Shown here: positions 1 to 64,000 of the stretch, piece by piece | Layout: every line of letters begins with the position of its first letter | How positions within the stretch are numbered: position 1 is the stretch's first letter | Origin: Thermicanus aegyptius DSM 12793 | GTDB lineage: Bacteria; Bacillota; Bacilli; Thermicanales; Thermicanaceae | DNA length: 64,000 bases | Assembly: GCF_000510645.1 (NCBI RefSeq) | Contig: NZ_KI783301.1 | Span: 3,239,788-3,303,787, forward strand | Reading direction: 5' to 3' | Program-made: the position numbers and the translations under genes | Notes under the pieces: model-generated | Told to the model about the DNA's origin: nothing | The model's input: the letters and a program-made list of their open reading frames with translations, nothing else | The model's database searches: none

Positions 1-230
1 TGGGATTCGAAGACAGGAAGGGCATGGTCATGCATAAGAATGCAGCGTTCCTCTCCAGGCAGCACCTCTCGCATCTCACAATAGGAACAGTGGGGGACCT
101 TCTCCCCTTCCTTCCACCCCATCTGTTCCTTGGCAATCCGGTTGATGTAGAGGATCACCCGATGTTGATCCATCACGATGACGCCCTCAGGGAACTGGTC
201 TAGGATCTCTTTTGTCCATATGCTTTCCAT
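1..230 (-). CDS. PAS-domain sensor protein, N-terminal fragment
   Basis: The first 76 codons of a gene that runs off the left edge of the window are visible, starting from an ATG at 230 behind a modest AAGGG-type ribosome binding site. The protein begins MESIWTKEILDQFPEGVIVM, which is the usual opening of a PAS domain that follows no membrane segment. A cysteine cluster (PHCSYC at about residues 49-54 and a third Cys near residue 68) sits where some PAS sensors hold a metal or Fe-S site; this is seen, but its ligand is not known. The output domain lies outside the window, so it may be a histidine kinase, a sigma-54 activator or a cyclase. It points the same way as the FapA-like gene and the PAS-kinase-HTH gene to its right. 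Confidence 0.7.
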   Translation of the reverse strand, partial: MESIWTKEILDQFPEGVIVMDQHRVILYINRIAKEQMGWKEGEKVPHCSYCEMREVLPGEERCILMHDHALPVFES

Positions 231-323
231 GAGAATCCCTTCTTCTTCCGATGCTTGCTTTTACTTTACCATAAAATTGTGAAGAAGAATGAAAGCCTCT
301 GTGAAATGGCCACGAAACGACCA

Positions 324-363
324 TAAAAAAAAAAGAAGGCAAAATCGTATCCTTTGCCTTCTC
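324..363 (-). terminator. Rho-independent terminator after the FapA-like gene
   Basis: A stem of AGAAGGCAAA with its complement TTTGCCTTCT is followed, read on the minus strand, by a run of about ten T. It lies immediately after the stop codon at 364, so it ends the FapA-like transcript. Confidence 0.85.
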
Positions 364-1902
364 CTATCCTCTGGTGAGATGGATCTCCCCTTCCTTGATG
401 CGTATGCTTACTTTTGCCTCCTCCCGGGTAAAGAAATGCCCTTTCCCGCCGATGAGAACTTCGGTCTCCGGATATACTTTATTAAGACGAACCACTCCTT
501 CAGGATCAAGTACTTCAACCAAGGTGCGCACTCCGGCCTGGGACCCCACTTCTTCAAGCTCTACCCTATGGCCGGACCTGATTTCGCCGCCCCGGTAGGA
601 GCCTTTCCCTCTCACGCTTCCTCCGGCATCGATGATCGAATGGTATCCTCCCCGTTGGGTTACCTCCACATCCCCTTTTGATTCCACTTTACTGTTAAGG
701 AGACTGGAAAGAACCACCTTCACATCCTTCTTATCTTCCGCCGGATTCTCTTTCAAAAGCTGCTTTAAATGTAAGAGCAGCTTTTGAAACCGGACATAGG
801 TGATGTCTGGCGGACTTCCCCCTGTGTGGGAAAGCTGTGCCTGTACCTGTTGAAGCCCATCGATCACCTCCAGCCAATCTTTTGGAAGGCTGATCTTTTG
901 TCTTTCCTTGGCCAATTCTTTAATCTCCTCCCCGATGCGGGGATTTATCTTTTGGATCAACAGTTTGACGACCGGAAGGATCGTTTGCTGCTCCTCTTGC
1001 AAGATCCATTTCCCCTGGGGCGTTTGGGATATTTGATGGATCCCGACGTCCACTTTCTCCAGATCCTCTTTGATCTTTTCCAAGGTGAATTTTAATTCTT
1101 GCAAGGGGCTAACACCAGCAGAAAGATGGCTGCCTATCGCCTGACCTTGAACCAGGATCGAACCCCCTGCCTTTACGGTGGCCTTCATCACATTTCCCCC
1201 GACGCGGATATCCCCGTCTGCCTCCACGGTCATTCCTTCGTTTATATTGCCGGAGATTTGAATATCTCCGCGGAAGCGGATATTCCCGGTGGAAAGGTCC
1301 ACATCTCCCGACTGGATGAGGGTTGGAGCGACACTGATGTGGTAACCCCCGCTTTTCGTCTTTACCTTTAAGTATCCATTGATCGTGGCGTAGATCACCT
1401 TTCCTTCCTCATCCAGCCGAACCCCTTGCCCAAGGGCGATGTTAACCGCCCGAACCGGAGGGGGAGGGATCGGTTCCCCACGGACTCCGCTGCCCTCCCT
1501 GCCCGGCTGAGGAGGGAAGATCTGGGCGATTCGGTCTCCGGCGGCTACACTGGGAATGCGAAAGAAATCCAGATAATTAATCCTTCCGTTCTCCTCCACG
1601 AAGCGATGCTCTTCCTGAGTTTGAACGAACCATTCCACCCAACCGTCCTTCCCATTCTCTGGAGGAGTTCCCTCCGCCAAGAGATATTCCCCCGGTGGAG
1701 GCGCATGGAGGGCGACTCTCAATTCTTCCTCTTGAATGGGAAGTTTGATCCCCTCCTGCATGAGACGCCGCTTCACCTCTTCTTCCGTAAAGGGAGCCTC
1801 CCCTTCTCCTTGCTTTACAATGAGTCGGACCTTTAATGGTTCGATGTGCAGGTGCCAAAGAGGATATTTTTTTCTCTCTTTCCCAAGACCTTCTCTCTCC
1901 AT
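364..1902 (-). CDS. FapA/DUF342 family protein
   Basis: This 512-residue protein belongs to the DUF342 (FapA) family. The family name comes from a Vibrio polar-growth/flagellar factor; its biochemical function in Firmicutes is not settled. An N-terminal part (about residues 1-180) is followed by a right-handed beta-helix-like core with short Gly-rich repeats (for example ILVQGQAIGSHLSAG), a helical insertion around residues 275-370, and more beta repeats to the end. I chose the ATG at 1902, with AAGGAGGG nine bases upstream; a TTG one codon earlier at 1905 is also possible. A TATACT box at 2019-2024 could be its -10 element, but no convincing -35 is visible. It has no signal peptide. It lies between two PAS sensors in the same orientation, which hints at a regulatory link but does not prove one. 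Confidence 0.85.
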   Translation of the reverse strand: MEREGLGKERKKYPLWHLHIEPLKVRLIVKQGEGEAPFTEEEVKRRLMQEGIKLPIQEEELRVALHAPPPGEYLLAEGTPPENGKDGWVEWFVQTQEEHRFVEENGRINYLDFFRIPSVAAGDRIAQIFPPQPGREGSGVRGEPIPPPPVRAVNIALGQGVRLDEEGKVIYATINGYLKVKTKSGGYHISVAPTLIQSGDVDLSTGNIRFRGDIQISGNINEGMTVEADGDIRVGGNVMKATVKAGGSILVQGQAIGSHLSAGVSPLQELKFTLEKIKEDLEKVDVGIHQISQTPQGKWILQEEQQTILPVVKLLIQKINPRIGEEIKELAKERQKISLPKDWLEVIDGLQQVQAQLSHTGGSPPDITYVRFQKLLLHLKQLLKENPAEDKKDVKVVLSSLLNSKVESKGDVEVTQRGGYHSIIDAGGSVRGKGSYRGGEIRSGHRVELEEVGSQAGVRTLVEVLDPEGVVRLNKVYPETEVLIGGKGHFFTREEAKVSIRIKEGEIHLTRG

Positions 1903-2170
1903 CAAACCCAGCCCTCCTTTTCATCCCCTCATCGGGCTTATCGAATGAATTCGAGCATGGAGAACTTCCCTTTTTGCATTAAACCTGTTACCCCTTCTGT
2001 GATTCGCTCTCTAATTTCAGTATAGGCTATTTTTCTCACGGCGAAAAGTCCCAACCTCACCTGCAACTTTTCTCCTCCCCATCGACATCCAAAACGTTTC
2101 CTATAAAACCTTTCCTAATACTTTTCCGCCTCCATCTCCTCTTTCTTGTTTCGAAGAAAATGAAGGCGGG

Positions 2171-3904
2171 CTACGTCGATGATTTCATCCCTTTTTGGGG
2201 ATGGAGGAACATCACCATCAGTTGCGAGCGATCGTTTAATTCCAGTTTCTGCAGAATATTGGAAACATGGTTTTTCACCGTATGCTCACTAATCATAAGC
2301 TGTTCCGAGATTTCCTTATTTTTATATCCCAGACAGACGAGTTTCAAGACCTCTTTCTCCCGATTGGTTAATTCGCTTCGGCCTAGGATCTGTTCTTCGA
2401 GCTCCGTCTCGTAAGAAGAGGCGCGAGAATAAGGAAGGAGGACTTGAAGCAGCGTCTTTCCTTCATCCCTCTCAATGGCGATTTGTCCCATGTGATCGGC
2501 AATCACCTTATAGCTGATCATCATTTCGATGCCGATTCCCTTTTCGTTGAGGGAATAGTGGGGAAGGCCCGCCTTCTCTACGATCTCCTTCGTTCTTACG
2601 TCTACATAGATAAACCGAATGGAATAGAAATTCCCTTCATCCCTTTCCCCTTTGACGGTTAGGGGGGATCCTTCATCCTTTCCTTCGAGGATGTACCGCA
2701 GGAGATTCTTAAACGAAAGCTTCAGCATCTCCCGATTCCCCATGACGATGGGATTCTCCCCATCAAAAAGAGCGGTGATCCCATCCTTTTCAATCAAACC
2801 TTCCTGTTCGGCATCCCGAATGACCTCCTCAAGAATGGAACGGAGGAGAACTTCTTCCTTCTTAGCCCTGGAAGATTTGGCGAAAAGGAGAAAATGATTG
2901 ACCACTTCTTCAATCTTGTCTATTTCTGCGAGAATCATGGGAAAATAGGATACTCCCTCTCTGCTTATCCCCTTGCTCTCCTGCTGCAGGAGGGTTAAAA
3001 ATCCTCGGATCGTCGTGATGGGGTTGCGGAGTTCATGGGCTACCCCGGCGGCGAATTCTTGGATCATCGCGAGATGGCTGCTCTTCTCCAAAAACTCCTC
3101 CTGCGACGCTTGACGTGATATATCCCTGCCGATCCATAGAAAGCGATCTCTTTTTGCCCCATAATCGAAATCAGGGCTGATTCTTGTTAACCATACCTGG
3201 AAGATCCTTTCTCCTTTCTCTCCGCGCCGAAGTCGAATGCGTCGTTCGATCGTTTTGTTGCCGGGAAGATTTTGCAGCGCGGAAAGGAGGGACCCCTCTT
3301 CTTCCAACCATTCGCCAATCCCCTTCCCTTCCCAATCCAGGCCGAGATAATCGGCGGCTACCGGGGAAGCATAAAGAATTTTCCCCTCCCTATTTAAGAG
3401 AAGAACCATCACAGAGGCATAACGGAGAAGAGAAAAATCTTCCTTCTGAAAAAGTTTTCCGATGTCCACGGTACCGGGGTTCAGCTTTGACGGAGAAAGG
3501 GGATACGCCTCATCGAAAGATGTGGCAAAAGAACGGTCCAACCCAATGATGCTGAAACGCTCCTTCAGGAATAGTTCCATCCAGATCACCACCACATCGG
3601 TGATTTTCCCCTTCTGTCGGACCGGAGTCAGGCTGCCCAGGATCGGAATGCCCGAGAGCTGCATCATGACCATCCCCTGCTCTTTTCCCCGCCACGCCCG
3701 CTCATAGACCTCTTCCAACTGATCGGCGATCGTTCCATCCGGGAATATCTCTTGAAGATCATGGTTAAGAAAATCTTGAGGGGTATAACCTAATCGGGTT
3801 AATAAGTTTCCCATCGCAAACGTATGTACAAATCTTCCTTTTTCCTTTCTAAATCCATACACCATTCCGGCCATTTTGTAGAGTGGTTCATACTCTTCCC
3901 GCAT
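2171..3904 (-). CDS. PAS-PAS histidine kinase-like protein with C-terminal LuxR-type HTH
   Basis: The 577-residue soluble protein has an N-terminal PAS-like region (about 1-115), a second PAS domain (about 155-270), a HisKA dimerisation domain with the phospho-acceptor motif AHELRNP (His290), an ATPase-like region (about 370-490), and a LuxR/GerE helix-turn-helix (about 505-565, LTNREKEVLKLVCLGYKNKE...HTVKNHVSNILQKL). The H-box is intact. The ATPase part is eroded: the N-box reads NLLRYILEG, no DxGxG G1 box is visible, and only a G2-like GIGIEMMISYKVI remains. Kinases of this kind normally signal to a separate regulator, so the fused DNA-binding domain is odd. It may act as a one-protein sensor and transcription factor. 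No receiver domain is present and no response-regulator gene is adjacent. Start is ATG at 3904 behind GGAGGG. Confidence 0.85.
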   Translation of the reverse strand: MREEYEPLYKMAGMVYGFRKEKGRFVHTFAMGNLLTRLGYTPQDFLNHDLQEIFPDGTIADQLEEVYERAWRGKEQGMVMMQLSGIPILGSLTPVRQKGKITDVVVIWMELFLKERFSIIGLDRSFATSFDEAYPLSPSKLNPGTVDIGKLFQKEDFSLLRYASVMVLLLNREGKILYASPVAADYLGLDWEGKGIGEWLEEEGSLLSALQNLPGNKTIERRIRLRRGEKGERIFQVWLTRISPDFDYGAKRDRFLWIGRDISRQASQEEFLEKSSHLAMIQEFAAGVAHELRNPITTIRGFLTLLQQESKGISREGVSYFPMILAEIDKIEEVVNHFLLFAKSSRAKKEEVLLRSILEEVIRDAEQEGLIEKDGITALFDGENPIVMGNREMLKLSFKNLLRYILEGKDEGSPLTVKGERDEGNFYSIRFIYVDVRTKEIVEKAGLPHYSLNEKGIGIEMMISYKVIADHMGQIAIERDEGKTLLQVLLPYSRASSYETELEEQILGRSELTNREKEVLKLVCLGYKNKEISEQLMISEHTVKNHVSNILQKLELNDRSQLMVMFLHPQKGMKSST

Positions 3905-4199
3905 GAGGTACTACTCCCTCCACCCAGCTTCCTTACAAAACTCCCTCTTTTCCTTCATATCCCAGCAAATTTCGACCATTTTCCCGGGAAATACGAACAA
4001 AACCATCCTAACTTAGTACCCTATCACGAATATAGAAAAGCGTATATAGGCAGGATTACCCATTCTTCGCCTCTTTTCCATAGGTACTTAGAACTAGTTC
4101 CCGCTCGCTCCGATCGATTTTTTCCCTCCGAATTTTAAATTGTATAGTCAAATCATCCTATACGTCGGGGCCGTTCAAGATCTTGTCATCAAAAAACCC

Positions 4200-4228
4200 T
4201 TGACACATTACCATAAAAAGGATATTAT
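4200..4228 (+). promoter_or_regulatory. Sigma-A promoter of hsp20
   Basis: TTGACA at 4200-4205, a 17-base spacer and TATTAT at 4223-4228 form a near-consensus promoter. It predicts a leader of roughly 135 bases before the hsp20 start. No CIRCE inverted repeat was seen near it. The rest of the 466-base gap from 3905 to 4370 holds nothing else that I can name, apart from a short GATCC/GGATC hairpin at 4296-4308 in the leader. Confidence 0.75.
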
Positions 4229-4281
4229 AAGATTGGTCATAGAAGTCATCCTCTATGAACCATGAAAACCTTCAGGAGGCG

Positions 4282-4374
4282 ATGGGAAAAAGAAAGATCC
4301 TACGGATCGTGAATGGTGTGGGTTCAGTCTCGGTTCGTGGCCATTTTTCTGGTGAAATGGAGGGAGTTTCATGA
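4282..4374 (+). CDS. Possible 30-residue leader ORF before hsp20
   Basis: An ATG at 4282 opens a 30-codon frame (MGKRKILRIVNGVGSVSVRG...) whose TGA overlaps the hsp20 ATG as ATGA, an arrangement typical of translational coupling. An AGGAGG lies only two bases before this ATG, which is closer than usual, so translation is doubtful. I do not recognise the peptide. It may simply be untranslated leader. Confidence 0.2.
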   Translation: MGKRKILRIVNGVGSVSVRGHFSGEMEGVS

Positions 4375-4811
4375 ATCTTGTTCCTTTTGATCCTTTCCGC
4401 CATCTAGAAAACATGAAGAATGAACTGGATCGCATCTTCTCGGCAGGTTTTCCGGGAACATTTTCCCTGATGGATGCTTTTCGACTTCCCAGAGTAGATG
4501 TTTACGAATTGGAGAAAGAGGTAGTCGTCCGTTGCGACCTTCCAGGCATAGAGAGAAAAGAAGATATCCACATTGAGGTATCGGAAAATCACGTCTCCAT
4601 ACACGGAACCGTCCAGCGAATGGAAGAGGTGAAATCGGACCGGATGTACCGGCAAGAGCGGTATGAAGGAAATTTTCAACGCTCCATTCCTCTCCCGGTA
4701 TCCGTTAAAAGTGATGAGGCGAAGGCCAGCTATAAAAACGGGGTGTTGGAGATCCGCATCCCCAAGCTGAATCCGGAGAATCGAAGAAGAATCGACATTG
4801 ATTTCCAATAA
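4371..4811 (+). CDS. Small heat-shock protein, Hsp20/alpha-crystallin family
   Basis: This 146-residue cytoplasmic chaperone would hold unfolding proteins in a soluble state for refolding by ATP-dependent chaperones. The N-terminal arm begins MNLVPFDPFRHLENMKNELDRIF, typical of bacterial class A Hsp20, and the alpha-crystallin domain spans about residues 40-133 (RVDVYELEKEVVVRCDLPGI ... SYKNGVLEIRIPK). Its length is normal for the family. GGAGGG six bases before the ATG is a good ribosome binding site. It is a single-gene unit with its own strong promoter and terminator. The long leader could carry temperature-dependent control, but I see no clear ROSE or fourU pattern. Confidence 0.93.
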   Translation: MNLVPFDPFRHLENMKNELDRIFSAGFPGTFSLMDAFRLPRVDVYELEKEVVVRCDLPGIERKEDIHIEVSENHVSIHGTVQRMEEVKSDRMYRQERYEGNFQRSIPLPVSVKSDEAKASYKNGVLEIRIPKLNPENRRRIDIDFQ

Positions 4812-4859
4812 GTTCCGTGAAAATGATCTCCCGATGGAATGAGCATGCGCATCACCCTT

Positions 4860-4896
4860 TCCTCACCCTCTGCTTAAGCGGGGTGGGGGTTTTTTG
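4860..4896 (+). terminator. Terminator after hsp20
   Basis: CACCC and GGGTG arms enclose an inner GC-TTAA-GC hairpin, with a T run from 4890. The stem has a bulge, but position and T-tract fit an intrinsic terminator. Confidence 0.65.
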
Positions 4897-5000
4897 TGAA
4901 GTGGGCAGAATTCTGTAAGGGAACCCTTCGTCATGCTCCTTGTTTAATGTACCCAAATGCGTTAAAGTAAGAATATCCTTTCAGAAAAAAGAGGGAGACC

Positions 5001-5513
5001 ATGGAGAAAAAATTTTGCAGGGAATCAAGGGTTGTAAAAACGAGCCTCGTGCTGCCAAACGATACGAATAATCACGGCACGCTTTTCGGCGGGCGGCTCA
5101 TGTCCTATATCGATGATGTCGCCTCCATCTCCGCCATGCGCCATTGCCGGCAGCGGGTTGTGACCGCTTCTGTGGATACCGTAAATTTTCTTTATCCCAT
5201 CCATCGAACCGATTCCGTCTGCTTGGAGTCCTACGTAACATGGACAGGCCATACCTCTATGGAGGTTTTCGTGAAGGTGATCACGGAAGATCTGTTCACC
5301 GGGGAACGGAAGATTGCCGCCACCGCCTTTTCTACCTTTGTCGCCTTGGATGAAAACTTCCATCCTGTTCCTGTTCCGGAAGTGGTTCCCGAATCCCCCG
5401 AAGAAATTAAGCTGCATGAGACCGCCCCGGAACGGCTAATCGAGCGGAAACAGAAGAGGGCGAAGAGCAAAGAACTGGCCGATTTCCTGACGATGAAAAA
5501 ACCTTGGGAGTAA
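5001..5513 (+). CDS. Acyl-CoA thioesterase, hotdog fold (YkhA-like)
   Basis: The 170-residue protein is an acyl-CoA hydrolase that releases free fatty acid and CoA in the cytoplasm. It begins with the family signature NDTNNHGTLFGGRLMSYIDD, in which the Asn/His-Gly-Leu-Phe-Gly-Gly stretch and the following Asp belong to the hotdog active site, and continues with the usual ASVDTVNFLYPI strand. The C-terminus is lysine-rich and about 20 residues longer than the hotdog core, as in YkhA of Bacillus. GAGGGAG precedes the ATG. A weak promoter, TTGTTT at 4940 and TAAAGT at 4963, may serve it. The gene ends 13 bases before the GtrB-like gene, so the two may share a transcript, without an obvious functional link. 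Confidence 0.9.
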   Translation: MEKKFCRESRVVKTSLVLPNDTNNHGTLFGGRLMSYIDDVASISAMRHCRQRVVTASVDTVNFLYPIHRTDSVCLESYVTWTGHTSMEVFVKVITEDLFTGERKIAATAFSTFVALDENFHPVPVPEVVPESPEEIKLHETAPERLIERKQKRAKSKELADFLTMKKPWE

Positions 5514-5526
5514 GGAGGTTTTCCTG

Positions 5527-6561
5527 TTGAGCATTCGCGTTCCCAACCGGGAAGGGAACCTGAACGTCGCCTCACCCGTTCTCTCGGTCGTAATCCCTTG
5601 TTACAATGAGGAGGAGGTTCTTCCCGTTACCGCAGAACGGCTTACCTCTATGCTTTCGCAGATGAAGGCGGAAGGGCTGATCTCGGAAAACAGTTTTCTC
5701 CTCTTCGTCGATGACGGGAGCAAGGATAAAACCTGGCAAATCATCGGCTCCCTCGCCCGGGAACAGCCGATGATTCATGGGATTAAACTTGCCCATAATG
5801 CGGGGCATCAAAACGCCCTCTTCGCAGGGCTGATGGAGGCGAAAAAACAGGCGGATTGCGTGATCTCGATCGACGCCGACCTTCAGGATGATGTGGATGT
5901 GATGAGGGAATTTATGCAGAAGTATAAGCAAGGTTTTGAGATCGTCTACGGGGTGAGAAAAAGCAGGGCGTCGGATACCTTTTTTAAGCGTACCACGGCC
6001 GAGGGCTTTTACCGCTTCATGCGGGCCATGGGAGTGCAAATCGTCTTCAACCATGCCGATTACCGCCTGCTGAGCCGGAGGGCGTTAGAATACCTGGAGG
6101 AATACCGGGAAAGAAACCTCTTCCTTCGGGGAATTATTCCCCTCTTAGGGCTTAAGTCTGCCACGGTTTACTACGACCGCCATGAACGCTACGCCGGTCA
6201 ATCGAAATACCCGTTGAGGAAAATGCTCGCCTTTGCCTTCGAAGGCATCACCTCCTTTAGCGTTACTCCCATCCGTTTTGTTACCCTCATGGGCTTTTCC
6301 ATCTTCATCATAAGTATCGCAGCCGGCCTCTACGCGTTATGGAGCAAACTGGCAGGCCGGAGCATCGGCGGTTGGACCTCCCTCATGCTGTCGATCTGGT
6401 TTATTGGCGGAATCAATCTGATGAGCATCGGCCTCATCGGAGAATATATCGGCAAGATTTATTTGGAAACCAAACAGCGTCCCCGCTATCTCATCGAAGA
6501 AAGGCTTGCTCCCTTGCCACAAAGGGATACTTCATACGACAAAATGGGGAGTCGTTCGTAA
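5527..6561 (+). CDS. GtrB-like family 2 glycosyltransferase with two C-terminal membrane helices
   Basis: This 344-residue enzyme most likely transfers a sugar from a nucleotide donor to undecaprenyl phosphate at the inner face of the membrane. The GT-A catalytic domain shows LSVVIPCYNEEEVLP at the N-terminus and the metal-binding SIDADLQD around residue 119. Two hydrophobic segments near residues 245-275 and 285-315 match the GtrB/CsbB arrangement. The start is TTG at 5527 with AAGGAGG eight bases upstream. Its stop overlaps the start of the GtrA-like gene by one base, a coupling that supports a shared job: making and flipping a lipid-linked sugar. The sugar itself cannot be told from the sequence. 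Confidence 0.9.
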   Translation: MSIRVPNREGNLNVASPVLSVVIPCYNEEEVLPVTAERLTSMLSQMKAEGLISENSFLLFVDDGSKDKTWQIIGSLAREQPMIHGIKLAHNAGHQNALFAGLMEAKKQADCVISIDADLQDDVDVMREFMQKYKQGFEIVYGVRKSRASDTFFKRTTAEGFYRFMRAMGVQIVFNHADYRLLSRRALEYLEEYRERNLFLRGIIPLLGLKSATVYYDRHERYAGQSKYPLRKMLAFAFEGITSFSVTPIRFVTLMGFSIFIISIAAGLYALWSKLAGRSIGGWTSLMLSIWFIGGINLMSIGLIGEYIGKIYLETKQRPRYLIEERLAPLPQRDTSYDKMGSRS

Positions 6562-7007
6562 TGGATATAAAGAGAAAGGTGATCATCGCCGTACCCCATA
6601 CCTTCCTCCGTTTTCTCCTCGTCGGTATCATCAATACCGTGATCGGTGTTGGGACGACCTTTATCTTCCTTCACTTATTTCACTGGAACTACTGGTGGTC
6701 CACCTTTATCGGCAACAGCATCGGGGTGGTGGTAAGCTTTTTCCTGAACCGTTCTTTCACTTTCCGGGATACGGGAGACATCTCCCGGAGCTTCCCCCGC
6801 TTTCTGCTCGTAACTCTCCTCTCGTATTTCCTGGCCTATGGGCTGGGTCTTCTCTTGGCGGAGAGGGTGATCGCCCTCCTTCCCATCCCAGGCTCCTGGA
6901 TTGAAAGCGGCGCCGTCCTGATCGGCGCCGGGCTTTATACGATCCTGAACTATACCGGTCACAGGCTCTTCACCTTTCCCCGGGTAAAGAAAAGCCTGCA
7001 CCAATAA
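6561..7007 (+). CDS. GtrA family membrane protein (probable lipid-linked sugar flippase)
   Basis: The 148-residue protein has four predicted membrane helices and the GtrA family pattern (FLRFLLVGIINTVIGVGTTF, then NSIGVVVSFFLNRSFTFRD). Members are thought to move undecaprenyl-phosphate-linked sugars across the membrane. The ATG at 6561 shares its A with the stop codon of the GtrB-like gene, so translation is coupled. The last 49 bases overlap, tail to tail, the end of the GT-C glycosyltransferase gene on the other strand. Together the three genes resemble the three-part systems that decorate teichoic acids or O-antigens; that comparison is inference. Confidence 0.88.
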   Translation: MDIKRKVIIAVPHTFLRFLLVGIINTVIGVGTTFIFLHLFHWNYWWSTFIGNSIGVVVSFFLNRSFTFRDTGDISRSFPRFLLVTLLSYFLAYGLGLLLAERVIALLPIPGSWIESGAVLIGAGLYTILNYTGHRLFTFPRVKKSLHQ

Positions 7008-8392
7008 AGAACCCCTCCCATGCCGCTCCCCAAAAAGAGAAGGAAGCCGGGAATGAGAAAGTAACGATACCTCACCTGAATCTCGATCAAAAGATGAACT
7101 GCCGCGTACCCTAGGATCAGGAGGAGGAAAAACGCTTCTTTCTGATCCCCTTCCCCCCTCCACAACCGGATCAGTGACGCCAAGCCGAAGAGAAGAGCGG
7201 CGAAGAAGAAGAAGCGTTCCAGCCTCGTCTCCCATCTTTCCACCCAGGGGAGGGATAGATCCCGCAAACTCCACCAAGCCGCCTGATCCGGAGAACCCCA
7301 CAAAAATTCCATTTTCTTTCGGAGAAGCTGCAAGATGGCTTTGCTGTCCGATAGCCTCTCCTTTATCATCTCTTTTTCCACCTTGATCTTTTCCTCGAGG
7401 GGGAGATCGCGCAATTTCTGGTCATCGGGAGGGTAATATTGGCCGATCGATTTTACATTGAACCCCTCCACGAACTTCCAATAGGGATCCCGGTTCCCCA
7501 GCGGGTAGGAGGTAACCCCCAGGGCGATCAGCCAACTGCTTATTCCTATGTGAAGGAGATAAAAGAGGAGGAGAAGCCCTGCCAATCGACCGGTATAGAT
7601 CCATCGATTCCCCTTCGCTTGTAGGACATAGTGGAGGAGAAAATAAAATCCCACCGCCAGGAGGACGACAGGGCCATAGGGACGCATGATATCCCCCAGG
7701 GCGAGCAGAAGCCCGATCCCGATCCAGGCATAGCGGCTCTCCAACCCTTTGATCATCAAAAGGGCAAACCCTGCATAAAAGAGAAAATCGGCAATATGTT
7801 GATTGGTTAAGACAGAACTCATCATGATGCTGGAAGGATAGAGGGCATAAACCCATCCTGCAACCCTTCCTGCAAACTCTCCAAAGAGATGCCGGCCGAT
7901 CCCGTACAAGAGAAGGGCAATCCCCGTCTGGTAAAGGGCATTTAAGATTTTTAGAGGGAGAAGCCCTGCCCCGAAGATCTTGACGATGAGCGCCTGATAC
8001 ATGGTAAAGCCAAGCTGGTAAACCCATTGGGAATAATACGGGCTCCGGCTAAAGGAATAATCCCCTTGAGAAGCCTTCACGGCACTCTCGTACATCAGTT
8101 TAAAGTCGGAAAAGGGCTCTGTAGGAACCGCCAATATCCAAGCGAACCGGAGGAGAAAGGCAACAAGAAATAGAAGAAGGAGAAAATGGCGGTTTCCTAA
8201 CCTCCATCGGCTCATCGCCAGGATTCCAAAGAGAAAAAGAAGGAAGAAAAAAAGAGCACCTGCGAGGGTATACCAGGTTCCAAAGAGGGATTGAATCGAT
8301 AACCAGGTGGGTCTCAACAAATAGGAGAAAAAAAGAAGGGTGAGGATCAGAAGAAATCGATATCCGATTCGATGGATACGTTGCAAAAACAT
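6959..8392 (-). CDS. GT-C type membrane glycosyltransferase (ArnT/GT39-like)
   Basis: This 477-residue integral membrane protein has about ten hydrophobic segments and a first extracytoplasmic loop with an acidic motif (EPFSDFKLMYESA, about residues 92-104) followed by SPYYSQWVYQLGF, as in ArnT/PMT-type GT-C enzymes that use a polyprenyl-phosphate sugar on the outer face of the membrane. A hydrophilic stretch near residues 300-375 is the likely external domain. The gene converges with the GtrA-like gene and shares 49 bases with it. The neighbouring GtrB/GtrA pair could supply its lipid-linked donor. The acceptor is unknown; a teichoic acid or surface protein is plausible. Start is ATG at 8392 with only a weak ribosome binding site. 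Confidence 0.8.
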   Translation of the reverse strand: MFLQRIHRIGYRFLLILTLLFFSYLLRPTWLSIQSLFGTWYTLAGALFFFLLFLFGILAMSRWRLGNRHFLLLLFLVAFLLRFAWILAVPTEPFSDFKLMYESAVKASQGDYSFSRSPYYSQWVYQLGFTMYQALIVKIFGAGLLPLKILNALYQTGIALLLYGIGRHLFGEFAGRVAGWVYALYPSSIMMSSVLTNQHIADFLFYAGFALLMIKGLESRYAWIGIGLLLALGDIMRPYGPVVLLAVGFYFLLHYVLQAKGNRWIYTGRLAGLLLLFYLLHIGISSWLIALGVTSYPLGNRDPYWKFVEGFNVKSIGQYYPPDDQKLRDLPLEEKIKVEKEMIKERLSDSKAILQLLRKKMEFLWGSPDQAAWWSLRDLSLPWVERWETRLERFFFFAALLFGLASLIRLWRGEGDQKEAFFLLLILGYAAVHLLIEIQVRYRYFLIPGFLLFLGSGMGGVLYWCRLFFTRGKVKSL

Positions 8393-8447
8393 GATCGCTT
8401 CTCAACTCCAAGATAAGAGATCACTTTCCTTTAGCATGTTACGCTTC

Positions 8448-8470
8448 AAAAAAACAGGCATATTCGCCTG
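8448..8470 (-). terminator. Terminator after the YdcF-family gene
   Basis: CAGGC and GCCTG arms with a six-base loop are followed on the minus strand by seven T. It lies 46 bases beyond the stop of the YdcF-family gene. Confidence 0.75.
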
Positions 8471-8515
8471 CTACTCTACCATAGTTCGGCCATTTCCGCA
8501 AATCCATTTTCTTCT

Positions 8516-9124
8516 TTAATATTTAATCCAATAGACGAGGTATTTGGCCAGTTCGGTAAGTACCACCTGCTGTCTCTCAGAATCTTCCCACCAGCGGTCC
8601 AGGTTCGGGGTAAGGAGGTCGCCGGAGTTCGCATACGTCAGAGAGATCCCGCTCCCCTTATAGACGCGGTCAAAGGTCATTTTGGATCGATGGGAGTGCC
8701 AATAGGAGGTGACCACAATCGCGGAATTCCAATGATTCCGTTGCAAGATTTCCTTCGTATAGACGGCATTTTCGTACGTGCTTCGAGAGCGGTCCTCTTT
8801 AAAGATCGCCTCCTCCGGTACTCCTAACTTTTTCGCCAGAGCCACCATCTCATCGATGGCCCGGATGCGCCAAGAGAGTGAAGTTCCATCGGAAAAAAGA
8901 ATTCTCGGCGCAAGCCCTTTCCGGTATAATTCCACGGCTCGGGCGGTTCGCTCTCCCCGCGTCTCTCCTCCAAGTACGATGATCACATCGCTGGGGACAT
9001 AATTTTCCTTTGTGACCAAAAAATTAGCGATTCCTTGGAGCCAAACCCCCCTGAACAAGAAAAGAAGGAGGAGCATTCCCACGGAGACCCCTACCCATTT
9101 AAGAAAAGAATGTCTGAAATGCAT
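8516..9124 (-). CDS. YdcF/ElyC (DUF218) family membrane-anchored protein
   Basis: The 202-residue protein has one N-terminal membrane anchor (about residues 8-28) and a DUF218 domain outside the membrane: SDVIIVLGGETRGERTARAVELYRKG, an SDGTSL segment, and VVTSYWHSHRSKMTFDRVY near the C-terminus. ElyC and SanA of enterobacteria, relatives of this family, affect cell-envelope integrity, but the reaction is unknown. I chose ATG at 9124, which has GGAGGGA at good spacing. An upstream ATG at 9262 in the same frame would place the start before the extended -10 box at 9210-9215, so it is unlikely. It is followed by its own terminator. Confidence 0.8.
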   Translation of the reverse strand: MHFRHSFLKWVGVSVGMLLLLFLFRGVWLQGIANFLVTKENYVPSDVIIVLGGETRGERTARAVELYRKGLAPRILFSDGTSLSWRIRAIDEMVALAKKLGVPEEAIFKEDRSRSTYENAVYTKEILQRNHWNSAIVVTSYWHSHRSKMTFDRVYKGSGISLTYANSGDLLTPNLDRWWEDSERQQVVLTELAKYLVYWIKY

Positions 9125-9209
9125 GACTCCCTCCGGTCTCTTTTTCATCCCTGCCAAGACCTCTCTGTTTCCTGCCCGGCGAAAATCTCTCCACGGTCCT
9201 GTCTCAACT

Positions 9210-9217
9210 ATTATATC
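9210..9217 (-). promoter_or_regulatory. Extended -10 promoter of the YdcF-family gene
   Basis: On the minus strand TGATATAAT gives a perfect TATAAT with an upstream TG one base away, an extended -10 element that can work without a good -35. It would put the transcript start about 80 bases before the ATG at 9124. Confidence 0.5.
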
Positions 9218-9268
9218 ATCTCTTCTCCCCAGATATGATCTCCGGTTCATTTGGAAATCCAAAAAAGC

Positions 9269-9778
9269 TTAAGTCCGTACGATCCGATAGCCCGCTTTCA
9301 CGAGGGAGTCCAAGGCATCTTCAATATACTCCGGTTCATCCGCTTCCAAGGTGTGGTAATGAAAACCGCCCGTCACTTCACTGAAAAGGGGCAGGTTCGA
9401 TTTCTCCCTCTTCTCCAGAAACCGGCGGATATCCTTCGGCGTGCGAATGTTTAATTCCCCTCTCACCTTCCCGTAAACGGGATGCTCAATCATCACGTCA
9501 AGAATAGAGACGTGATGGGCGACGAGAATCTCCAATTCCCTCCGAAGCTGTTCCGGAGTGTGGGTAATGCCGATCACCTCTTGAAAGGCTTCCGGCAGGG
9601 CATCGTCCAGCAGATATCCATGGGTGGTGCTTACGATGCGGTATCCGTCCTTGCGCAAAAAAGCGATGTCCTGGACGAGGGTCTGGCGGCTAACCCCGAC
9701 CCGCTCTCCCAATTCCGCCCCCTTTACCGGTCTTTTATGCTCCTTTAGAATACGAAGAATTTCCTCCCTTCGATTCAT
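9269..9778 (-). CDS. niaR: NAD biosynthesis repressor NiaR (3H domain)
   Basis: The 169-residue protein is the nicotinate-responsive repressor of NAD synthesis genes. Residues 1-60 form a winged helix (HTH_11: ILRILKEHKRPVKGAELGER...SRQTLVQDIAFLRKDGY). The rest is the 3H domain, with its conserved histidines in GITHTPEQ, AHHVSILDV and FHYHTLEA, which bind metal and nicotinate. It matches the length of Bacillus NiaR (YrxA). It is the last gene of the nadBCA-niaR run, 25 bases after nadA, behind AAGGAGAG. The likely target is the operator in the nadB promoter at 13394-13403, giving feedback on its own operon. Confidence 0.92.
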   Translation of the reverse strand: MNRREEILRILKEHKRPVKGAELGERVGVSRQTLVQDIAFLRKDGYRIVSTTHGYLLDDALPEAFQEVIGITHTPEQLRRELEILVAHHVSILDVMIEHPVYGKVRGELNIRTPKDIRRFLEKREKSNLPLFSEVTGGFHYHTLEADEPEYIEDALDSLVKAGYRIVRT

Positions 9779-9802
9779 CGCACTTCGTCTCTCCTTTCAT
9801 TC

Positions 9803-10867
9803 TTATCCGAGGCGAAGCATCCGTTCGATCGCCACTTTAGCCCATGAAGCGATCTCCTCGGGCACCCGAATCACGTTCTTTCTTTCCCCATTTAAAACGT
9901 TCATCACGGACTCGTGAAGATGGGGAAGATCGATGCGGTTCATGGTATAGCAAGCACAGACGATCGGATTCAGGGAATAGATTTCCTGTTCGGGATGCTC
10001 TTTCGCCAATCGGTAGACGAGATTATGCTCCGTCCCGATCGCCCATTTTGTCCCTGCAGGAGCCCGCTCAATCGCTTTGATGATGTATTCCGTAGAGCCG
10101 CTCTCATCGGCTTCCTGGACCGTTTCAAACTTGCATTCAGGATGGACGATCACCCGAATGCCGGGGTGCTCCTCACGCATCTTCCGCACATGAACCGGGT
10201 CAAAGCGTTGATGGACAGAACAATGTCCCTTCCAGAGGATCACCTTCGTATCCTCCCGCGCCTCTCCCCCTTCGATCCTCATCTCCCGGGGGTTATACAC
10301 CTTCATGGCTTCTAAAGGGATTCCCAGGCGGTAGGCCGTATTTCTTCCCAGATGCTGGTCGGGAAGAAAGAAGATCCTCTTTCTTTCCCGGAGCGCATAG
10401 GCCATGATCCTCTCCGCATTGGAGGAGGTAACCGTCATCCCGCCATGTTGACCCACAAAAGCCTTTACCTCGGCGGAAGAATTTACATAGGTGATCGGAA
10501 AAGGCGGATCTCCATACGTGTCTATAAGGAGTTCCCACGCCTCCTCCAATTCATCCCGATTCACCATATCGGCCATGGAACAACCCGCCTTAGGGTCAGG
10601 GAGAATGACGGTTTGTTCCGGAGCGGTAAGGATATCCGCCGTTTCCGCCATAAAATGGACCCCGCAAAAGAGGATGAAGCGGGCATCGGTCTCCGCCGCC
10701 AAACGGGCTAGGCGGAGGGAGTCTCCCCGGAAGTCGGCAAACTGTATCACCTCATCCCGCTGGTAATGATGCCCGAGGATCACCATCTCTTTTCCTAATT
10801 TCTCTTTTGCCGTCTTAATTTCCTGCAACATCACTTCCCGGAGAATCTCATGGGTTCGGGTAGACAA
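9803..10867 (-). CDS. nadA: Quinolinate synthase NadA
   Basis: NadA condenses iminoaspartate from NadB with dihydroxyacetone phosphate to give quinolinate, using a [4Fe-4S] cluster. The 354-residue protein shows ILGHHYQRDEVIQFADFRGDS near the N-terminus, FCGVHFMAETADI with the first ligand-type Cys, AGCSMADM, HPECKFETVQEADESGSTEYI, and a C-terminal VCACYTMNRIDL. The start is TTG at 10867 with GGAGG nine bases upstream. It sits 28 bases after nadC and before niaR. The divergent cysteine desulfurase at 13515 may assemble its cluster, as described for the Bacillus subtilis nifS-nadBCA locus. Confidence 0.96.
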   Translation of the reverse strand: MSTRTHEILREVMLQEIKTAKEKLGKEMVILGHHYQRDEVIQFADFRGDSLRLARLAAETDARFILFCGVHFMAETADILTAPEQTVILPDPKAGCSMADMVNRDELEEAWELLIDTYGDPPFPITYVNSSAEVKAFVGQHGGMTVTSSNAERIMAYALRERKRIFFLPDQHLGRNTAYRLGIPLEAMKVYNPREMRIEGGEAREDTKVILWKGHCSVHQRFDPVHVRKMREEHPGIRVIVHPECKFETVQEADESGSTEYIIKAIERAPAGTKWAIGTEHNLVYRLAKEHPEQEIYSLNPIVCACYTMNRIDLPHLHESVMNVLNGERKNVIRVPEEIASWAKVAIERMLRLG

Positions 10868-10895
10868 TCTCTTCTTCCTCCCTTCTTCGCTCCCT

Positions 10896-11735
10896 TTACT
10901 TCTCCGATTCTAACTCTAAGCTTAGATCTAAACTCTTCACCGAATGGGTAAGCCATCCTAGGGAGATGTAATCGACTCCGGTCTCCGCGACGGCGCGGAC
11001 ATTCGCCGGAGTAATCCCTCCCGATGCTTCGGTCGGTATTCTACCGCCGATGAACGACACGGCTTCCCGCAGCTCATTCAAGCCCATATTATCCAAAAGG
11101 ATCAAATCAACCCCCAAGGAAAGAGCCTCCTCCACCTGGGACAACTTCTCCGCCTCTACCTCGATCTTTACCATATGCCCGACGGAATGGCGAACCCGCC
11201 TCACCGCCTCTGTCATAGATCCGGCTGCAGCCAAATGGTTATCCTTAATCATCACCGCATCGTAGAGGCCAAAACGGTGGTTCCTCCCTCCTCCCACCCG
11301 AACCGCATATTTGTCAAATAAGCGTAAACCGGGGAGTGTTTTCCGAGTATCCACGATGGTTACGGGTAGGTCGGCCACCTTTTTCACCACCTCACGGGTT
11401 TCGGTGGCGATGCCCGACATCCGCTGCAAAAGGTTGAGGGCCACCCTTTCCCCGGCCAGGATGGCGCGTGCCTTTCCCTTGATGCGGGCAAATGCCTCTC
11501 CTTCCACCAAATCGGCCCCGTCATGACGGAGGAAAGTCATCTCCACCTGAGGGTCTAAAAGCTGAAAGACCTTCCGAGCCACCTTAAGCCCTGCCAATCG
11601 TCCTTCTCCTTTTGCGATGAACGTACCGACGATGCGATCTTCTTCCGTAAAAATGGCTTCCGAAGTGATATCCCCGCTGCCGATGTCCTCAATTAGAAAA
11701 CGACGCAATTCTTTTTCGATCCATAAGGGATTCAT
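10896..11735 (-). CDS. nadC: Nicotinate-nucleotide pyrophosphorylase (carboxylating) NadC
   Basis: NadC converts quinolinate and PRPP to nicotinate mononucleotide with release of CO2, the step that joins the de novo route to the rest of NAD synthesis. The 279-residue protein has an intact phosphoribosyltransferase fold with NLLQRMSGIATETREVV, the TRKTLPGLRLFDKYAVRVGG substrate site, VMIKDNHLAAAG, and a C-terminal ASGGITPANVRAVAETGVDYIS. It starts at ATG 11735 behind AGGAGG and overlaps the end of nadB by 47 bases, so translation of the two is probably coupled. Confidence 0.96.
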   Translation of the reverse strand: MNPLWIEKELRRFLIEDIGSGDITSEAIFTEEDRIVGTFIAKGEGRLAGLKVARKVFQLLDPQVEMTFLRHDGADLVEGEAFARIKGKARAILAGERVALNLLQRMSGIATETREVVKKVADLPVTIVDTRKTLPGLRLFDKYAVRVGGGRNHRFGLYDAVMIKDNHLAAAGSMTEAVRRVRHSVGHMVKIEVEAEKLSQVEEALSLGVDLILLDNMGLNELREAVSFIGGRIPTEASGGITPANVRAVAETGVDYISLGWLTHSVKSLDLSLELESEK

Positions 11736-13272
11736 GGTTTCCTCCTTGATAGAGATGGTACGCCTCTTTCTCCTGACCGGGGAAGTCGCTCCGGTAATGG
11801 GAGCCCCGGCTCTCCCTGCGCATGAGCGCCCCCTCCACGATAAGAAGGGCCGTCGTTATCGAATGACCCACCGGGGTGGGCAGGGGGGGGAGTCTCTTTT
11901 GCAACAAGCGAAGGATTTCCTTCGCATTCCGAAGTCCCTTCTCGTCCCGTTCCAATCCTACATTCTCCCACATCACCCGTTTTGCCTCTTCCATTACGCT
12001 TTGATCCGCCTTTTCCGATGCGGACCGTAATTCCTTCGGGGAATAGGGGAGAGAGAGTTCCCCGAACGAAAGCCTCTTTGCAGATCCTGTAAGGAGATCT
12101 TCCCTCGCTCGTTTGGCGGCGCGGATTCCAAAAACGACGGCCTCCAGGAGGGAATTGCTGGCCAAGCGATTGGCCCCATGCACCCCGGTCGAGCCTACTT
12201 CCCCTACCGCGTACAGGCCTTGAAGGGAACTCCTCCCATCCAGATCGGTGTAAACTCCGCCCATGGCGTAATGGACCACCGGTACGACAGGGATGAGCTC
12301 ATGGGCCGGATGGATCCCATGTTGCGAGAGGTTCCGGGTGATGGATGGAAACCGCTCCGAAAAAAGACGGACGCTCCGGGCATCGAGAAAAACCTCTCTC
12401 CCCTCTTTCATCTCCCGGTGAATGGCACGGGCCACAATATCCCGGGAAGCCAACTCGCCCCTCTCATCCACTTGGAGCATAAAACGCTCACCCCGATCAT
12501 TAAGGAGGAGGGCCCCCTCGCCGCGGACCGCTTCAGAGATTAAAGGAAGGGGACTTTCGTCCGCTTTTAATGCCGTAGGGTGAAACTGAATGAATTCCAT
12601 ATCCCGGAGAAGGGCGCCAGCCCGATAGGCCATGCCCATCCCTTCACCGGCGATGCCCTTTTCGTTGGTGGTGTAAGGGTAAAGGTGACCTATCCCGCCG
12701 GTCGCCAGGATCACGCCCTTCGCCAAAAGGAGAAAGGGATCCTTCCCCGCCGCTTGGACGACGGCGCCTATGACCCGCCCTTTACGGAGGACAAGATCAA
12801 GGGCCCTTGTCTCTTCCAACACCTCTATCTTGGGATGGGAGAGGACGGCGGCCATCATCTTCTCCATCACTCCCTTGCCGGTCCGGTCCCCGCCTACATG
12901 AAGGATGCGGTTCCGGCTATGGGCCCCCTCTCTTCCCAGCGAATAATCCCCCTCCGGATTTCGATCAAAGGGGACTCCCACTCCCTCCAAGAAGCGGAGG
13001 GCTTCCCACCCTCCTCTCAGGAGCGCCTCAACCGCTTTCCGTTCGGACAATCCTGCTCCCGCCCTTAAGGTATCCTCCAAGTGGGAGCGAAGATCTCCCT
13101 CCAGATCTTGGGGAACGGCGATTCCCCCTTGGGCCCGATAGGAATTGCATTCATTTATTTTCCCGGCGGTGATTACGATAACCTGAAATGGATCGGCTGC
13201 GTTTAAGCTGAAAGTAAGCCCGGCCAATCCGCTTCCGATGACCAGAAAATCGGTCTCCACGACTCTCCACAT
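11689..13272 (-). CDS. nadB: L-aspartate oxidase NadB
   Basis: NadB is the FAD enzyme that oxidises L-aspartate to iminoaspartate, the first step of bacterial NAD synthesis. The 527-residue protein opens with the FAD-binding VIGSGLAGLTFSLNAA, contains the substrate-site stretch RAQGGIAVPQ, HVGGDRTGKGVMEKM, FIQFHPTAL and the C-terminal flavin motif GEVGSTGVHGANRLASNSLLEAVVFG. Length is normal. The ATG at 13272 has a GGAGGGGC site. It is the first gene of nadB-nadC-nadA-niaR, transcribed from the promoter at 13371-13399. Confidence 0.96.
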   Translation of the reverse strand: MWRVVETDFLVIGSGLAGLTFSLNAADPFQVIVITAGKINECNSYRAQGGIAVPQDLEGDLRSHLEDTLRAGAGLSERKAVEALLRGGWEALRFLEGVGVPFDRNPEGDYSLGREGAHSRNRILHVGGDRTGKGVMEKMMAAVLSHPKIEVLEETRALDLVLRKGRVIGAVVQAAGKDPFLLLAKGVILATGGIGHLYPYTTNEKGIAGEGMGMAYRAGALLRDMEFIQFHPTALKADESPLPLISEAVRGEGALLLNDRGERFMLQVDERGELASRDIVARAIHREMKEGREVFLDARSVRLFSERFPSITRNLSQHGIHPAHELIPVVPVVHYAMGGVYTDLDGRSSLQGLYAVGEVGSTGVHGANRLASNSLLEAVVFGIRAAKRAREDLLTGSAKRLSFGELSLPYSPKELRSASEKADQSVMEEAKRVMWENVGLERDEKGLRNAKEILRLLQKRLPPLPTPVGHSITTALLIVEGALMRRESRGSHYRSDFPGQEKEAYHLYQGGNHESLMDRKRIASFSN

Positions 13273-13370
13273 GCCCCTCCGTCTCCTTCGCTCCCCAAAA
13301 AATTTTCTTGTTTGTGCTCTTTTTCACAAGATGGATATAGGCTTCCCGAGCATTGAATCGATTACATCCC

Positions 13371-13403
13371 ATTATGAAGGCGATTTTTACAGATGTCAAG
13401 ACA
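13371..13403 (-). promoter_or_regulatory. nadB promoter with overlapping inverted repeat (candidate NiaR operator)
   Basis: On the minus strand TTGACA (13399-13394), a 17-base spacer and CATAAT (13376-13371) make a strong promoter. The -35 box is part of an inverted repeat TGTC-AA-GACA at 13394-13403, within a longer TTACAGATGTCAAGACAG on the plus strand. A repressor bound here would block RNA polymerase. That NiaR is the repressor is inferred from its operon position; the same site could also control the divergent cysteine desulfurase gene. Confidence 0.65.
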
Positions 13404-13514
13404 GAATCTCTATGATAATGTAAAGAATGATGACCGTTTTGATCGGGTGTTTAGGAGATAGGTTTAGGAGATAGAGATAGAACGCCAATTTATCCGTGAA
13501 GAGGAGAGAGAAAG

Positions 13515-14675
13515 ATGAAAAAGGAAATCGCCCGCTATTTTGATTACGCCGCCACTTCTCCCATGCCGGATCCGGTGATGGAAAAGACCTTTTCCTACTA
13601 CGCCGGACGCTTCGCCAATGCGGGCAGCCTCCACACCTTAGGACTTGAGGCGAGAGAGGCGCTGGAGAAGGCAAGGGAGACGTTGGCGGGAGGCATCGGA
13701 GCCCGCCCCAGAGAGGTGATCTTTACGGGAAGCGGCACGGAGGCGAACAACCTGGCGATCCTCGGCGGAGCCCGGAGAATGAAGAGGATGGGCAAGGGAA
13801 ACCATCTGATCACTACAAAGATAGAACATCCCTCGGTGTTAAGGGCTTTTCAAGCCCTCGAGACGGAAGGCTTTGAGGTGACCTACCTGCCGGTCGACAG
13901 AAATGCCCTAGTCGATACAAAGGATGTGGAAAAAGCCCTCCGCCCCGACACGGTGCTGGTCAGCGTGATGATGGTCAATAATGTGGTAGGGAGCATTCAA
14001 CCCATCCGGGAGATCGGACATCTCCTTAAAGGGAGAGGAATCCTCTTTCACAGCGATGCCGCCCAAGCCTTCGGAAAGATCCCCATTCAAGTCAATTCAT
14101 TGCACGTCGATCTTCTCACCCTCAATGGGCATAAAATTGGAAGTGTTCAAGGAATAGGAGCTCTCTATCTCAGAAACGGGGTGCGTATCGATCCTCTCTA
14201 TTTCGGGGGTGAACAGGAACGGGGAATTCGGCCGGCAACCGAAAATGTGGTGGGTATCCTAAGTTTCGCCGCGGCATGGGAATGGGCTCGCGGCAAGATG
14301 GAGGAGGAAAGAAAGCGAATGGAAGGGTTACGCCGTCTCTTTTTGCAGGAAATTCGGCGCCGCATTCCCGGGGCGAGGCTGAACGGTTCCCCCGACCATA
14401 CCCTTCCCAGCCTCATGAATATTGCCATCGAAGGAATTGAAGGGCAAGCCTTGATGCTTGACTTGGATCAAAAGGGGTTCGCCACCTCCAGTGCCTCGGC
14501 ATGCAGCGCCCATTCCATGGAACCCTCCTATGTACTTCTCGCCATGAATCCATCCACCGAACGGGCATTGGAGGGCCTTCGCATCTCCATGGGGTGGGGG
14601 ACAACGGAGAAAAGCATTCTTGATTTGGTAGCGGCATTCGAAACCTCCGTAAAACATTGGCGGGGGCTTCCGTAA
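13515..14675 (+). CDS. Cysteine desulfurase, NifS/IscS family, nad-locus type
   Basis: This 386-residue PLP enzyme takes sulfur from cysteine for iron-sulfur cluster assembly. It shows DYAATSPMPD at the start, the GSGTEANNLAI cofactor loop, the PLP lysine in LNGHKIGSVQGIGALY, the GGEQERGIRPATENV motif and the mobile-loop cysteine in SASACSAHSMEPS. It is divergent from nadB, the same arrangement as nifS and nadBCA in Bacillus subtilis, where the desulfurase serves NadA; that role here is inference from context. The ATG follows GAGGAGAG. It may be repressed through the shared operator region. No iscU-like scaffold gene is adjacent. Confidence 0.92.
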   Translation: MKKEIARYFDYAATSPMPDPVMEKTFSYYAGRFANAGSLHTLGLEAREALEKARETLAGGIGARPREVIFTGSGTEANNLAILGGARRMKRMGKGNHLITTKIEHPSVLRAFQALETEGFEVTYLPVDRNALVDTKDVEKALRPDTVLVSVMMVNNVVGSIQPIREIGHLLKGRGILFHSDAAQAFGKIPIQVNSLHVDLLTLNGHKIGSVQGIGALYLRNGVRIDPLYFGGEQERGIRPATENVVGILSFAAAWEWARGKMEEERKRMEGLRRLFLQEIRRRIPGARLNGSPDHTLPSLMNIAIEGIEGQALMLDLDQKGFATSSASACSAHSMEPSYVLLAMNPSTERALEGLRISMGWGTTEKSILDLVAAFETSVKHWRGLP

Positions 14676-14708
14676 AGGGAAGAGGTTGGGCGGGGAGCTT
14701 CCTGGGTT

Positions 14709-15032
14709 CTACATCGACGGGGTTGGACCGGGTTCCATTCCCGTTTCTGAGACGGTCATGATGGGACGGACAACCAAATTGGAACGGACACGGACTTGAC
14801 AAGAAAGGCGAATATTTGTTTTATCCAAACCCTTCGCCTTTAACATCTGGTATTCCCGCTCCCCCATCAAACCGGGATCTCCCCTTATGATCTCTACCCT
14901 GCAGCTGACGCAACGGGCGTTTCCTCCGCAACGGTGCAAAATGTCAATTCCATTTTCTTCTAAAGCATGAACCAGCTTGATCCCTTCTTCCACTTCCCAG
15001 CTTCCCACGCAGGGCACTTCCACCTTAGGCAT
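14709..15032 (-). CDS. [2Fe-2S] ferredoxin
   Basis: The 107-residue electron carrier has the plant-type cluster motif with Cys35, Cys41 and Cys44 (CGGNARCVSC) and the fourth ligand Cys78 in RLSCQVRV. The first 30 residues form the usual ubiquitin-like beta-grasp start. About 20 residues beyond the fold (ending GMEPGPTPSM) have no known role. The ATG follows AAGGGGGG. The gene is alone between the convergent cysteine desulfurase and the MFS gene. It might take electrons to or from the oxidoreductase at 17.7-20.3 kb, but those enzymes usually prefer 4Fe-4S ferredoxins, so no partner is assigned. Confidence 0.92.
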   Translation of the reverse strand: MPKVEVPCVGSWEVEEGIKLVHALEENGIDILHRCGGNARCVSCRVEIIRGDPGLMGEREYQMLKAKGLDKTNIRLSCQVRVRSNLVVRPIMTVSETGMEPGPTPSM

Positions 15033-15165
15033 GAAAACCCCCCCTTTCTTAACAGCATTCTCTTCGCATGATGATGAACAGAACCTTTCTCCGGGCCGTC
15101 AATTGTCACCTACGATACACCCTTAGATCTCATCCGGATGATCATTTAGTTCGCCTGCATCGATC

Positions 15166-16479
15166 CTACGGTTTCATCTCCTGGATCGGGTTCTTCCCTT
15201 CGGGGCTTTTCCTCTCTTGGACGCTATGGCTCAGCCATCTAGGCAACAGGTTATAGAAGAAGAAGAGGAGAAGCGCCAAAAGAATCAGGAGGATCATGAC
15301 GGTGAACATCATATACAAACCCATCCGGTCAAAGAGGAACCCTCCAAAGAAAGGACCGATCATCCTGCCTCCGGTGGCGAAGCTGCTGATCACTCCTTGA
15401 TATAACCCTCTTTTTCCAGGGGGAGAGAGCTCCTCCGTCGCCACCGGAACAGCCGGCCAGACCAGAATCTCTCCCAAGGTGGTAATCCCCATCGCGATGA
15501 AAAAGCCGACATACTTCTCCTGGTAGGGAAGGAGGAGATAAGCGATCCCAAAGACAAGCGCACCGAGAATAAGATCCACCTTGACCGATGGGAACCATTT
15601 CCGTAGAATCCTGCTGATCAGGGGTTGGAGGAGCAGGATTAAGGCCCCGTTTAATGTCCATAGAGAACTATAACTAGAGAGGGGAAAGCCGAGATCGGTC
15701 ATCCGCTTCGACATAATCGTCGACCATTGCATATAGGGAACCCAAGTGATGAGGTATCCGAGCCCTAGGAGCAAAAGGGCGAGAAAACCGGCATCCCAGT
15801 GAAATATCTTATGCTCGAACCATTCCTGAACCCTATTCCCTTTGGAAACGGACGCCACCTCCCCGCCTGCCGGAATCCTCCCTACTCCCTTCCGATCCGC
15901 TTCCTCATCAATCCCGAAAAAGAGGAAGAGAAAGAAGATGAAATAGGTAAGGGCATTCAGTAAAAAGGTATAGGAAAAGGATAATTGAGCCACCAGCCCG
16001 CCTAATGAGGCGCCGATGGCAACCCCTAAATTTTGGGAGATATAAATGTGGGAGAATGAACGCTGCCCTCCCTCCGGCCAAAGCCCTCCTGCCATCGCAT
16101 AAATCGACGGGAAGATCATGCCGGTCGCAAATCCTAAAATGATCATCATCCCCAGATAAAGAATCCAGGCAGGAAAGAAAGCGACGGAAAGAACGGAGAG
16201 GATTGCAAACCATATCCCGATCCCTATCGTCCACCTTCCGCCCATGCGGTCATACATCGCCCCTCCGATCAAGCTCCCAAGCATGCCGGCTCCCGCCTGA
16301 AGAAATAGGGCCAATCCGGCCTCCGTCACGCTCCTTCCCATCACCTGTGTAACGAAAACAGTCGTAAGCGGCCAGAGAAAGGATGTTCCCGTCGAATTAA
16401 TCGCAGCACCTATGCTAAGCAACAGTAACGACCTGGGCGTTTGATTTTTCTTTTTTATTTCTCTCTTATTTGTCGTCAA
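15166..16479 (-). CDS. MFS transporter, 12 membrane helices
   Basis: The 437-residue membrane protein has the major facilitator pattern: twelve hydrophobic segments in two halves with a central cytoplasmic loop near residues 190-215, and a loop 2-3 motif GGAMYDRMGGRW that matches the MFS motif A (GxxxDRxGRR). It resembles multidrug exporters of the YfcJ/MdtH kind, but the substrate cannot be read from the sequence. The start is TTG at 16479 with GGAAGGGG seven bases upstream; no nearby ATG has a site. It is a single gene facing the ferredoxin gene. Confidence 0.82.
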   Translation of the reverse strand: MTTNKREIKKKNQTPRSLLLLSIGAAINSTGTSFLWPLTTVFVTQVMGRSVTEAGLALFLQAGAGMLGSLIGGAMYDRMGGRWTIGIGIWFAILSVLSVAFFPAWILYLGMMIILGFATGMIFPSIYAMAGGLWPEGGQRSFSHIYISQNLGVAIGASLGGLVAQLSFSYTFLLNALTYFIFFLFLFFGIDEEADRKGVGRIPAGGEVASVSKGNRVQEWFEHKIFHWDAGFLALLLLGLGYLITWVPYMQWSTIMSKRMTDLGFPLSSYSSLWTLNGALILLLQPLISRILRKWFPSVKVDLILGALVFGIAYLLLPYQEKYVGFFIAMGITTLGEILVWPAVPVATEELSPPGKRGLYQGVISSFATGGRMIGPFFGGFLFDRMGLYMMFTVMILLILLALLLFFFYNLLPRWLSHSVQERKSPEGKNPIQEMKP

Positions 16480-16592
16480 CCCATATCCCCTTCCTCGCTT
16501 CTTATCTATTCTACCCCCGAAGGGATCAAACTGAAAAGGGGAAACCTTAAAAGGGAAATATTCTCAAAATGGAGAGAATAAGGGGAAGGGCA

Positions 16593-16621
16593 TTGACAAC
16601 CCCCTCAAAGAAGGGAATAAT
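16593..16621 (+). promoter_or_regulatory. Promoter of the first 107-residue protein gene
   Basis: TTGACA at 16593-16598, a 17-base spacer and AATAAT at 16616-16621 give a good sigma-A promoter, about 70 bases before the ATG at 16698. Confidence 0.65.
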
Positions 16622-16697
16622 GAGGGCTACAAAGGTTCAAGGTCAATGAGCATTGCAGTCGATCGGAGTTAAACCGGACAGCGTTAGGAGGATAAAG

Positions 16698-17021
16698 ATG
16701 AACCATTTTACGATCCAATATGATCAAGAGCTCGGTATAGAGGTTCCCCACCTCCATGTTCCCTTTGATCAGCTGGACCAACGGGAAAAGGAAGAACTAT
16801 ACGCCAAAATGGAAGAGATCAGCGGTAAGATCCCGGAACGTATCCGGCAACTGGAACATGAATATAAGGAAATGTACGATCGAGTATCACAGGAAAATTC
16901 CGATCAAACCTTTTTTGATGGAATGGAGCGCCTCAATCAGATCTCACGTTTGATTAGTGAATTAAATATCTTATATCTGCAAATGCAGGGAAAGTACCTT
17001 ACCTCTTATCAAGGCGGCTAA
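16698..17021 (+). CDS. Uncharacterised 107-residue protein, paralogue of the next gene
   Basis: I do not recognise this family. The 107-residue acidic, soluble protein has no signal peptide or membrane segment. It opens MNHFTIQYDQELGIEVPHLH, has a central helical stretch EELYAKMEEISGKIPERI, and ends with a helix ELNILYLQMQGKYLTSY. It aligns without gaps to the protein at 17222-17545, identical at 59 of 107 positions by my hand count. AGGAGG six bases before the ATG fixes the start. Each copy has its own TTGACA promoter, which suggests different control after duplication. A mostly helical adaptor or regulatory protein is possible, but nothing shows its role. Confidence 0.8.
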   Translation: MNHFTIQYDQELGIEVPHLHVPFDQLDQREKEELYAKMEEISGKIPERIRQLEHEYKEMYDRVSQENSDQTFFDGMERLNQISRLISELNILYLQMQGKYLTSYQGG

Positions 17022-17152
17022 TGGGAGAAGCGCTCCGCTTTTTCGCAAGTGTTACTTTTAGATTGGAGAAAGTTCCAAGGGAACTATTTGTATATATTGT
17101 TACATATTTCGTAAGGAAAGATGACACTTATGCGGTGGATCCCTTTTTTGAA

Positions 17153-17181
17153 TTGACAGAAGAATTGAGATGAGAAACAAT
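17153..17181 (+). promoter_or_regulatory. Promoter of the second 107-residue protein gene
   Basis: TTGACA at 17153-17158, a 17-base spacer and AACAAT at 17176-17181. The -10 box is weaker than that of the first copy. Confidence 0.45.
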
Positions 17182-17221
17182 AGGATCAACATAAAAATTT
17201 TTAAAACGGGAGGGAGCAGAA

Positions 17222-17545
17222 ATGGAGAAATATGAATTCCACTATGTCGAGGAATTGGGGATTGAGATTCCGCATCTTTACGTTCCTTACGATGAATTAA
17301 GTGAGGATGAAAAGGAAGATCTTCAGGTGAAATTCGAGGAGATTAGCGGTAAGATCCCTGAACGGATCCAAGCTTTAGAAAAGGAGTACCGCGATTCATA
17401 TTATCTCTTTGCAAAAGAGCCTTCTGAAGATGCCTTCTATCATGGAATGGAGTATTTGAACCGACTGTCGCGAAATATTTGCGAGCTTAATATTTTATAT
17501 TTACAAATGCAAGGGAATCATTTGGTCACCTATATCGCCGATTAA
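17222..17545 (+). CDS. Uncharacterised 107-residue protein, second paralogue
   Basis: This is the second member of the pair and has exactly the same length. The best-kept blocks are EISGKIPERI (about residues 40-49) and ELNILYLQMQG (about 88-98). The middle segment differs most, and it has a Cys (NICELN) where the first has Ser. No catalytic motif is seen. The start follows GGGAGG. The gene is followed by a strong terminator that closes the region before the oppositely oriented oxidoreductase genes. Function is unknown. Confidence 0.8.
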   Translation: MEKYEFHYVEELGIEIPHLYVPYDELSEDEKEDLQVKFEEISGKIPERIQALEKEYRDSYYLFAKEPSEDAFYHGMEYLNRLSRNICELNILYLQMQGNHLVTYIAD

Positions 17546-17562
17546 CACCGGTTCTTCTATAA

Positions 17563-17605
17563 GAAACAACCCCACCGCGCGCAAGCAGGTTGGGGTTGTT
17601 TCTTT
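17563..17605 (+). terminator. Strong terminator after the 107-residue pair
   Basis: Twelve perfect base pairs (GAAACAACCCCA with TGGGGTTGTTTC) around a 16-base loop, with a short T run after the stem. Confidence 0.8.
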
Positions 17606-17692
17606 GGGTACTAAACTTTTTGCCGCTTCATGTTCCTTGATTATGCCGAGTGCGGTGTTGGCGCACCTAACCCTTTTGATATGATTAGGGTT

Positions 17693-18556
17693 TTATTTAA
17701 ACGTCTTCTCAATCTCCCTGAGGAGTGACTCATTCATCTCTCCCTCTTCAACACCCATATTCCATTTGATTCCCAGTTGAGTCTGGAAGTCGTCTCGCCC
17801 TTCCTCTACAAAGAGGATTCCCTGCACCAAGCCTTCCCGTTCCTTGATGACGCGTATCGCCTCTTCCCGGGTGGGAAGGGGAGCTTCCACGGGAACCAGA
17901 TGCTCTTTATAGAAATCATAGGTATTTACCTTGTTATAGGTGACGCATGGGCTGAAGATGTTGACCAAGGAAAAGCCCCGATGCCGAATCGCCTTTTCGA
18001 TGATTTCCGTCATCCCCTTAATATCTCCGGAGAACGCCTGGGCGACAAAAGTTCCCCCATTGGCGATCGCTGTTGAGAGGGGATCGACAGGATATTCCTT
18101 ATTTCCCTTTACCGTCGTCTTGGTGATGAAATCATGGGCGCTCCGGGGAGAGGTCTGCCCCTTGGTCAGCCCATAAATGTTATTATCCATAACGATATAG
18201 GTAATATCCATGTTGCGGCGAACGGCATGGATAAAGTGTCCCGCACCGATCCCGTACCCGTCGCCGTCACCGCCTGCCGCAATGACGGTCAATTCCGGCC
18301 GCGACATCTTAACTCCCTGCGCCACCGGAAGAGAACGTCCGTGAATCGTATGAAAACCATAGGTCCTCGTATATTCGGAGATTTTGCTGGAGCAGCCGAT
18401 TCCGGTTACGATGACGGCTTCATGGGGAGCGATTTGAAGGTTAAGGAGCGCCTTCTGTACCCCCGCCATGACGCTGTAATGACCGCAACCCGGGCACCAG
18501 GTGGGGGTGTCCCCTTTATAATCTTTCAGGCTTAAGGTTGGTTTCACCATCGCCAT
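17693..18556 (-). CDS. 2-oxoacid:ferredoxin oxidoreductase, beta subunit
   Basis: The 287-residue beta subunit binds thiamine diphosphate and, with the alpha subunit, decarboxylates a 2-oxoacid to acyl-CoA while reducing ferredoxin. It shows TWCPGCGHYSV near residue 20, the TPP motif GDGDGYGIGAGHFIHAVRRN with MDNNIYGLTKGQTSP after it, and FSPCVTYNKVNTYDF, typical of KorB-like proteins. Length is right for the two-subunit type. Its ATG at 18556 lies two bases after the alpha-subunit stop, so the pair is one operon. 2-Oxoglutarate is the likely substrate in aerobic relatives, but pyruvate cannot be excluded. Confidence 0.92.
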   Translation of the reverse strand: MAMVKPTLSLKDYKGDTPTWCPGCGHYSVMAGVQKALLNLQIAPHEAVIVTGIGCSSKISEYTRTYGFHTIHGRSLPVAQGVKMSRPELTVIAAGGDGDGYGIGAGHFIHAVRRNMDITYIVMDNNIYGLTKGQTSPRSAHDFITKTTVKGNKEYPVDPLSTAIANGGTFVAQAFSGDIKGMTEIIEKAIRHRGFSLVNIFSPCVTYNKVNTYDFYKEHLVPVEAPLPTREEAIRVIKEREGLVQGILFVEEGRDDFQTQLGIKWNMGVEEGEMNESLLREIEKTFK

Positions 18557-18557
18557 T

Positions 18558-20282
18558 TTACAACAACTCCTTTACTTCATGATAGACACGGGAAACCGTG
18601 AAAGGATTGCCGTCATATTGGGTGATGAGGAAGCTGGACCCATGAATCGGAAGATGCTGTTTCACCCAATTTAGAAGCTGACCGCTGTAGTTATTCTCCA
18701 CCGAAATCACTTTCTTGCCCAAGAGATAGGGCTTCAATTCTTCCACGGGAAGGGGGTTAAGCTGCTGAATCATGAGGACTCCTACCCGAATCCCATCTTC
18801 CTTGAGCTTCGCCTGAGTTTCCTCCAGCACCCCCCGGGTAGATCCTGCTCCCAGCAAAATGACATCGGCATCCCCATCGGAGATATAGAAAGGAGTGGAA
18901 AGGCGTGCAGGCAAAATCTTCTTCATCCGCTTCTCCACCATCCTGGAGCGATTGGTAATATCTTCGGAGATATAGCCATCCTCGCCATGTTCGTTGGAGC
19001 TTGCCGTATGGACGCCTCCTTCGGTTCCCGGCAGTACCCGCGGCGAGATTCCATCTTCGGTGAAGCGATAACGTTTAAAGATGAACTCTCCCAGCTTCTT
19101 TGCCTCTTCTGCGCCGACCAATTTTCCCCGATTGATCTTTACCCTCTTCGCATCTAAAGAAGGAATCGTGGTCCGGTTCATGCTGAGGGCGAGGTCCAGA
19201 GCGATGTAGACCGGGCACTGATACTGTTCCGCCAGGTTAAAGGCTTCCGCCGCCACATAGAAGGCATCTTCAACGGAGCTGGGATACAGGACGATCCGAG
19301 GAGCATCGCCATGGGAACCGAAAAGGAGGTGATTTAAGTCGCTTTGCTCATGTTTGGTAGGAAGTCCCGTGGAAGGACCACCCCGTTGGGAATCCACAAT
19401 GACCACCGGGGTTTCGCTCATCGCCGCAAGCCCTAACGCCTCCGTCTTTAATGCGAGCCCCGGACCGGAGGTGGAAGTCATTGCTCTTGCTCCGCCATAA
19501 GCCGCACCGATGGCAAAGGTAATGCCCGCGATCTCATCTTCTACCTGCATGATGGTACCGCCCACTTTAGGCAGATTGGCGCTCATCCATTCCATGATTT
19601 CACTGGCAGGGGTGATGGGATAAGCGGAGAGAAAACGGCAGCCGGCCATGAAACTGCCGAACGCCGTCGCTTCATTGCCGGAGATATAGAGGCGATCTCC
19701 CTTCTCCATCTTCTCCAACCGACGGACATAGTTTGATAGATATTGCTCTACCAATTCATATCCTTTTTCCACCGCCGCCTTGTTCGACTGAATGACCGTT
19801 TCTCCTTTTTTAGCGAACTGTTCCTCGATGAAGGAGAAGAATTCCTCCTTCGGCAGGCTGATTAACCCCCCCGTAATCCCCAGGGCGATCATGTTCTTTG
19901 CCAAGGGATTGCCCAATTCCGTCGCCAATTTCTTCAACGGGAAGGAGGCCATCAAGAGTCCATCTTCTTCACGAATGTCTTGTTCCTTCTCCTCCATGAT
20001 GACGATCCCGCCGGGTCGAAGCTCATGACGGTTTACCTCCAAAGTCTCCTTGTCAAAGCATAGGAGAATGTCCGTAAAATCGCCATGATACCGCGTCCGC
20101 TCTGCCGTAGCCCGCAGCTTATAGTTTGTATGCCCACCCTTGATGCGGCTCATAAATTGCCTGTAAGTGGTTACATAGTAGCCATAACGAAAAAGGGTTT
20201 TTGTTAAAATCTCCCCCGTAGAATCTACCCCTTCCCCCTGTTGGCCTCCCACTTTCCATTCGATGGAACGAAGAGTTTCCAT
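18558..20282 (-). CDS. 2-oxoacid:ferredoxin oxidoreductase, fused gamma-alpha subunit
   Basis: In this 574-residue protein the gamma domain comes first (about 1-190, opening EWKVGGQQGEGVDSTGEIL) and the alpha domain follows (about 205-574, with GNEATAFGSFMAGCRFLSAYPITPASEIMEW and TSGPGLALKTEALGLAAM). This fusion is typical of KorA in Actinobacteria and Bacillales. No ferredoxin-like delta domain is present, so electrons must go to a separate ferredoxin. I chose ATG at 20282, with GAGGTGAT upstream, since the promoter at 20352-20380 makes a more upstream start in this frame untranscribed. Confidence 0.93.
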   Translation of the reverse strand: METLRSIEWKVGGQQGEGVDSTGEILTKTLFRYGYYVTTYRQFMSRIKGGHTNYKLRATAERTRYHGDFTDILLCFDKETLEVNRHELRPGGIVIMEEKEQDIREEDGLLMASFPLKKLATELGNPLAKNMIALGITGGLISLPKEEFFSFIEEQFAKKGETVIQSNKAAVEKGYELVEQYLSNYVRRLEKMEKGDRLYISGNEATAFGSFMAGCRFLSAYPITPASEIMEWMSANLPKVGGTIMQVEDEIAGITFAIGAAYGGARAMTSTSGPGLALKTEALGLAAMSETPVVIVDSQRGGPSTGLPTKHEQSDLNHLLFGSHGDAPRIVLYPSSVEDAFYVAAEAFNLAEQYQCPVYIALDLALSMNRTTIPSLDAKRVKINRGKLVGAEEAKKLGEFIFKRYRFTEDGISPRVLPGTEGGVHTASSNEHGEDGYISEDITNRSRMVEKRMKKILPARLSTPFYISDGDADVILLGAGSTRGVLEETQAKLKEDGIRVGVLMIQQLNPLPVEELKPYLLGKKVISVENNYSGQLLNWVKQHLPIHGSSFLITQYDGNPFTVSRVYHEVKELL

Positions 20283-20351
20283 GCAGATCACCTCAATTTT
20301 TATATAACAGGTCTTGTTTTGATATATTACAAATCGCCTGTCGCTATAGAA

Positions 20352-20380
20352 AGTATACACCATTTCTCACTTTATTTCAA
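20352..20380 (-). promoter_or_regulatory. Promoter of the 2-oxoacid oxidoreductase operon
   Basis: On the minus strand TTGAAA (20380-20375), a 17-base spacer and TATACT (20357-20352) form a strong sigma-A promoter, with the transcript start about 60 bases before the ATG at 20282. Confidence 0.7.
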
Positions 20381-20499
20381 TATAACAGTTTATATTTATA
20401 CAGTATTACAGTTTGGCGAAGTTGACGTCATCGTTTTCTGCACGCACCGAAACAACCGGCTGTAGGCGATAAAAAGGGCGGATTGTCTACCTTCCTTAA

Positions 20500-20532
20500 A
20501 AGAAAAAAGAGGAGATGGCCTCGCATCTCCTC
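20500..20532 (-). terminator. Terminator after the rhodanese gene
   Basis: GAGGAGATG and CATCTCCTC arms with a six-base loop, followed on the minus strand by TTTTTTC and more T. Confidence 0.85.
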
Positions 20533-20541
20533 CACAAAGCA

Positions 20542-20853
20542 TTAAGCCCCGACCTCAATCTCCCCCGGCCAGTTGAGCATCCCACCCGCGACGTTCACCG
20601 TCTTAAACCCGAGTTGGGACAGATAACGGGCCGCCATGGCGCTCCGGTTGCCGCTGCGGCAGATGATGTAGATTTCCTTCTCTTTATCCAGTTCAACGTA
20701 ACGCCTCGGAATCTCACCCAGGGGAATGTGTATCGCTCCCGGAATATGTTCTGCCAGCCACTCCACCAATTCCCGGACATCAAGGAGATAAATTTCCTCC
20801 CCATTCCTCATCCGTTCATACAGCTCGTCGGCCCAGATTTCTGTAAACGGCAC
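20542..20853 (-). CDS. Single-domain rhodanese (sulfurtransferase)
   Basis: The 103-residue protein is a one-domain rhodanese that would carry a persulfide on Cys65 of the loop CRSGNRS. The fold is complete: LLDVRELVEWLAEHIPGAIHIPLGEI, then IYIICRSGNRSAMAARYLSQLGF and VNVAGGMLNWPG. There is no signal peptide, so it acts in the cytoplasm. The start is GTG at 20853 behind AAGGAG. It has its own promoter with an overlapping ATACCC/GGTAT inverted repeat, like the operators of CsoR-type regulators. The related repressor CstR controls rhodanese genes in Staphylococcus in response to sulfide stress; a similar role is possible here. Confidence 0.92.
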   Translation of the reverse strand: MPFTEIWADELYERMRNGEEIYLLDVRELVEWLAEHIPGAIHIPLGEIPRRYVELDKEKEIYIICRSGNRSAMAARYLSQLGFKTVNVAGGMLNWPGEIEVGA

Positions 20854-20912
20854 CTGTTCATGCTCCTTTCCCTATCGAAGATCAAACTCGCCGGGGTTCT
20901 ATCCATGGATAT

Positions 20913-20955
20913 ATACCCTATATGGTATTTTAAGGCGGATTTCTCCTATTGTCAA
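20913..20955 (-). promoter_or_regulatory. Rhodanese promoter with CsoR/CstR-like operator
   Basis: On the minus strand TTGACA (20955-20950), a 17-base spacer and TAAAAT (20932-20927) form the promoter. An inverted repeat ATACCC-TATAT-GGTAT at 20913-20928 overlaps the -10 and the start of transcription. The copA operator at 29912-29928 has the same half-sites (ATACCC/GGGTAT) with the same five-base spacing. Confidence 0.6.
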
Positions 20956-21066
20956 CGTGTTAATAGCCTATAATTCTATTCTACACCCTTTGCAATTCAC
21001 CGACAAATACCATATCCTTCCCGGGCAGATAACCCCCTCATAAATAGGCAGCATGAACGGTTCAGT

Positions 21067-23829
21067 TCAACCGGTGTTCCGAAGCCCAGCGGCAATGCCA
21101 TTGATGGTTAACAAGACCTCTTTGCGCAGGGAGGGATCCTCTTCCCCTTCCGCCAAACTCCTAAGCCGCCCGATCAGTTCCACCTGCAGGAAATTGAGGG
21201 GATCTACATAAGGATTACGCAGACGGATGGAGGAACGAATGACGGGGATTCTCTCCATCAATTCCCGCTGCCCCGAGATGAAAAGAATCATCTTCTCTGT
21301 TCGGCGATATTCTTCTTCAATGGCGGAAAAAATGCGATTGGCCACCGCCTGATCTTGAACAAGATGCATGTATTCCCTCGCTGCCAACAGATCCGCCTTC
21401 ATGAGCGCCATCTGCAGCGTGTCGATCAGGTTATGGAAAAACGGCCAATCCCGGTACATCTCCTGCAGGAGCTCCCCTCCCCCTCTCGCCGCGAACCGAT
21501 CCAAGGCATACCCCGCGGCATACCAGGCAGGCAAAAGCTGCCTACTCTGGGTCCAAGCGAAAACCCAAGGGATTGCCCGCAAATCTTCAAAACGCCCACT
21601 CCCCTTCCGACTGATGGGTCGGGAGCCGATCGGGAGAGAGCCCAATTCCGGGAAAGGAGTGGATTGCTTGAAGTATTGGAAGAAGTCGCGATCTTGGAAG
21701 ACGATCTCCCGATACTTCCCATGGGCATAGGCTGAGATTTCCTCCATCGCTTTTTCCCAGGTTTTCCGCCTCTCGAGAACCTCCTCCCCCCGCTCCTGAT
21801 TCCGAAAGGTTACCTCCAAAAGGGCTGAGGTGGCTTGTTCCAAACTGCGATGGGCGATCTCCCGGATGAGGTAACGGGAGGAAAGGACCTCCCCTTGTTC
21901 CGTCATCTTTATGGCGCCACAGCTCGCTTCCAGGGGCTGGGAGAGAATGCTGCGATTTAGGGGCCCTCCACCTCTCCCCAAAGCACCCCCCCGTCCGTGG
22001 AAATATTTGAGCCGGATCCCATATCGCGAAGCGACCCGGTACATTTCCTGCTGTGCCTTATAGAGATGCCAATTGGCGGTAAGAGTTCCACCATCCTTGC
22101 TGGAATCGGAGTAACCCAGCATGACTTCCTGAAGGTCCCCTCTGGCTTTTAGATGTTCCCTGTAGAGGGGAAGCGTGAAGAGGGCGTTAAGGATGGCGGG
22201 GGACGCCTCCAAATCTTCGATCGTTTCGAAGAGAGGGGCCACATGGAGCTTGCTTTCAACCCTTCCGTCCCGGTGACGGCGATATAGTCCCGCCTCCTTC
22301 GCCAGAACGAGAACTTCCAAGATATCGCTTACCGACTCGCTCATGCTGACGAGATAAACCTGGATGGCACGCTCTCCAAACTCCTTGTGAATTCGGGCGA
22401 TCATTTGAAAGACCGCGAAAACGGTCTGAACCGATGCAGGGTATTCCTCGATGAATGAGATAAGGGGCCGGGGATCATCCAGCACCCGGACAAGCAAAGA
22501 AACCTTCTCCTCTTCCGATAGAGAGGGATAATCTTCTGCGAGGCCGGTGGCACGAAAAATTTCCGTCAGCGTTCCTTCATGTTCTCCGCTGTGATTCCGG
22601 ATATCCAGGGTGGCTAAGTGAAAGCCAAAAAGCTCCACCTGACGGATCAAATGGCGAAGGGGACGGACAAAATGGCCCTTCGGATGATGCCGGAGGATCG
22701 AGCTTTCGATCTTCCTCAGATCGGCTAAAAGCTGCTCCGCATTCTCATATCCTCCCTCTTTTCCCGCCTCAACCCGTTCCAATTTCTCGATCATCACCCG
22801 AATCGCCCGACGATACCCTTCGTGGGGGATGAGCCAGCGCTCCTCCGGCGGAAGGAGCTCCTCCTCTTCCAGGAGGGCGGCCACTTCACCGCTGATAGGG
22901 GCGCAATGAACCGATTGGCTTAACTGCCTCATCAACCGATAGAGGGCAGTTCGGTACTTTCGAAGCACGAGGCTCCGATGGCGTTTCATCGTCTCATAGG
23001 TGATTTCCGGCGTCACATTGGGATTGCCGTCCCGATCCCCGCCGATCCAAGAGCCAAAATGGAGATAATGGGGGATTTGCCACCTTTCTTGGGGATATTC
23101 TTTCTTCAATACCTCTTCCAATTCTTCGTGCACTTCGGGCAGGAGGTCAAAAAGGGTTTCGTCAAAGTAATAGAGCCCATTCATCACCTCATCCAACACG
23201 GTGGGGCGACGATCCCTCAGTTCCTCCGTTTGCCATAAGATGGCTATCTCATTAAAAAGATCTTCCTCCAAAAGTTCTCTCTCCCGGTGGGTTAGGAGGG
23301 GATGATCCAATTCTTCCAGAAGCTGCGAGATCCGATGGTGACTTTCTAAAACGGTCCTCCGGGCCGCTTCGGTGGGGTGGGCGGTTATGACCAACTCCAA
23401 GGACATCCGGTCCAACTTTTCTTTAAGCTCTTCGACCGTCACCCCCTTTTCTTTCAAGCGGTGAACCGCCTCTTCCATCGAACCGGGCTGCCGGATCTCT
23501 TCCTCATTCCTGCGATATTGCCTCCGCCTCCGAATGCGGTGGTTCTGCTCGGCAATATTTACCAAGTGAAAATAGAGGGTAAATGCCCGAATCACATCCC
23601 CCCTCAATGGAGGGGTTAAGCCGTGAATCCGTTCCTTAAGGCGTTCATAAATCTCTTGATGGTAAGATTGCCGCAAAGACTTGGTCATCTCACGGATCTC
23701 TTCTACCGTGTTAAGGAGTTCTTCTCCTCCGTGGGAAATCAGGACTTGCCCAAGCAATCGCCCGAGAAATTTTACATCCCTTCGCAATGGAGCCGTCGAA
23801 TCCCAGTCTCTCGCCAGCATGGTGCTCAT
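21067..23829 (-). CDS. ppc: Phosphoenolpyruvate carboxylase
   Basis: This 920-residue enzyme adds bicarbonate to phosphoenolpyruvate to form oxaloacetate, refilling the TCA cycle. Catalytic motifs are intact: VITAHPTEAARRTV with His151, the central GYSDSSKDGGTLTANW, and FHGRGGALGRGGGP. The C-terminus ends in RNTG, the usual last residues of the bacterial enzyme. Length is normal. The ATG at 23829 follows GGGGAGGG. It is a single gene with its own promoter at 23887-23915. Together with the oxidoreductase next door it suggests flexible flow of carbon into C4 and C5 acids. Confidence 0.97.
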   Translation of the reverse strand: MSTMLARDWDSTAPLRRDVKFLGRLLGQVLISHGGEELLNTVEEIREMTKSLRQSYHQEIYERLKERIHGLTPPLRGDVIRAFTLYFHLVNIAEQNHRIRRRRQYRRNEEEIRQPGSMEEAVHRLKEKGVTVEELKEKLDRMSLELVITAHPTEAARRTVLESHHRISQLLEELDHPLLTHRERELLEEDLFNEIAILWQTEELRDRRPTVLDEVMNGLYYFDETLFDLLPEVHEELEEVLKKEYPQERWQIPHYLHFGSWIGGDRDGNPNVTPEITYETMKRHRSLVLRKYRTALYRLMRQLSQSVHCAPISGEVAALLEEEELLPPEERWLIPHEGYRRAIRVMIEKLERVEAGKEGGYENAEQLLADLRKIESSILRHHPKGHFVRPLRHLIRQVELFGFHLATLDIRNHSGEHEGTLTEIFRATGLAEDYPSLSEEEKVSLLVRVLDDPRPLISFIEEYPASVQTVFAVFQMIARIHKEFGERAIQVYLVSMSESVSDILEVLVLAKEAGLYRRHRDGRVESKLHVAPLFETIEDLEASPAILNALFTLPLYREHLKARGDLQEVMLGYSDSSKDGGTLTANWHLYKAQQEMYRVASRYGIRLKYFHGRGGALGRGGGPLNRSILSQPLEASCGAIKMTEQGEVLSSRYLIREIAHRSLEQATSALLEVTFRNQERGEEVLERRKTWEKAMEEISAYAHGKYREIVFQDRDFFQYFKQSTPFPELGSLPIGSRPISRKGSGRFEDLRAIPWVFAWTQSRQLLPAWYAAGYALDRFAARGGGELLQEMYRDWPFFHNLIDTLQMALMKADLLAAREYMHLVQDQAVANRIFSAIEEEYRRTEKMILFISGQRELMERIPVIRSSIRLRNPYVDPLNFLQVELIGRLRSLAEGEEDPSLRKEVLLTINGIAAGLRNTG

Positions 23830-23886
23830 CGATTTCCCTCCCCTTCAATCGAACAATTCTATTATTTTCTGATTTCTTATCTATTT

Positions 23887-23915
23887 ATTCTATCGGTCTT
23901 TCTCCTTTTATTCAA
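23887..23915 (-). promoter_or_regulatory. ppc promoter
   Basis: On the minus strand TTGAAT (23915-23910), a 17-base spacer and TAGAAT (23892-23887). Confidence 0.65.
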
Positions 23916-23935
23916 GCAAAAAGGTTAATCGGACG

Positions 23936-23974
23936 ATAAAAAAAGAGCCTTCCCATCGGGGGGTTGGCTCTTTT
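23936..23974 (-). terminator. Terminator of the amino-acid ABC transporter operon
   Basis: AAAAGAGCC and GGCTCTTTT arms around a GC-rich loop, followed by a T run on the minus strand, directly after the last permease gene. Confidence 0.85.
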
Positions 23975-23976
23975 GG

Positions 23977-24627
23977 TCAGTAGCTTTGATGAATCATTTT
24001 TCGTTGTTGGCGTCTGGCTAGAACCGACAAAGTATAATTCAAAGCAAAATAGGTTAAGGCAACCATGCCGAAGATTGAAAATACCTGTGCCGGTGTATTG
24101 TATTGGCCCATGATGATCATTCCTTTTCCCGTCAGCTCCTCAACCCCCACCGCCCAAACAAAAGAGGTGTCTTTTACTACGGTGACAAATTGGGATACCA
24201 GCGGCGGAATCATGTTTCGCAAAGCTTGCGGGAGAATGATGTGAACCAGCGTCTGCCTGTACGTAAACCCTTGAGACTTTGCCGCTTCCCATTGTCCTTT
24301 GTCGATGGAGTTCAGCCCACCACGCACAATTTCGGCAATAATCGCCGACGTAAATACCGTCATGGCTAAAATTCCTGAATAAACGGGTTCCAGGGTGGTC
24401 AAAAAGCGAAACGACAAAATAAAGAGAAGCAAGGGAACGTTTCGAACGACTTCAATATAAAACGCGGCAGCTCTCCCCAGTAAAAAGTGGTTAGAATATC
24501 GCGCGATTCCCAAGATCGTACCGATTAGAAAACTAAAGAGAATCGTCATCACCGCAATATATAATGTGGTCATCAATCCTTGGGCGAGGAATCGAAATAT
24601 TTCCGGTTTAAACAGCTCAGAAATCAT
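23977..24627 (-). CDS. Polar amino-acid ABC transporter permease (second)
   Basis: The 216-residue membrane subunit has about five helices and the HisMQ-family EAA loop ([30 protein letters not shown]) that contacts the ATPase. Its ATG overlaps the stop codon of the other permease as ATGA, so the two are made together and probably form a heterodimer. It is the last gene of the operon. GlnP/GltK-like proteins are the closest in type; glutamine, glutamate or aspartate is the likely substrate, but this is not fixed by sequence. Confidence 0.9.
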
Positions 24628-25310
24628 GCCGTCACCTCCGCTCTACGCTCCAAATAACGAGCGAGCCTGGCCAACGGATAGCAGAGGGAGAGATAAAGTA
24701 AACCGACAACCACATAAGCCGGGCCGTAATACAAGGTGTCACTCGACCAAGAATCGGCATGATACATGATATCCCCCCCGGCAACCATGGCAAGAACGGA
24801 GGTGTTTTTAATCAAGTTCACCGCCTGGTTGGTTAGAGGAGGGAAAACAACTCTTAATGTCTGAGGCAAGATGATATAGCGCATCGCTTTCCAATAGGTG
24901 AAGCCTTGGGATAGGGCCGCTTCCATTTGCCCCCGGTGAATGGACTGAATGCCGGCACGCACCACCTCGGCAATATATGCCCCGTGGTAAATTCCCACTC
25001 CCAAAATTCCCACCGCCAAGACATGCAGCATAATCCCCAAATGCGGGAGACCATGATATAAGACAAATACCTGAATCACCAAGGGAGTATTTTGAATAAA
25101 TTCTACATACACCCTGCTCATCAGTTTAGATGGTTTCCAAGGGGAAGTCGCAAGCATTCCAAAGATTGTCCCGAGTATCATCGCTAACGTTAAGCCAAGG
25201 ACGGATACCAGAATGGTTGTTCCAAACCCTTCTGCAAATAGGGTCCAATCGCGAAATAAGGCTTCCCATTTAAACCATGCGAAAGGTCCAACCACTATTG
25301 AAGACCCCAC
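24624..25310 (-). CDS. Polar amino-acid ABC transporter permease (first)
   Basis: This 228-residue permease carries the same type of EAA loop ([30 protein letters not shown]) and about five membrane helices. The GTG at 25310 would overlap the binding-protein gene by 16 bases; a second GTG five codons on, at 25295, has a GTGGGG nine bases upstream and may be the real start. It is coupled by ATGA to the downstream permease. Confidence 0.88.
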
Positions 25311-26110
25311 TTCTGAATCAATTTGTCCAGTTCACCGGAATCTTTCAGCTCTCGAATCGTATCATTTACCACCTTGGCCAATCCATCATTCCCTTTTTTG
25401 CTGGCAACGCCATAATCTTGCGGACTAAATTTATCATCAAGAATCACCTTCGAATCATTGAGGTAACCCGCAAGGATCGAGCGGTCCACCGAGAAACTGT
25501 CGACACGGCCGGATTCCAACGCCGTATTAATTTCGGGATAGGTGGCAAATTCAAGAAAATTCACCTTGATCCCTAGCTTGTCGGCTGCTTCCTGGATCGC
25601 TTTTTTCGTGGTGGCGCTTTGGGCTACTCCAATGGTCTTGCCGTTTAGATCTTTCAAACCGGTGATGCCGGAGTCTTTTTTCACCATAAGCCCTACAGAA
25701 TCCGTATAATATGGATCGGAAAAGTTATAGCTTTTCTTGCGTTCTTCCGTAATCGTAAACGTTGCTACCACGATATCGACATCTCCGTTATCGAGCAGGG
25801 GACCACGGGTTTTCGCCGTCACAGCCTGAAGTTCAACTTTATTGGGATCTCCCAAAATTTTCTTGGCAATCGCCCTGGCAATATCCACTTCAAACCCGTC
25901 AATCTGATCCGTTTTGGGGTCTTTATAGCCGAATTTCGGCACATCGGCTTTCACTCCTACCTTGAGTACCCCGCGGTCTTGGATGGCTTTGACATCGGCA
26001 GGCGTTGAGTCACTTCCGGTGTCGGAGGAAGTGGATGTAGCAGAACCACAACCTGCCAATAAAATGGCGAACAGAAATAAACTTGTCAAAAGAATTCCAA
26101 TTTTTTTCAT
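25295..26110 (-). CDS. Amino-acid ABC transporter substrate-binding lipoprotein
   Basis: The 271-residue protein has a lipoprotein signal (MKKIGILLTSLFLFAILLAG with the modified Cys in LAGCGS) and a family 3 solute-binding domain. The segment GVLKVGVKADVPKFGYKDPK, then DGFEVDIARAIAKKI, and DNGDVDIVVATFTITEERKKSYNFSDPYY match binding proteins for glutamine, glutamate or aspartate. It is held on the outer face of the membrane and delivers substrate to the two permeases. AAGGAGG precedes the ATG. It is the second gene of the operon. Confidence 0.92.
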   Translation of the reverse strand: MKKIGILLTSLFLFAILLAGCGSATSTSSDTGSDSTPADVKAIQDRGVLKVGVKADVPKFGYKDPKTDQIDGFEVDIARAIAKKILGDPNKVELQAVTAKTRGPLLDNGDVDIVVATFTITEERKKSYNFSDPYYTDSVGLMVKKDSGITGLKDLNGKTIGVAQSATTKKAIQEAADKLGIKVNFLEFATYPEINTALESGRVDSFSVDRSILAGYLNDSKVILDDKFSPQDYGVASKKGNDGLAKVVNDTIRELKDSGELDKLIQKWGLQ

Positions 26111-26160
26111 CTGTGCATATCCTCCTTATCGATATATTGTAATCCTGAGTTTTATCAGGC

Positions 26161-26934
26161 CTACACCCTTTCTTTTTCACCGCGTTGATCACTTGATTGA
26201 GAATGGGATAAACGCAAGATCCGGCTCAGAAATAACTTCGTTCGTTCATGGCTCGGGTTGGTGAAGAAGTGCTCCGGAGACCCTTCTTCGAGAATCTCTC
26301 CATCATCCATAAAAATGACCCGATCAGCCACCTGGCGGGCAAATCCCATCTCATGGGTGACCACAACCATCGTAATCCCTTCATGAGCCAGGTCGATCAT
26401 GACATCCAACACTTCTTGAATCATCTCGGGATCCAGTGCGGAAGTGGGCTCATCAAACAGCATGATTTTCGGCCTCATATTCATCGCCCGGGCGATCGCC
26501 ACCCTCTGCTGTTGCCCTCCCGATAGCTGTGAAGGGTACGCATTGGCCTTGGCCGCCAACCCAACTCTTTCGAGAAAAGCCATTCCCGTCTCTTCCGCTT
26601 CTTTTTTGGGAACTTTTTTGATCAAAATGGGGGCTAAGGTCACATTCTCCAAAACCGTTTTATGGGGATAAAGATTAAACTGCTGAAACACCATCGCGAC
26701 AGATTGGCGGATCTCGGTCACCGGCGCCTTGGGTGCCGTAATATCCACCCCGTCAATGATCACTTTGCCGTCGCTCGGTTTTTCCAAAAGATTCATGCAT
26801 CGAATGAGCGTACTTTTCCCTGACCCGCTGGGTCCAATCACAACCAATTTCTCTCCTGTGTTCACTGTCAAATTGATCGATTTTAGCACGTGATGATGGC
26901 CAAAGTATTTATTAACGTTTTCTAATCGAATCAC
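26161..26934 (-). CDS. Amino-acid ABC transporter ATP-binding protein (GlnQ-like)
   Basis: The 257-residue ATPase drives the transporter encoded by the next three genes. Walker A is GPSGSGKST, the signature is [15 protein letters not shown], Walker B is [15 protein letters not shown], and the H-loop is VVTHEMGFA. About 15 residues at the C-terminus ([14 protein letters not shown]) extend beyond the usual end. The start is GTG at 26934 with AGGAGG ten bases upstream. It is the first gene of the operon and is transcribed from the promoter at 27018-27046. Confidence 0.94.
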
Positions 26935-27017
26935 ACCGATCGTTCCTCCTGCTTCGTTTGAGCAACTTCAAACATTGCTTTGATTGTAAAAAAATTTTGC
27001 GAGAAGAAGTTTTAAAC

Positions 27018-27046
27018 ATTATCTGAGTTTTGTTGGATTTATTCAA
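27018..27046 (-). promoter_or_regulatory. Promoter of the amino-acid ABC transporter operon
   Basis: On the minus strand TTGAAT (27046-27041), a 17-base spacer and GATAAT (27023-27018). The remainder of the AT-rich gap from 26935 to 27281 shows no gene or clear operator; it holds no terminator that I can recognise for the ywgA side. Confidence 0.6.
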
Positions 27047-27281
27047 TTACAGAATATAAAGATTTCAAAAGCTGCGCTCCATACATCCAAATTTTAAACA
27101 AGCGTACTAAATTCTTAAAGTCTATTTTTTAATAAACGTATATCGATGGATGATAACTTAACGATTATTACTAGATTATAACCTCTTTACACAACCGGCG
27201 CAAGATTTGATTTGCGCAAATTTGGGATGTTTCCTGATCTCGATCATTTTTGCAAAAAACGATCCGTTCTATGGACCAAGT

Positions 27282-27791
27282 TTAGTCGCGGGATGCCGTG
27301 GGTTTTATTTTTTCGTGATAAAAGCGAACCGCTTCCTCCAAGTGGCCGGCGAGGTGGGGTTTCAGCTCCTCCGCTTTCATTTTCGCCTGTTCCATCCCAT
27401 ATCCGGAATCAAGGAGATAGGCGTATGTGCTCACCATTTCCAGAAAAGTGGCGCTCTCTCCGTTTAACTCTCCAACCAGCTTCTCATCAAGGGGAAACCG
27501 ATATCCCCCCTCCTCCTCCAAACTTTCCTTAAATGCAATCCCCTTTCCCGTCAGGGAATAGAGGTAGGTCTCCTCCTCATGCCGCTCCGCGAGCAGGTCC
27601 TGTTCCACCAATGCGTTGATCTCCTCCTGAAGAGAGGCGGAATAAGGGCCGTAGTAGTGGTACTCGTAAGGATAACGGAACTCCTCCCCATGGGCGGACA
27701 AGAGGTGGATCATCTTCTGCAATTTCTTCCTACCTTTAATCTCCCCGGCCACAGCAAAGAACTTAAGAAGTCGATATGTAGAATGAAACAT
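27282..27791 (-). CDS. YwgA family protein
   Basis: The 169-residue soluble protein matches the YwgA family of Bacillus in length and in its opening (LLKFFAVAGEIKGRKKLQKMIHLL), followed by YEYHYYGPYSASLQEEINAL, a region that looks like a winged-helix fold. Function is not established. In Bacillus it also lies next to ywfO, so the pairing with the HD-domain gene is conserved and suggests a shared role. It starts six bases after that gene ends. Confidence 0.8.
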   Translation of the reverse strand: MFHSTYRLLKFFAVAGEIKGRKKLQKMIHLLSAHGEEFRYPYEYHYYGPYSASLQEEINALVEQDLLAERHEEETYLYSLTGKGIAFKESLEEEGGYRFPLDEKLVGELNGESATFLEMVSTYAYLLDSGYGMEQAKMKAEELKPHLAGHLEEAVRFYHEKIKPTASRD

Positions 27792-27797
27792 CAGGAA

Positions 27798-29144
27798 TTA
27801 CCCCTCTTTCCCTGTTAAAAGTTCAACCTTGATCTCTTTCGGCACGTAAATCCTCTGGATGGAGAGCCGTTTGCTCCGGATCAACCGGACCAGATCGGAG
27901 ATCTCGGAAAGCTCCTCCCCTCTCCCTGCCTCGTCAAAAAGAATGACCCGTTCCGACGCCTCCCGCTCCGATTCCTTCTCCCCTGTGACCGTCGATTGGG
28001 AAAGGTACGGATCCTTATAGGGGATGCCGCTCGCCTCGTCCCGCAGGAAGAGGTATTTATCCATAGGAGGAGATAGGTTCAGCTTTGAGGCGATCTCCTT
28101 CACCCTTTGAAATAGGGTAGGCATATCATACGGAATCGAGATGGATTTGTAGAGGTCTCTGTCCAGGATTCTCCGGGAGAGATCCCGCAATATGGGATCC
28201 TCATGCTTCCGCCATTGGCTGATATAGTACCATAGGGTATAATCGGTGAGCGAAAGATACTGAGGGAGGATTCCGGACGTTCCTTTTTGGTTGAGCAATT
28301 TGCTCAACTCTTCCGGTAGAACCATTTCCCCCTTTTTTTCTAATTCTACCGCCCTTTCAAAGATTTTGTCGATCATAAGTTCTGCACTTCTTGTCGTCTT
28401 ATGCAGATAAACATGGACAAACATATAATAGCGGGCCATGATGAAATCTTCCGCGATGGAAAGCCCTTTCTCCCGATCAAGGCCCACCTGAACCTCCCCG
28501 TCCATCTCCCCAATCCGGAGGGTGTGAATCAGCCACTCCAGGTCGAAACGTCCGTATCCTGCTCCGGTCATCTGGGCATCCCGGAGAAGGTAATCCATCC
28601 GATCCACATCAAGCTGGCTGGAGAGGAGCTTTACCACCGCACGGGACGAATGGGTACGCTGGATCACATCGGCCACCTCTTGGGCAAAGCCGGTCCGGTA
28701 AGTCTCCAGGATCTGGTGGATCGTCGTATTGCCCAGGATGATGGCGATGGTCCAATGTTCATGGCGGAGATTGGTCGTCTTCTCCAACGCGTGGGAAAAA
28801 GGCCCATGACCGATGTCATGAAGGAGGGCTGCCGCAAGGGCGAGAAGGCGACGTTCCTTAAGCTCCTCCGCATAGCGCCGTGCTTCGCCACGGGTCTCCT
28901 GGATGATCTTGTCCAGAAAACGTTTCATCAGGTGAACCACCCCGAGGGAATGGGAAAAACGGGTATGTTCCGCTCCCGGATAAGTGAGGAAGGAAAATCC
29001 CAACTGCTTAATATGATGCAGGCGTTGAAACTCAGGCGCATCTATCAAGTCGAGCAGGAGCCGTTCCTCTACCTTGTCAAACTGGATGATATTATGAACC
29101 GGATCCCGAAAGGTTTTCATCCCTTCCCTCATCCCTTTCTTCAT
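27798..29144 (-). CDS. HD-domain protein, YwfO family
   Basis: This 448-residue protein belongs to the dNTP triphosphohydrolase-like branch of the HD superfamily. The metal-binding residues appear in HTRFSHSLGV (about residue 60), LLHDIGHGPFSHALE (about 110) and a later LDVDRMDYLLRDA. YwfO-type enzymes are thought to hydrolyse nucleotides, but the substrate is uncertain. The ATG at 29144 overlaps the stop of tag as ATGA. An internal ATG at 29120 (MKTFRDP) also has a ribosome binding site and cannot be excluded. The three-gene order tag-ywfO-ywgA may hint at nucleotide or DNA quality control. Confidence 0.88.
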   Translation of the reverse strand: MKKGMREGMKTFRDPVHNIIQFDKVEERLLLDLIDAPEFQRLHHIKQLGFSFLTYPGAEHTRFSHSLGVVHLMKRFLDKIIQETRGEARRYAEELKERRLLALAAALLHDIGHGPFSHALEKTTNLRHEHWTIAIILGNTTIHQILETYRTGFAQEVADVIQRTHSSRAVVKLLSSQLDVDRMDYLLRDAQMTGAGYGRFDLEWLIHTLRIGEMDGEVQVGLDREKGLSIAEDFIMARYYMFVHVYLHKTTRSAELMIDKIFERAVELEKKGEMVLPEELSKLLNQKGTSGILPQYLSLTDYTLWYYISQWRKHEDPILRDLSRRILDRDLYKSISIPYDMPTLFQRVKEIASKLNLSPPMDKYLFLRDEASGIPYKDPYLSQSTVTGEKESEREASERVILFDEAGRGEELSEISDLVRLIRSKRLSIQRIYVPKEIKVELLTGKEG

Positions 29145-29728
29145 ACAAGCTTCCCGTTGTCCCTAAGTTCTTTATATCGAAAACAATCGGTGGTATGATC
29201 CATCACCATGCCTACCGACTGCATGTAGGCATAACAAGAAGTAGAACCTACGAAACGAAACCCTCTCCTTTTCATGTCCCGGCTCATGGCGTCCGATTCC
29301 ACCGTTCGGGTCGGCACATCCCCTAAGCTTCTCCAATGGTTGATCTTCGGGACTCCCCCCACGAAAGACCAGATATACTCCCTAAAGGTGCCAAACTCTT
29401 CCTTCACGGCTCGATAGGCCCTGGCATTATGGATCACCGCTTCGATCTTCCTCCGATTTCGGATGATGGATGGATCGGAAAGAAGTTCATCCACTTTTCT
29501 TTCATCATAAAGGGCGATCTTCTCCGGATCAAAGAAATCAAAAGCGGTTCGAAATGCTTCCCTCTTCTTCAAAATGGTGAACCAGCTTAGACCCGCCTGC
29601 ATCCCTTCCAGGACGAGGAACTCAAACAGGAGGCGATCGTCATAAACCGGAACTCCCCATTCCCGATCATGATATGCGATATAGAGAGGATCTTGGGTGG
29701 TCCAAGCGCAGCGAATTACCTTTTCCAT
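29141..29728 (-). CDS. tag: DNA-3-methyladenine glycosylase I
   Basis: The 195-residue base-excision repair enzyme removes 3-methyladenine from DNA. It has the family features RCAWTTQDPLYIAYHDREWGVP with the first Zn-binding Cys, the LEGMQAGLSWFTILKKREAF region, and the C-terminal GFRFVGSTSCYAYMQSVGMVMDHTTDCF holding His and Cys ligands. I chose ATG at 29728 because GAGGTGAG precedes it and the length then matches Tag; the frame is open further upstream without homology. Confidence 0.94.
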   Translation of the reverse strand: MEKVIRCAWTTQDPLYIAYHDREWGVPVYDDRLLFEFLVLEGMQAGLSWFTILKKREAFRTAFDFFDPEKIALYDERKVDELLSDPSIIRNRRKIEAVIHNARAYRAVKEEFGTFREYIWSFVGGVPKINHWRSLGDVPTRTVESDAMSRDMKRRGFRFVGSTSCYAYMQSVGMVMDHTTDCFRYKELRDNGKLV

Positions 29729-29876
29729 CCGCTCACCTCTTTCTTTTCTCCTATCATACATCAGGGAAAATTCCCAGACAATCGATTTCCTCCCACACGG
29801 TACGGATCCTCTCTCTTTCGTTTCTCTTTCGTTGAACACGCGTGAATCGATTCATGTCTTCGCGGCCGGTTCTCCC

Positions 29877-29928
29877 TTGAATTTATACGGCAGACCTTGT
29901 ATAATAAACACATACCCCGTATGGGTAT
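29877..29928 (+). promoter_or_regulatory. copA promoter with CsoR-type operator
   Basis: TTGAAT at 29877-29882, a 17-base spacer and a perfect TATAAT at 29900-29905 form the promoter. An inverted repeat ATACCC-CGTAT-GGGTAT at 29912-29928 covers the transcription start. This matches the known operator type of the copper repressor CsoR, so copA should be released when Cu(I) is bound by CsoR. Confidence 0.85.
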
Positions 29929-30007
29929 ATGCAAACCCCTACGATTTATAGTCAAGTTCGTTTATGTGAACCATATAGGAAGAGAGAAGAAGGAGGAGGA
30001 GGTTTCC

Positions 30008-32401
30008 ATGACTGAGGGAACCAAGCGCATCACCCTCAACATTACCGGCATGACCTGCGCCACGTGCGCGACCCGCGTAGAAAAAAATCTCGGGAAGATC
30101 GAAGGGGTCTCCCTGTCTAATGTAAACTTGGCCAGCGAGAAAGCGACGGTGGTTTATGATCCCGCCAAAACCAACCTGGAGGCTCTCATCCAGCAGGTGC
30201 AAAAGACGGGATACGGTGTGTTGGAAGAGAAAGTGGATCTCATCATTACGGGGATGACCTGCGCGGCGTGTGCCAATCGCGTGGAGAAGGCACTGAAGAA
30301 GGTGGACGGCGTCTTACGTGCCAATGTAAATTTGGCCAGCGAAAAGGCGAGCGTTACCTTCATCCCGGCCCAGACCCAGATCAGCCAACTTGTGGCCGCC
30401 GTAGAAAAAGCGGGATATGGAGCAAAACCTGCCGCAGACGTCTCTCCCCGAACGGAAGAAGAGGAACGGGAAAAGCGGTATCGGAGAGAGTTTAATGCTT
30501 TCCTCTTCGGCGCCATCATCTCTATTCCCTTCCTCCTTCAGATGATCAGCGATTTCTCGGGATATTCCTTTTTTATGATGCCGGGCCCACTTCAGTGGGT
30601 CCTCGCCACCTTGGTTCAGTTTACCATCGGTTGGCGCTTCATCCGAGGGGCTTACAATGCTCTTCGGGGAGGAAGCGCCAATATGGATGTGCTGGTGGCG
30701 TTGGGAACCCTGGCCGCTTATCTTTACAGCACCGTTCTTCTTTTCCTCAATATTCGCCATGGGCTCTATTTTGAGGCCTCGGTCGTGGTGATCACCCTGA
30801 TTATCTTAGGAAAATTGCTGGAAGCCAAAGCAAAGGGAAGAACCTCCAACGCGATCAAGAAACTGATGGGCCTCAAAGCGAAGACGGCACACCTGGTACG
30901 AAATGGTGAAACCGTGGAGATTCCCATCGAGGAAGTGAAGGTGGGAGATCTCCTCCTGGTGAAAGCGGGGGAAAAGGTGCCCGTGGACGGGGAGATCGTT
31001 GAGGGCAGGACCTCCATCGACGAATCGATGCTCACCGGGGAAAGCCTCCCCGTGGAGAAAGGAGTGGGCGATCCCGTCACCGGGGCTACCTTAAATAAAC
31101 ATGGCTCCTTCACGATGAAAGCAACCAGGGTGGGGAGCGAGACGGCCCTCGCCCAGATCATCCGCATGGTGGAAGAAGCGCAAGGGTCAAAAGCGCCGAT
31201 TCAGAGCCTGGCGGATGCCATTTCCGGCGTTTTCGTCCCCATCGTGATCGGCATCGCCCTTGTTACGTTTCTCCTCACCTATTTCTTCGTCGATTTTAAT
31301 GCGGCGCTGATCAGCGCCGTGGCCGTACTCGTCATCGCCTGCCCATGCGCCCTGGGGCTGGCCACGCCTACCGCCATCATGGTGGGGACGGGAAAGGGGG
31401 CGGAACATGGGATCCTGATCCGCAGCGCAGAACACCTGCAGCTGTTAAAAGAGGTGAATGCGGTCGTTCTCGACAAGACGGGAACCATCACGAAAGGTAA
31501 ACCGGAGGTGACGGAGCTCTTTGCCGCCGACGGTGAAGAAGAGGAGCTTCTCCGCCGAGTGGCAAGCGCCGAGCAGGGTTCGGAACACCCCCTGGGAGAG
31601 GCGATCCTGGAACGGGCCCGGGAGAAAAATATTTCCCTCTATCAATTGACCAATTTCGAGGCGATTCCCGGCTATGGGATCCGTGCAACCATAAATGATG
31701 AAGAACTCTTTGTGGGAAATAAAAAACTGATGGATCGGGAAGAAATCCCCTACAGACCCCATCTTTCCCGAATAGAGGAATTGGAGGGGAAGGGAAATAC
31801 GGTCATGATGGCGGGGAAGAAAGGAATCTTCCTGGGATATGTGGCTGTGGCGGATACGGTGAAGGAAACCTCCGCGCAAGCCATACAGGAATTAAAAAAG
31901 ATGGGGATTCAGGTCATCATGATCACCGGGGATAATGCCCGCACGGCGAAGGCGATCGGGGATGAAGTGGGTGTGGATCGCATTCTGGCGGAGGTATTGC
32001 CGGAACACAAAGCCCTGGAAGTGGAGAAGCTGAAGAAGGAGGGGAAGAGGGTGGCGATGGTGGGAGACGGAATTAACGATGCCCCTGCCCTGGCCGCCGC
32101 CGATGTAGGGATCGCCATCGGAACGGGGACCGATGTGGCGATGGAGGCCGCCCCCATCACCCTGATGCGGGGAGACCTGCTTTCCATCGTGGAGAGCATC
32201 CAGCTTTCCCGGGCCACCATGAGGAAAATCTACCAGAACTTTTTCTGGGCGTTCGGATATAATGTGGTCCTTATCCCCGTGGCCGCTTTCGGTCTCTTAA
32301 ACCCTGTCCTGGCCGGGGCGGCCATGGCTATGAGCTCCGTTTCGGTCGTGACCAACACCCTCTTCCTGAACCGTTGGAAACCTCGTCATCAAGGAGCATA
32401 A
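30008..32401 (+). CDS. copA: Copper-exporting P1B-type ATPase
   Basis: This 797-residue membrane ATPase exports Cu(I). Two N-terminal metal-binding domains carry GMTCATC (Cys17 and Cys20) and GMTCAAC (about residue 85). The eight-helix core has the transport motif [13 protein letters not shown], the phosphorylated aspartate in [10 protein letters not shown], the TGE motif in [10 protein letters not shown], the [10 protein letters not shown] histidine of the nucleotide domain, and [18 protein letters not shown]. The true start is the ATG at 30008 behind AGGAGGAGG. The CsoR-type operator lies just upstream. The chaperone CopZ and the repressor CsoR are encoded about 2.2 kb downstream on the other strand. 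Confidence 0.96.
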
Positions 32402-32407
32402 ACGGCC

Positions 32408-32442
32408 CTCTCCCGCGAGATAGCGGGAGAGTTTTGTTTTTT
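32408..32442 (+). terminator. Terminator after copA
   Basis: CTCTCCCGC and GCGGGAGAG arms with a six-base loop, followed by TTTTGTTTTTT. Confidence 0.92.
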
Positions 32443-32479
32443 GGTATCAGAACTTTCAAACACAAGGGAGGACCGGTCA

Positions 32480-32857
32480 ATGATCCAACAGCCATTGGAT
32501 GAATTTTACCAGTTCAAGCGAGAGAAAATGGAAGAAGATCGTTTTCGCATTACCATGTCGGCCACCGATCTGATGCGAAACAGTTTCGGGGCGATCCACG
32601 GAGGAGTGATTTCAACGCTGATCGATTCCGCCATGTGCAACGCGGCTGCAGGCGCCGATGAACTGGGAAAGCAGCTGGCCGTCACCGTTGAGATGAAAAT
32701 CAACTTCCTGCGCCCTGCATTTGGGAATGAATACACCGCCGACGCTCTCGTGGTCTCTCGGGGAAACCGGTTGATTTACACGGAATGCAAGGTGGTTGAT
32801 GAAAACGGCGAACTGGTGGCAACGGCAAGCGGCACCTATTACCGGAGGAAAAAGTAA
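32480..32857 (+). CDS. PaaI-like hotdog thioesterase
   Basis: The 125-residue protein is a hotdog-fold acyl-CoA thioesterase of the PaaI/YbdB type. The signature LMRNSFGAIHGGVISTLIDSAMCNAA holds the HGG loop and the catalytic acidic position; the last strands (VTVEMKINFLRP, YTECKVVDENGELVATASGTYY) are complete. Its substrate is unknown. I chose ATG at 32480, with AGGGAGG eight bases upstream. It follows the copA terminator, so it is probably not part of the copper response. Confidence 0.88.
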   Translation: MIQQPLDEFYQFKREKMEEDRFRITMSATDLMRNSFGAIHGGVISTLIDSAMCNAAAGADELGKQLAVTVEMKINFLRPAFGNEYTADALVVSRGNRLIYTECKVVDENGELVATASGTYYRRKK

Positions 32858-32942
32858 ATCATATTGACATATGAGGCTTATGGTTGCATATTTCTCCCGA
32901 ATCTAGCATCTACTTCCATGCTTTGGATTCCACCAAGCATCC

Positions 32943-34220
32943 TCAGGGACTTGGTGTGATGGGGGTGTTCGGTGATAATTTAATGATTTTGTCGTCCCCT
33001 TGGCCAATTTTTCCTCTTCCATCCCGGTTATTGGTCAAAAGATATAGGGAACCGTCCGGACCTTCGACGATATCGCGAAGGCGTCCGAATTCTTGCTTAA
33101 AAAAAGACTCTACACCGGCGATCTCCATCGAATCGCCGATCGTCATTCTAAGCGCCTGTTCACCGCGCAAATTAGCCACCAGGAGATCGCCTTGCCACGG
33201 GCCCCGGCTCACAAAGGTCATGCCCGACGGCGCCCACGTCTCTTCCCCGCTGTGGAGAAGCGGCACCCTTAGGTTCGCTCCGTGTTCCGTTCCCTCTCCT
33301 TTCTCGTCCCCTCTAATCTTCGGCCAGCCGTAGTTGGCTCCCAGTTCGATGCGATTGATTTCATCATGGGCGGAAGGTCCGTGTTCGGAACTAAAGAGCG
33401 CATGGGTGAAGGGATGCCAGGCTAACCCCTGGGGGTTGCGATGGCCCCACGAATAGACCGGCGACGAATCAAAAGGGTTATCCGGAGGAAGAGTCCCGTC
33501 GAGGGCGATTCGCAGGATTTTACCTGCCAAAGAGGAAAGATCCTGGGCCAATTCCGGCCGATACGCATCTCCGGTGGTCATGTACAAATACCCATCGGGG
33601 CCGACCTTGATCCTCCCTCCGTTGTGAAAGCGATTCCCCGGTATATTGTCCAGCAAGACCTTATCGATTTCAGCCTGGCCGCCTTTCAAGCGTAAACGAA
33701 GCACCCGGTTTCTGATTTCGCCGTTCTCCCGATATGTGTGGTACACGTAGATCAAGGCGTTTTTATCAAATTGGGGATCCAGGGCGAGCCCCAAAAGCCC
33801 CCCTTCCCCCTCGCTCCAAAAGGGATCCGTAAATGAAAAGACCGGTTCCTCCCTAAGTTTTCCATCTTCGATGACCCGTATCCTCCCCGGCCGTTCCGTA
33901 AAAAAGAGGCGCCCATCCGGAGCGATATCAAGGGACCATGGGACATTCAGGCGCTCGGCCACCACCTCCACCCGATAGGGAATGGCGGAGGAAAGTCCTT
34001 CTCCGTTCTCCGGGGTCGGATCAACGCCCGGCAAAGGGTCCCCGTTCGGTAAGGGTTCCGTGCCGAAACGTTCCCCATGGGAGGGGGAAGACCCATTGGG
34101 ATTGGATTCCCTATCACCTCCTTGGCAGGCGGCCAAAGCGATCAACAAAATGAAGAGAAGCATCCCTCCCATTCTCTTTCTCCAAGCTTGGCGCACGGTC
34201 ATTTCAGTGGGTCTTCTCAT
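32943..34220 (-). CDS. PQQ-dependent sugar dehydrogenase-like lipoprotein
   Basis: The 425-residue protein is a six-bladed beta-propeller of the soluble glucose/sorbosone dehydrogenase (YliI/GDH-B) family. A basic N-terminus and hydrophobic stretch end in the lipobox LIALAACQ (about residue 32), so it is anchored outside the membrane. Family motifs include VPWSLDIAPDGRLFFTERPGRIRV, GLLGLALDPQF, FHNGGRIKVGPDGYLYMTTGD, WGHRNPQGLAWHP and SEHGPSAHDEINRI. It would oxidise a sugar with pyrroloquinoline quinone, but no PQQ synthesis gene is in the window, and some family members have no proven activity. I chose ATG at 34220 over a GTG one codon earlier. Confidence 0.85.
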   Translation of the reverse strand: MRRPTEMTVRQAWRKRMGGMLLFILLIALAACQGGDRESNPNGSSPSHGERFGTEPLPNGDPLPGVDPTPENGEGLSSAIPYRVEVVAERLNVPWSLDIAPDGRLFFTERPGRIRVIEDGKLREEPVFSFTDPFWSEGEGGLLGLALDPQFDKNALIYVYHTYRENGEIRNRVLRLRLKGGQAEIDKVLLDNIPGNRFHNGGRIKVGPDGYLYMTTGDAYRPELAQDLSSLAGKILRIALDGTLPPDNPFDSSPVYSWGHRNPQGLAWHPFTHALFSSEHGPSAHDEINRIELGANYGWPKIRGDEKGEGTEHGANLRVPLLHSGEETWAPSGMTFVSRGPWQGDLLVANLRGEQALRMTIGDSMEIAGVESFFKQEFGRLRDIVEGPDGSLYLLTNNRDGRGKIGQGDDKIIKLSPNTPITPSP

Positions 34221-34522
34221 CACCTCACCCCCATTATCACATCGTTTTCATTCCAATATTTCCGGCAATTCCCCAACATTCCGCCGTTTATCCGCAAACA
34301 ACCTGCTTTACTTCAATAATCCCTCGCCCATCTCATATTTTCTTATATCTCCCATTTTAGGATAAAGCATATCTAATGTAAACTATTTAAACTCTTCCAT
34401 TAATTTCGTATATTTTGTGTAAGGAAAGAAAGAATCTGTCGTTACACCCAACTATGTACCCTCTCCTCATTGGGAAACGGACCACCCTTTTTTACTTTCC
34501 CTGTTTCTTACAGGATACTCAA
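34221..34522. other. Gap without a recognisable gene
   Basis: This AT-rich stretch separates the sugar dehydrogenase gene from the copZ terminator. I see no supported ORF and no clear promoter, repeat or RNA element in it. Confidence 0.5.
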
Positions 34523-34569
34523 AAAGGGACTGTTCAAAAAGTCAGCTACCTTTTTTGGACAGTCCCTTT
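34523..34569 (-). terminator. Long inverted repeat acting as copZ terminator
   Basis: AAAGGGACTGTTCAAAAA at 34523-34540 pairs with 34551-34569 across a ten-base loop, with one G-T pair and one extra T, giving about 18 base pairs. Read on the minus strand the stem follows copZ and would stop transcription. The GGGACTGTTCAAAAA arm also resembles the ends of some insertion sequences; no transposase is present. Confidence 0.7.
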
Positions 34570-34593
34570 CCATTTCTTTATTCAATTTTAACG

Positions 34594-34803
34594 TTATGCC
34601 ACAACCTCATACCCTTCCTCAACGATGGTCTCCTCGATCTTCGACCTTGTCGTTACGTTCGGGTCATATTCCACGTCCACTTTTCCTTCTTTCAGGTGAA
34701 CCTTCACAGAGGAGACCCCCGGCAGCTTCCCTACGCTTCCTTCAATGGCCATGACACAATGATGGCAGCTCATACCCTGGACCGTCAGCGTTTCCTTCAC
34801 CAT
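34594..34803 (-). CDS. copZ: Copper chaperone CopZ
   Basis: The 69-residue protein is a single heavy-metal-associated domain that carries Cu(I) to CopA. The binding motif is GMSCHHC (Cys13 and Cys16), with His between the cysteines and the usual GVSSVKVHLKEGKVDVEYDP strand after it. AAGGAGAG precedes the ATG. It lies 72 bases after csoR and is probably transcribed with it, with the long inverted repeat at 34523-34569 as terminator. Confidence 0.93.
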   Translation of the reverse strand: MVKETLTVQGMSCHHCVMAIEGSVGKLPGVSSVKVHLKEGKVDVEYDPNVTTRSKIEETIVEEGYEVVA

Positions 34804-34875
34804 CTCTCATGACTCTCCTTTTCATAAAAATGATACTGCCCCTTTATTATACCATACCCTACTACCGTATACAAT

Positions 34876-35223
34876 CTACTTCATCATCTTGGAGATGGTC
34901 TTCGTAAATTCCTCCACCACCTCCGTCTCTCCATTCTTTAGCCTCTCCAATACACAGGTTTTCATGTGGCTTTCTAACAAGATCCTGGCTACCGCATTTA
35001 AGGCGGATTGGGCGGCGGAGATCTGATTCAGAACATCGTCACAATAAACGTTCCGCTCGATCATTCCTTTAATTCCCCGGATCTGTCCTTCAATCCGATT
35101 CATTCGCTTGGTGAGGTCTTCCTTGATCAATGGGGGGACATGACCCTGGCGGCATCCGGGTCCGCATTGCCCCTCATCACAAGCTTCAAGGTCCTCTTGC
35201 AGGGCCTGTTCATCGATTTCCAT
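34876..35223 (-). CDS. csoR: Copper-sensing repressor CsoR with a Cys-rich N-terminal extension
   Basis: CsoR is an all-helical tetrameric repressor that leaves DNA on binding Cu(I). The ligands are present as Cys61, His86 and Cys90 (VYCDDVLNQ and ESHMKTC), and the RMNRIEGQIRGIKGMIE helix is typical. The copA operator at 29912 is a likely target. Unusually, residues 1-30 form an extension with Cys15, Cys20, Cys24 and His28 (CX4CX3CX3H), which could bind an additional metal; I cannot tell whether it does. The ATG at 35223 follows AAGGAGAG. It heads the csoR-copZ pair. Confidence 0.92.
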   Translation of the reverse strand: MEIDEQALQEDLEACDEGQCGPGCRQGHVPPLIKEDLTKRMNRIEGQIRGIKGMIERNVYCDDVLNQISAAQSALNAVARILLESHMKTCVLERLKNGETEVVEEFTKTISKMMK

Positions 35224-35255
35224 TAGCCAAACTCTCCTTTGTTCGTTCTCTTCCC

Positions 35256-35275
35256 ATTATACCCTGCCCCCCTAT
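35256..35275 (-). promoter_or_regulatory. Possible csoR-copZ promoter with half operator
   Basis: A minus-strand TATAAT at 35261-35256 overlaps GGGTAT, one half of the CsoR-type operator. The other half (ATAGGG) is not in inverted orientation, and the -35 region is poor. Autoregulation is possible but weakly supported. Confidence 0.35.
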
Positions 35276-35423
35276 GAAATACCACCTCTCCTTCCTTCAT
35301 ACCTGAAGGAAAACCGATTGGTAGCGGATGAATCGGACCGATGCATTCCCGGCTTCCCGCAATCCCACGAAAACGTTCCAAAAAGGGAGAAAACATTCGC
35401 GAATCCATCATTTCCATATGTAT

Positions 35424-35458
35424 AAAAAAACAGGATCTAAGAGGGATTGGGGATCCTG
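35424..35458 (-). terminator. Hairpin with T run between csoR and the MurG-like gene
   Basis: CAGGATC (35431-35437) pairs with GATCCTG (35452-35458) and is followed by seven T on the minus strand. No minus-strand gene ends here, so it may shield csoR from antisense transcripts that start inside the MurG-like gene. The rest of 35276-35491 shows nothing I can name. Confidence 0.5.
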
Positions 35459-35491
35459 CGGTTTTGGAGAGAGGTATGAATTGGGATCAGG

Positions 35492-35519
35492 TTGAATCTG
35501 CGATAAAAGGTGGTAGACT
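35492..35519 (+). promoter_or_regulatory. Likely promoter of the MurG-like gene
   Basis: TTGAAT at 35492-35497, a 16-base spacer and TAGACT at 35514-35519, about 45 bases before the GTG start. Confidence 0.4.
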
Positions 35520-35563
35520 AATAAGGAACCCCTATCATTTACGGATACAGAGAGGGTGGGATC

Positions 35564-36634
35564 GTGGCGAAACGAATCTTGTTTACAGGCGGTGGCACCG
35601 CAGGCCATGTGATGGTGAATCTGGCGTTAATTCCTTCTTTCCTTAACGAAGGATGGGAAGTCTCTTACATTGGTTCTGAAAAAGGGATTGAGCGTCAGCT
35701 CATCACACACTCTTTTCCCCACATTCCTTATTTTCCGATCGCTACCGGAAAATTGCGCCGCTATTTTGACTGGAATAACTTTAAGGACCCTTTCCGGGTG
35801 ATTCAAGGCGCCTTTCAAGCGTACCGCATCATCGGAAGGATCAATCCGAATGTCCTCTTTTCCAAGGGTGGCTTCGTCGCGGTTCCGGTCATCTTCGGGG
35901 CATGGCTGCACCGGGTTCCCATCCTGATCCACGAATCGGATTATACTCCCGGTCTTGCCAACCGCCTCTCCATGCCTTTCGCCTCCAAGATTCTGACCAC
36001 CTTCCCCGAAACGGAGAGGTTCATCAAAAAGGGAGAGGTGGTTCATGTGGGGGCGGTGGTTCGTGAAGAATTGCGGCAAGGAAATTCGTCCAAAGCCCTA
36101 AGCGATACCTCCTTTACCCGCTCCCGGCCGGTCCTCCTCATCATGGGAGGAAGCCTCGGTTCAAAGCGGATTAATCAGGTGGTGAGGGAAAGCCTGGATT
36201 CCTTGCTCACCCGTTTTCAGGTGGTTCACATCTGTGGGAAAGGAAACATTGATCCCCGTTTTTCCAAAAGGGGATACATACAATACGAATTTGTACGGGA
36301 GGAACTCCCCCATCTCCTCGCCTTGGCCGATTTGGTCGTCTCCAGGGCAGGCGCCAATTCCATCTATGAATTTCTCTCCCTGAAAAAACCGATGCTTCTC
36401 ATCCCCCTCTCCCGTTCCGCCAGCCGGGGGGATCAGATTTTAAACGCCGAGTCTTTCGCCCGTCACGGGTATGCCTCCGTCCTGATGGAGGAAGAGCTTA
36501 CCCCCTCTTCCTTTCTCGAAGCGGTTCTTCACCTTTATGAAAATCGGCAGCGTTATATTGAAGCCATGAACCAGAGCGATCAAGGAAATTCTTTAGAAAG
36601 GGTGATATCGCTTATCAAACAAACGGCCGGTTAA
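35564..36634 (+). CDS. MurG-like UDP-GlcNAc undecaprenyl-PP-MurNAc-pentapeptide transferase
   Basis: The 356-residue GT-B enzyme matches MurG, which adds GlcNAc to lipid I to make lipid II at the inner membrane face. The N-terminus has the TGGGTAGHV loop (residues 8-16), followed by [33 protein letters not shown] and [12 protein letters not shown]; the second domain has [10 protein letters not shown] and [22 protein letters not shown] for the UDP-sugar. It has the two G-loop motifs but stands outside any cell-wall gene cluster, so it may be a second MurG paralogue, as several Bacillales have. The start is GTG at 35564 behind GAGGG. It could make use of the GlcNAc pathway next door, but that is only context. 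Confidence 0.88.
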
Positions 36635-36660
36635 TGCGACTCCTTAGGCTCCGAAAGAAA

Positions 36661-37467
36661 TTATCGATCCAGTCTAAAATACCGATGTAAAACAGGAAGA
36701 ATGCCATCTTCATCATTGGTGGAAGTGATGAGCCGACTCACCTTCTTTACCTTCTCCACCCCGTTTCCCATGGCCACTCCAAGTCCCACCCGTTCAATCA
36801 TCTCCACATCGTTTCCGCTGTCACCAAAGGCGATCACCTCTTCCATGGAAATCCCCCATTCCCTGCACACCCTCTCTAAGGCGCTGGATTTGGATACGCC
36901 TTCCGCCACCACTTCCACATTGTCGTTTCCCGAAAAGGTGAGATGAACCGGCTCCCCCCGTACCCTATCTTCCAGGGAGGAGTGAAACGCTTCCCGGTCT
37001 TCCGGCTTTACGGCGATGAAGAACTTAACAGGGGTGATCCTCCCATCTTCGATCCACCCCTTCATCTCCCCTTTTTTTAAAATTCGGCGCTTCGCCAGGG
37101 TCGCCTTTTCCAACTTGCGCTCCGTATAAATGGTCCCATCATGGCCAAAAACTTCATAATACGAGACCCTTGATCCTCCTTCTTCCAAATGGTTGATCAG
37201 CCTTAGCGCGGTTCGAGGGGAGATTCCTTGAAACCAAAGCGGTTCCCCTTCCCCGGCATAGATGACCGCCCCGTTGCTGGTGAGGATCCGATCGGGCACG
37301 AAGGGATGAAGAAGGGGCAGAATGGCCGAAATAACCCGCCCAGTCGCCACCACGATCTTAACCCCTTTCCCTTTCAGCCAATGAAACGCTTCTAGCGTAT
37401 CCTGGGAAGGCTTACCGTCCGTGTGGAGCAGCGTCCCATCCATATCTGTGGCAATCAGCCGGTACAT
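36661..37467 (-). CDS. Cof-type HAD hydrolase
   Basis: The 268-residue phosphatase has the HAD nucleophile in ATDMDGTLLHTDG, motif II VATGR, and motifs III/IV as TPVKFF and FGDSGNDVEMIERVGLGVAMGNG. The C2-type cap of the Cof subfamily lies between. Such enzymes hydrolyse sugar phosphates, flavin mononucleotide or related compounds; the substrate is unknown. I chose ATG at 37467 with TAGGAG seven bases upstream. It follows nagB by 122 bases and may be the last gene of the GlcNAc cluster, where a sugar-phosphate phosphatase could fit. Confidence 0.88.
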   Translation of the reverse strand: MYRLIATDMDGTLLHTDGKPSQDTLEAFHWLKGKGVKIVVATGRVISAILPLLHPFVPDRILTSNGAVIYAGEGEPLWFQGISPRTALRLINHLEEGGSRVSYYEVFGHDGTIYTERKLEKATLAKRRILKKGEMKGWIEDGRITPVKFFIAVKPEDREAFHSSLEDRVRGEPVHLTFSGNDNVEVVAEGVSKSSALERVCREWGISMEEVIAFGDSGNDVEMIERVGLGVAMGNGVEKVKKVSRLITSTNDEDGILPVLHRYFRLDR

Positions 37468-37589
37468 GATTCCACTCCTATTCAATTCCTTTTCATTTTT
37501 TCACACCCACATCTTTTATTTTTCTCCGTTGGAATTATAAATCCTGCTTTCCATCCCATTGATTTTCCCTCACTCATTTATTTTCTGGG

Positions 37590-38357
37590 TTACGTTTCTT
37601 CTTTTACGATTTCCTCTACCGGCAACCATCCGGCCGCTTCTTGATCGGCGATCACGGTTACATCCGGATGGAGGTGTAGGAGGGAGGCCGGAAGTTCCGT
37701 GGTAACCCCTTCAGCGTACAGGCGTGCCAAAACCTCTTTTTTATCGGCACCGCTCACAAGGAGGAGAATCCGCTTCGCCTTCATAATCGACCCTACTCCC
37801 ATGGTGATGGCATGCGTGGGCACCTCTTCGATACTCCGAAAGAAACGGGCATTCGCCTCCCGGGTTTCCTCCGTTAAAGCCACCACGTGGGTCCCCACCT
37901 CAAGGGATAGGGAAGGTTCATTAAATCCAATATGGCCGTTATGACCTATCCCAAGAATTTGGAGATCAATCCCACCCCGTTCTTCAATGAGCCGGTCATA
38001 TTCCTCGCACGCCTTACACTCCTCGTCGGAGAACTCTCCTTTTTCGGCATAGGGAATATGCCTGTTTTCAGGAAGGAGATCCACTTTGCTGAAGAGGTGC
38101 TCGTTCATATAGTAATGATAACTCTGGGGATGATCCGGGGTGAGGCCGATATATTCATCCAGGTTAAAGGTGGTTACTCCTTTTAAAGAGATCTCCCCCC
38201 GCCTCACCATCTCCGACAACTCTCCGTACATTCCGATCGGTGTACTCCCGGTGGCCAGCCCTAAAACAGAGGTCGGCTTATTCCGCACCTGTTCCGCCAC
38301 CATCTCCGCTGCCAGGCGGCTGAGCTCAGCATAATGATTTACAATTCTCCACTTCAT
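37590..38357 (-). CDS. nagB: Glucosamine-6-phosphate deaminase NagB
   Basis: The 255-residue enzyme converts glucosamine-6-phosphate to fructose-6-phosphate and ammonia, the last step of GlcNAc breakdown. It has GLATGSTPIGMYGEL, TFNLDEYIGLTPDHPQSY with the catalytic Asp, GIGHNGHIGFNEP with the ring-opening His, and MGVGSIMKAKRILLLVSGADK. I chose ATG at 38357 behind GAGG; the frame is open further upstream without homology. It lies 131 bases after the EIIA gene in the same direction. Confidence 0.95.
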   Translation of the reverse strand: MKWRIVNHYAELSRLAAEMVAEQVRNKPTSVLGLATGSTPIGMYGELSEMVRRGEISLKGVTTFNLDEYIGLTPDHPQSYHYYMNEHLFSKVDLLPENRHIPYAEKGEFSDEECKACEEYDRLIEERGGIDLQILGIGHNGHIGFNEPSLSLEVGTHVVALTEETREANARFFRSIEEVPTHAITMGVGSIMKAKRILLLVSGADKKEVLARLYAEGVTTELPASLLHLHPDVTVIADQEAAGWLPVEEIVKEET

Positions 38358-38488
38358 AATGACTTCCTCACTCCTTCGGGGATTTTCTTCCTTTCCCGAA
38401 TCAGCTTGCATGATGATTTTAACGTTTTCTAACCTCTTCTGCCCATTCCCTTTCAAGATCCGGGGGTGAAAAGGAAATCATAAAGAAG

Positions 38489-38974
38489 TTATTTTAGGGT
38501 GATGCGCATGAGAGGGGTTTCTCCGGCTTTAAGGGGTTTGTGGGGAAGAATTTCCAACTTTTCTACCCAATCCATGTTGGTGATCACAATTGGAGAGATG
38601 GGATTCGCCTTCTCCTCTATTTTTTTCAGATCAAATCGCAGGAGTGGGGTACCGGCCTTCACCTTCTCTCCCGCCTTTACCAGAGCTTGGAACCCTTCCC
38701 CTTTTAGGGCGACGGTCTCAAGGCCCACGTGGATTAAAATCTCAAGTCCCGAGAGGGTGCGTATTCCCAGGGCATGCATCGTGGGGAAAACCTGTATCAC
38801 CTCACCCTCCGCCGGAGAGAGAACCTCCCCTGATGAGGGCAAGATGGCTGCACCGTCACCAATCATCTTTTCATTAAAGGTGGGGTCGGGAACCTCCGTA
38901 ATGGCCACTTTCTCCCCAGTCATCGGCGAGAGAATCTGAATTTCCTTCTTTTTTTCAAACCATTTTCCAAACAT
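38489..38974 (-). CDS. PTS glucose-family EIIA protein
   Basis: The 161-residue EIIA(Glc) domain carries phosphate from HPr to an EIIB domain. The two active histidines lie in FPTMHALGIRT and in LEILIHVGLETV, the latter being the phosphorylated one. The neighbouring NagE has only EIIC and EIIB, so this free EIIA probably completes it. I chose ATG at 38974, with AAAGG nine bases upstream, over one three codons earlier that sits too close to that site. An unusual repeat structure lies just upstream at 39024-39131. Confidence 0.92.
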   Translation of the reverse strand: MFGKWFEKKKEIQILSPMTGEKVAITEVPDPTFNEKMIGDGAAILPSSGEVLSPAEGEVIQVFPTMHALGIRTLSGLEILIHVGLETVALKGEGFQALVKAGEKVKAGTPLLRFDLKKIEEKANPISPIVITNMDWVEKLEILPHKPLKAGETPLMRITLK

Positions 38975-39023
38975 TGAATACATCCTTTCATTTATTAGGG
39001 TTCATCGATTCTTATCCAAATCA

Positions 39024-39131
39024 CTTCCCGGCCTTGAGGTTCCCATATGAACTCGATAGCCGGGAAGCAAATATGCGAGGCAGGAGTAGTCCCATGGATA
39101 GGATGCAATCCACCGACCGATAGCCGGGAAG
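39024..39131 (-). repeat. One inverted and two direct copies of a 9-base repeat before the EIIA gene
   Basis: GCCGGGAAG occurs at 39059-39067 and 39123-39131 within near-identical 19-base units (GATAGCCGGGAAG followed by C or T AAATA). The reverse complement CTTCCCGGC lies at 39024-39032. In the transcript the single copy nearest the EIIA gene can pair with either of the other two, so two hairpins exclude each other. This could be a regulatory leader; no regulator is identified. Confidence 0.5.
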
Positions 39132-39163
39132 TAAATAGAAGAGGGAACGGCGGACCCGCCTTT

Positions 39164-40084
39164 TTATCTCAGTGGAGAAGCGGCCATGCGCAGATACGTA
39201 TGACGGATGCCTCGGATGGCAATCGAGTATGTCTTGATGTTCTCCGGAACGGCAATTCCGGCAAATCCCGCATCACCGATATGATAAAGGTCTGCTCCAG
39301 CCATCTTACTCATGATGGCGATCTCACGAATCGTCTCCGAATCGGAGCCTTCCTGACTCGTCCCGGTGGCCAGCATCGCCAAGGCTCCGCCCTCATGAAC
39401 CCATTCTACCCACTTCGACGCCTTCTCCAGGGTGATGCCTGGAACCGTACCCGGCGAAGGAAGGAGAACCACATCGGCACCTGCCTCTATAAACTCTTCC
39501 AGCACGTTGCGTGATAGAATCTCCGCTCCCGTTTCTCCCTCTACACCTGCCCCGTGCATCTTTCCTGCGATAATCAGGGAATCTTTTCCTAGGATACGGC
39601 GAGCCTTCCTTATGGCTTTCGCAATCTCCCCATTGGTCACGCCGGTCTTAGGATTTCCGGTAAGACAAATAAAATCTACCCCGAGTTCTTTCGCCCTTTC
39701 CAGAGACTTTTCACTCGCCATTCTCCCCTCGGGGAGGGAGAGAAGGGATTCTAACGGCTTCGCATCGGGATCAACCGGCTCCAAGTTGACCCCGACCGGA
39801 CGCCCAATCATCTCTTTTAAACGGAAAATCACCCTTTCCGGCTCCACCCCTTCCAGACCCTCGATTCCGGGATGAAAGAAGTCGAAGAAATTAAGAAGAA
39901 TAAGATCCGCCCCAAATGCCGCCGCCACTTCTGCATTGGTTACACCAGGATAAAGGGGGGGAACGGCAGAAATCACCTCGGCCAAAAGCGTCCTTCCCTC
40001 CGCAGCCTGAATGGAACGTTTCAAATCCTGCCCTGTCATGGCGGAAAAATCACTGGCCCGACAATCTAAAATTCGTTTCGTCAC
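39164..40084 (-). CDS. TIM-barrel protein of unclear function in the GlcNAc PTS cluster
   Basis: The 306-residue protein looks like a (beta/alpha)8 barrel: NAEVAAAFGADLILLNFFDF, RPVGVNLEPVD, GVDFICLTGNPKTGVTNGEI, SLIIAGKMHGAGVEGE, GADVVLLPSPGTVPGI, and AGADLYHIGDAGFAGI are successive strand-loop units. Relatives occur beside PTS genes and have been labelled phosphonomutase-like or, loosely, haloacid dehalogenase-like; I know of no proven reaction. I chose GTG at 40084, since AAGGAG lies nine bases upstream; a longer frame would read through the nagE terminator hairpin. Its place between the EIICB and EIIA genes suggests a role in amino-sugar use. Confidence 0.75.
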   Translation of the reverse strand: MTKRILDCRASDFSAMTGQDLKRSIQAAEGRTLLAEVISAVPPLYPGVTNAEVAAAFGADLILLNFFDFFHPGIEGLEGVEPERVIFRLKEMIGRPVGVNLEPVDPDAKPLESLLSLPEGRMASEKSLERAKELGVDFICLTGNPKTGVTNGEIAKAIRKARRILGKDSLIIAGKMHGAGVEGETGAEILSRNVLEEFIEAGADVVLLPSPGTVPGITLEKASKWVEWVHEGGALAMLATGTSQEGSDSETIREIAIMSKMAGADLYHIGDAGFAGIAVPENIKTYSIAIRGIRHTYLRMAASPLR

Positions 40085-40137
40085 CTTTTTCCACTCCTTT
40101 TGGACACCCGTCTTTTTCATCTCATGGAAAAGAGAAA

Positions 40138-40170
40138 CCTTGACCACCCAATGGAAGAAGGTGGTCAAGG
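40138..40170 (-). terminator. Hairpin terminator after nagE
   Basis: Ten perfect pairs (CCTTGACCAC with GTGGTCAAGG) around a 13-base loop, followed by TTTCTCTTTT on the minus strand. The T run is interrupted, so some read-through to the TIM-barrel gene is likely. Confidence 0.65.
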
Positions 40171-40223
40171 ATAAACAACTTCTTTCAAAGGTCCGTGAAG
40201 CATTCCTGCCGTGAAACAGCCAT

Positions 40224-41582
40224 TTATAGCTTCTGCTTCATCTCATTGGCGACAAACTCCACATCCGTACCCACCACGACCTGCATCTCCTTCTCGCCCA
40301 TCTTGATGATTCCCTTTGAACCGAGACGTTTCAATTCTTCCTCATTTACTTTTGCCGGATCTTTCACCGTGAGGCGGAGACGGGTGATGCAATTATCCAG
40401 GGAGACGATATTGCCGCTTCCGCCGAGGGCAGCCAAATACCCATCGGCCAGGGCGGCATACTTCCCTTCCCCTTCAACGGCGATTCCCTCACCTTCCTCA
40501 TCGGTCCTGCCCGGTGTCTTAAGATCCAATGCACGGATGAGGAAGTAGAAGACCACAAAATAGACCACTCCATAGATAATCCCCACTCCGAAAAGGAGCC
40601 AAGGCTTTTGGGCGATTCCCATGTTAAGGAAGAAATCAATCGCCCCGGCTGAGAACGTAAATCCGTGATGGATCCCTAACCAGTACGCGATCATCAGGGA
40701 GAATCCGGTTAATACGGCATGGACCAAATAAAGCACCGGGGAGAGGAACATAAAGGCGAACTCGATCGGTTCCGTAATTCCGGTGAGGAAGGCGGTAAAG
40801 GCGACGCTGAATAAAAGACCCGCCACCTGTCTCCTCTTCTCCTTCTTCGCAGCCGCCCACATGGCCAAAGCGGCCGCAGGAAGTCCGAACATCATGACCG
40901 GGAAGAAGCCGGCCATGAAAATTCCCGCCGAAGGATCCCCGGCGAAGAACCGGTGAAGATCCCCCGTCGCCCCGTTATATTCCCCGAAGACGAACCAGAC
41001 CAGGCTGTTAATCACATGATGAAGTCCCAGGGGGATGAGGAGGCGGTTAAGGAGGCCGTAAATTCCCACTCCGATGGCGCCGGCGGTGGTAAGCCATTCA
41101 CCGACGGCGTTAATCCCCGCCTGGATGGGAGGCCAGATGAACCCGAAGATAAAGGCCAAAACGATCATGAGAAGTCCCGTCACGATGGGGACAAATCTCC
41201 GGCCGCCGAAGAAAGCCAACCAGTCGGGCAGTTTGGTATCTTTAAAACGATTGTACATAAGGCCTGCAATGACGCCCGACAAGATTCCGCCCAACACCGA
41301 CATGTTGATCGTTTCATTAATGGCTCCGGCCCCTTTCGTCAGGATCAAATAGGCGATGGCCCCGGCCAGTCCCGCCGCACCGTTATTGTCCTTCGACATC
41401 CCTACCGCCACACCGATGGCGAAGATAAGGGGGAGGTTGTCAAAGACGGCGGACCCGGCTGCCGAAATAAAGGGAATGTTGAGCAAATCGGGCTGACCGA
41501 AGCGGAGCAATAATCCCGCCACAGGCAGGATGGCGATGGGAAGCATCAAGGCTTTCCCGATCCTTTGCAGAAAACCTAACAT
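40224..41582 (-). CDS. nagE: PTS N-acetylglucosamine EIICB component NagE
   Basis: The 452-residue membrane protein imports N-acetylglucosamine and phosphorylates it. The EIIC part (about 1-350) has ten or so helices, opening LQRIGKALMLPIAILPVAGLLLRFG, with the family motif AFLTGITEPIEFAFMFLSP. The EIIB part (about 370-452) holds the phospho-cysteine in SLDNCITRLRL. There is no EIIA domain, unlike enterobacterial NagE; the separate EIIA at 38489 fits. AAAGGAG precedes the ATG, and a terminator-like hairpin lies in the leader at 41611-41635. N-acetylglucosamine specificity rests on similarity and on the nagA/nagB context. Confidence 0.93.
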   Translation of the reverse strand: MLGFLQRIGKALMLPIAILPVAGLLLRFGQPDLLNIPFISAAGSAVFDNLPLIFAIGVAVGMSKDNNGAAGLAGAIAYLILTKGAGAINETINMSVLGGILSGVIAGLMYNRFKDTKLPDWLAFFGGRRFVPIVTGLLMIVLAFIFGFIWPPIQAGINAVGEWLTTAGAIGVGIYGLLNRLLIPLGLHHVINSLVWFVFGEYNGATGDLHRFFAGDPSAGIFMAGFFPVMMFGLPAAALAMWAAAKKEKRRQVAGLLFSVAFTAFLTGITEPIEFAFMFLSPVLYLVHAVLTGFSLMIAYWLGIHHGFTFSAGAIDFFLNMGIAQKPWLLFGVGIIYGVVYFVVFYFLIRALDLKTPGRTDEEGEGIAVEGEGKYAALADGYLAALGGSGNIVSLDNCITRLRLTVKDPAKVNEEELKRLGSKGIIKMGEKEMQVVVGTDVEFVANEMKQKL

Positions 41583-41610
41583 TAGAATTCATCTCCTTTA
41601 CTTTTTTCTA

Positions 41611-41635
41611 TGAAAAAGCTTCCCCATTGGAAGCT
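41611..41635 (-). terminator. Hairpin and T run between nagR and nagE
   Basis: AGCTTCC and GGAAGCT arms with a five-base loop are followed by TTTTT on the minus strand, ending about 30 bases before the nagE start. I see no strong promoter between it and nagE, so it may act as a partial terminator or an attenuator. Confidence 0.6.
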
Positions 41636-41706
41636 ATTTCATGCACGTTAAACTTCCAGTTCTTTTCCTCTTCCTCACACCTTGGGCCAATTCCCCAGGT
41701 TTCGTC

Positions 41707-42441
41707 TCAAGTCGATCCTCTTCTTAAATCTACGGTAAATGTATACCGGTCTCCCCGGTAGATCGATTTTACGATTTCCATAGGCTTTCCATCGGAAAAG
41801 TAGGTGATTCCACGAATGAGGAGAACCGGTGATCCTTCAGGAATTCCCAGAATGTGACTTTCGCCTTTACGGGCGATGGAGGCTTCGATATTTCTCCGTC
41901 CATGGGAGATCGTAAGGGAAAGTTCATTCTCTACATATTCAAAAAGAGAACGTTCCATCTTCTCCTTGGTCAGGCCAGGAAGCCGTTCCACCGGGATGTA
42001 ATTGGTTTCGAAGGCCATCGGGATTCCGTCGGCCAATCGCAACCGCTTTATTTCATAAATGGAAGCTCCCTCTTCAATCTGTAATAATTGGGCCATTTCA
42101 GGATCGGCAGGGAGAACTGCAAATCCTTTCACTTCCGTGCCAGGGACATGGCCGCGCAGCAGCATTTCCTCGGTAAACCCTGTCACTAAGCCAAGGCTCC
42201 GTTCGATCTTCTTCTCCGCCACGAAGGTCCCCTTCCCCCGCTGACGTTTTAAGTACCCATCCCGCACCAGATCCGTTACCGCTTGCCTAACCGTCATGCG
42301 GCTGATTCCAAACCTTTCCGATAGCTCCCGTTCCGAGGGGATCAATTGGCCGGGAAGCCACTCCCCCTTCTCAATGCTCTCCTTCAGGAACTCCTTTAAC
42401 TGATAATAGATCGGAAGGGGTGATTCTTTATCGATCTTCAA
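41707..42441 (-). CDS. nagR: GntR/HutC family repressor NagR (YvoA-like)
   Basis: The 244-residue regulator has an N-terminal winged helix (PLPIYYQLKEFLKESIEKGEW, then PSERELSERFGISRMTVRQAVTDLVRDGYLKRQRGKGTFV) and a UTRA effector domain. It matches NagR of Bacillus, which is released from DNA by glucosamine-6-phosphate or GlcNAc-6-phosphate. I chose TTG at 42441, where AGAGGTGG gives a good site and the length equals that of YvoA; longer starts have no site. It lies after nagA, and the motif at 43784-43797 before nagA is a likely target. Confidence 0.9.
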   Translation of the reverse strand: MKIDKESPLPIYYQLKEFLKESIEKGEWLPGQLIPSERELSERFGISRMTVRQAVTDLVRDGYLKRQRGKGTFVAEKKIERSLGLVTGFTEEMLLRGHVPGTEVKGFAVLPADPEMAQLLQIEEGASIYEIKRLRLADGIPMAFETNYIPVERLPGLTKEKMERSLFEYVENELSLTISHGRRNIEASIARKGESHILGIPEGSPVLLIRGITYFSDGKPMEIVKSIYRGDRYTFTVDLRRGST

Positions 42442-42506
42442 TCCACCCACCTCTTCTTTCTGTAGAGTCACCAACTGGTTTTCATCATGCCCATGCCTGC
42501 GACCGC

Positions 42507-43760
42507 TCAGCGGACAACCGACGATAGCGAATAGGCCAGCCTACCTCTGCAAAAGGTAAAAACGAGTTCGTTCTCCTCATTTAAGAGGAGGATATCGGCG
42601 TCCTTCCCCACGGCGAGACTTCCCTTCCGGTGAAGGAGATGAAGCTCCTTCGCAGGATTGTAGCTCGCCATCCGGATCGCCTCCTCAAGGGTGCAGCCCG
42701 AAAAACGCATCATGTTCCGTACCCCTTTATCCATGGTGAGAACGCTTCCTGCGAGGGTGCCGTCCGCCAAAGTAGCCTTTCCATCCGCAACGAAGACCTC
42801 CTGCCCCCCTAACTCATATTTCCCGTTTCCCAGGCATTTGGCCCGCATCGCATCGGTAATCAAGGTTATCCCCTCTTTCCCTTTCATTCGATAGGTAAGG
42901 GCGACCACTTCCGGATGGACATGAATTCCATCTGCGATCAGTTCCACCATCAGTTGATTCATGAGGAGAGCCGCTCCGGCGGTTCCCGGTTCCCGGTGGT
43001 GCATTCCCCGCATGGCGTTAAAGAGATGGGTCACATGGGTCGCCCCGGCTTCCACTCCCCGTCGTACCTGTTCCAACGTGGCGTCCGTATGTCCGATCGA
43101 GGAAATGACTCCCGTCTCATGGAGATAGCGGATCAGGGAAAGCACCCCCTCTTCTTCCGGGGCTAAGGTGACCAGTCGAATCAAATGTCCCGATATTTCC
43201 TGCCAGTGTTGAAAGAGAGCGAGATCCCCGGGCAGGATCGATTCGACAGGTTGGGCCCCTGCATGCTTCCTGGAAAGAAACGGCCCTTCCAGATGAATCC
43301 CCAGGATTTCAGCCCGTCCACCTTCCATCTCCCCTTCGTCATTCCCCACCACCCTCTTCCCCTTCTCCACATAACGGCCTATATTCATCACCGCTCGTTC
43401 AATCCGCTCCGGAGCCTCCGTAATCGTGGTGGCAAGGAAAGAGGTCGTACCTTCCCGGGGGAGAGTACCCGCGATGCGGTTAAGCGCCTCTTCCGTGGCA
43501 TCCATCACATCGGCTCCCCCTGCTCCATGAATGTGGAGGTCGATAAATCCAGGAATAGCCTTCAATCCCTTTCCGCTCAAATCAAGCCGTTCCCATTCCG
43601 GTGAAACAGCGGGGCTTTCTTCCATTCTTCCTAAACCGCCGATCTCTCCACCGTTCATCTCAATATAACCGTTTTCAATCCAACCGTCCTCCGTATAGAT
43701 GGAGACCCCTTTAATGAAACGCTTTCGTTTCAACGTACACACCACTCTTTCTTGGATCAC
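42507..43760 (-). CDS. nagA: N-acetylglucosamine-6-phosphate deacetylase NagA
   Basis: The 417-residue amidohydrolase removes acetate from GlcNAc-6-phosphate. The barrel shows GFIDLHIHGAGGADVMD, the metal ligand in HLEGPFLSRKHAGA, SIGHTDATLEQV, THLFNAMRGMHHREPG, and the catalytic aspartate in LITDAMRA. It is slightly longer than usual at the N-terminus. The start is GTG at 43760 with AAGGTGAT nine bases upstream. It heads nagA-nagR and precedes the PTS genes, so the cluster covers import, deacetylation and deamination. Confidence 0.95.
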   Translation of the reverse strand: MIQERVVCTLKRKRFIKGVSIYTEDGWIENGYIEMNGGEIGGLGRMEESPAVSPEWERLDLSGKGLKAIPGFIDLHIHGAGGADVMDATEEALNRIAGTLPREGTTSFLATTITEAPERIERAVMNIGRYVEKGKRVVGNDEGEMEGGRAEILGIHLEGPFLSRKHAGAQPVESILPGDLALFQHWQEISGHLIRLVTLAPEEEGVLSLIRYLHETGVISSIGHTDATLEQVRRGVEAGATHVTHLFNAMRGMHHREPGTAGAALLMNQLMVELIADGIHVHPEVVALTYRMKGKEGITLITDAMRAKCLGNGKYELGGQEVFVADGKATLADGTLAGSVLTMDKGVRNMMRFSGCTLEEAIRMASYNPAKELHLLHRKGSLAVGKDADILLLNEENELVFTFCRGRLAYSLSSVVR

Positions 43761-43783
43761 TTTGATCTTATCACCTTAATATC

Positions 43784-43797
43784 TAGTTGTCTATACC
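43784..43797 (-). promoter_or_regulatory. Candidate NagR operator before nagA
   Basis: On the minus strand GGTATAGACAACTA lies 24 bases before the nagA start. It closely resembles the binding sites of Bacillus NagR (a GGTATAGACnnCT type). I found no second copy before nagE. The rest of the 43761-44114 gap is strongly C/T-rich on the plus strand and holds no gene I can support. Confidence 0.6.
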
Positions 43798-44114
43798 TTT
43801 TTCTTCATCCCTACTCCCCCTCTCCATTTCTTTATGACGTAATGATCGAGTCCTTACTTTTTCTTTCCCCTTCTTCGCTCTTTATGCAATCTCTCCTTTC
43901 CTTACTCTCTCCTTTTTCCTTTTTTCCCATTCCTTCTTCCGATTTCACCCCTGAGATCCCTTTCTTCCTAGATCCAATCCCATTTCCCCTTTCTTTTCCC
44001 CACCCATTGTAGTATTGTGAATAAGGGCATTCCTCTCGTTTCTCCGTACATGAAATCATCCATGAGAGCCATAGAGAAACGGGCGATTGGGAAAAAAATA
44101 AAGGAGGCGTTAAA

Positions 44115-45044
44115 ATGGTACGGATCGGAGTGGTAGGAATCGGAAACATCGCCCAAAAGGCGTACCTTCCCATCTTGGGAAAGATGGAAGGGGTAGAGCT
44201 TCACTTGGTTACCCGCAATGAAGAAACGTTGCGTAAAATAGGCGATCAATACCGGATCAAAAACAGGTATCGAACGGTGGAGGAGATTCTCACCCTTCCC
44301 TTGGATGGCGTCTTCGTACATACGGCTACCGAATCCCATCCATCCATCGTCTCCACGTTGCTCCACCATGGATTTCACGTCTACGTGGATAAACCCCTTG
44401 CTTACACCTACCAAGAGGCGGAGAGGCTGGTCCGCCTGGCGGAAAAGATGAATCGAATCCTCATGGTAGGGTTTAACCGGCGTTTTGCTCCGATGGTGAG
44501 GGATCTTAAAGCGATGAAGGGGCCAAAACTCCTGCTCATGGAGAAAAACCGCTCCTCCCTCCCCGGCGAGATACGCACTTTCCTCTTCGACGATTTTATC
44601 CACGTCGCGGATACCCTGCGTTTCTTATTGCAAGAGCCGATCTTGAATTTCCATGTCCATACCCGTAGAGAGGGGGAACTCCTCTATCATATCGCCCTTC
44701 ATCTCATCAGCAAGCATCATCACGCCATCGGCATAATGAACCGGGATAACGGCGTTGCGGAAGAAAAAATCGAAGTGATGAGTCCCGGTTGGAAACGGGA
44801 GATCCGAAACCTGAATGAGGGAACCGACTATCGGGACGGTAAAGAGATTCGCCTATCTTTTGGGGATTGGGATCCTATCCTCTATCGAAGGGGTTTTACC
44901 GACATCATCACCCACTTTATCGAGGCGATCCAGGGAAAAAGAACGATCGATCCCTCTGCCCAGGATGCTTTGGAGACCCACCTTCTCCTCGAAAAGGTGA
45001 TCGAACACATCACGGGGGAAGAAATGGAAAGAAGAGGCGTTTAA
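44115..45044 (+). CDS. Gfo/Idh/MocA family oxidoreductase
   Basis: The 309-residue protein has an N-terminal NAD(P)-binding fold (VRIGVVGIGNIAQKAYLPIL) and the family motif VYVDKPLAYTYQEAERLVRLAE with the catalytic Lys of the EKP-like site (here DKP). A C-terminal alpha/beta domain follows, with FDDFIHVADTLRFLL. It is near MviM/YcjS-like proteins, which oxidise sugars or inositol derivatives; the substrate is unknown. AAAGGAGG precedes the ATG. It is divergent from nagA and convergent with mnmA, so a link to amino-sugar metabolism is only suggested by distance. Confidence 0.88.
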   Translation: MVRIGVVGIGNIAQKAYLPILGKMEGVELHLVTRNEETLRKIGDQYRIKNRYRTVEEILTLPLDGVFVHTATESHPSIVSTLLHHGFHVYVDKPLAYTYQEAERLVRLAEKMNRILMVGFNRRFAPMVRDLKAMKGPKLLLMEKNRSSLPGEIRTFLFDDFIHVADTLRFLLQEPILNFHVHTRREGELLYHIALHLISKHHHAIGIMNRDNGVAEEKIEVMSPGWKREIRNLNEGTDYRDGKEIRLSFGDWDPILYRRGFTDIITHFIEAIQGKRTIDPSAQDALETHLLLEKVIEHITGEEMERRGV

Positions 45045-45113
45045 TCCAGCGGGAATGCGTCACGCGGAGGCGTATGGGTGCATAAAACCGATGATTCGAA
45101 GGGACGAAAAAGG

Positions 45114-46385
<1,272 letters not shown>

Positions 46386-46387
46386 TC

Positions 46388-46415
46388 ACAAAAAAGGCTG
46401 TCCCATAGGACAGCC
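46388..46415 (-). terminator. Terminator of the ba3 oxidase operon
   Basis: GGCTGTCC and GGACAGCC arms with a four-base loop, followed by TTTTTT on the minus strand, 42 bases after the subunit I stop. Confidence 0.92.
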
Positions 46416-46456
46416 ACATCGAAACCATAGCCACGTAACCGGCATCCTCCATCGAT

Positions 46457-48115
46457 CTACCACGTCTTATAGCCGATCGACTCCGGCGCACTGTTGACGA
46501 TCAGATCCACCACAGGAATCGTATAGGCCACGAGGATTAAGACCACGGATACGGTAATCCATAACTTCCAGTTTTCCAGGAAGCGGGGAGTGACCATCGC
46601 CTCCTCGTTCTCTTCCCCGAGGGGAAATTCTTCCTCCTCCGATTTCGGCGCGAAGAAACTGAGGTGAATGACGTTATAGATCATGAGCATAGCCCCGATG
46701 AAGAGGATCGTGCCGCCAACCGCCAGGGTAGCGTAATTCCCGAAAAAGCCCTCAAACCATTGCTGGGCCACAGGGTTATTGTTGTAGGTGGTAAAGGCGG
46801 TACGCCGCGGCGCTCCTTCCAAGCCCAACGTATGCATCGCGATGGACATAATCAGCATCCCCACCGACCAAAAGATGGTCTGGAGAATCCCCATCCGGTT
46901 CATGAAAGGAGTCAGTTTCCGCCCGGTCAGATAGGGGAGAAGCCAATAGGTGGCGGCGAAGAAGGTCATCCCCACCGGCGTTCCAACGGTGATGTGGAAG
47001 TGGCCCACCACCCATAACGTATTATGAACCATCGAGTCCAGCTGGTAGCTGGCATTAATCAGCCCTCCGATCCCACCGGGGATGAAGAAGAGCATGGCCA
47101 GGAAGGCCGCCAGGAACCGTACATCTCCCCAAGGAAGAACCTTCACCCATCCAAAGATCCCCTTCGCCCCTTTCGCCTGCCCTGCCTGTTCAAACGTGGC
47201 AAAAAGGGCGAAAGCGGTCATGAGAGAGGGAATGACGACCATGAAGGTGAGAATCACCTGGAGGAACTTCCAACCCTCCTGCACCCCGGGTTCCGTCAAC
47301 TGATGGTGGAAGCCCACCGGCATGGAGAAAACGATAAAGAGAAGGAAAGCAAGACGGGCCAAAGAGTCGCTGAAAATCTTGCCGCCGATCAGTTTGGGCA
47401 CATTCACGTACCAAATCATATAGGCAGGCAGAAGCCAGAAGTAGACGAGGGGATGTCCAAAATACCAGAAGAAGGTGCGGGACAATTCCACATTGACCGT
47501 CTGAATCCATCCCAGCGAAAGGGGAATCATCTGGAACAGCACGGTAATCGCCACGCCTATGGTAGCGATAATCCAGAGGATATTGGTCGCCGTCACCATA
47601 AAGCCGAAGAGAGGGGTCTTCTCTCCCGGATGTTCCTTTCTCCAGCGGAAGTATTGCATAAACATCGCTGCCCCTTCGATCCAAGAACCGACCACAAAGA
47701 GGGCGAGGCCAATGTAGAAGATGGGAGAGGCTTTCAAAGGAAGATAAAAGGTATATAGAACGCTCGCCTGTCCTGTCAGGATCATGGCTGCCGCCATCGC
47801 GGTCCCTAGGGTCATGGTCCAGAAGCCGACCCAACCGATCTTCCGCTCCGAAGGGGTCATCGGACCCATCGTCCGGCTGTTCCCGGCATAAAAATAGCCA
47901 AAGATAAAATAGGTGGTAAAGACTAGGGCGAGCAGAACCCCATGGGCCGTTAAGATTTCATAATAGCTGATCCAGGAAGGGAGCGTAATAATTCCGCCCC
48001 GTACCAATCCTTGTAGGATTCCAAAAATGGCACCCAGGAAGACCGCAGTGAAACCAATATAGATATGGCTTAAACTAATGGGAATATCCCGGGAAGAGAT
48101 CCGTTCCGCTTTCAT
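46457..48115 (-). CDS. cbaA: ba3-type cytochrome c oxidase subunit I
   Basis: The 552-residue heme-copper oxidase subunit of the B family holds low-spin heme b, the a3 heme and CuB. It has about 13 membrane helices. TAHGVLLALVFTTYFIFG carries a heme b His; FWYFGHPLVYFWLLPAYMIWY holds the CuB His-Tyr pair region; and HNTLWVVGHFHITVGTPVG has the helix VIII-X histidines. The spacing is as in Thermus-type ba3 oxidases, which work at low oxygen and high temperature. Its start overlaps the stop of subunit II as ATGA. Confidence 0.93.
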   Translation of the reverse strand: MKAERISSRDIPISLSHIYIGFTAVFLGAIFGILQGLVRGGIITLPSWISYYEILTAHGVLLALVFTTYFIFGYFYAGNSRTMGPMTPSERKIGWVGFWTMTLGTAMAAAMILTGQASVLYTFYLPLKASPIFYIGLALFVVGSWIEGAAMFMQYFRWRKEHPGEKTPLFGFMVTATNILWIIATIGVAITVLFQMIPLSLGWIQTVNVELSRTFFWYFGHPLVYFWLLPAYMIWYVNVPKLIGGKIFSDSLARLAFLLFIVFSMPVGFHHQLTEPGVQEGWKFLQVILTFMVVIPSLMTAFALFATFEQAGQAKGAKGIFGWVKVLPWGDVRFLAAFLAMLFFIPGGIGGLINASYQLDSMVHNTLWVVGHFHITVGTPVGMTFFAATYWLLPYLTGRKLTPFMNRMGILQTIFWSVGMLIMSIAMHTLGLEGAPRRTAFTTYNNNPVAQQWFEGFFGNYATLAVGGTILFIGAMLMIYNVIHLSFFAPKSEEEEFPLGEENEEAMVTPRFLENWKLWITVSVVLILVAYTIPVVDLIVNSAPESIGYKTW

Positions 48116-48585
48116 CCTTCGATCACCTCAATTTCCATCTGCATCAGTTGGTGCCCCGCGCCGCAATATTCATTACAAAGAACCAAATATTTGCCCGGTT
48201 TGTCAAAAGTGTATTTTGCGGTGTTTATATATCCGGGAATTAACATCATATTTACATTGGTCCCCACGATGGTGAAACTATGGACCACATCCTTCGTCGT
48301 CACATTGAAAACGATTTCTTTCCCGACGGGAACCTGCACCTTATTCGGCTTAAAAGAAAATACCTGGGCAACCAGATTTACCTCATAACGGTTCTCATCC
48401 ACTTTCTTAACCCCCGGGTTATCAAAGGGCGGGGTCTGATCCACCAGTTTGGGATCAATGGTCTGAAGTCCTCCTGCGGGGGTATGGCCTTGGGCAAAGG
48501 CGGTAAACCCCAGCACGATGAGGAAGAGAACCAACGCGGAAATTCCGAAAGTAAGCCAAATCTTTTCATACCGATGAATATGCAT
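48112..48585 (-). CDS. cbaB: ba3-type cytochrome c oxidase subunit II (CuA)
   Basis: The 157-residue subunit has one N-terminal membrane anchor (about residues 10-32) and an external cupredoxin domain with the CuA site: the His in DVVHSFTIVG, then CNEYCGAGHQLMQM with both cysteines, the second His and the Met. It accepts electrons from cytochrome c. Short single-anchor subunits of this kind are typical of ba3 oxidases. It is the middle gene of the operon. Confidence 0.94.
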   Translation of the reverse strand: MHIHRYEKIWLTFGISALVLFLIVLGFTAFAQGHTPAGGLQTIDPKLVDQTPPFDNPGVKKVDENRYEVNLVAQVFSFKPNKVQVPVGKEIVFNVTTKDVVHSFTIVGTNVNMMLIPGYINTAKYTFDKPGKYLVLCNEYCGAGHQLMQMEIEVIEG

Positions 48586-48605
48586 CTTTCACTCCCCCAT
48601 TTCTT

Positions 48606-48767
48606 CTATGTGCGAGACAAATACAATAAGAACGCGCTTCCCCAGCCTAAAACAATCAAGGTACCTAAGATAAAGACGGCAACTAATGTTCCTTTTAACG
48701 AACTTTCGGTTTCGATCTTCTGCTCACGACGGGATTCCAGGGGTCTCTTTTCTAAAGGCGTGCTCAT
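48606..48767 (-). CDS. ba3-type oxidase small subunit IIa
   Basis: The 53-residue protein has a charged N-terminus and a single membrane helix (about residues 25-47, LVAVFILGTLIVLGWGSAFLLYL). Its place just before subunit II matches subunit IIa of the Thermus enzyme, which fills the position of the missing second helix of subunit II. I chose ATG at 48767 behind GGAGGGAG; a start seven codons earlier is less likely. Confidence 0.8.
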   Translation of the reverse strand: MSTPLEKRPLESRREQKIETESSLKGTLVAVFILGTLIVLGWGSAFLLYLSRT

Positions 48768-48844
48768 ATCGCTCCCTCCTTCCCTCAAAAAACTTCTCCA
48801 AAAACTTCATGATTTCAACACATCCAGCTCTACTATACAACATA

Positions 48845-48873
48845 AAAAATAAAAAAAAACGGGTTTGCCCCGT
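48845..48873 (-). terminator. Terminator upstream of the ba3 oxidase operon
   Basis: ACGGG and CCCGT arms with a five-base loop are followed by nine T and more T on the minus strand, 78 bases before the first oxidase gene. It may end transcripts from degV, or act as an attenuator. A TATAGT box just downstream could be the oxidase -10 element, but its -35 region is poor. Confidence 0.7.
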
Positions 48874-49155
48874 CTGTACCTAATCTTTCATAATGTTTTG
48901 TCCCAATACCCCATTTTCCACTATGTCCATAGTAACAAAACAAAAACTGCGCTCTCTTTTTCCCTTCTTTCCATCGTCTCCATAGGTTTTACGGAGAAGA
49001 TAAGAGAGAATGGGCCCGGAAATTTTACCTGTTTCGCCTTTTTCAGATCCCTTTTCATCACGATGAAAGGAGTTTTTCATTTGTCAAGGGAATCGGCTCA
49101 TTTCCCCTAAAAAAACGAACGATTTTTGTCATAATGGTGAACGAATCCCTTCAGA
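48874..49155. other. Non-coding stretch between degV and the oxidase terminator
   Basis: These 282 bases hold a minus-strand TTGACA at 49088-49083 without a clear -10, a small perfect palindrome ACTATGTCCATAGT, and a 66-codon minus-strand frame (48880-49080) without a ribosome binding site. I see no known riboswitch. A small transcript that ends at the 48845-48873 terminator is possible. Confidence 0.35.
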
Positions 49156-49998
49156 TCACACCTTATACCACGTTAGACCAAGCGTCCCGGCCCCAACATG
49201 GGTTCCGATCACCGGTCCAAAAACGGAAATATGGTATTCCACATGGGGATAAAGCGATTTCAATTCCTCTACCCATCGGGACGCTTCCTCCTCTGCATTG
49301 GCGTGGATCACACAGGCCCGCATGGGCACTCCTTCCTTCGCATCGGCGGCGAAGTGCTCGTAAATTCTCTCCTTCGCTTTTTTAAACGTCCGAATCTTTT
49401 CTACCGGGGTGATCCTTCCTCCGCGGATGGTTAAGATCGGTTTAATCTGCAGCACACTCCCCACCACAAACTGGGCGGCATTTAGCCGTCCTCCCCGATG
49501 AAGATGGCTTAGATCATCGACCAAAAAGTATGATTCGAATCGTTCCTTCAGCTCCTCCAGCCGTTGGACAATCGCATCCGCCTCTAAACCTTCCTCCTCG
49601 AGGCGCAACCCTTCCTGAAGCATATAGGTGACGGGATAGGTGGCAATCCGGGAATCGATCGCCTTCAAAGGGAAGCCCACCATCTCCGCGGCTTGAACCG
49701 ATGTCTGGTAGGTTCCGCTAATCCCGCTGGAGAGATGAACGGCAATGCCTTGTTCATATTCAGCGGCCAACCGTTCATAAAGAGAGATGAAATCCCCGAT
49801 GGAGGGTTGGGAGGTTTTGGGGAGCGTCTTCGTCCTTTTCATCCGCTCGTAGAACTCCGCAGTTGTGATCTGCTCTCCCTCCTTGAAGCTCTCCTCGCCA
49901 AAAATAACGCTTAACGGAACCACGTGGATGCGGTGAGCTTCCAGCCAGTCTTTCTCCGCATAACAAGTGCTGTCTGTAATCCAAGCGATTTTTTTCAT
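49156..49998 (-). CDS. DegV family protein
   Basis: The 280-residue soluble protein binds a fatty acid; in Firmicutes such proteins (FakB) present it to the kinase FakA for phosphorylation. It has IAWITDSTCYAEKDWLEAH, the LSSGISGTYQTS lipid carboxylate loop, VDDLSHLHRGGRLNAAQFVVGSVLQIKPIL and the C-terminal VIGTHVGAGTLGLTW. I chose ATG at 49998 behind AGGGGG; an earlier in-frame ATG has no support. No fakA is in the window. Several DegV genes per genome are usual. Confidence 0.9.
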   Translation of the reverse strand: MKKIAWITDSTCYAEKDWLEAHRIHVVPLSVIFGEESFKEGEQITTAEFYERMKRTKTLPKTSQPSIGDFISLYERLAAEYEQGIAVHLSSGISGTYQTSVQAAEMVGFPLKAIDSRIATYPVTYMLQEGLRLEEEGLEADAIVQRLEELKERFESYFLVDDLSHLHRGGRLNAAQFVVGSVLQIKPILTIRGGRITPVEKIRTFKKAKERIYEHFAADAKEGVPMRACVIHANAEEEASRWVEELKSLYPHVEYHISVFGPVIGTHVGAGTLGLTWYKV

Positions 49999-50082
49999 CC
50001 TTCTTCCCCCTTCTTTTCCTTCCTCCACCTTCTCGCGACAACATGTACTTTTTTCTATCCTATCAAATGGGGTTGAACTCGT

Positions 50083-51774
50083 CTAGGCGCCGTAGACGGC
50101 CACCCGGTTTCTTCCCTGATGTTTCGCCCCCACATACATCGCCCGGTCTGCGTTCCGCATCAGGGAGAGGGCATCCTCCGCATGTTCCGGATAGGAGGAG
50201 ATGCCGATGCTCACCGTGATCCGAAGATAAACATCCGCCCCATCCCCCAAGTCTTTTTCAATGCGTAGGCGCATTTTTTCCACCTGCATTCGGATTCTCT
50301 CCGCAATCTCCACCGCCTCTTTGGAAGAGGTTCCCGGCAGGAGTATCGTAAACTCCTCCCCCCCGTAACGGGCGACGATATCCTCCTTCCGCACCGAAGC
50401 CTTAAGCTGTTCCGCCAATCCGATTAAAGCCCGGTTTCCCGACAAATGTCCGAAGGTATCGTTAATCTGCTTGAAATGGTCAATGTCGATGATCAGCAAA
50501 CTTAGGGGTCGATGGTTCCTTTTTGCCTCCTCCACCTGCTCCTCGATCGCCTGGGAAAAAAAGCGGAAGTTGTATAAGCCGGTGAGTTCATCGGTAACAC
50601 TGCGCCGTTCGGTGTAAAAAAAGGTTTGGGCGTTGGCGATGGCAATGGCGGCCTGATTGGCCAAAATCTGAAACAACGTGAGATCGGCACGGGAATACGC
50701 CTTTTCCCGCCAGCTTCCTATGAGGAGAAAACCGATGAGACGAGCATCGTACCGCAAGGGGGTTACGGCCAATGTGCCGCATCCTTTAAGGGAACCTAGA
50801 AGTCCCTCTCTCCTTTCACAGTCGATAAAAAACGGTTCCTTTCGATGCGTAAGCTCCGGCAGGATGCCTGATTCCTCCAGGAAAAAGGGGGATCGGATTA
50901 ATCCGGTTACCTTTTCCCTCCCCTCTCCATCGGTGATCGCAGGGCGAAACTCCTTCTCATTTTCCCTCAGAAAGATGGAAAAAAGATCATAATGGAACAA
51001 ATAGCGAAATCCCTGCTGAACGGCAGAAAGGGATTGTTGGAGATCCAGCTTAGAATTTAACGCGACAGAGAGGTTGTACAGCCTTTTTAATCGCTCCACC
51101 GTGATGCTCTTCTCATAATAGAGGCGAAAAAGAAGGGCAACGCCCATGACGGGGATGGCGAGAACCAGAAGCCCCTGCAGATTTAATTCCCTAAAAATGA
51201 GATAATTTAACCAGCCAAAAGGAACAGCGATCAGGTATGCAAGGAGAATCCAACGGATCGGTTTCCTTAAGTCCATGGAAGATTGACGGATAAACCGATA
51301 ATAAAAACGGAGTAGAAAAATCTGAGTCAGGAAAAGGACCCCACTAAAAGACAAGAACCATATAATATCCCAAGGGCCTACAGGCCAGGGATGAAGCCTC
51401 CCTCCGATCAAGGAATAGAAGCCTGCGGCCGTTAAGGTAGACCAAACATACATGTTGGCGAAATAAAGGGAACGGATGAATGGATTGCCCAGGGCAAGGA
51501 GGATGAGAAGTCCTACAGCCCCATAGATCGTCGCCGCTACGAACGGCCCGTAATGAAGAAAGATGGGAATCACGAGAATCAGGGCTAATGAGATGGGGAT
51601 CTTATCGATAAAAAATTCGTACTTCATCATCAGAAATAAAAGAATCGAATACCCCATCAGGGCAAACGCCTCTTTTCCGGACATTTCCGGAAAGTCCGTC
51701 CAAAAGAGAAATCCAAGGGTACCAGCCGTAAGCAAGGTAAAAAGGGTTAACCATTTCCCTCTCTTTCCCTCCAT
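50083..51774 (-). CDS. Membrane diguanylate cyclase with GAF domain
   Basis: This 563-residue protein has about eight N-terminal membrane helices (residues 1-220), a GAF domain (about 240-385) and a GGDEF domain. The active site RYGGEEF is intact at residues 471-475, so it should make cyclic di-GMP. An inhibitory site RxxD (RKED, residues 462-465) lies five residues before it, allowing product feedback. The signal sensed is unknown. The gene has a terminatorless 3' end near degV and lies upstream of it in the same direction. No EAL or HD-GYP partner is in the window. Confidence 0.92.
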   Translation of the reverse strand: MEGKRGKWLTLFTLLTAGTLGFLFWTDFPEMSGKEAFALMGYSILLFLMMKYEFFIDKIPISLALILVIPIFLHYGPFVAATIYGAVGLLILLALGNPFIRSLYFANMYVWSTLTAAGFYSLIGGRLHPWPVGPWDIIWFLSFSGVLFLTQIFLLRFYYRFIRQSSMDLRKPIRWILLAYLIAVPFGWLNYLIFRELNLQGLLVLAIPVMGVALLFRLYYEKSITVERLKRLYNLSVALNSKLDLQQSLSAVQQGFRYLFHYDLFSIFLRENEKEFRPAITDGEGREKVTGLIRSPFFLEESGILPELTHRKEPFFIDCERREGLLGSLKGCGTLAVTPLRYDARLIGFLLIGSWREKAYSRADLTLFQILANQAAIAIANAQTFFYTERRSVTDELTGLYNFRFFSQAIEEQVEEAKRNHRPLSLLIIDIDHFKQINDTFGHLSGNRALIGLAEQLKASVRKEDIVARYGGEEFTILLPGTSSKEAVEIAERIRMQVEKMRLRIEKDLGDGADVYLRITVSIGISSYPEHAEDALSLMRNADRAMYVGAKHQGRNRVAVYGA

Positions 51775-51828
51775 GTCCTTCCCTCCTTCCCGTTAGTTCT
51801 ATTATACAAAAAACATACTAAAAAGAAT

Positions 51829-51859
51829 AAAAAAAGTTCAGCCTGTTAACAAGCTGAAC
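51829..51859 (-). terminator. Terminator overlapping the end of the 132-residue gene
   Basis: GTTCAGC and GCTGAAC arms are followed by seven T on the minus strand. The upstream arm lies inside the last codons and the stop TAA sits in the loop. Confidence 0.85.
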
Positions 51860-52244
51860 GGTTGGCCGCATTGCGCAAATCAATGAGAATGGGAAGAGGT
51901 CCCGACCCTTCCAGAAAGGAATGGGGCTTTTCCTCCTCCCCACCAGGGTGAAGAGAGATTTCAAACCCCCATTTCCCCCGGGAAAGCCGTTTCAGGATGG
52001 AAAGGGTGTCGTCCCGGGAACCGAAATCGATGGCGATGAACTGAACGGGAATCCCTTTGAGCCAGGACATCCAGGTGAGCGAACGAACCACATGCTCCAC
52101 TTTCTGTTCCGAATCTTTGAGAAGAAGGATAAAGCGTATGGGGGAGGGATTGGGGCGATACCACCAGGAGAGGATTTCCATAAGGAAAAGAAGAAGGGAG
52201 ATGAATCCATAGGTCGCAAGGCCTATAAGAATCATAACCTCCAT
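51846..52244 (-). CDS. Small membrane protein with a glycosyltransferase-like domain
   Basis: I do not recognise this 132-residue protein with certainty. One N-terminal membrane helix (about 4-26) is followed by a short alpha/beta domain on the cytoplasmic side: RFILLLKDSEQKVEHVVRSL, VQFIAIDFGSRDDTLSILKRL and ILIDLRN. The middle stretch recalls the start of family 2 glycosyltransferases (an Asp-Gly-Ser-x-Asp-Asp pattern, here DFGSRDD), but there is no room for a full catalytic domain. It follows degU by 53 bases and ends at a terminator, so it may be the last gene of the degS-degU unit. The ATG has a weak site. Confidence 0.6.
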   Translation of the reverse strand: MEVMILIGLATYGFISLLLFLMEILSWWYRPNPSPIRFILLLKDSEQKVEHVVRSLTWMSWLKGIPVQFIAIDFGSRDDTLSILKRLSRGKWGFEISLHPGGEEEKPHSFLEGSGPLPILIDLRNAANRSAC

Positions 52245-52297
52245 CGAACCACCCGCCTTTTTACCACCATCCTATGCAGGCGGGCTTATCCCGGTGC

Positions 52298-53014
52298 CTA
52301 GTCCTTATGCCCTTCCTTCACATACGAGAGTTCAATCCAACCTTTCTTCAGGGCTTCCACAACGGCCTGCGTCCTGTCTACGGCCCCCATCTTCAGCAAA
52401 ATGCTGGAGACGTGGTTCTTCACCGTCTTATCGCTGATGCCCAAGGTCTCCGAGATGGCTAAATTGCTTTTTCCTGCCGCCAGCAGGCGCAGGACGTCTT
52501 TTTCCCGATCGGTCAGGCGATCCCATGTTTTTTTATCCTGCATCGGCATGCGTGGATGCAGCTCATTTACCGCATCTTCATAAAGACGGCGATATTCTTT
52601 GATGAGCATTCCCGTCACCTTGGGATGTATGTAACAATCGCCGCTCGCCACAGCCCGTATTGCTTCGATGAGGGCCTCCGCATCCATCTCTTTTAACAAA
52701 TAGCCGGAGGCGCCATTCTGCAGCGCACGATACACATATTGTTCATCGTCATGGATCGAGAGAATAATCACCTTAACGCCCTGGATCTCCCGGGTCACTT
52801 CCCGGGTTGCCTCCACTCCATTTAAGACCGGCATGTTAATATCCATCAGAATCACATCCGGAGAGGACTTCCGTACGTGGTCCACCAATTCGGAACCATC
52901 GCTCAACTCTCCGATCACCTCCATGTCCGGTTCCATTTCGATGATCCGCTTTAATCCATCCCGAAAAAGGGCATGATCGTCTGCAAGAAGAATCCGTATC
53001 CGCTTTCTAGCCAT
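52298..53014 (-). CDS. degU: Response regulator DegU
   Basis: The 238-residue NarL-family regulator has a receiver domain with Asp12-Asp13, phosphorylated Asp58 (VILMDINMP) and Lys near 108 (YLLKEMDAEA), then a LuxR-type helix-turn-helix (LTDREKDVLRLLAAGKSNLAI...KTVKNHVSSILLKMG). It follows degS and is phosphorylated by it. In Bacillus DegU controls exoprotease, motility and biofilm genes; the subtilase at 56.7 kb is an attractive but unproven target. Confidence 0.94.
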   Translation of the reverse strand: MARKRIRILLADDHALFRDGLKRIIEMEPDMEVIGELSDGSELVDHVRKSSPDVILMDINMPVLNGVEATREVTREIQGVKVIILSIHDDEQYVYRALQNGASGYLLKEMDAEALIEAIRAVASGDCYIHPKVTGMLIKEYRRLYEDAVNELHPRMPMQDKKTWDRLTDREKDVLRLLAAGKSNLAISETLGISDKTVKNHVSSILLKMGAVDRTQAVVEALKKGWIELSYVKEGHKD

Positions 53015-53145
53015 GAGAATTTCCCCCTCCTTATCATCTCTCTCATCTCATCGTCCTCTTCTCTAAGTGTAATGGCTCTTCTCCTTTTTTTCCAGAGAAA
53101 GACGTGAAAAAATTGTAGTATGAGAGAGCCTCCTGAACGGGTCAA

Positions 53146-54318
53146 TCATGAAGGAGGGGGAGAGGACAAGATGGGAACTTGAATGAGGATCTCTGTTCCC
53201 CGCCCCGGTTTGCTCCGAATCTCCATTTCTCCTTGCAATAATTTTACCCTTTCCTTCATGCCGATTAAACCGAAGGAATTCTCCTTCTTTAGGGCTTCCG
53301 CAGGCATTCCTTTCCCGTTATCTTTGATGCGTATGGTGAGCTTCAGAGGCTTAAATTCCAGGAGGACCTGAACCATGGTGGCCTCCGCATGCTTTATGAT
53401 ATTGTTGAGGCTCTCCTGTACCAGACGAAATATGGCCACTTCCGTCGTAGATGGGAGGCGTTCTTCCATACCCACCACCTTAAAATCGATATATAGGTGA
53501 TATCGATCAATATAGGCATCTACAAATTTTCGAAGAGTGGGAATAAGCCCCAAATCATCAAGGGCCATGGGGCGAAGGTCATAAATGATCTTTCGCACGT
53601 CGGAGAGACTGTCCCGAGCCATCTTCTTTAAAACCTGCAGCTCTTTTCGTGCCGTTTCCGCTTCGTTCTGGTTCAGCACTTTCTCCACGATCTCTGTCCT
53701 CAGAACCAGATTGGCAATCGACTGGGCCGGACCGTCATGCATCTCCCGGGCTACCCGCTTTCGCTCTTCTTCCTGGGCTTCGATGATTTTAAGCCCAAAA
53801 ATATGGCCGTTCTTCGCATGTTCCAGCGCTTCCGTCATCCGGGCGATATCTCCCTGCAAGTAGCCCAATACCACGCTTACCTGAGACAGCAGGTTATCCG
53901 CCTTTTCGATGGTACGCTCCACGGTTTTCAGGCGTCGCTCCAGTTCATCCCTCCGTTTCCTCAGGTACTTTTCCCGCTCGGATGCAAGCTTCAGATCAAT
54001 TTGACATTGGTTCGCCTGTTCATAAGCCTCCCGTATATCTTGTTCATTATACCGTTTGAAATTATGGCTTACCTCCATGAGCCGAAGGCGCATCTTTTTA
54101 TACTTCGCTTCCAGCTGGTCATAGTGGTGGATGATTCTCTCTACTTCGGCCTGTACCTGGTCCAGTTCCTTTTTCAGATTCCCACCCTCCAGCCGTGCAT
54201 TCTCCGCAATCTCAAAAATCTGCTCTTTACTCTTCTCCATGGTTTCGATGGCGTGAAGGATGACCCGATCCAAGGCTGCGCTTTCGAAACTTACCTGATG
54301 CTCTTCTTCCCGTTCCAT
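53146..54318 (-). CDS. degS: Sensor histidine kinase DegS
   Basis: The 390-residue cytoplasmic kinase has a long N-terminal coiled coil (about 20-160), a HisKA_3 domain with the phospho-acceptor His194 in REMHDGPAQSIANLVLR, and a HATPase domain with VQESLNNIIKHAEA, KDNGKGMP and SFGLIGMKERV. There is no membrane segment, as in Bacillus DegS. I chose ATG at 54318, with AGAGG seven bases upstream. It is followed 131 bases later by degU. A TATGAT box near 54340 may be its -10. Confidence 0.94.
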   Translation of the reverse strand: MEREEEHQVSFESAALDRVILHAIETMEKSKEQIFEIAENARLEGGNLKKELDQVQAEVERIIHHYDQLEAKYKKMRLRLMEVSHNFKRYNEQDIREAYEQANQCQIDLKLASEREKYLRKRRDELERRLKTVERTIEKADNLLSQVSVVLGYLQGDIARMTEALEHAKNGHIFGLKIIEAQEEERKRVAREMHDGPAQSIANLVLRTEIVEKVLNQNEAETARKELQVLKKMARDSLSDVRKIIYDLRPMALDDLGLIPTLRKFVDAYIDRYHLYIDFKVVGMEERLPSTTEVAIFRLVQESLNNIIKHAEATMVQVLLEFKPLKLTIRIKDNGKGMPAEALKKENSFGLIGMKERVKLLQGEMEIRSKPGRGTEILIQVPILSSPPPS

Positions 54319-54402
54319 CTTGATTCCTCTTTCTGTACGGCTTGCTTTCATCTTATCATATTCTTACGAATTTGGCTTTTAAAATCGTAGAAGCGGATGG
54401 GG

Positions 54403-54437
54403 AAAAAAAAATCCCTTTGCAAAAGCGCAAGGGATTA
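54403..54437 (-). terminator. Terminator after metK
   Basis: AATCCCTT and AAGGGATT arms around a ten-base loop are followed by about nine T on the minus strand. Confidence 0.9.
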
Positions 54438-54465
54438 TCTCTCCGTTCGATTTTCTATATCTCGT

Positions 54466-55677
54466 CTATTTCGCCAACATGGAGGCATCCTGTTGCAACA
54501 AGTCCGCCTTATCGGTACGCTCCCAGGGGAGATCCAGATCGGGACGTCCGAAATGACCATAGGCCGCCGTCTGCTTATAAATGGGGCGTCGCAGGTCCAG
54601 CATTTTTATCATGCCGGCTGGGCGGAGATCAAAATGCTTCCGAACCAATTTGACCAGTTCCTCTTCCCCGATTCTCCCGGTTCCAAAGGTATCGATGCTG
54701 ATGGAGACCGGCTGGGCCACTCCAATCGCATAAGCCAGCTGTACTTCGCATTTGTCAGCCAAGCCCGCAGCCACAATATTCTTCGCCACATAGCGGGCGG
54801 CATATGCTCCGGAACGGTCCACCTTGGTCGGATCCTTTCCGGAGAAGGCGCCGCCTCCGTGGCGCGCATAGCCGCCATAGGTGTCGACGATAATCTTCCT
54901 CCCGGTAAGGCCCGCGTCCCCCTGGGGGCCGCCAATGACAAAACGACCGGTTGGGTTGATGAAATACTTAGTCTCCTCATCCAAATAGTGCGCCGGTACG
55001 ACGGGGCGAATCAAATGATCCATCAAATCCCGGCGAATTTCTTCCTGACTCACCTCAGGATCGTGCTGGGTAGATACGACAATCGTATCGACGCGGACCG
55101 GCGTATCCCCCTCATACTCCACCGTCACCTGGGTCTTCCCGTCGGGACGGAGATATTGGAGGGTTCCACTCTTACGCAGTTCCGATAATCTCCGCGCGAG
55201 TTGGTGAGCCAGGGAGATTGGAAGCGGCATAAGCTCGGGGGTTTCCTTGACGGCAAAGCCGAACATAAGACCCTGATCCCCCGCCCCAATCGCCTCGATC
55301 TCCTGATCGGACATTCTTCCCTCCCGGGCTTCCAACGCCTGGTTGACCCCCTGGGCAATATCGGGAGATTGTTCATTGATCGATGTGAGAACCGCACACG
55401 TGTCCGCATCAAATCCATATTTCGCTCGGGTATAACCGATTTCCCGGACGGTATCCCGAACCAGTTTTGGAATATCGACATAGCTTACCGTAGTAATCTC
55501 CCCAGTGACGAGAACGAGTCCGGTTGTGACGGAGGTTTCGCAGGCCACCCGGGCATTGGGATCCTGGGCAAGGATCGCATCGAGGACCGCATCGGAGATT
55601 TGATCGCAGATCTTATCCGGGTGCCCCTCCGTCACCGATTCAGATGTAAAGAGATGGCGTCCTTTCTTTAGAGCCAT
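54466..55677 (-). CDS. metK: S-adenosylmethionine synthetase
   Basis: The 403-residue enzyme makes S-adenosylmethionine from methionine and ATP. Family motifs are complete: [59 protein letters not shown] and [28 protein letters not shown] chose ATG at 55677, behind AAGGAGGAAT. The gene is controlled by the SAM-I riboswitch at 55769-55930, so its product shuts off its own synthesis. Confidence 0.97.
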
Positions 55678-55768
55678 ATGAATTCCTCCTTTTTCATATC
55701 TATATTCGCCGGTACTCGTTCCTGTCCAGGGCCGCATTTATCTGATCTTTAAACTTTCCTCACTCATA

Positions 55769-55930
55769 AAAAAAATTCGCCTGCTCCTCCCTCTAGAGGA
55801 AAAGGCGCTCCTCCTTTACCCTCTCTTATCTCCAGCTCCTTCCGGAGCCCAGGTTAGCACCATTTCACCAGGGATGATGACGGTTGCCGGGTTTCATCGG
55901 GCCTGTCCCTCCACCTACTCAGGATAAGAG
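55769..55930 (-). promoter_or_regulatory. SAM-I (S-box) riboswitch with terminator before metK
   Basis: Read on the minus strand, the aptamer runs from CTTATC near 55928 to GATAAG near 55825, which close the P1 stem. It has the S-box core AGGTGGAGGGA, GGCCCGATGAAACCCGGCA and GGTGCTAA in the right order. A GC-rich hairpin with CGCCT/AGGCG at its base and eight T follows at 55769-55806 as expression platform. With SAM bound, P1 forms and the terminator hairpin stops transcription before metK. Confidence 0.95.
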
Positions 55931-55946
55931 TAACCGTGCAAAGATA

Positions 55947-55975
55947 AGTTTATTACAGATTGAAATCACTGTCAA
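55947..55975 (-). promoter_or_regulatory. metK promoter
   Basis: On the minus strand TTGACA (55975-55970), a 17-base spacer and TAAACT (55952-55947), with the transcript start just before the riboswitch. Confidence 0.75.
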
Positions 55976-56011
55976 GATGTTAGATTGTCACGTACAATGT
56001 CCAAAAGGTTC

Positions 56012-56560
56012 TTATTGGGCGGGGGGAGGGGTGACAGAGTAGGTTCCACGGATCATGACGTAGCTGTACCCGTCGCTTCCCGAATTCTCGATGGAAAGTC
56101 CCCGGCCGTCGCTACGGGGAACTAAAAGGAGATGGTTCAATGGAACGACCGCCCCTCCTTTTACGTCTTTCCCCTCCGTTACATCCGGGATGCCGTCTCC
56201 TTTCTCTCCGGCGATCACCTTTGCCGTTCCGCTACGGACAATTAGCTCCGTCCCCTCCATGGCGATGATCTTTTGCCCCTTCACCAACTTCTCCACGGTG
56301 AGCATGGAGGGGCCTGTCCCGCCGTTGATACCGCCTGCGGGAGGATTTGTACCGCCCCCTCCTGCTCCCAATTCCTGTTTCAAGCTTTCCTTGGCCGCAT
56401 TGATCTGTTCATCGACATAGCTCTTCGTCACGATGGGGTCATCGGCAGAGCCGGGCACGCCCCCACTGTCGGCATAAGCGGTGGTGACAAGGAATATGAG
56501 CACCAAGATCATCCAACCGATTTTCCGTCCCGTGAAACTTCTCTTCTTTCTCTCCCGCAC
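56012..56560 (-). CDS. Secreted protein of unknown function
   Basis: The 182-residue protein has a strongly basic N-terminus (MRERKKRSFTGRKIG) and a hydrophobic core ending in TTAYADS, a good signal peptide with cleavage after YADS or nearby. A conserved-looking SADDPIVTKSYVDEQI follows, then a glycine-rich linker (about 75-95) and a C-terminal beta-rich domain. The DDPIVTKSYV motif recurs in secreted proteins of Bacillales of unknown role. I chose GTG at 56560, with AAAGGGG seven bases upstream; a start at 56611 would put extra charged residues before the signal. It lies after the subtilase and points the same way. Confidence 0.7.
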   Translation of the reverse strand: MRERKKRSFTGRKIGWMILVLIFLVTTAYADSGGVPGSADDPIVTKSYVDEQINAAKESLKQELGAGGGGTNPPAGGINGGTGPSMLTVEKLVKGQKIIAMEGTELIVRSGTAKVIAGEKGDGIPDVTEGKDVKGGAVVPLNHLLLVPRSDGRGLSIENSGSDGYSYVMIRGTYSVTPPPAQ

Positions 56561-56711
56561 GTTTCTACCCCTTTCTATCACGTCATATCTCCCCAGTCGT
56601 TTCAACGCCATATCCCCTTATTCCCTTTCATTCGCCATCGTTCGGTCTGAAGCTCCAACCTCTACTATAATATACCTCGATCAAGGGAAAAAAGTTGCGC
56701 TTAGCGAGCGA

Positions 56712-59549
56712 TCAAAACCAGATCCTTTCGACCAACGTGGCCATCTCGGCCCGGGTGGTCAATTTCTCCGGTTTAAAGACTCCATTTTCATAGCCCTCCA
56801 CCACCCGAAGTTGAATGAGGAAACTAATCTCTTCATTTGCCCAATACTGAAGAGGGATATCCTTAAACAGGTAAACGGCCAGATAGGGATTTACATCCAT
56901 CTTATCGCTTCCCTTCGCCGGTTTTATCTTAAGCCCCCGGGCCACCATCGCAGACATCTCCGCCCGGGTTAAGGGAGCATTGGGACGAAAGCTCCCATCG
57001 GCGTATCCACCGATCAATCCCTTCTGATAGGCGCTTATGATGACAGGATAGGCCCAAAAACCGGTGGATACATCCCTAAATGGAGAGCGGACCGAGCGGG
57101 ACCCTGGCGGCAGGTCGATCACCCGGGAAAGGAGGGTGAGAAACTCCGCCCGGGTGATGGGTTGGTTGGGGCGAAAAGTGAGGTCGGAGTATCCTGTAAT
57201 AAGCCCTTCTTTTGCCAAGGTGTTGATGGAATCAAAGGCCCAATGGTTGCCGATATCCCGGAAGGCCGATTCCACCTTCCAGAGCACGAGGCGGTAAAGC
57301 TGGTTGGTGAAGCTTTTCGCTGCGTCGATGCGGAAATAATAGGTCCCTTTTTCTAACCAGTTGCTCATGGAAAAGGTGGTGCTGTTCTCATCCATTTTCT
57401 TTCGACCGATTTCTTTTAAGTTGCCGTTATACAGGATGACCTGCCCCTGAGACCCCTTTGGAAAGTTGGAACCATCCACGCGGTAGAAACCGGCCTGGGT
57501 AATGGAAAATTTGAACCAATCGTAATCGGCTAACGATCCGATGTGACCATAGACCGGCACACCAAGGGAAATTCCCTTCGCATAGAGCGGACTGTTATTC
57601 GGTTCGAAGGTATCTTTAAGAAGCGGCGTATAAGACCAAGTAAGGAGATATTCCGCATTGACCGCCTGGCCGTAAAAGTTCTCCACTCCGATGAGGAGAG
57701 TTCCTTTTTTGACGTTAAGAGAGATCTCCTCCGGTTGGGGACTGGTGATGGAGCCATTGTCTACCTTCCGCTCATCCCCCCCCGGTGGGATCACCCTAAG
57801 CACCGGGTCTAACTGAACCGTGTCCGCATTCACCTGAATCGTGATCTTCCCATCATAGGGAAGCGTTAAGCGATACCAGTCCACATCCCCGGCGAAGGAG
57901 ATGGTGCCCGTCAACTTGCCGGCCGCAAGATTAATCTCCTTAGCCGTTTCTCTGGTGTTGTTGGGTTCAAAATCATCCCCATAAATGTGGAAGCGGTTCT
58001 CCAGGATATAAGGAAAGGGGGAAGTAACCGGAGAGAGGGCCTCCACCTTCACATACAAGGCTTCCTTCACCACCGGTACCTCTACGCTGCCGCTCCCCAT
58101 CCAATCCACCCTCTTCACCAGCTTTGATCCTCCCTGATAGAAAGAGAGACGTACCGCCACATCTTCCTTTCCCGTACCGCGGTACGTGAAGGTATACTTC
58201 CCCTTGTACGGCGTTTGTAACACAAACCAATCCACATCTGTGGCAGAAGAAAGATTGGCCGAGATTTCCTTATTGATCGAGATGCGTTTCGCCGCCCCGC
58301 TCTGGTCATTCGGCTCCCAGTAATCGGCCTGCCAGCTATTGGTGAGACTCTTCATCCCGTCAATCAGCCCGTAACCTGTCTCCTGATCCCAACCTTTTGC
58401 ATTTACATCGAGGGCGCTATGTCGGATCAGATCCCGGACCTGGGCAGGGGTATAATCGGGATATTTACTCATAATAAGTCCGGCTAACCCTGCCACTTGA
58501 GGCACCGCCAAAGAAGTTCCGGTGGCCGTTCCATAATCGCCGCCGAGAAACGTGGTATAGATTTTCTCTCCCGGAGCTACCACATCCAGCTCCGGCCCCC
58601 GGTTGGAAAAAGAAGAGACCTGATTGTTGCCGCCCACGGATCCGACCGCTAAAACGGTCGGATAAGCCGCCGGGTAACTGACCCGCTCGCCGTTATTCCC
58701 GGCGGCGGCCACGAGTAGAACGCCTTTGCCCTCCGCATAGCGCACCGCATCTTCCATATCCCTGGAATAACTGGGGTCACTTAATGAGAGCATAATGATC
58801 TTCGCCCCTTGATCCACCGCTTGCCGGATTCCGGCGGCTACGGTATAGGCATCGCCGCTTCCCAGATTATCCAACGCCTTGATCGGAAGGATTCTGACGC
58901 CGGAGAGGATTCCGGCGATGCCGATTTTATTATCCCGCGTAGCCCCGATCACCCCGGCGAGCTGCGTGCCGTGGCCGTTATCATCGGCCGGGGAAGCTCC
59001 CTTCTCCAAAAGGTTGAAGCCGGGGAGCAGGTTCCCCTTCAAATCCGGATGGGTAAAATCAACCCCTGTATCGATGATGGCCACCGTCAGATTGGGATTG
59101 GGGCTCACCTCCGCCATCGCTTGATCTAATTTCGTTTGCCGCAAGTAACTCTGATTCCCTAATCCCGGATCATTAAAGAGGGCTTCCACCTTCACCCGGG
59201 TGTTCGGCTGGAAATAGAGAATATCGGGATCCTTGCCCAGAATCTCCTCCGCCATCTTTTGATACTTCGGATAAAAGCGCACCTTCCCCGTCCGGAATTT
59301 TTCCTGCAGGTCTAGGATTTCATAGTAAGGGGACTCTTTCGCCTGGCCTCTCCATTTTACGATCCACTCGCCTGGAATGGCGTTTACCGGGGGTTGGATC
59401 GGCTTCTCCTCTAGAGAAGCTTGCCCGCTGCGGCCGACGTTCTCCATGGGGGTATTCCCCTCCGATAAGGCATAAACCCCGCCTCCGGTAAGGAGCAGCA
59501 ATAGGACGATCAGGCTTAGCGAAAGCCCCCTCTTCACTGTACGGCTCAT
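56712..59549 (-). CDS. Subtilisin-family protease with PPC repeats and SLH anchor
   Basis: The 945-residue secreted protease has a signal peptide (about 1-30), a pro-region, and a subtilase domain with the Asp of IIDTGVDFTHPDL, the His of NGHGTQLAGVIGA, Asn in AAAGNNGERV and the Ser of GTSLAVPQVAGL. Three pre-peptidase C-like repeats follow, each opening with EPND or EPNN. Three SLH repeats at the C-terminus (FRDIGNHWAFDSINTLAKEG, FRDVSTGFWAYPVIIS, FKDIPLQYWANEEISF) would tie it to pyruvylated cell-wall polymer. It may process surface proteins; DegU control is an inference. The ATG at 59549 has GGGGGGAG. A terminator ends only about 20 bases upstream. Confidence 0.92.
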   Translation of the reverse strand: MSRTVKRGLSLSLIVLLLLLTGGGVYALSEGNTPMENVGRSGQASLEEKPIQPPVNAIPGEWIVKWRGQAKESPYYEILDLQEKFRTGKVRFYPKYQKMAEEILGKDPDILYFQPNTRVKVEALFNDPGLGNQSYLRQTKLDQAMAEVSPNPNLTVAIIDTGVDFTHPDLKGNLLPGFNLLEKGASPADDNGHGTQLAGVIGATRDNKIGIAGILSGVRILPIKALDNLGSGDAYTVAAGIRQAVDQGAKIIMLSLSDPSYSRDMEDAVRYAEGKGVLLVAAAGNNGERVSYPAAYPTVLAVGSVGGNNQVSSFSNRGPELDVVAPGEKIYTTFLGGDYGTATGTSLAVPQVAGLAGLIMSKYPDYTPAQVRDLIRHSALDVNAKGWDQETGYGLIDGMKSLTNSWQADYWEPNDQSGAAKRISINKEISANLSSATDVDWFVLQTPYKGKYTFTYRGTGKEDVAVRLSFYQGGSKLVKRVDWMGSGSVEVPVVKEALYVKVEALSPVTSPFPYILENRFHIYGDDFEPNNTRETAKEINLAAGKLTGTISFAGDVDWYRLTLPYDGKITIQVNADTVQLDPVLRVIPPGGDERKVDNGSITSPQPEEISLNVKKGTLLIGVENFYGQAVNAEYLLTWSYTPLLKDTFEPNNSPLYAKGISLGVPVYGHIGSLADYDWFKFSITQAGFYRVDGSNFPKGSQGQVILYNGNLKEIGRKKMDENSTTFSMSNWLEKGTYYFRIDAAKSFTNQLYRLVLWKVESAFRDIGNHWAFDSINTLAKEGLITGYSDLTFRPNQPITRAEFLTLLSRVIDLPPGSRSVRSPFRDVSTGFWAYPVIISAYQKGLIGGYADGSFRPNAPLTRAEMSAMVARGLKIKPAKGSDKMDVNPYLAVYLFKDIPLQYWANEEISFLIQLRVVEGYENGVFKPEKLTTRAEMATLVERIWF

Positions 59550-59567
59550 ATCTCCCCCCACCTCAAA

Positions 59568-59594
59568 GGAAAAATGCACCCTGTCCCAGGGTGC
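59568..59594 (-). terminator. Terminator between the 869-residue SLH gene and the subtilase gene
   Basis: GCACCCT and AGGGTGC arms with a five-base loop, followed by ATTTTTCC on the minus strand. It ends 18 bases before the subtilase start. Confidence 0.85.
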
Positions 59595-59617
59595 CGCTTT
59601 CTATCTTTTTACTCTTC

Positions 59618-62227
59618 TTATTTTACTTCAATGGCGATCACTTTTCCATCGATGGTGTAATAGAAAATCTCGTCATTTTTCATCAAGCTGGAGAACGTTA
59701 CCCAATAGCCTTTTCTCTTCACCACCGCATCCTTATCGAATGAGATCCATTTATAGGTGGTTCCTTCTTTGACATAAATCTTAAGATCCGGTTCGTCCAC
59801 ATAATCGACCAGCGCACGGTTCACCGTCGCCTTTGTAACGGTCGCCTGGGAGCCTACTTGCACCACCTGAACATAATCGCCGGTGATCAGGGAAGAGAGG
59901 GAAGCCGGTTTGAAGGTCCGCTCCGTCCCCGCCTGATCCACGACGAGGGTACCGGCCGTGGCATTCACGCTCTTCACCTGTCCGTATAACCTCTCTTCCC
60001 GTTCCACTCGGATCAGATCTTTCCCGATGAAGGAGAGGGAGAGGCGATCGCCCACTTTAAGATCCTCCCATTTCCCCGCCGTCCCGTCGGGATTAAGAAG
60101 AAGAGTCTGGCCCGTGTAGTTTGTATAATCGATATTTCCGTTCTCATCCTTTAATTTTAAGCGGTTTGTGGAGAGGGTTCGGTCTACCAATGTATAGATT
60201 CCCGTCTCCTTCACTCTGATCGAGGAGATGGAACCGTCGCTGTTCAGAAGGAGCTTCAATTCCGTATCCTTTGCCAACTGGCTCACCGTTAAGGAGGAGT
60301 TGGAGAAGGAGTAAAGGGTGAAGCTTCCGGACAGCGAATAGCGCCGCTCTCCGCTTCCCTCCCGGACGAGCATCTCCCGATTTGTAGAGTCATAGGAGAG
60401 GAACGTCCCTTCCCGGATCAAATCGAGGGAGATGACGGAGACGAGATTTCTGCGAAACTCCAACTGGACCGGTGTACCTACCGTCAACCTGCTCTCGCTC
60501 ACCTTCTCCCCGTCGAGAAGAACCGTATAGTTCGGGTCAATGCGATAGGCTTTAAGCTCCCCTTTCTCATCCTCCACCGTAAGGATTCCTTGGGTCCGAT
60601 CCATACTGACCAATTTCCCGCTCACGGCAGCGGGGGAGGTGCGTCCTGTAATCTCCAGTTTCTTCACATACCCTTTTTCAATCGTCAGTTTTACCTGATC
60701 CCCTTCCTTCACATCATCCAGGGTAGGATTTGTCTCCCCGCTCAGGAGGATCTGCACATCTTCCGCCAGGAAGTATCCCATCACTTCACCGCCCACTTGC
60801 AGGGTGATCAGTCCTTTTTCATAAAGTATGGCCACGACTTCGCCTGTCACTTCCGTACTATCCACATAGCTTAAAACGCGGATTTCCTGGAGAGGACTCA
60901 CATTCCGATCCACCTCTACCCGGTCTCCCGGCCGCAGATCTTCCACTGTGGGGAACCTTCGCCCCTCCATCTTCACCACCGTCGCGTCGGAATAGATAAA
61001 GGTCATGAAATTCCCCAACGGATCCTTCAGGATTAACAACTTCTTATCGGCATCTACATTGACGACCTCTCCCTGAAACAGATTCCCGGAAGCGGAATCC
61101 TCAGGTTTTATTTGGAGAATCTTCCCCTGTGGGGCGGGGGTGTACGTAATGACCACCTTTACATTAAGGAAGACGGATAGATCCACTCCTTTTTGCCACC
61201 CGTTTCCTTGCCAGACTTCCGTCTGATCATCATACGGCAAGGTTTGAAATCCGCCGCCTTCATTTGCGAGAACCAACAGGTGTTGCTCCGGTAGGACCTT
61301 TGTCACGGTCCCCTTTGCCTCCTGGTACAGGGATACGTTTTCCGCGACCAACTCCAGAAAGAGGGCCTTATCCCCCTTTACCGCCACAGAGACCTGATCC
61401 CGGCTCTTCAGGGAAGAGAGGGGTTTGCTCTCTCCACCGGCGAGGAACAGGGTTTTCTCGTCGATCAGATAATCGGCCTGTTTTCCTGTGCGGTCGATGA
61501 GGGTAAACCGGTCACCGGAAACCTTCAAAACAACGCCCTCCACCTTTTGGGTCATAGGAGTGATGTAAGGGTCGAGGCGGGGGAGGAGGGTCGCCATCTC
61601 CGCCCGGGTAACCGTCCCGTTCGGGCGGAAGGTGTTATCGGCGGGGTACCCTTTCATCAGACCGTTTTTCACCGCCGCATTGACGAACCCCCTGGCCGCA
61701 TTGGAGATCGTCCGGTCATCGGTAAATCCCGTCGCATTCGTCGCCATATCGGCGGCATCGCCCAGCTTCTGAATCGCCCGGATCAAAAGCTCCGAGATCC
61801 AGGCCCGGTCCGCACTCCCCTGCCAATCAAAAGCGCCTTGATCCACGTTGAGCCAGCCCATCTTCTTTCCGAACGCGAGGGCCTTGGCGGCCCAATCGGC
61901 CACTCCGCTCTTTTCCAGGCCAAGCCCGGGGAGGTAGAGATAAAGATCCGCATCCGGTAATCTCTCCACCTCTTCCGTAAGGCCCATGTAACGAAGGAGC
62001 ATCACCAACGCCTCCGCCTTGGTCACGCCTCTGGACGGTTGATAGGAACCATCCGGATACCCTTGGATTACTCCCAGCGCATTCATCATGAGCACATCTT
62101 TTTGAAACCAGTCTCCGCTCTTCACATCCCGGAAGGGCCCCCCTTCCGCCGATACGGACATGGGAATTCCGCTTGCCATCACCATCAACACGAGAAGGAT
62201 TCGTATCTGTTTCCGCCAGCGTTTCAA
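59618..62227 (-). CDS. SLH-domain surface protein, 869 residues
   Basis: The protein has a signal peptide (cleaved near SVSAEGG), three N-terminal SLH units (about 30-80, 95-150 and 165-220; the last reads GYPADNTFRPNGTVTRAEMATLLPRL) and a long region of repeated small beta-domains with a pattern such as VLKVSGDRFTLIDRTGK and VVNVDADKKLLILKDPLGN. These repeats recur about eight or nine times. It should sit on the cell wall through the SLH units, with the rest exposed; it may be an S-layer or matrix protein. The start is TTG at 62227 with GGGG eight bases upstream. No enzyme motif is seen. Confidence 0.85.
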   Translation of the reverse strand: MKRWRKQIRILLVLMVMASGIPMSVSAEGGPFRDVKSGDWFQKDVLMMNALGVIQGYPDGSYQPSRGVTKAEALVMLLRYMGLTEEVERLPDADLYLYLPGLGLEKSGVADWAAKALAFGKKMGWLNVDQGAFDWQGSADRAWISELLIRAIQKLGDAADMATNATGFTDDRTISNAARGFVNAAVKNGLMKGYPADNTFRPNGTVTRAEMATLLPRLDPYITPMTQKVEGVVLKVSGDRFTLIDRTGKQADYLIDEKTLFLAGGESKPLSSLKSRDQVSVAVKGDKALFLELVAENVSLYQEAKGTVTKVLPEQHLLVLANEGGGFQTLPYDDQTEVWQGNGWQKGVDLSVFLNVKVVITYTPAPQGKILQIKPEDSASGNLFQGEVVNVDADKKLLILKDPLGNFMTFIYSDATVVKMEGRRFPTVEDLRPGDRVEVDRNVSPLQEIRVLSYVDSTEVTGEVVAILYEKGLITLQVGGEVMGYFLAEDVQILLSGETNPTLDDVKEGDQVKLTIEKGYVKKLEITGRTSPAAVSGKLVSMDRTQGILTVEDEKGELKAYRIDPNYTVLLDGEKVSESRLTVGTPVQLEFRRNLVSVISLDLIREGTFLSYDSTNREMLVREGSGERRYSLSGSFTLYSFSNSSLTVSQLAKDTELKLLLNSDGSISSIRVKETGIYTLVDRTLSTNRLKLKDENGNIDYTNYTGQTLLLNPDGTAGKWEDLKVGDRLSLSFIGKDLIRVEREERLYGQVKSVNATAGTLVVDQAGTERTFKPASLSSLITGDYVQVVQVGSQATVTKATVNRALVDYVDEPDLKIYVKEGTTYKWISFDKDAVVKRKGYWVTFSSLMKNDEIFYYTIDGKVIAIEVK

Positions 62228-62331
62228 TTCTTCTTCCCCTCTCTATCTTGATAAAAAAATCTGCCTAAATGGGATTCTTATAGAGAGATTCGACATAAAG
62301 AGGAAAAATCCTCCCATCTTGTTTGGAAAAG

Positions 62332-62374
62332 AAAAAAGCAGTCTGCATGAGACTGCCGCATGAGACTGCTTTTA
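62332..62374 (-). terminator. Terminator after the SLH-ending gene
   Basis: GCAGTCT and AGACTGC arms flank a loop that repeats GCATGAGACTGC; six T follow on the minus strand. Confidence 0.8.
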
Positions 62375-62417
62375 CGTTTACCTATAGGCGTCTTTCTGCA
62401 TCTCTTTTTGACCGAGG

Positions 62418-63449
62418 CTATTTCCGGAAGGCATCCATGAGGCGGAAGAGGAGCGTTGCCGCCTCCGCTCTCTTCGAAATGCCCTTGGGCGCAAAGAGGT
62501 TATTGCCTATCCCGCTAATCAATCCTTTCTGTTGCGCGAGGACAACGGCTTCCTTCGCCCATGTTGCGACGGAGCCTGCATCGGAGAAGGAGGGAGTAAG
62601 CCCGGCCGCTTGATCGGTCAACCCTAAGGCACGGATCAGCATGACCGTCATCTCTTCCCTGGTTACCGATGCATTGGGATTAAATTTGCCGCCGCTGCCC
62701 CGGATAATCCCTGCTTTTGCCGCAGCCTCCACGCTGCCTGCAAACCAGTCGCTCTCCTTCACATCGGTAAATTGGCCGGTGTAAGCGCCCTTCGCAGAGA
62801 GCCCAAGGGCACGAACGAGCATGGTTGCAAACTCTGCCCGGGTTACTTTCCCCTCCGGATTGAAGGTATTCGCGGAACTCCCCTTCACAATGTTCTGGGA
62901 AGCCATCACTTCCACAGCATCCTTAGCCCAATGATTGGCGATGTCATCGAAGCTCTTCGCATATTCGATCAGGGCAAAGGTACCGAGTGTGGAGGTCTTC
63001 ACCGTGAAGGCATTCGCCTGACGATCCTTAAGGTTCCCCACATAAGACCAAGCACCGGAAGTAGTGCGACTGTACGGACCCACCTTGCGGGCATCTTTGG
63101 CCGCTTCATCCTTTAACTTCAAGGTGAGGACGAGGGGCTCTTTCAGGGCGGTTCCAGGCTCACCGATGGTGAGGATCGGGGAGACAACCGTTGCGGCAGA
63201 GGCAGCCTGGATGGTTACTCCAGCTCCTTCCTTCGCCTTCTCCACCTTAATGGTCAAGGTGAAGGTGCCGTCTGCCCCGACGAACGCGGATAGGGAAGCC
63301 GCCGGAATCTGAATGTCCGCCCCATTGTTTTTCACGGTTAGCCCCTTGCCGGACTCCAGGAGTTTTTTGGCCGTTTCTTGATCGATGGTAAGGGCTAATT
63401 GGTCCAGAACTTGATCAATGTCTTTAAAGATCGAAAAGAAAATATTCAT
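62418..63449 (-). pseudogene. SLH-ending protein without a signal peptide, probable 5'-truncated surface-protein gene
   Basis: The 343-residue frame begins MNIFFSIFKDIDQVLDQLAL with no signal peptide, then has a domain typical of the inner part of large SLH proteins (TVKNNGADIQIPAASLSAF, LTLKLKDEAAKDARKVGPYS) and three complete SLH repeats to the end (FDDIANHWAKDAVEVMAS, FTDVKESDWFAGSVEAAA, FSDAGSVATWAKEAVVLAQ). An SLH protein must be exported to function, so the missing 5' part suggests truncation by deletion or recombination. The ATG does have GGAG at nine bases, so a short product could be made. No continuation is found in the other frames upstream to 63677. Confidence 0.65.
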
Positions 63450-63677
63450 TTCCCGGTTCTCCGGGGATTTGAAAAACAGATCCAGCAGTTTCGATCAAAA
63501 TGGAGGTGATCCGATCGTAAGGGGGTATAACAAGAGGGTAAAAAACGCATTTTATGACAGCCTATAATTTGGTACTCAACTACGAAGTGCCGACCTGGAA
63601 GGAAAGCAAGTAAAAAGCATCGTGTCATGCTAAAACCAATGGTTCTGATGTTTGATGAAATGGGGTATTTATAATCA

Positions 63678-64000
63678 TCACCGGATTTCCGGCAATTCCC
63701 TCGTCAGATCATTCATGGTGAAGGATACGCACGGAATCTTGTCCGACCGCACCCGATCCTCCCCCGCATAAACATCCGCCAGATCATACACCTTGTCCGT
63801 TAGGATATATTGCTCCAGGGTAAAGTTGGTCAAATCCAGAATCCAGTATTCGGGGACCCCGTATTCGGCATACACCCTCCTCTTCTCCACCTTATCCCGC
63901 CTGCGGGAGTGTTCCGATGTGATTTCCACCACCAAATCGGGGCTGCCTTCTATTCCCCGGTTGGTGATGATGGAGATCCTAGAGCGATGCACCATCACCA
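63678..64000 (-). CDS. Uma2 family (DUF820) endonuclease-like protein, C-terminal part
   Basis: About 107 C-terminal residues of a gene that starts beyond the right edge. The segment VHRSRISIITNRGIEGSPDLVVEITS, then DKVEKRRVYAEYGVPEYWILDL is the conserved core of the Uma2 family, with the Asp and Glu of a PD-(D/E)XK nuclease-like fold (SPDLVVEI) and the following Tyr-Trp. The family is abundant in cyanobacteria and some Firmicutes; its role is not clear. A start in view (63998) would be internal, so it is marked as partial. Confidence 0.85.
   Translation of the reverse strand, partial: VMVHRSRISIITNRGIEGSPDLVVEITSEHSRRRDKVEKRRVYAEYGVPEYWILDLTNFTLEQYILTDKVYDLADVYAGEDRVRSDKIPCVSFTMNDLTRELPEIR

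Follow-up and report, generated by a model that had tools for sequence, protein, structure and literature searches.

A predicted CstR-type operator at a rhodanese promoter of Thermicanus aegyptius, one base pair shorter than the operator of copA

What controls a small rhodanese gene whose promoter carries a palindrome resembling the operator of copA, with the gene for a copper-type CsoR only 14 kb away? An earlier note on this DNA had read the two operators as identically spaced and had offered two explanations, that the local CsoR also controls a sulfur gene or that a CstR is encoded elsewhere, and it drew from the resemblance a link between copper and sulfur stress. The evidence presented here points to the second explanation: the rhodanese is very probably controlled by a CstR-type repressor, sensing per- and polysulfide and encoded about 0.71 Mb away, with the copper CsoRs reading the one-base-pair-longer site at copA. 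The features on which this reading draws are collected in the table; the window is the whole 64,000-nt stretch that was analysed.

The rhodanese promoter and the copper operators

The palindrome was where it had been described: ATACCC-TATAT-GGTAT overlaps the -10 box of the rhodanese by two bases, and ATACCCTATATGGTAT, its plus-strand reading, is the sole exact match to ATACCC-N5-GGTAT within the window (ATACCATATAGGGTAT on the minus strand). The promoter, TTGACA-17-TAAAAT (20955-20927), is strong and sigma-70-like, with 11 of 12 consensus matches, and from the end of its -10 box the operator extends over the likely start point, a usual place for a repressor. The rhodanese is the lone gene between this promoter and a terminator-like hairpin, both on the minus strand, and a scan of the region around it found two such hairpins where shuffles gave 0.6. 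Elsewhere in the window, two tandem paralogous small proteins of 122 and 107 aa are encoded at 16653-17021 and 17222-17545.

Table. Features of the rhodanese and copper loci in window coordinates, and genes or sites elsewhere in the genome.
Feature	Position	Strand	Basis
Rhodanese, single-domain, 103 aa, GTG start after AGGAG	20542..20853	-	ORF; Pfam PF00581 E 4.6e-21
Predicted CstR-type operator of rhodanese, ATACC-N6-GGTAT (= TAC-N8-GTA), 16 bp	20913..20928	.	exact match; six other genes, cstR among them, preceded by such a site; N6 enrichment in CstR-like loci
-35 hexamer TTGACA of rhodanese	20950..20955	-	consensus match
-10 hexamer TAAAAT of rhodanese; last two bases are the operator's first two	20927..20932	-	consensus match
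Terminator-like hairpin closing the one-gene rhodanese unit	20508..20533	-	hairpin search
Predicted CsoR-type operator of copA, ATACC-N7-GGTAT (= TAC-N9-GTA), ATACCCCGTATGGGTAT	29912..29928	.	exact match; promoter TTGAAT-17-TATAAT just upstream
copA, copper P-type ATPase	30008..32401	+	TIGR01511 E 5e-183, scanned with a longer ORF from 29897; start set at the ATG after AAGGAGGAGG
copZ-like copper chaperone	34594..34803	-	ORF; presumed copZ, read from the sequence
Degenerate N7 site before copZ, ATACGGTAGTAGGGTAT on the minus strand	34854..34870	.	sequence match
csoR, copper type, C-x24-H-x3-C	34876..35223	-	family profile; alignment; tree
N7 site of the second copA	2705561
cstR, 86 aa, with an N6 site of its own	2548720-2548977 (L003 1492-1752; L024 3121-3381)
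N6-linked thioredoxin gene, then PAPS/APS reductase (cysH) and ATP sulfurylase (sat)	L024 3444-5829		convergent with cstR
N6 site before a response regulator gene, followed by a histidine kinase-like ORF	1771992-1772007 (L023)		Response_reg and Trans_reg_C; letters identical to the rhodanese site
N6-linked gene for a metallo-beta-lactamase protein that also has two rhodanese stretches			PF00753, PF00581
N6-linked gene for a protein disulfide oxidoreductase			TIGR02187
N6-linked gene for a DUF302 protein

The identical spacing did not survive a like-for-like count, because the half-sites had been split unevenly (ATACCC/GGTAT at the rhodanese, ATACCC/GGGTAT at copA). With the same half-sites marked in both, the gap is six bases at the rhodanese and seven at copA, whose element begins seven bases past the end of its own TATAAT; sites of the two kinds are called N6 and N7 below. 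The second copA of the genome, which lies outside the window next to copZ and the second csoR, also has an N7 site. In the literature, copper CsoR operators are described, for S. lividans, as TACX9GTA (PMC3902906), and the Staphylococcus aureus copAZ site, ATACCtataGGGGGTAC, and copXL site, as quoted in PMC10233261, both count to N7. Such operators have the half-sites of the rhodanese site with one base pair more between them, and the rhodanese site falls outside their spacing.

Two further observations concern the copper loci and N7 sites. A transposase-like gene, so named from its sequence (L001 2155-3237), is a neighbour of the second csoR-copZ-copA set, and this set may have arrived on mobile DNA. 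Another N7 site, at 2626135-2626151 (L025 3036), lies 68 bp before the gene for a 208-aa protein with a nitrite/sulfite reductase domain, and the promoters of this gene and of the second copA share CAGATGAGTC-A/G-AGCGG.

CsoR-family proteins and operator spacing in other genomes

The genome encodes three CsoR-family proteins (Pfam PF02583, CsoR/RcnR, DUF156; 86.8-87.8 bits against a cut-off of 22.8), of which two are copper CsoRs and the third is a CstR-type paralogue. None of these proteins reached the cut-off of an NCBIfam model, and NCBIfam did not separate CstR from CsoR. In a tree of 100 proteins (40 from the 80 named CstR-like loci, every second one being taken, 28 from the 29 other CstR-like loci, 29 CsoRs and the three of this genome), both copper CsoRs grouped with CsoRs and the third paralogue with the CstR-like proteins, each side at 100/100, although the alignment has few columns and many inner forks are weak. 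The remaining CstR-like locus, L068, yielded no protein and was left out of the protein set. The paralogue has both sensing cysteines, Cys31 and Cys60, which are invariant in the 17 sequences aligned. Its nearest PDB chain is 7mq1, filed as 'csoR', which we take to be the CstR of Streptococcus pneumoniae.

Whether the gap of six or seven is tied to the kind of repressor was read from repressor loci of other genomes, 29 CstR-like and 29 CsoR loci (30 of each fetched, own locus left out), in which exact sites of every spacing from 0 to 14 were counted. The CstR-like loci held nine N6 and five N12 sites and the CsoR loci 16 N7 and two N13 sites, with none of any other spacing in either set, and shuffles of the loci gave at most 0.1 sites for any spacing. 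Judged by names read from the sequences, the genes that follow the N6 sites are cstR, tauE-like and rhodanese genes, and those that follow the N7 sites are csoR, copZ and copA. A further 80 named CstR-like loci contributed 105 N6 sites, spread over 48 of the loci; N7 was absent, and all other spacings from 0 to 14 together gave four sites. When the loci are pooled, the N6 sites amount to 110 distinct contexts, identical ones being counted once. Of the 109 CstR-like loci, 55 contain N6 and none N7; of the 29 CsoR loci, 13 contain N7 and none N6. The p-value of 3e-14 for this split, computed with no correction for kinship, is too strong because some genomes are near relatives, or of the same species in both sets, yet the pattern of N6 against N7 is free of exceptions. 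In the stretches examined, 54 of the 109 CstR-like loci lack an exact N6 site and 16 of the 29 CsoR loci lack any exact site; these loci may have inexact or distant ones. Among the 29 CstR-like loci, the N12 spacing occurs in five from one group of relatives (L070, L071, L072, L078 and L079), in related tauE-like promoters, and overlaps an N6 site in two of them; it is perhaps a doubled or shifted operator.

The neighbouring genes divide in the same way. Within 1.5 kb of the repressor gene, 66 of 109 CstR-like loci have a rhodanese or a metallo-beta-lactamase–rhodanese relative, against none of 29 CsoR loci, and copA is present in two of 109 against 23 of 29. Among 29 rhodanese loci of relatives, a set that shares some members with the CstR-like loci and is to that extent dependent on them, there were 11 N6 sites, no N7 site and one site of another spacing (N11). 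In two loci from the same order, L033 and L048, it is the rhodanese relative's own promoter region that carries the N6 site; in L035 the site lies elsewhere.

In the relatives examined, then, a difference of one base pair sorts sulfur-stress from copper-stress sites, and the rhodanese is therefore most likely under a sulfur-stress repressor. Control by a copper CsoR, whether the local one or both, with copper inducing the rhodanese, could appeal to the shared ATACC and GGTAT half-sites and to the closeness of csoR, but it is highly improbable, and we reject it on spacing, the CsoR loci having 16 N7 sites and no N6. The published operator spacing argues against it too, as do two CsoR-family proteins of Thermus, each of which bound the other's sites little or not at all, a change of one base in spacing either way costing TTHA1953 about 10-15-fold in affinity (PMC10318464). 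The S. aureus CsoR, in addition, is reported to be unresponsive to sulfide stress (PMC5480029). Of the two explanations first offered, it is accordingly the CstR elsewhere that stands, through a paralogue with its clade and an N6 site in its own promoter, while the local CsoR falls away. The link between copper and sulfur stress does not follow from the DNA, because the 29 CsoR loci of other genomes contain N7 sites and no N6; as far as the sequences go, the rhodanese and copA operators look alike as members of one family, their repressors being paralogues. We found no statement of such a one-base-pair rule for CstR and CsoR sites in the open-licence literature, and the founding CstR literature may well contain it already.

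N6 sites across the genome

The whole genome contains eight ATACC-N6-GGTAT sites, and its read-backwards control none. By raw number the excess is only modestly high, since the 16 spacings from 0 to 15 together have 70 sites, or about four per spacing, and an argument from number alone was set aside as weak; the case therefore rests on the position of the sites and on the other genomes. Seven of the eight N6 sites are non-coding, each directly upstream of a gene, against five of 26 control sites (the first 26 listed of other spacings) outside ORFs of at least 160 aa, those five lying in ORFs of 128-158 aa and the other 21 inside the longer ones. Because of this contrast (Fisher p 0.001), the placement of the N6 sites is not due to chance. 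The eighth site, within an amylase-like gene (named from its sequence), is a chance occurrence. That the rhodanese palindrome is likewise a chance one, in the promoter of a constitutive gene, is extremely improbable: about four sites per spacing are present in the genome, but this one sits on a -10 box, shares its promoter position with six of its kind, and recurs at rhodaneses of same-order relatives.

The promoter architecture is shared as well. By consensus matches, the N6 site in both the rhodanese and the thioredoxin promoters has its first two bases within a good -10 hexamer, and a -10-like hexamer overlaps the end of the site at cstR and at the response regulator. Four of the N6-linked genes encode sulfurtransferase or thiol-redox proteins, and the operator appears before sulfurtransferase or persulfide dioxygenase-like genes and before the repressor gene, as would be expected of a CstR-type regulon. 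Gene order and strand suggest that thioredoxin, cysH and sat may form a single transcript. Why a persulfide sensor should repress cysH and sat is not evident at first sight, and placing sulfate assimilation under persulfide control would be strange if thioredoxin were not what matters. Also to be counted against the preferred reading are the response regulator and DUF302 targets, which have no proven sulfur role, the 54 CstR-like loci without an exact N6 site, the site inside the amylase-like gene, and a histidine in the paralogue to which we return below. Even so, we place the rhodanese with good confidence among CstR-regulon genes of a known kind.

Binding, repression and the inducer are carried over from the literature on ScCsoR, YrkD and CstR, and on these precedents the circuit would run as follows. 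In the resting cell, reduced CstR would occupy the 16-bp N6 site over the -10 end and the likely start point and keep RNA polymerase off. A rise in sulfane sulfur would bridge Cys31 and Cys60 of neighbouring protomers through a di-, tri- or polysulfide, and the bridged repressor would leave the DNA, allowing the rhodanese to be made. The metallo-beta-lactamase–rhodanese protein, the thiol-disulfide oxidoreductase, thioredoxin with cysH and sat, the DUF302 protein and more CstR would be co-induced, and the copper CsoRs would read the longer N7 site at copA.

A vague likeness of operators thus becomes a testable rule: within this one repressor family, promoters for copper and for sulfur stress in Bacilli appear to be told apart by a single base pair of spacing between half-sites that are the same, and the rule allows regulons to be called from sequence. 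The predicted CstR regulon that it delineates here is scattered over the chromosome and not gathered in one operon.

A histidine in the CstR-type paralogue, and known systems

The earlier note had pictured the second repressor as a CsoR paralogue lacking the histidine ligand. A CstR-type paralogue was found, but it keeps a histidine, His56, and so departs from what marks CstR-type sensors. At the equivalent position the 80 proteins of the named CstR-like loci have 78 N, one Y and one D, and the 28 others 24 N, three Y and one D, so that none of the 108 CstR-like comparators has His there. His56 restores the HxxxC motif and gives C31-x24-H56-x3-C60, the exact ligand spacing of CsoR. Its codon is CAT, the nearest relatives having TAC or TAT (Tyr). 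A sequencing error in this one genome could also account for it. If the residue is genuine, it would lower the paralogue's standing as a typical CstR, and not its placement in the clade.

His56 therefore leaves room for a copper input at the CstR protein, the sole and barely open route by which a copper-sulfur link survives. The Cu(I) site of CsoR is made of a Cys of one subunit and HxxxC of another, and FrmR acquired metal sensing in cells when a single residue was changed at a different ligand position (PMC4528141). With these precedents and with a histidine absent from all comparators, one may picture a two-input CstR in which His56 re-forms the Cu(I) site and copper and persulfide alike release all N6 sites, the link lying in the protein and not in the DNA. 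This is very unlikely, for the residue before the first Cys is Glu30 where the CsoRs here have Tyr, the single substitution (TAC or TAT to CAT) could be neutral, and the two copper CsoRs would be expected to keep copper below its reach. A broader conjecture, unlikely too, is that the base pair separating N6 from N7 insulates sulfur from copper regulons in those Bacilli that have both CstR and CsoR, and that here the two are bridged on the protein side, by one N6 repressor answering both Cu(I) and persulfide through Cys31, His56 and Cys60, while the DNA code is kept apart. If real, a CstR with a copper ligand set would offer a direct test of what blinds a persulfide sensor to copper.

The CstR-type regulon proposed for the rhodanese has its closest counterparts in three systems. 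The S. aureus CstR is a CsoR paralogue that senses per- and polysulfide and represses sulfurtransferases (PMC5480029); it likely controls a single operon, in contrast to the scattered regulon here. YrkD of Bacillus licheniformis, a CsoR-family sulfane-sulfur repressor that frees its DNA on elemental sulfur (PMC9918477), is like the paralogue in coming from Bacilli and in its two conserved Cys; its targets, unlike those here, lie together in a single cluster of 11 genes that includes sqr, pdo and nreBC. ScCsoR (SCO0620), the sulfane-sulfur sensor of Streptomyces coelicolor, has its site written as ATACCn6GGTAT and binds its own promoter as well as those of a persulfide dioxygenase gene and a rhodanese gene, with both Cys needed for release (PMC7533328). 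It shares with the present system a CsoR-family repressor with two Cys, an N6 site, and a rhodanese and itself as targets; but its targets adjoin the repressor gene, whereas those here lie across the chromosome of a member of the Bacilli, not an actinomycete, and extend beyond them to thioredoxin with cysH and sat, the DUF302 protein and the response regulator.
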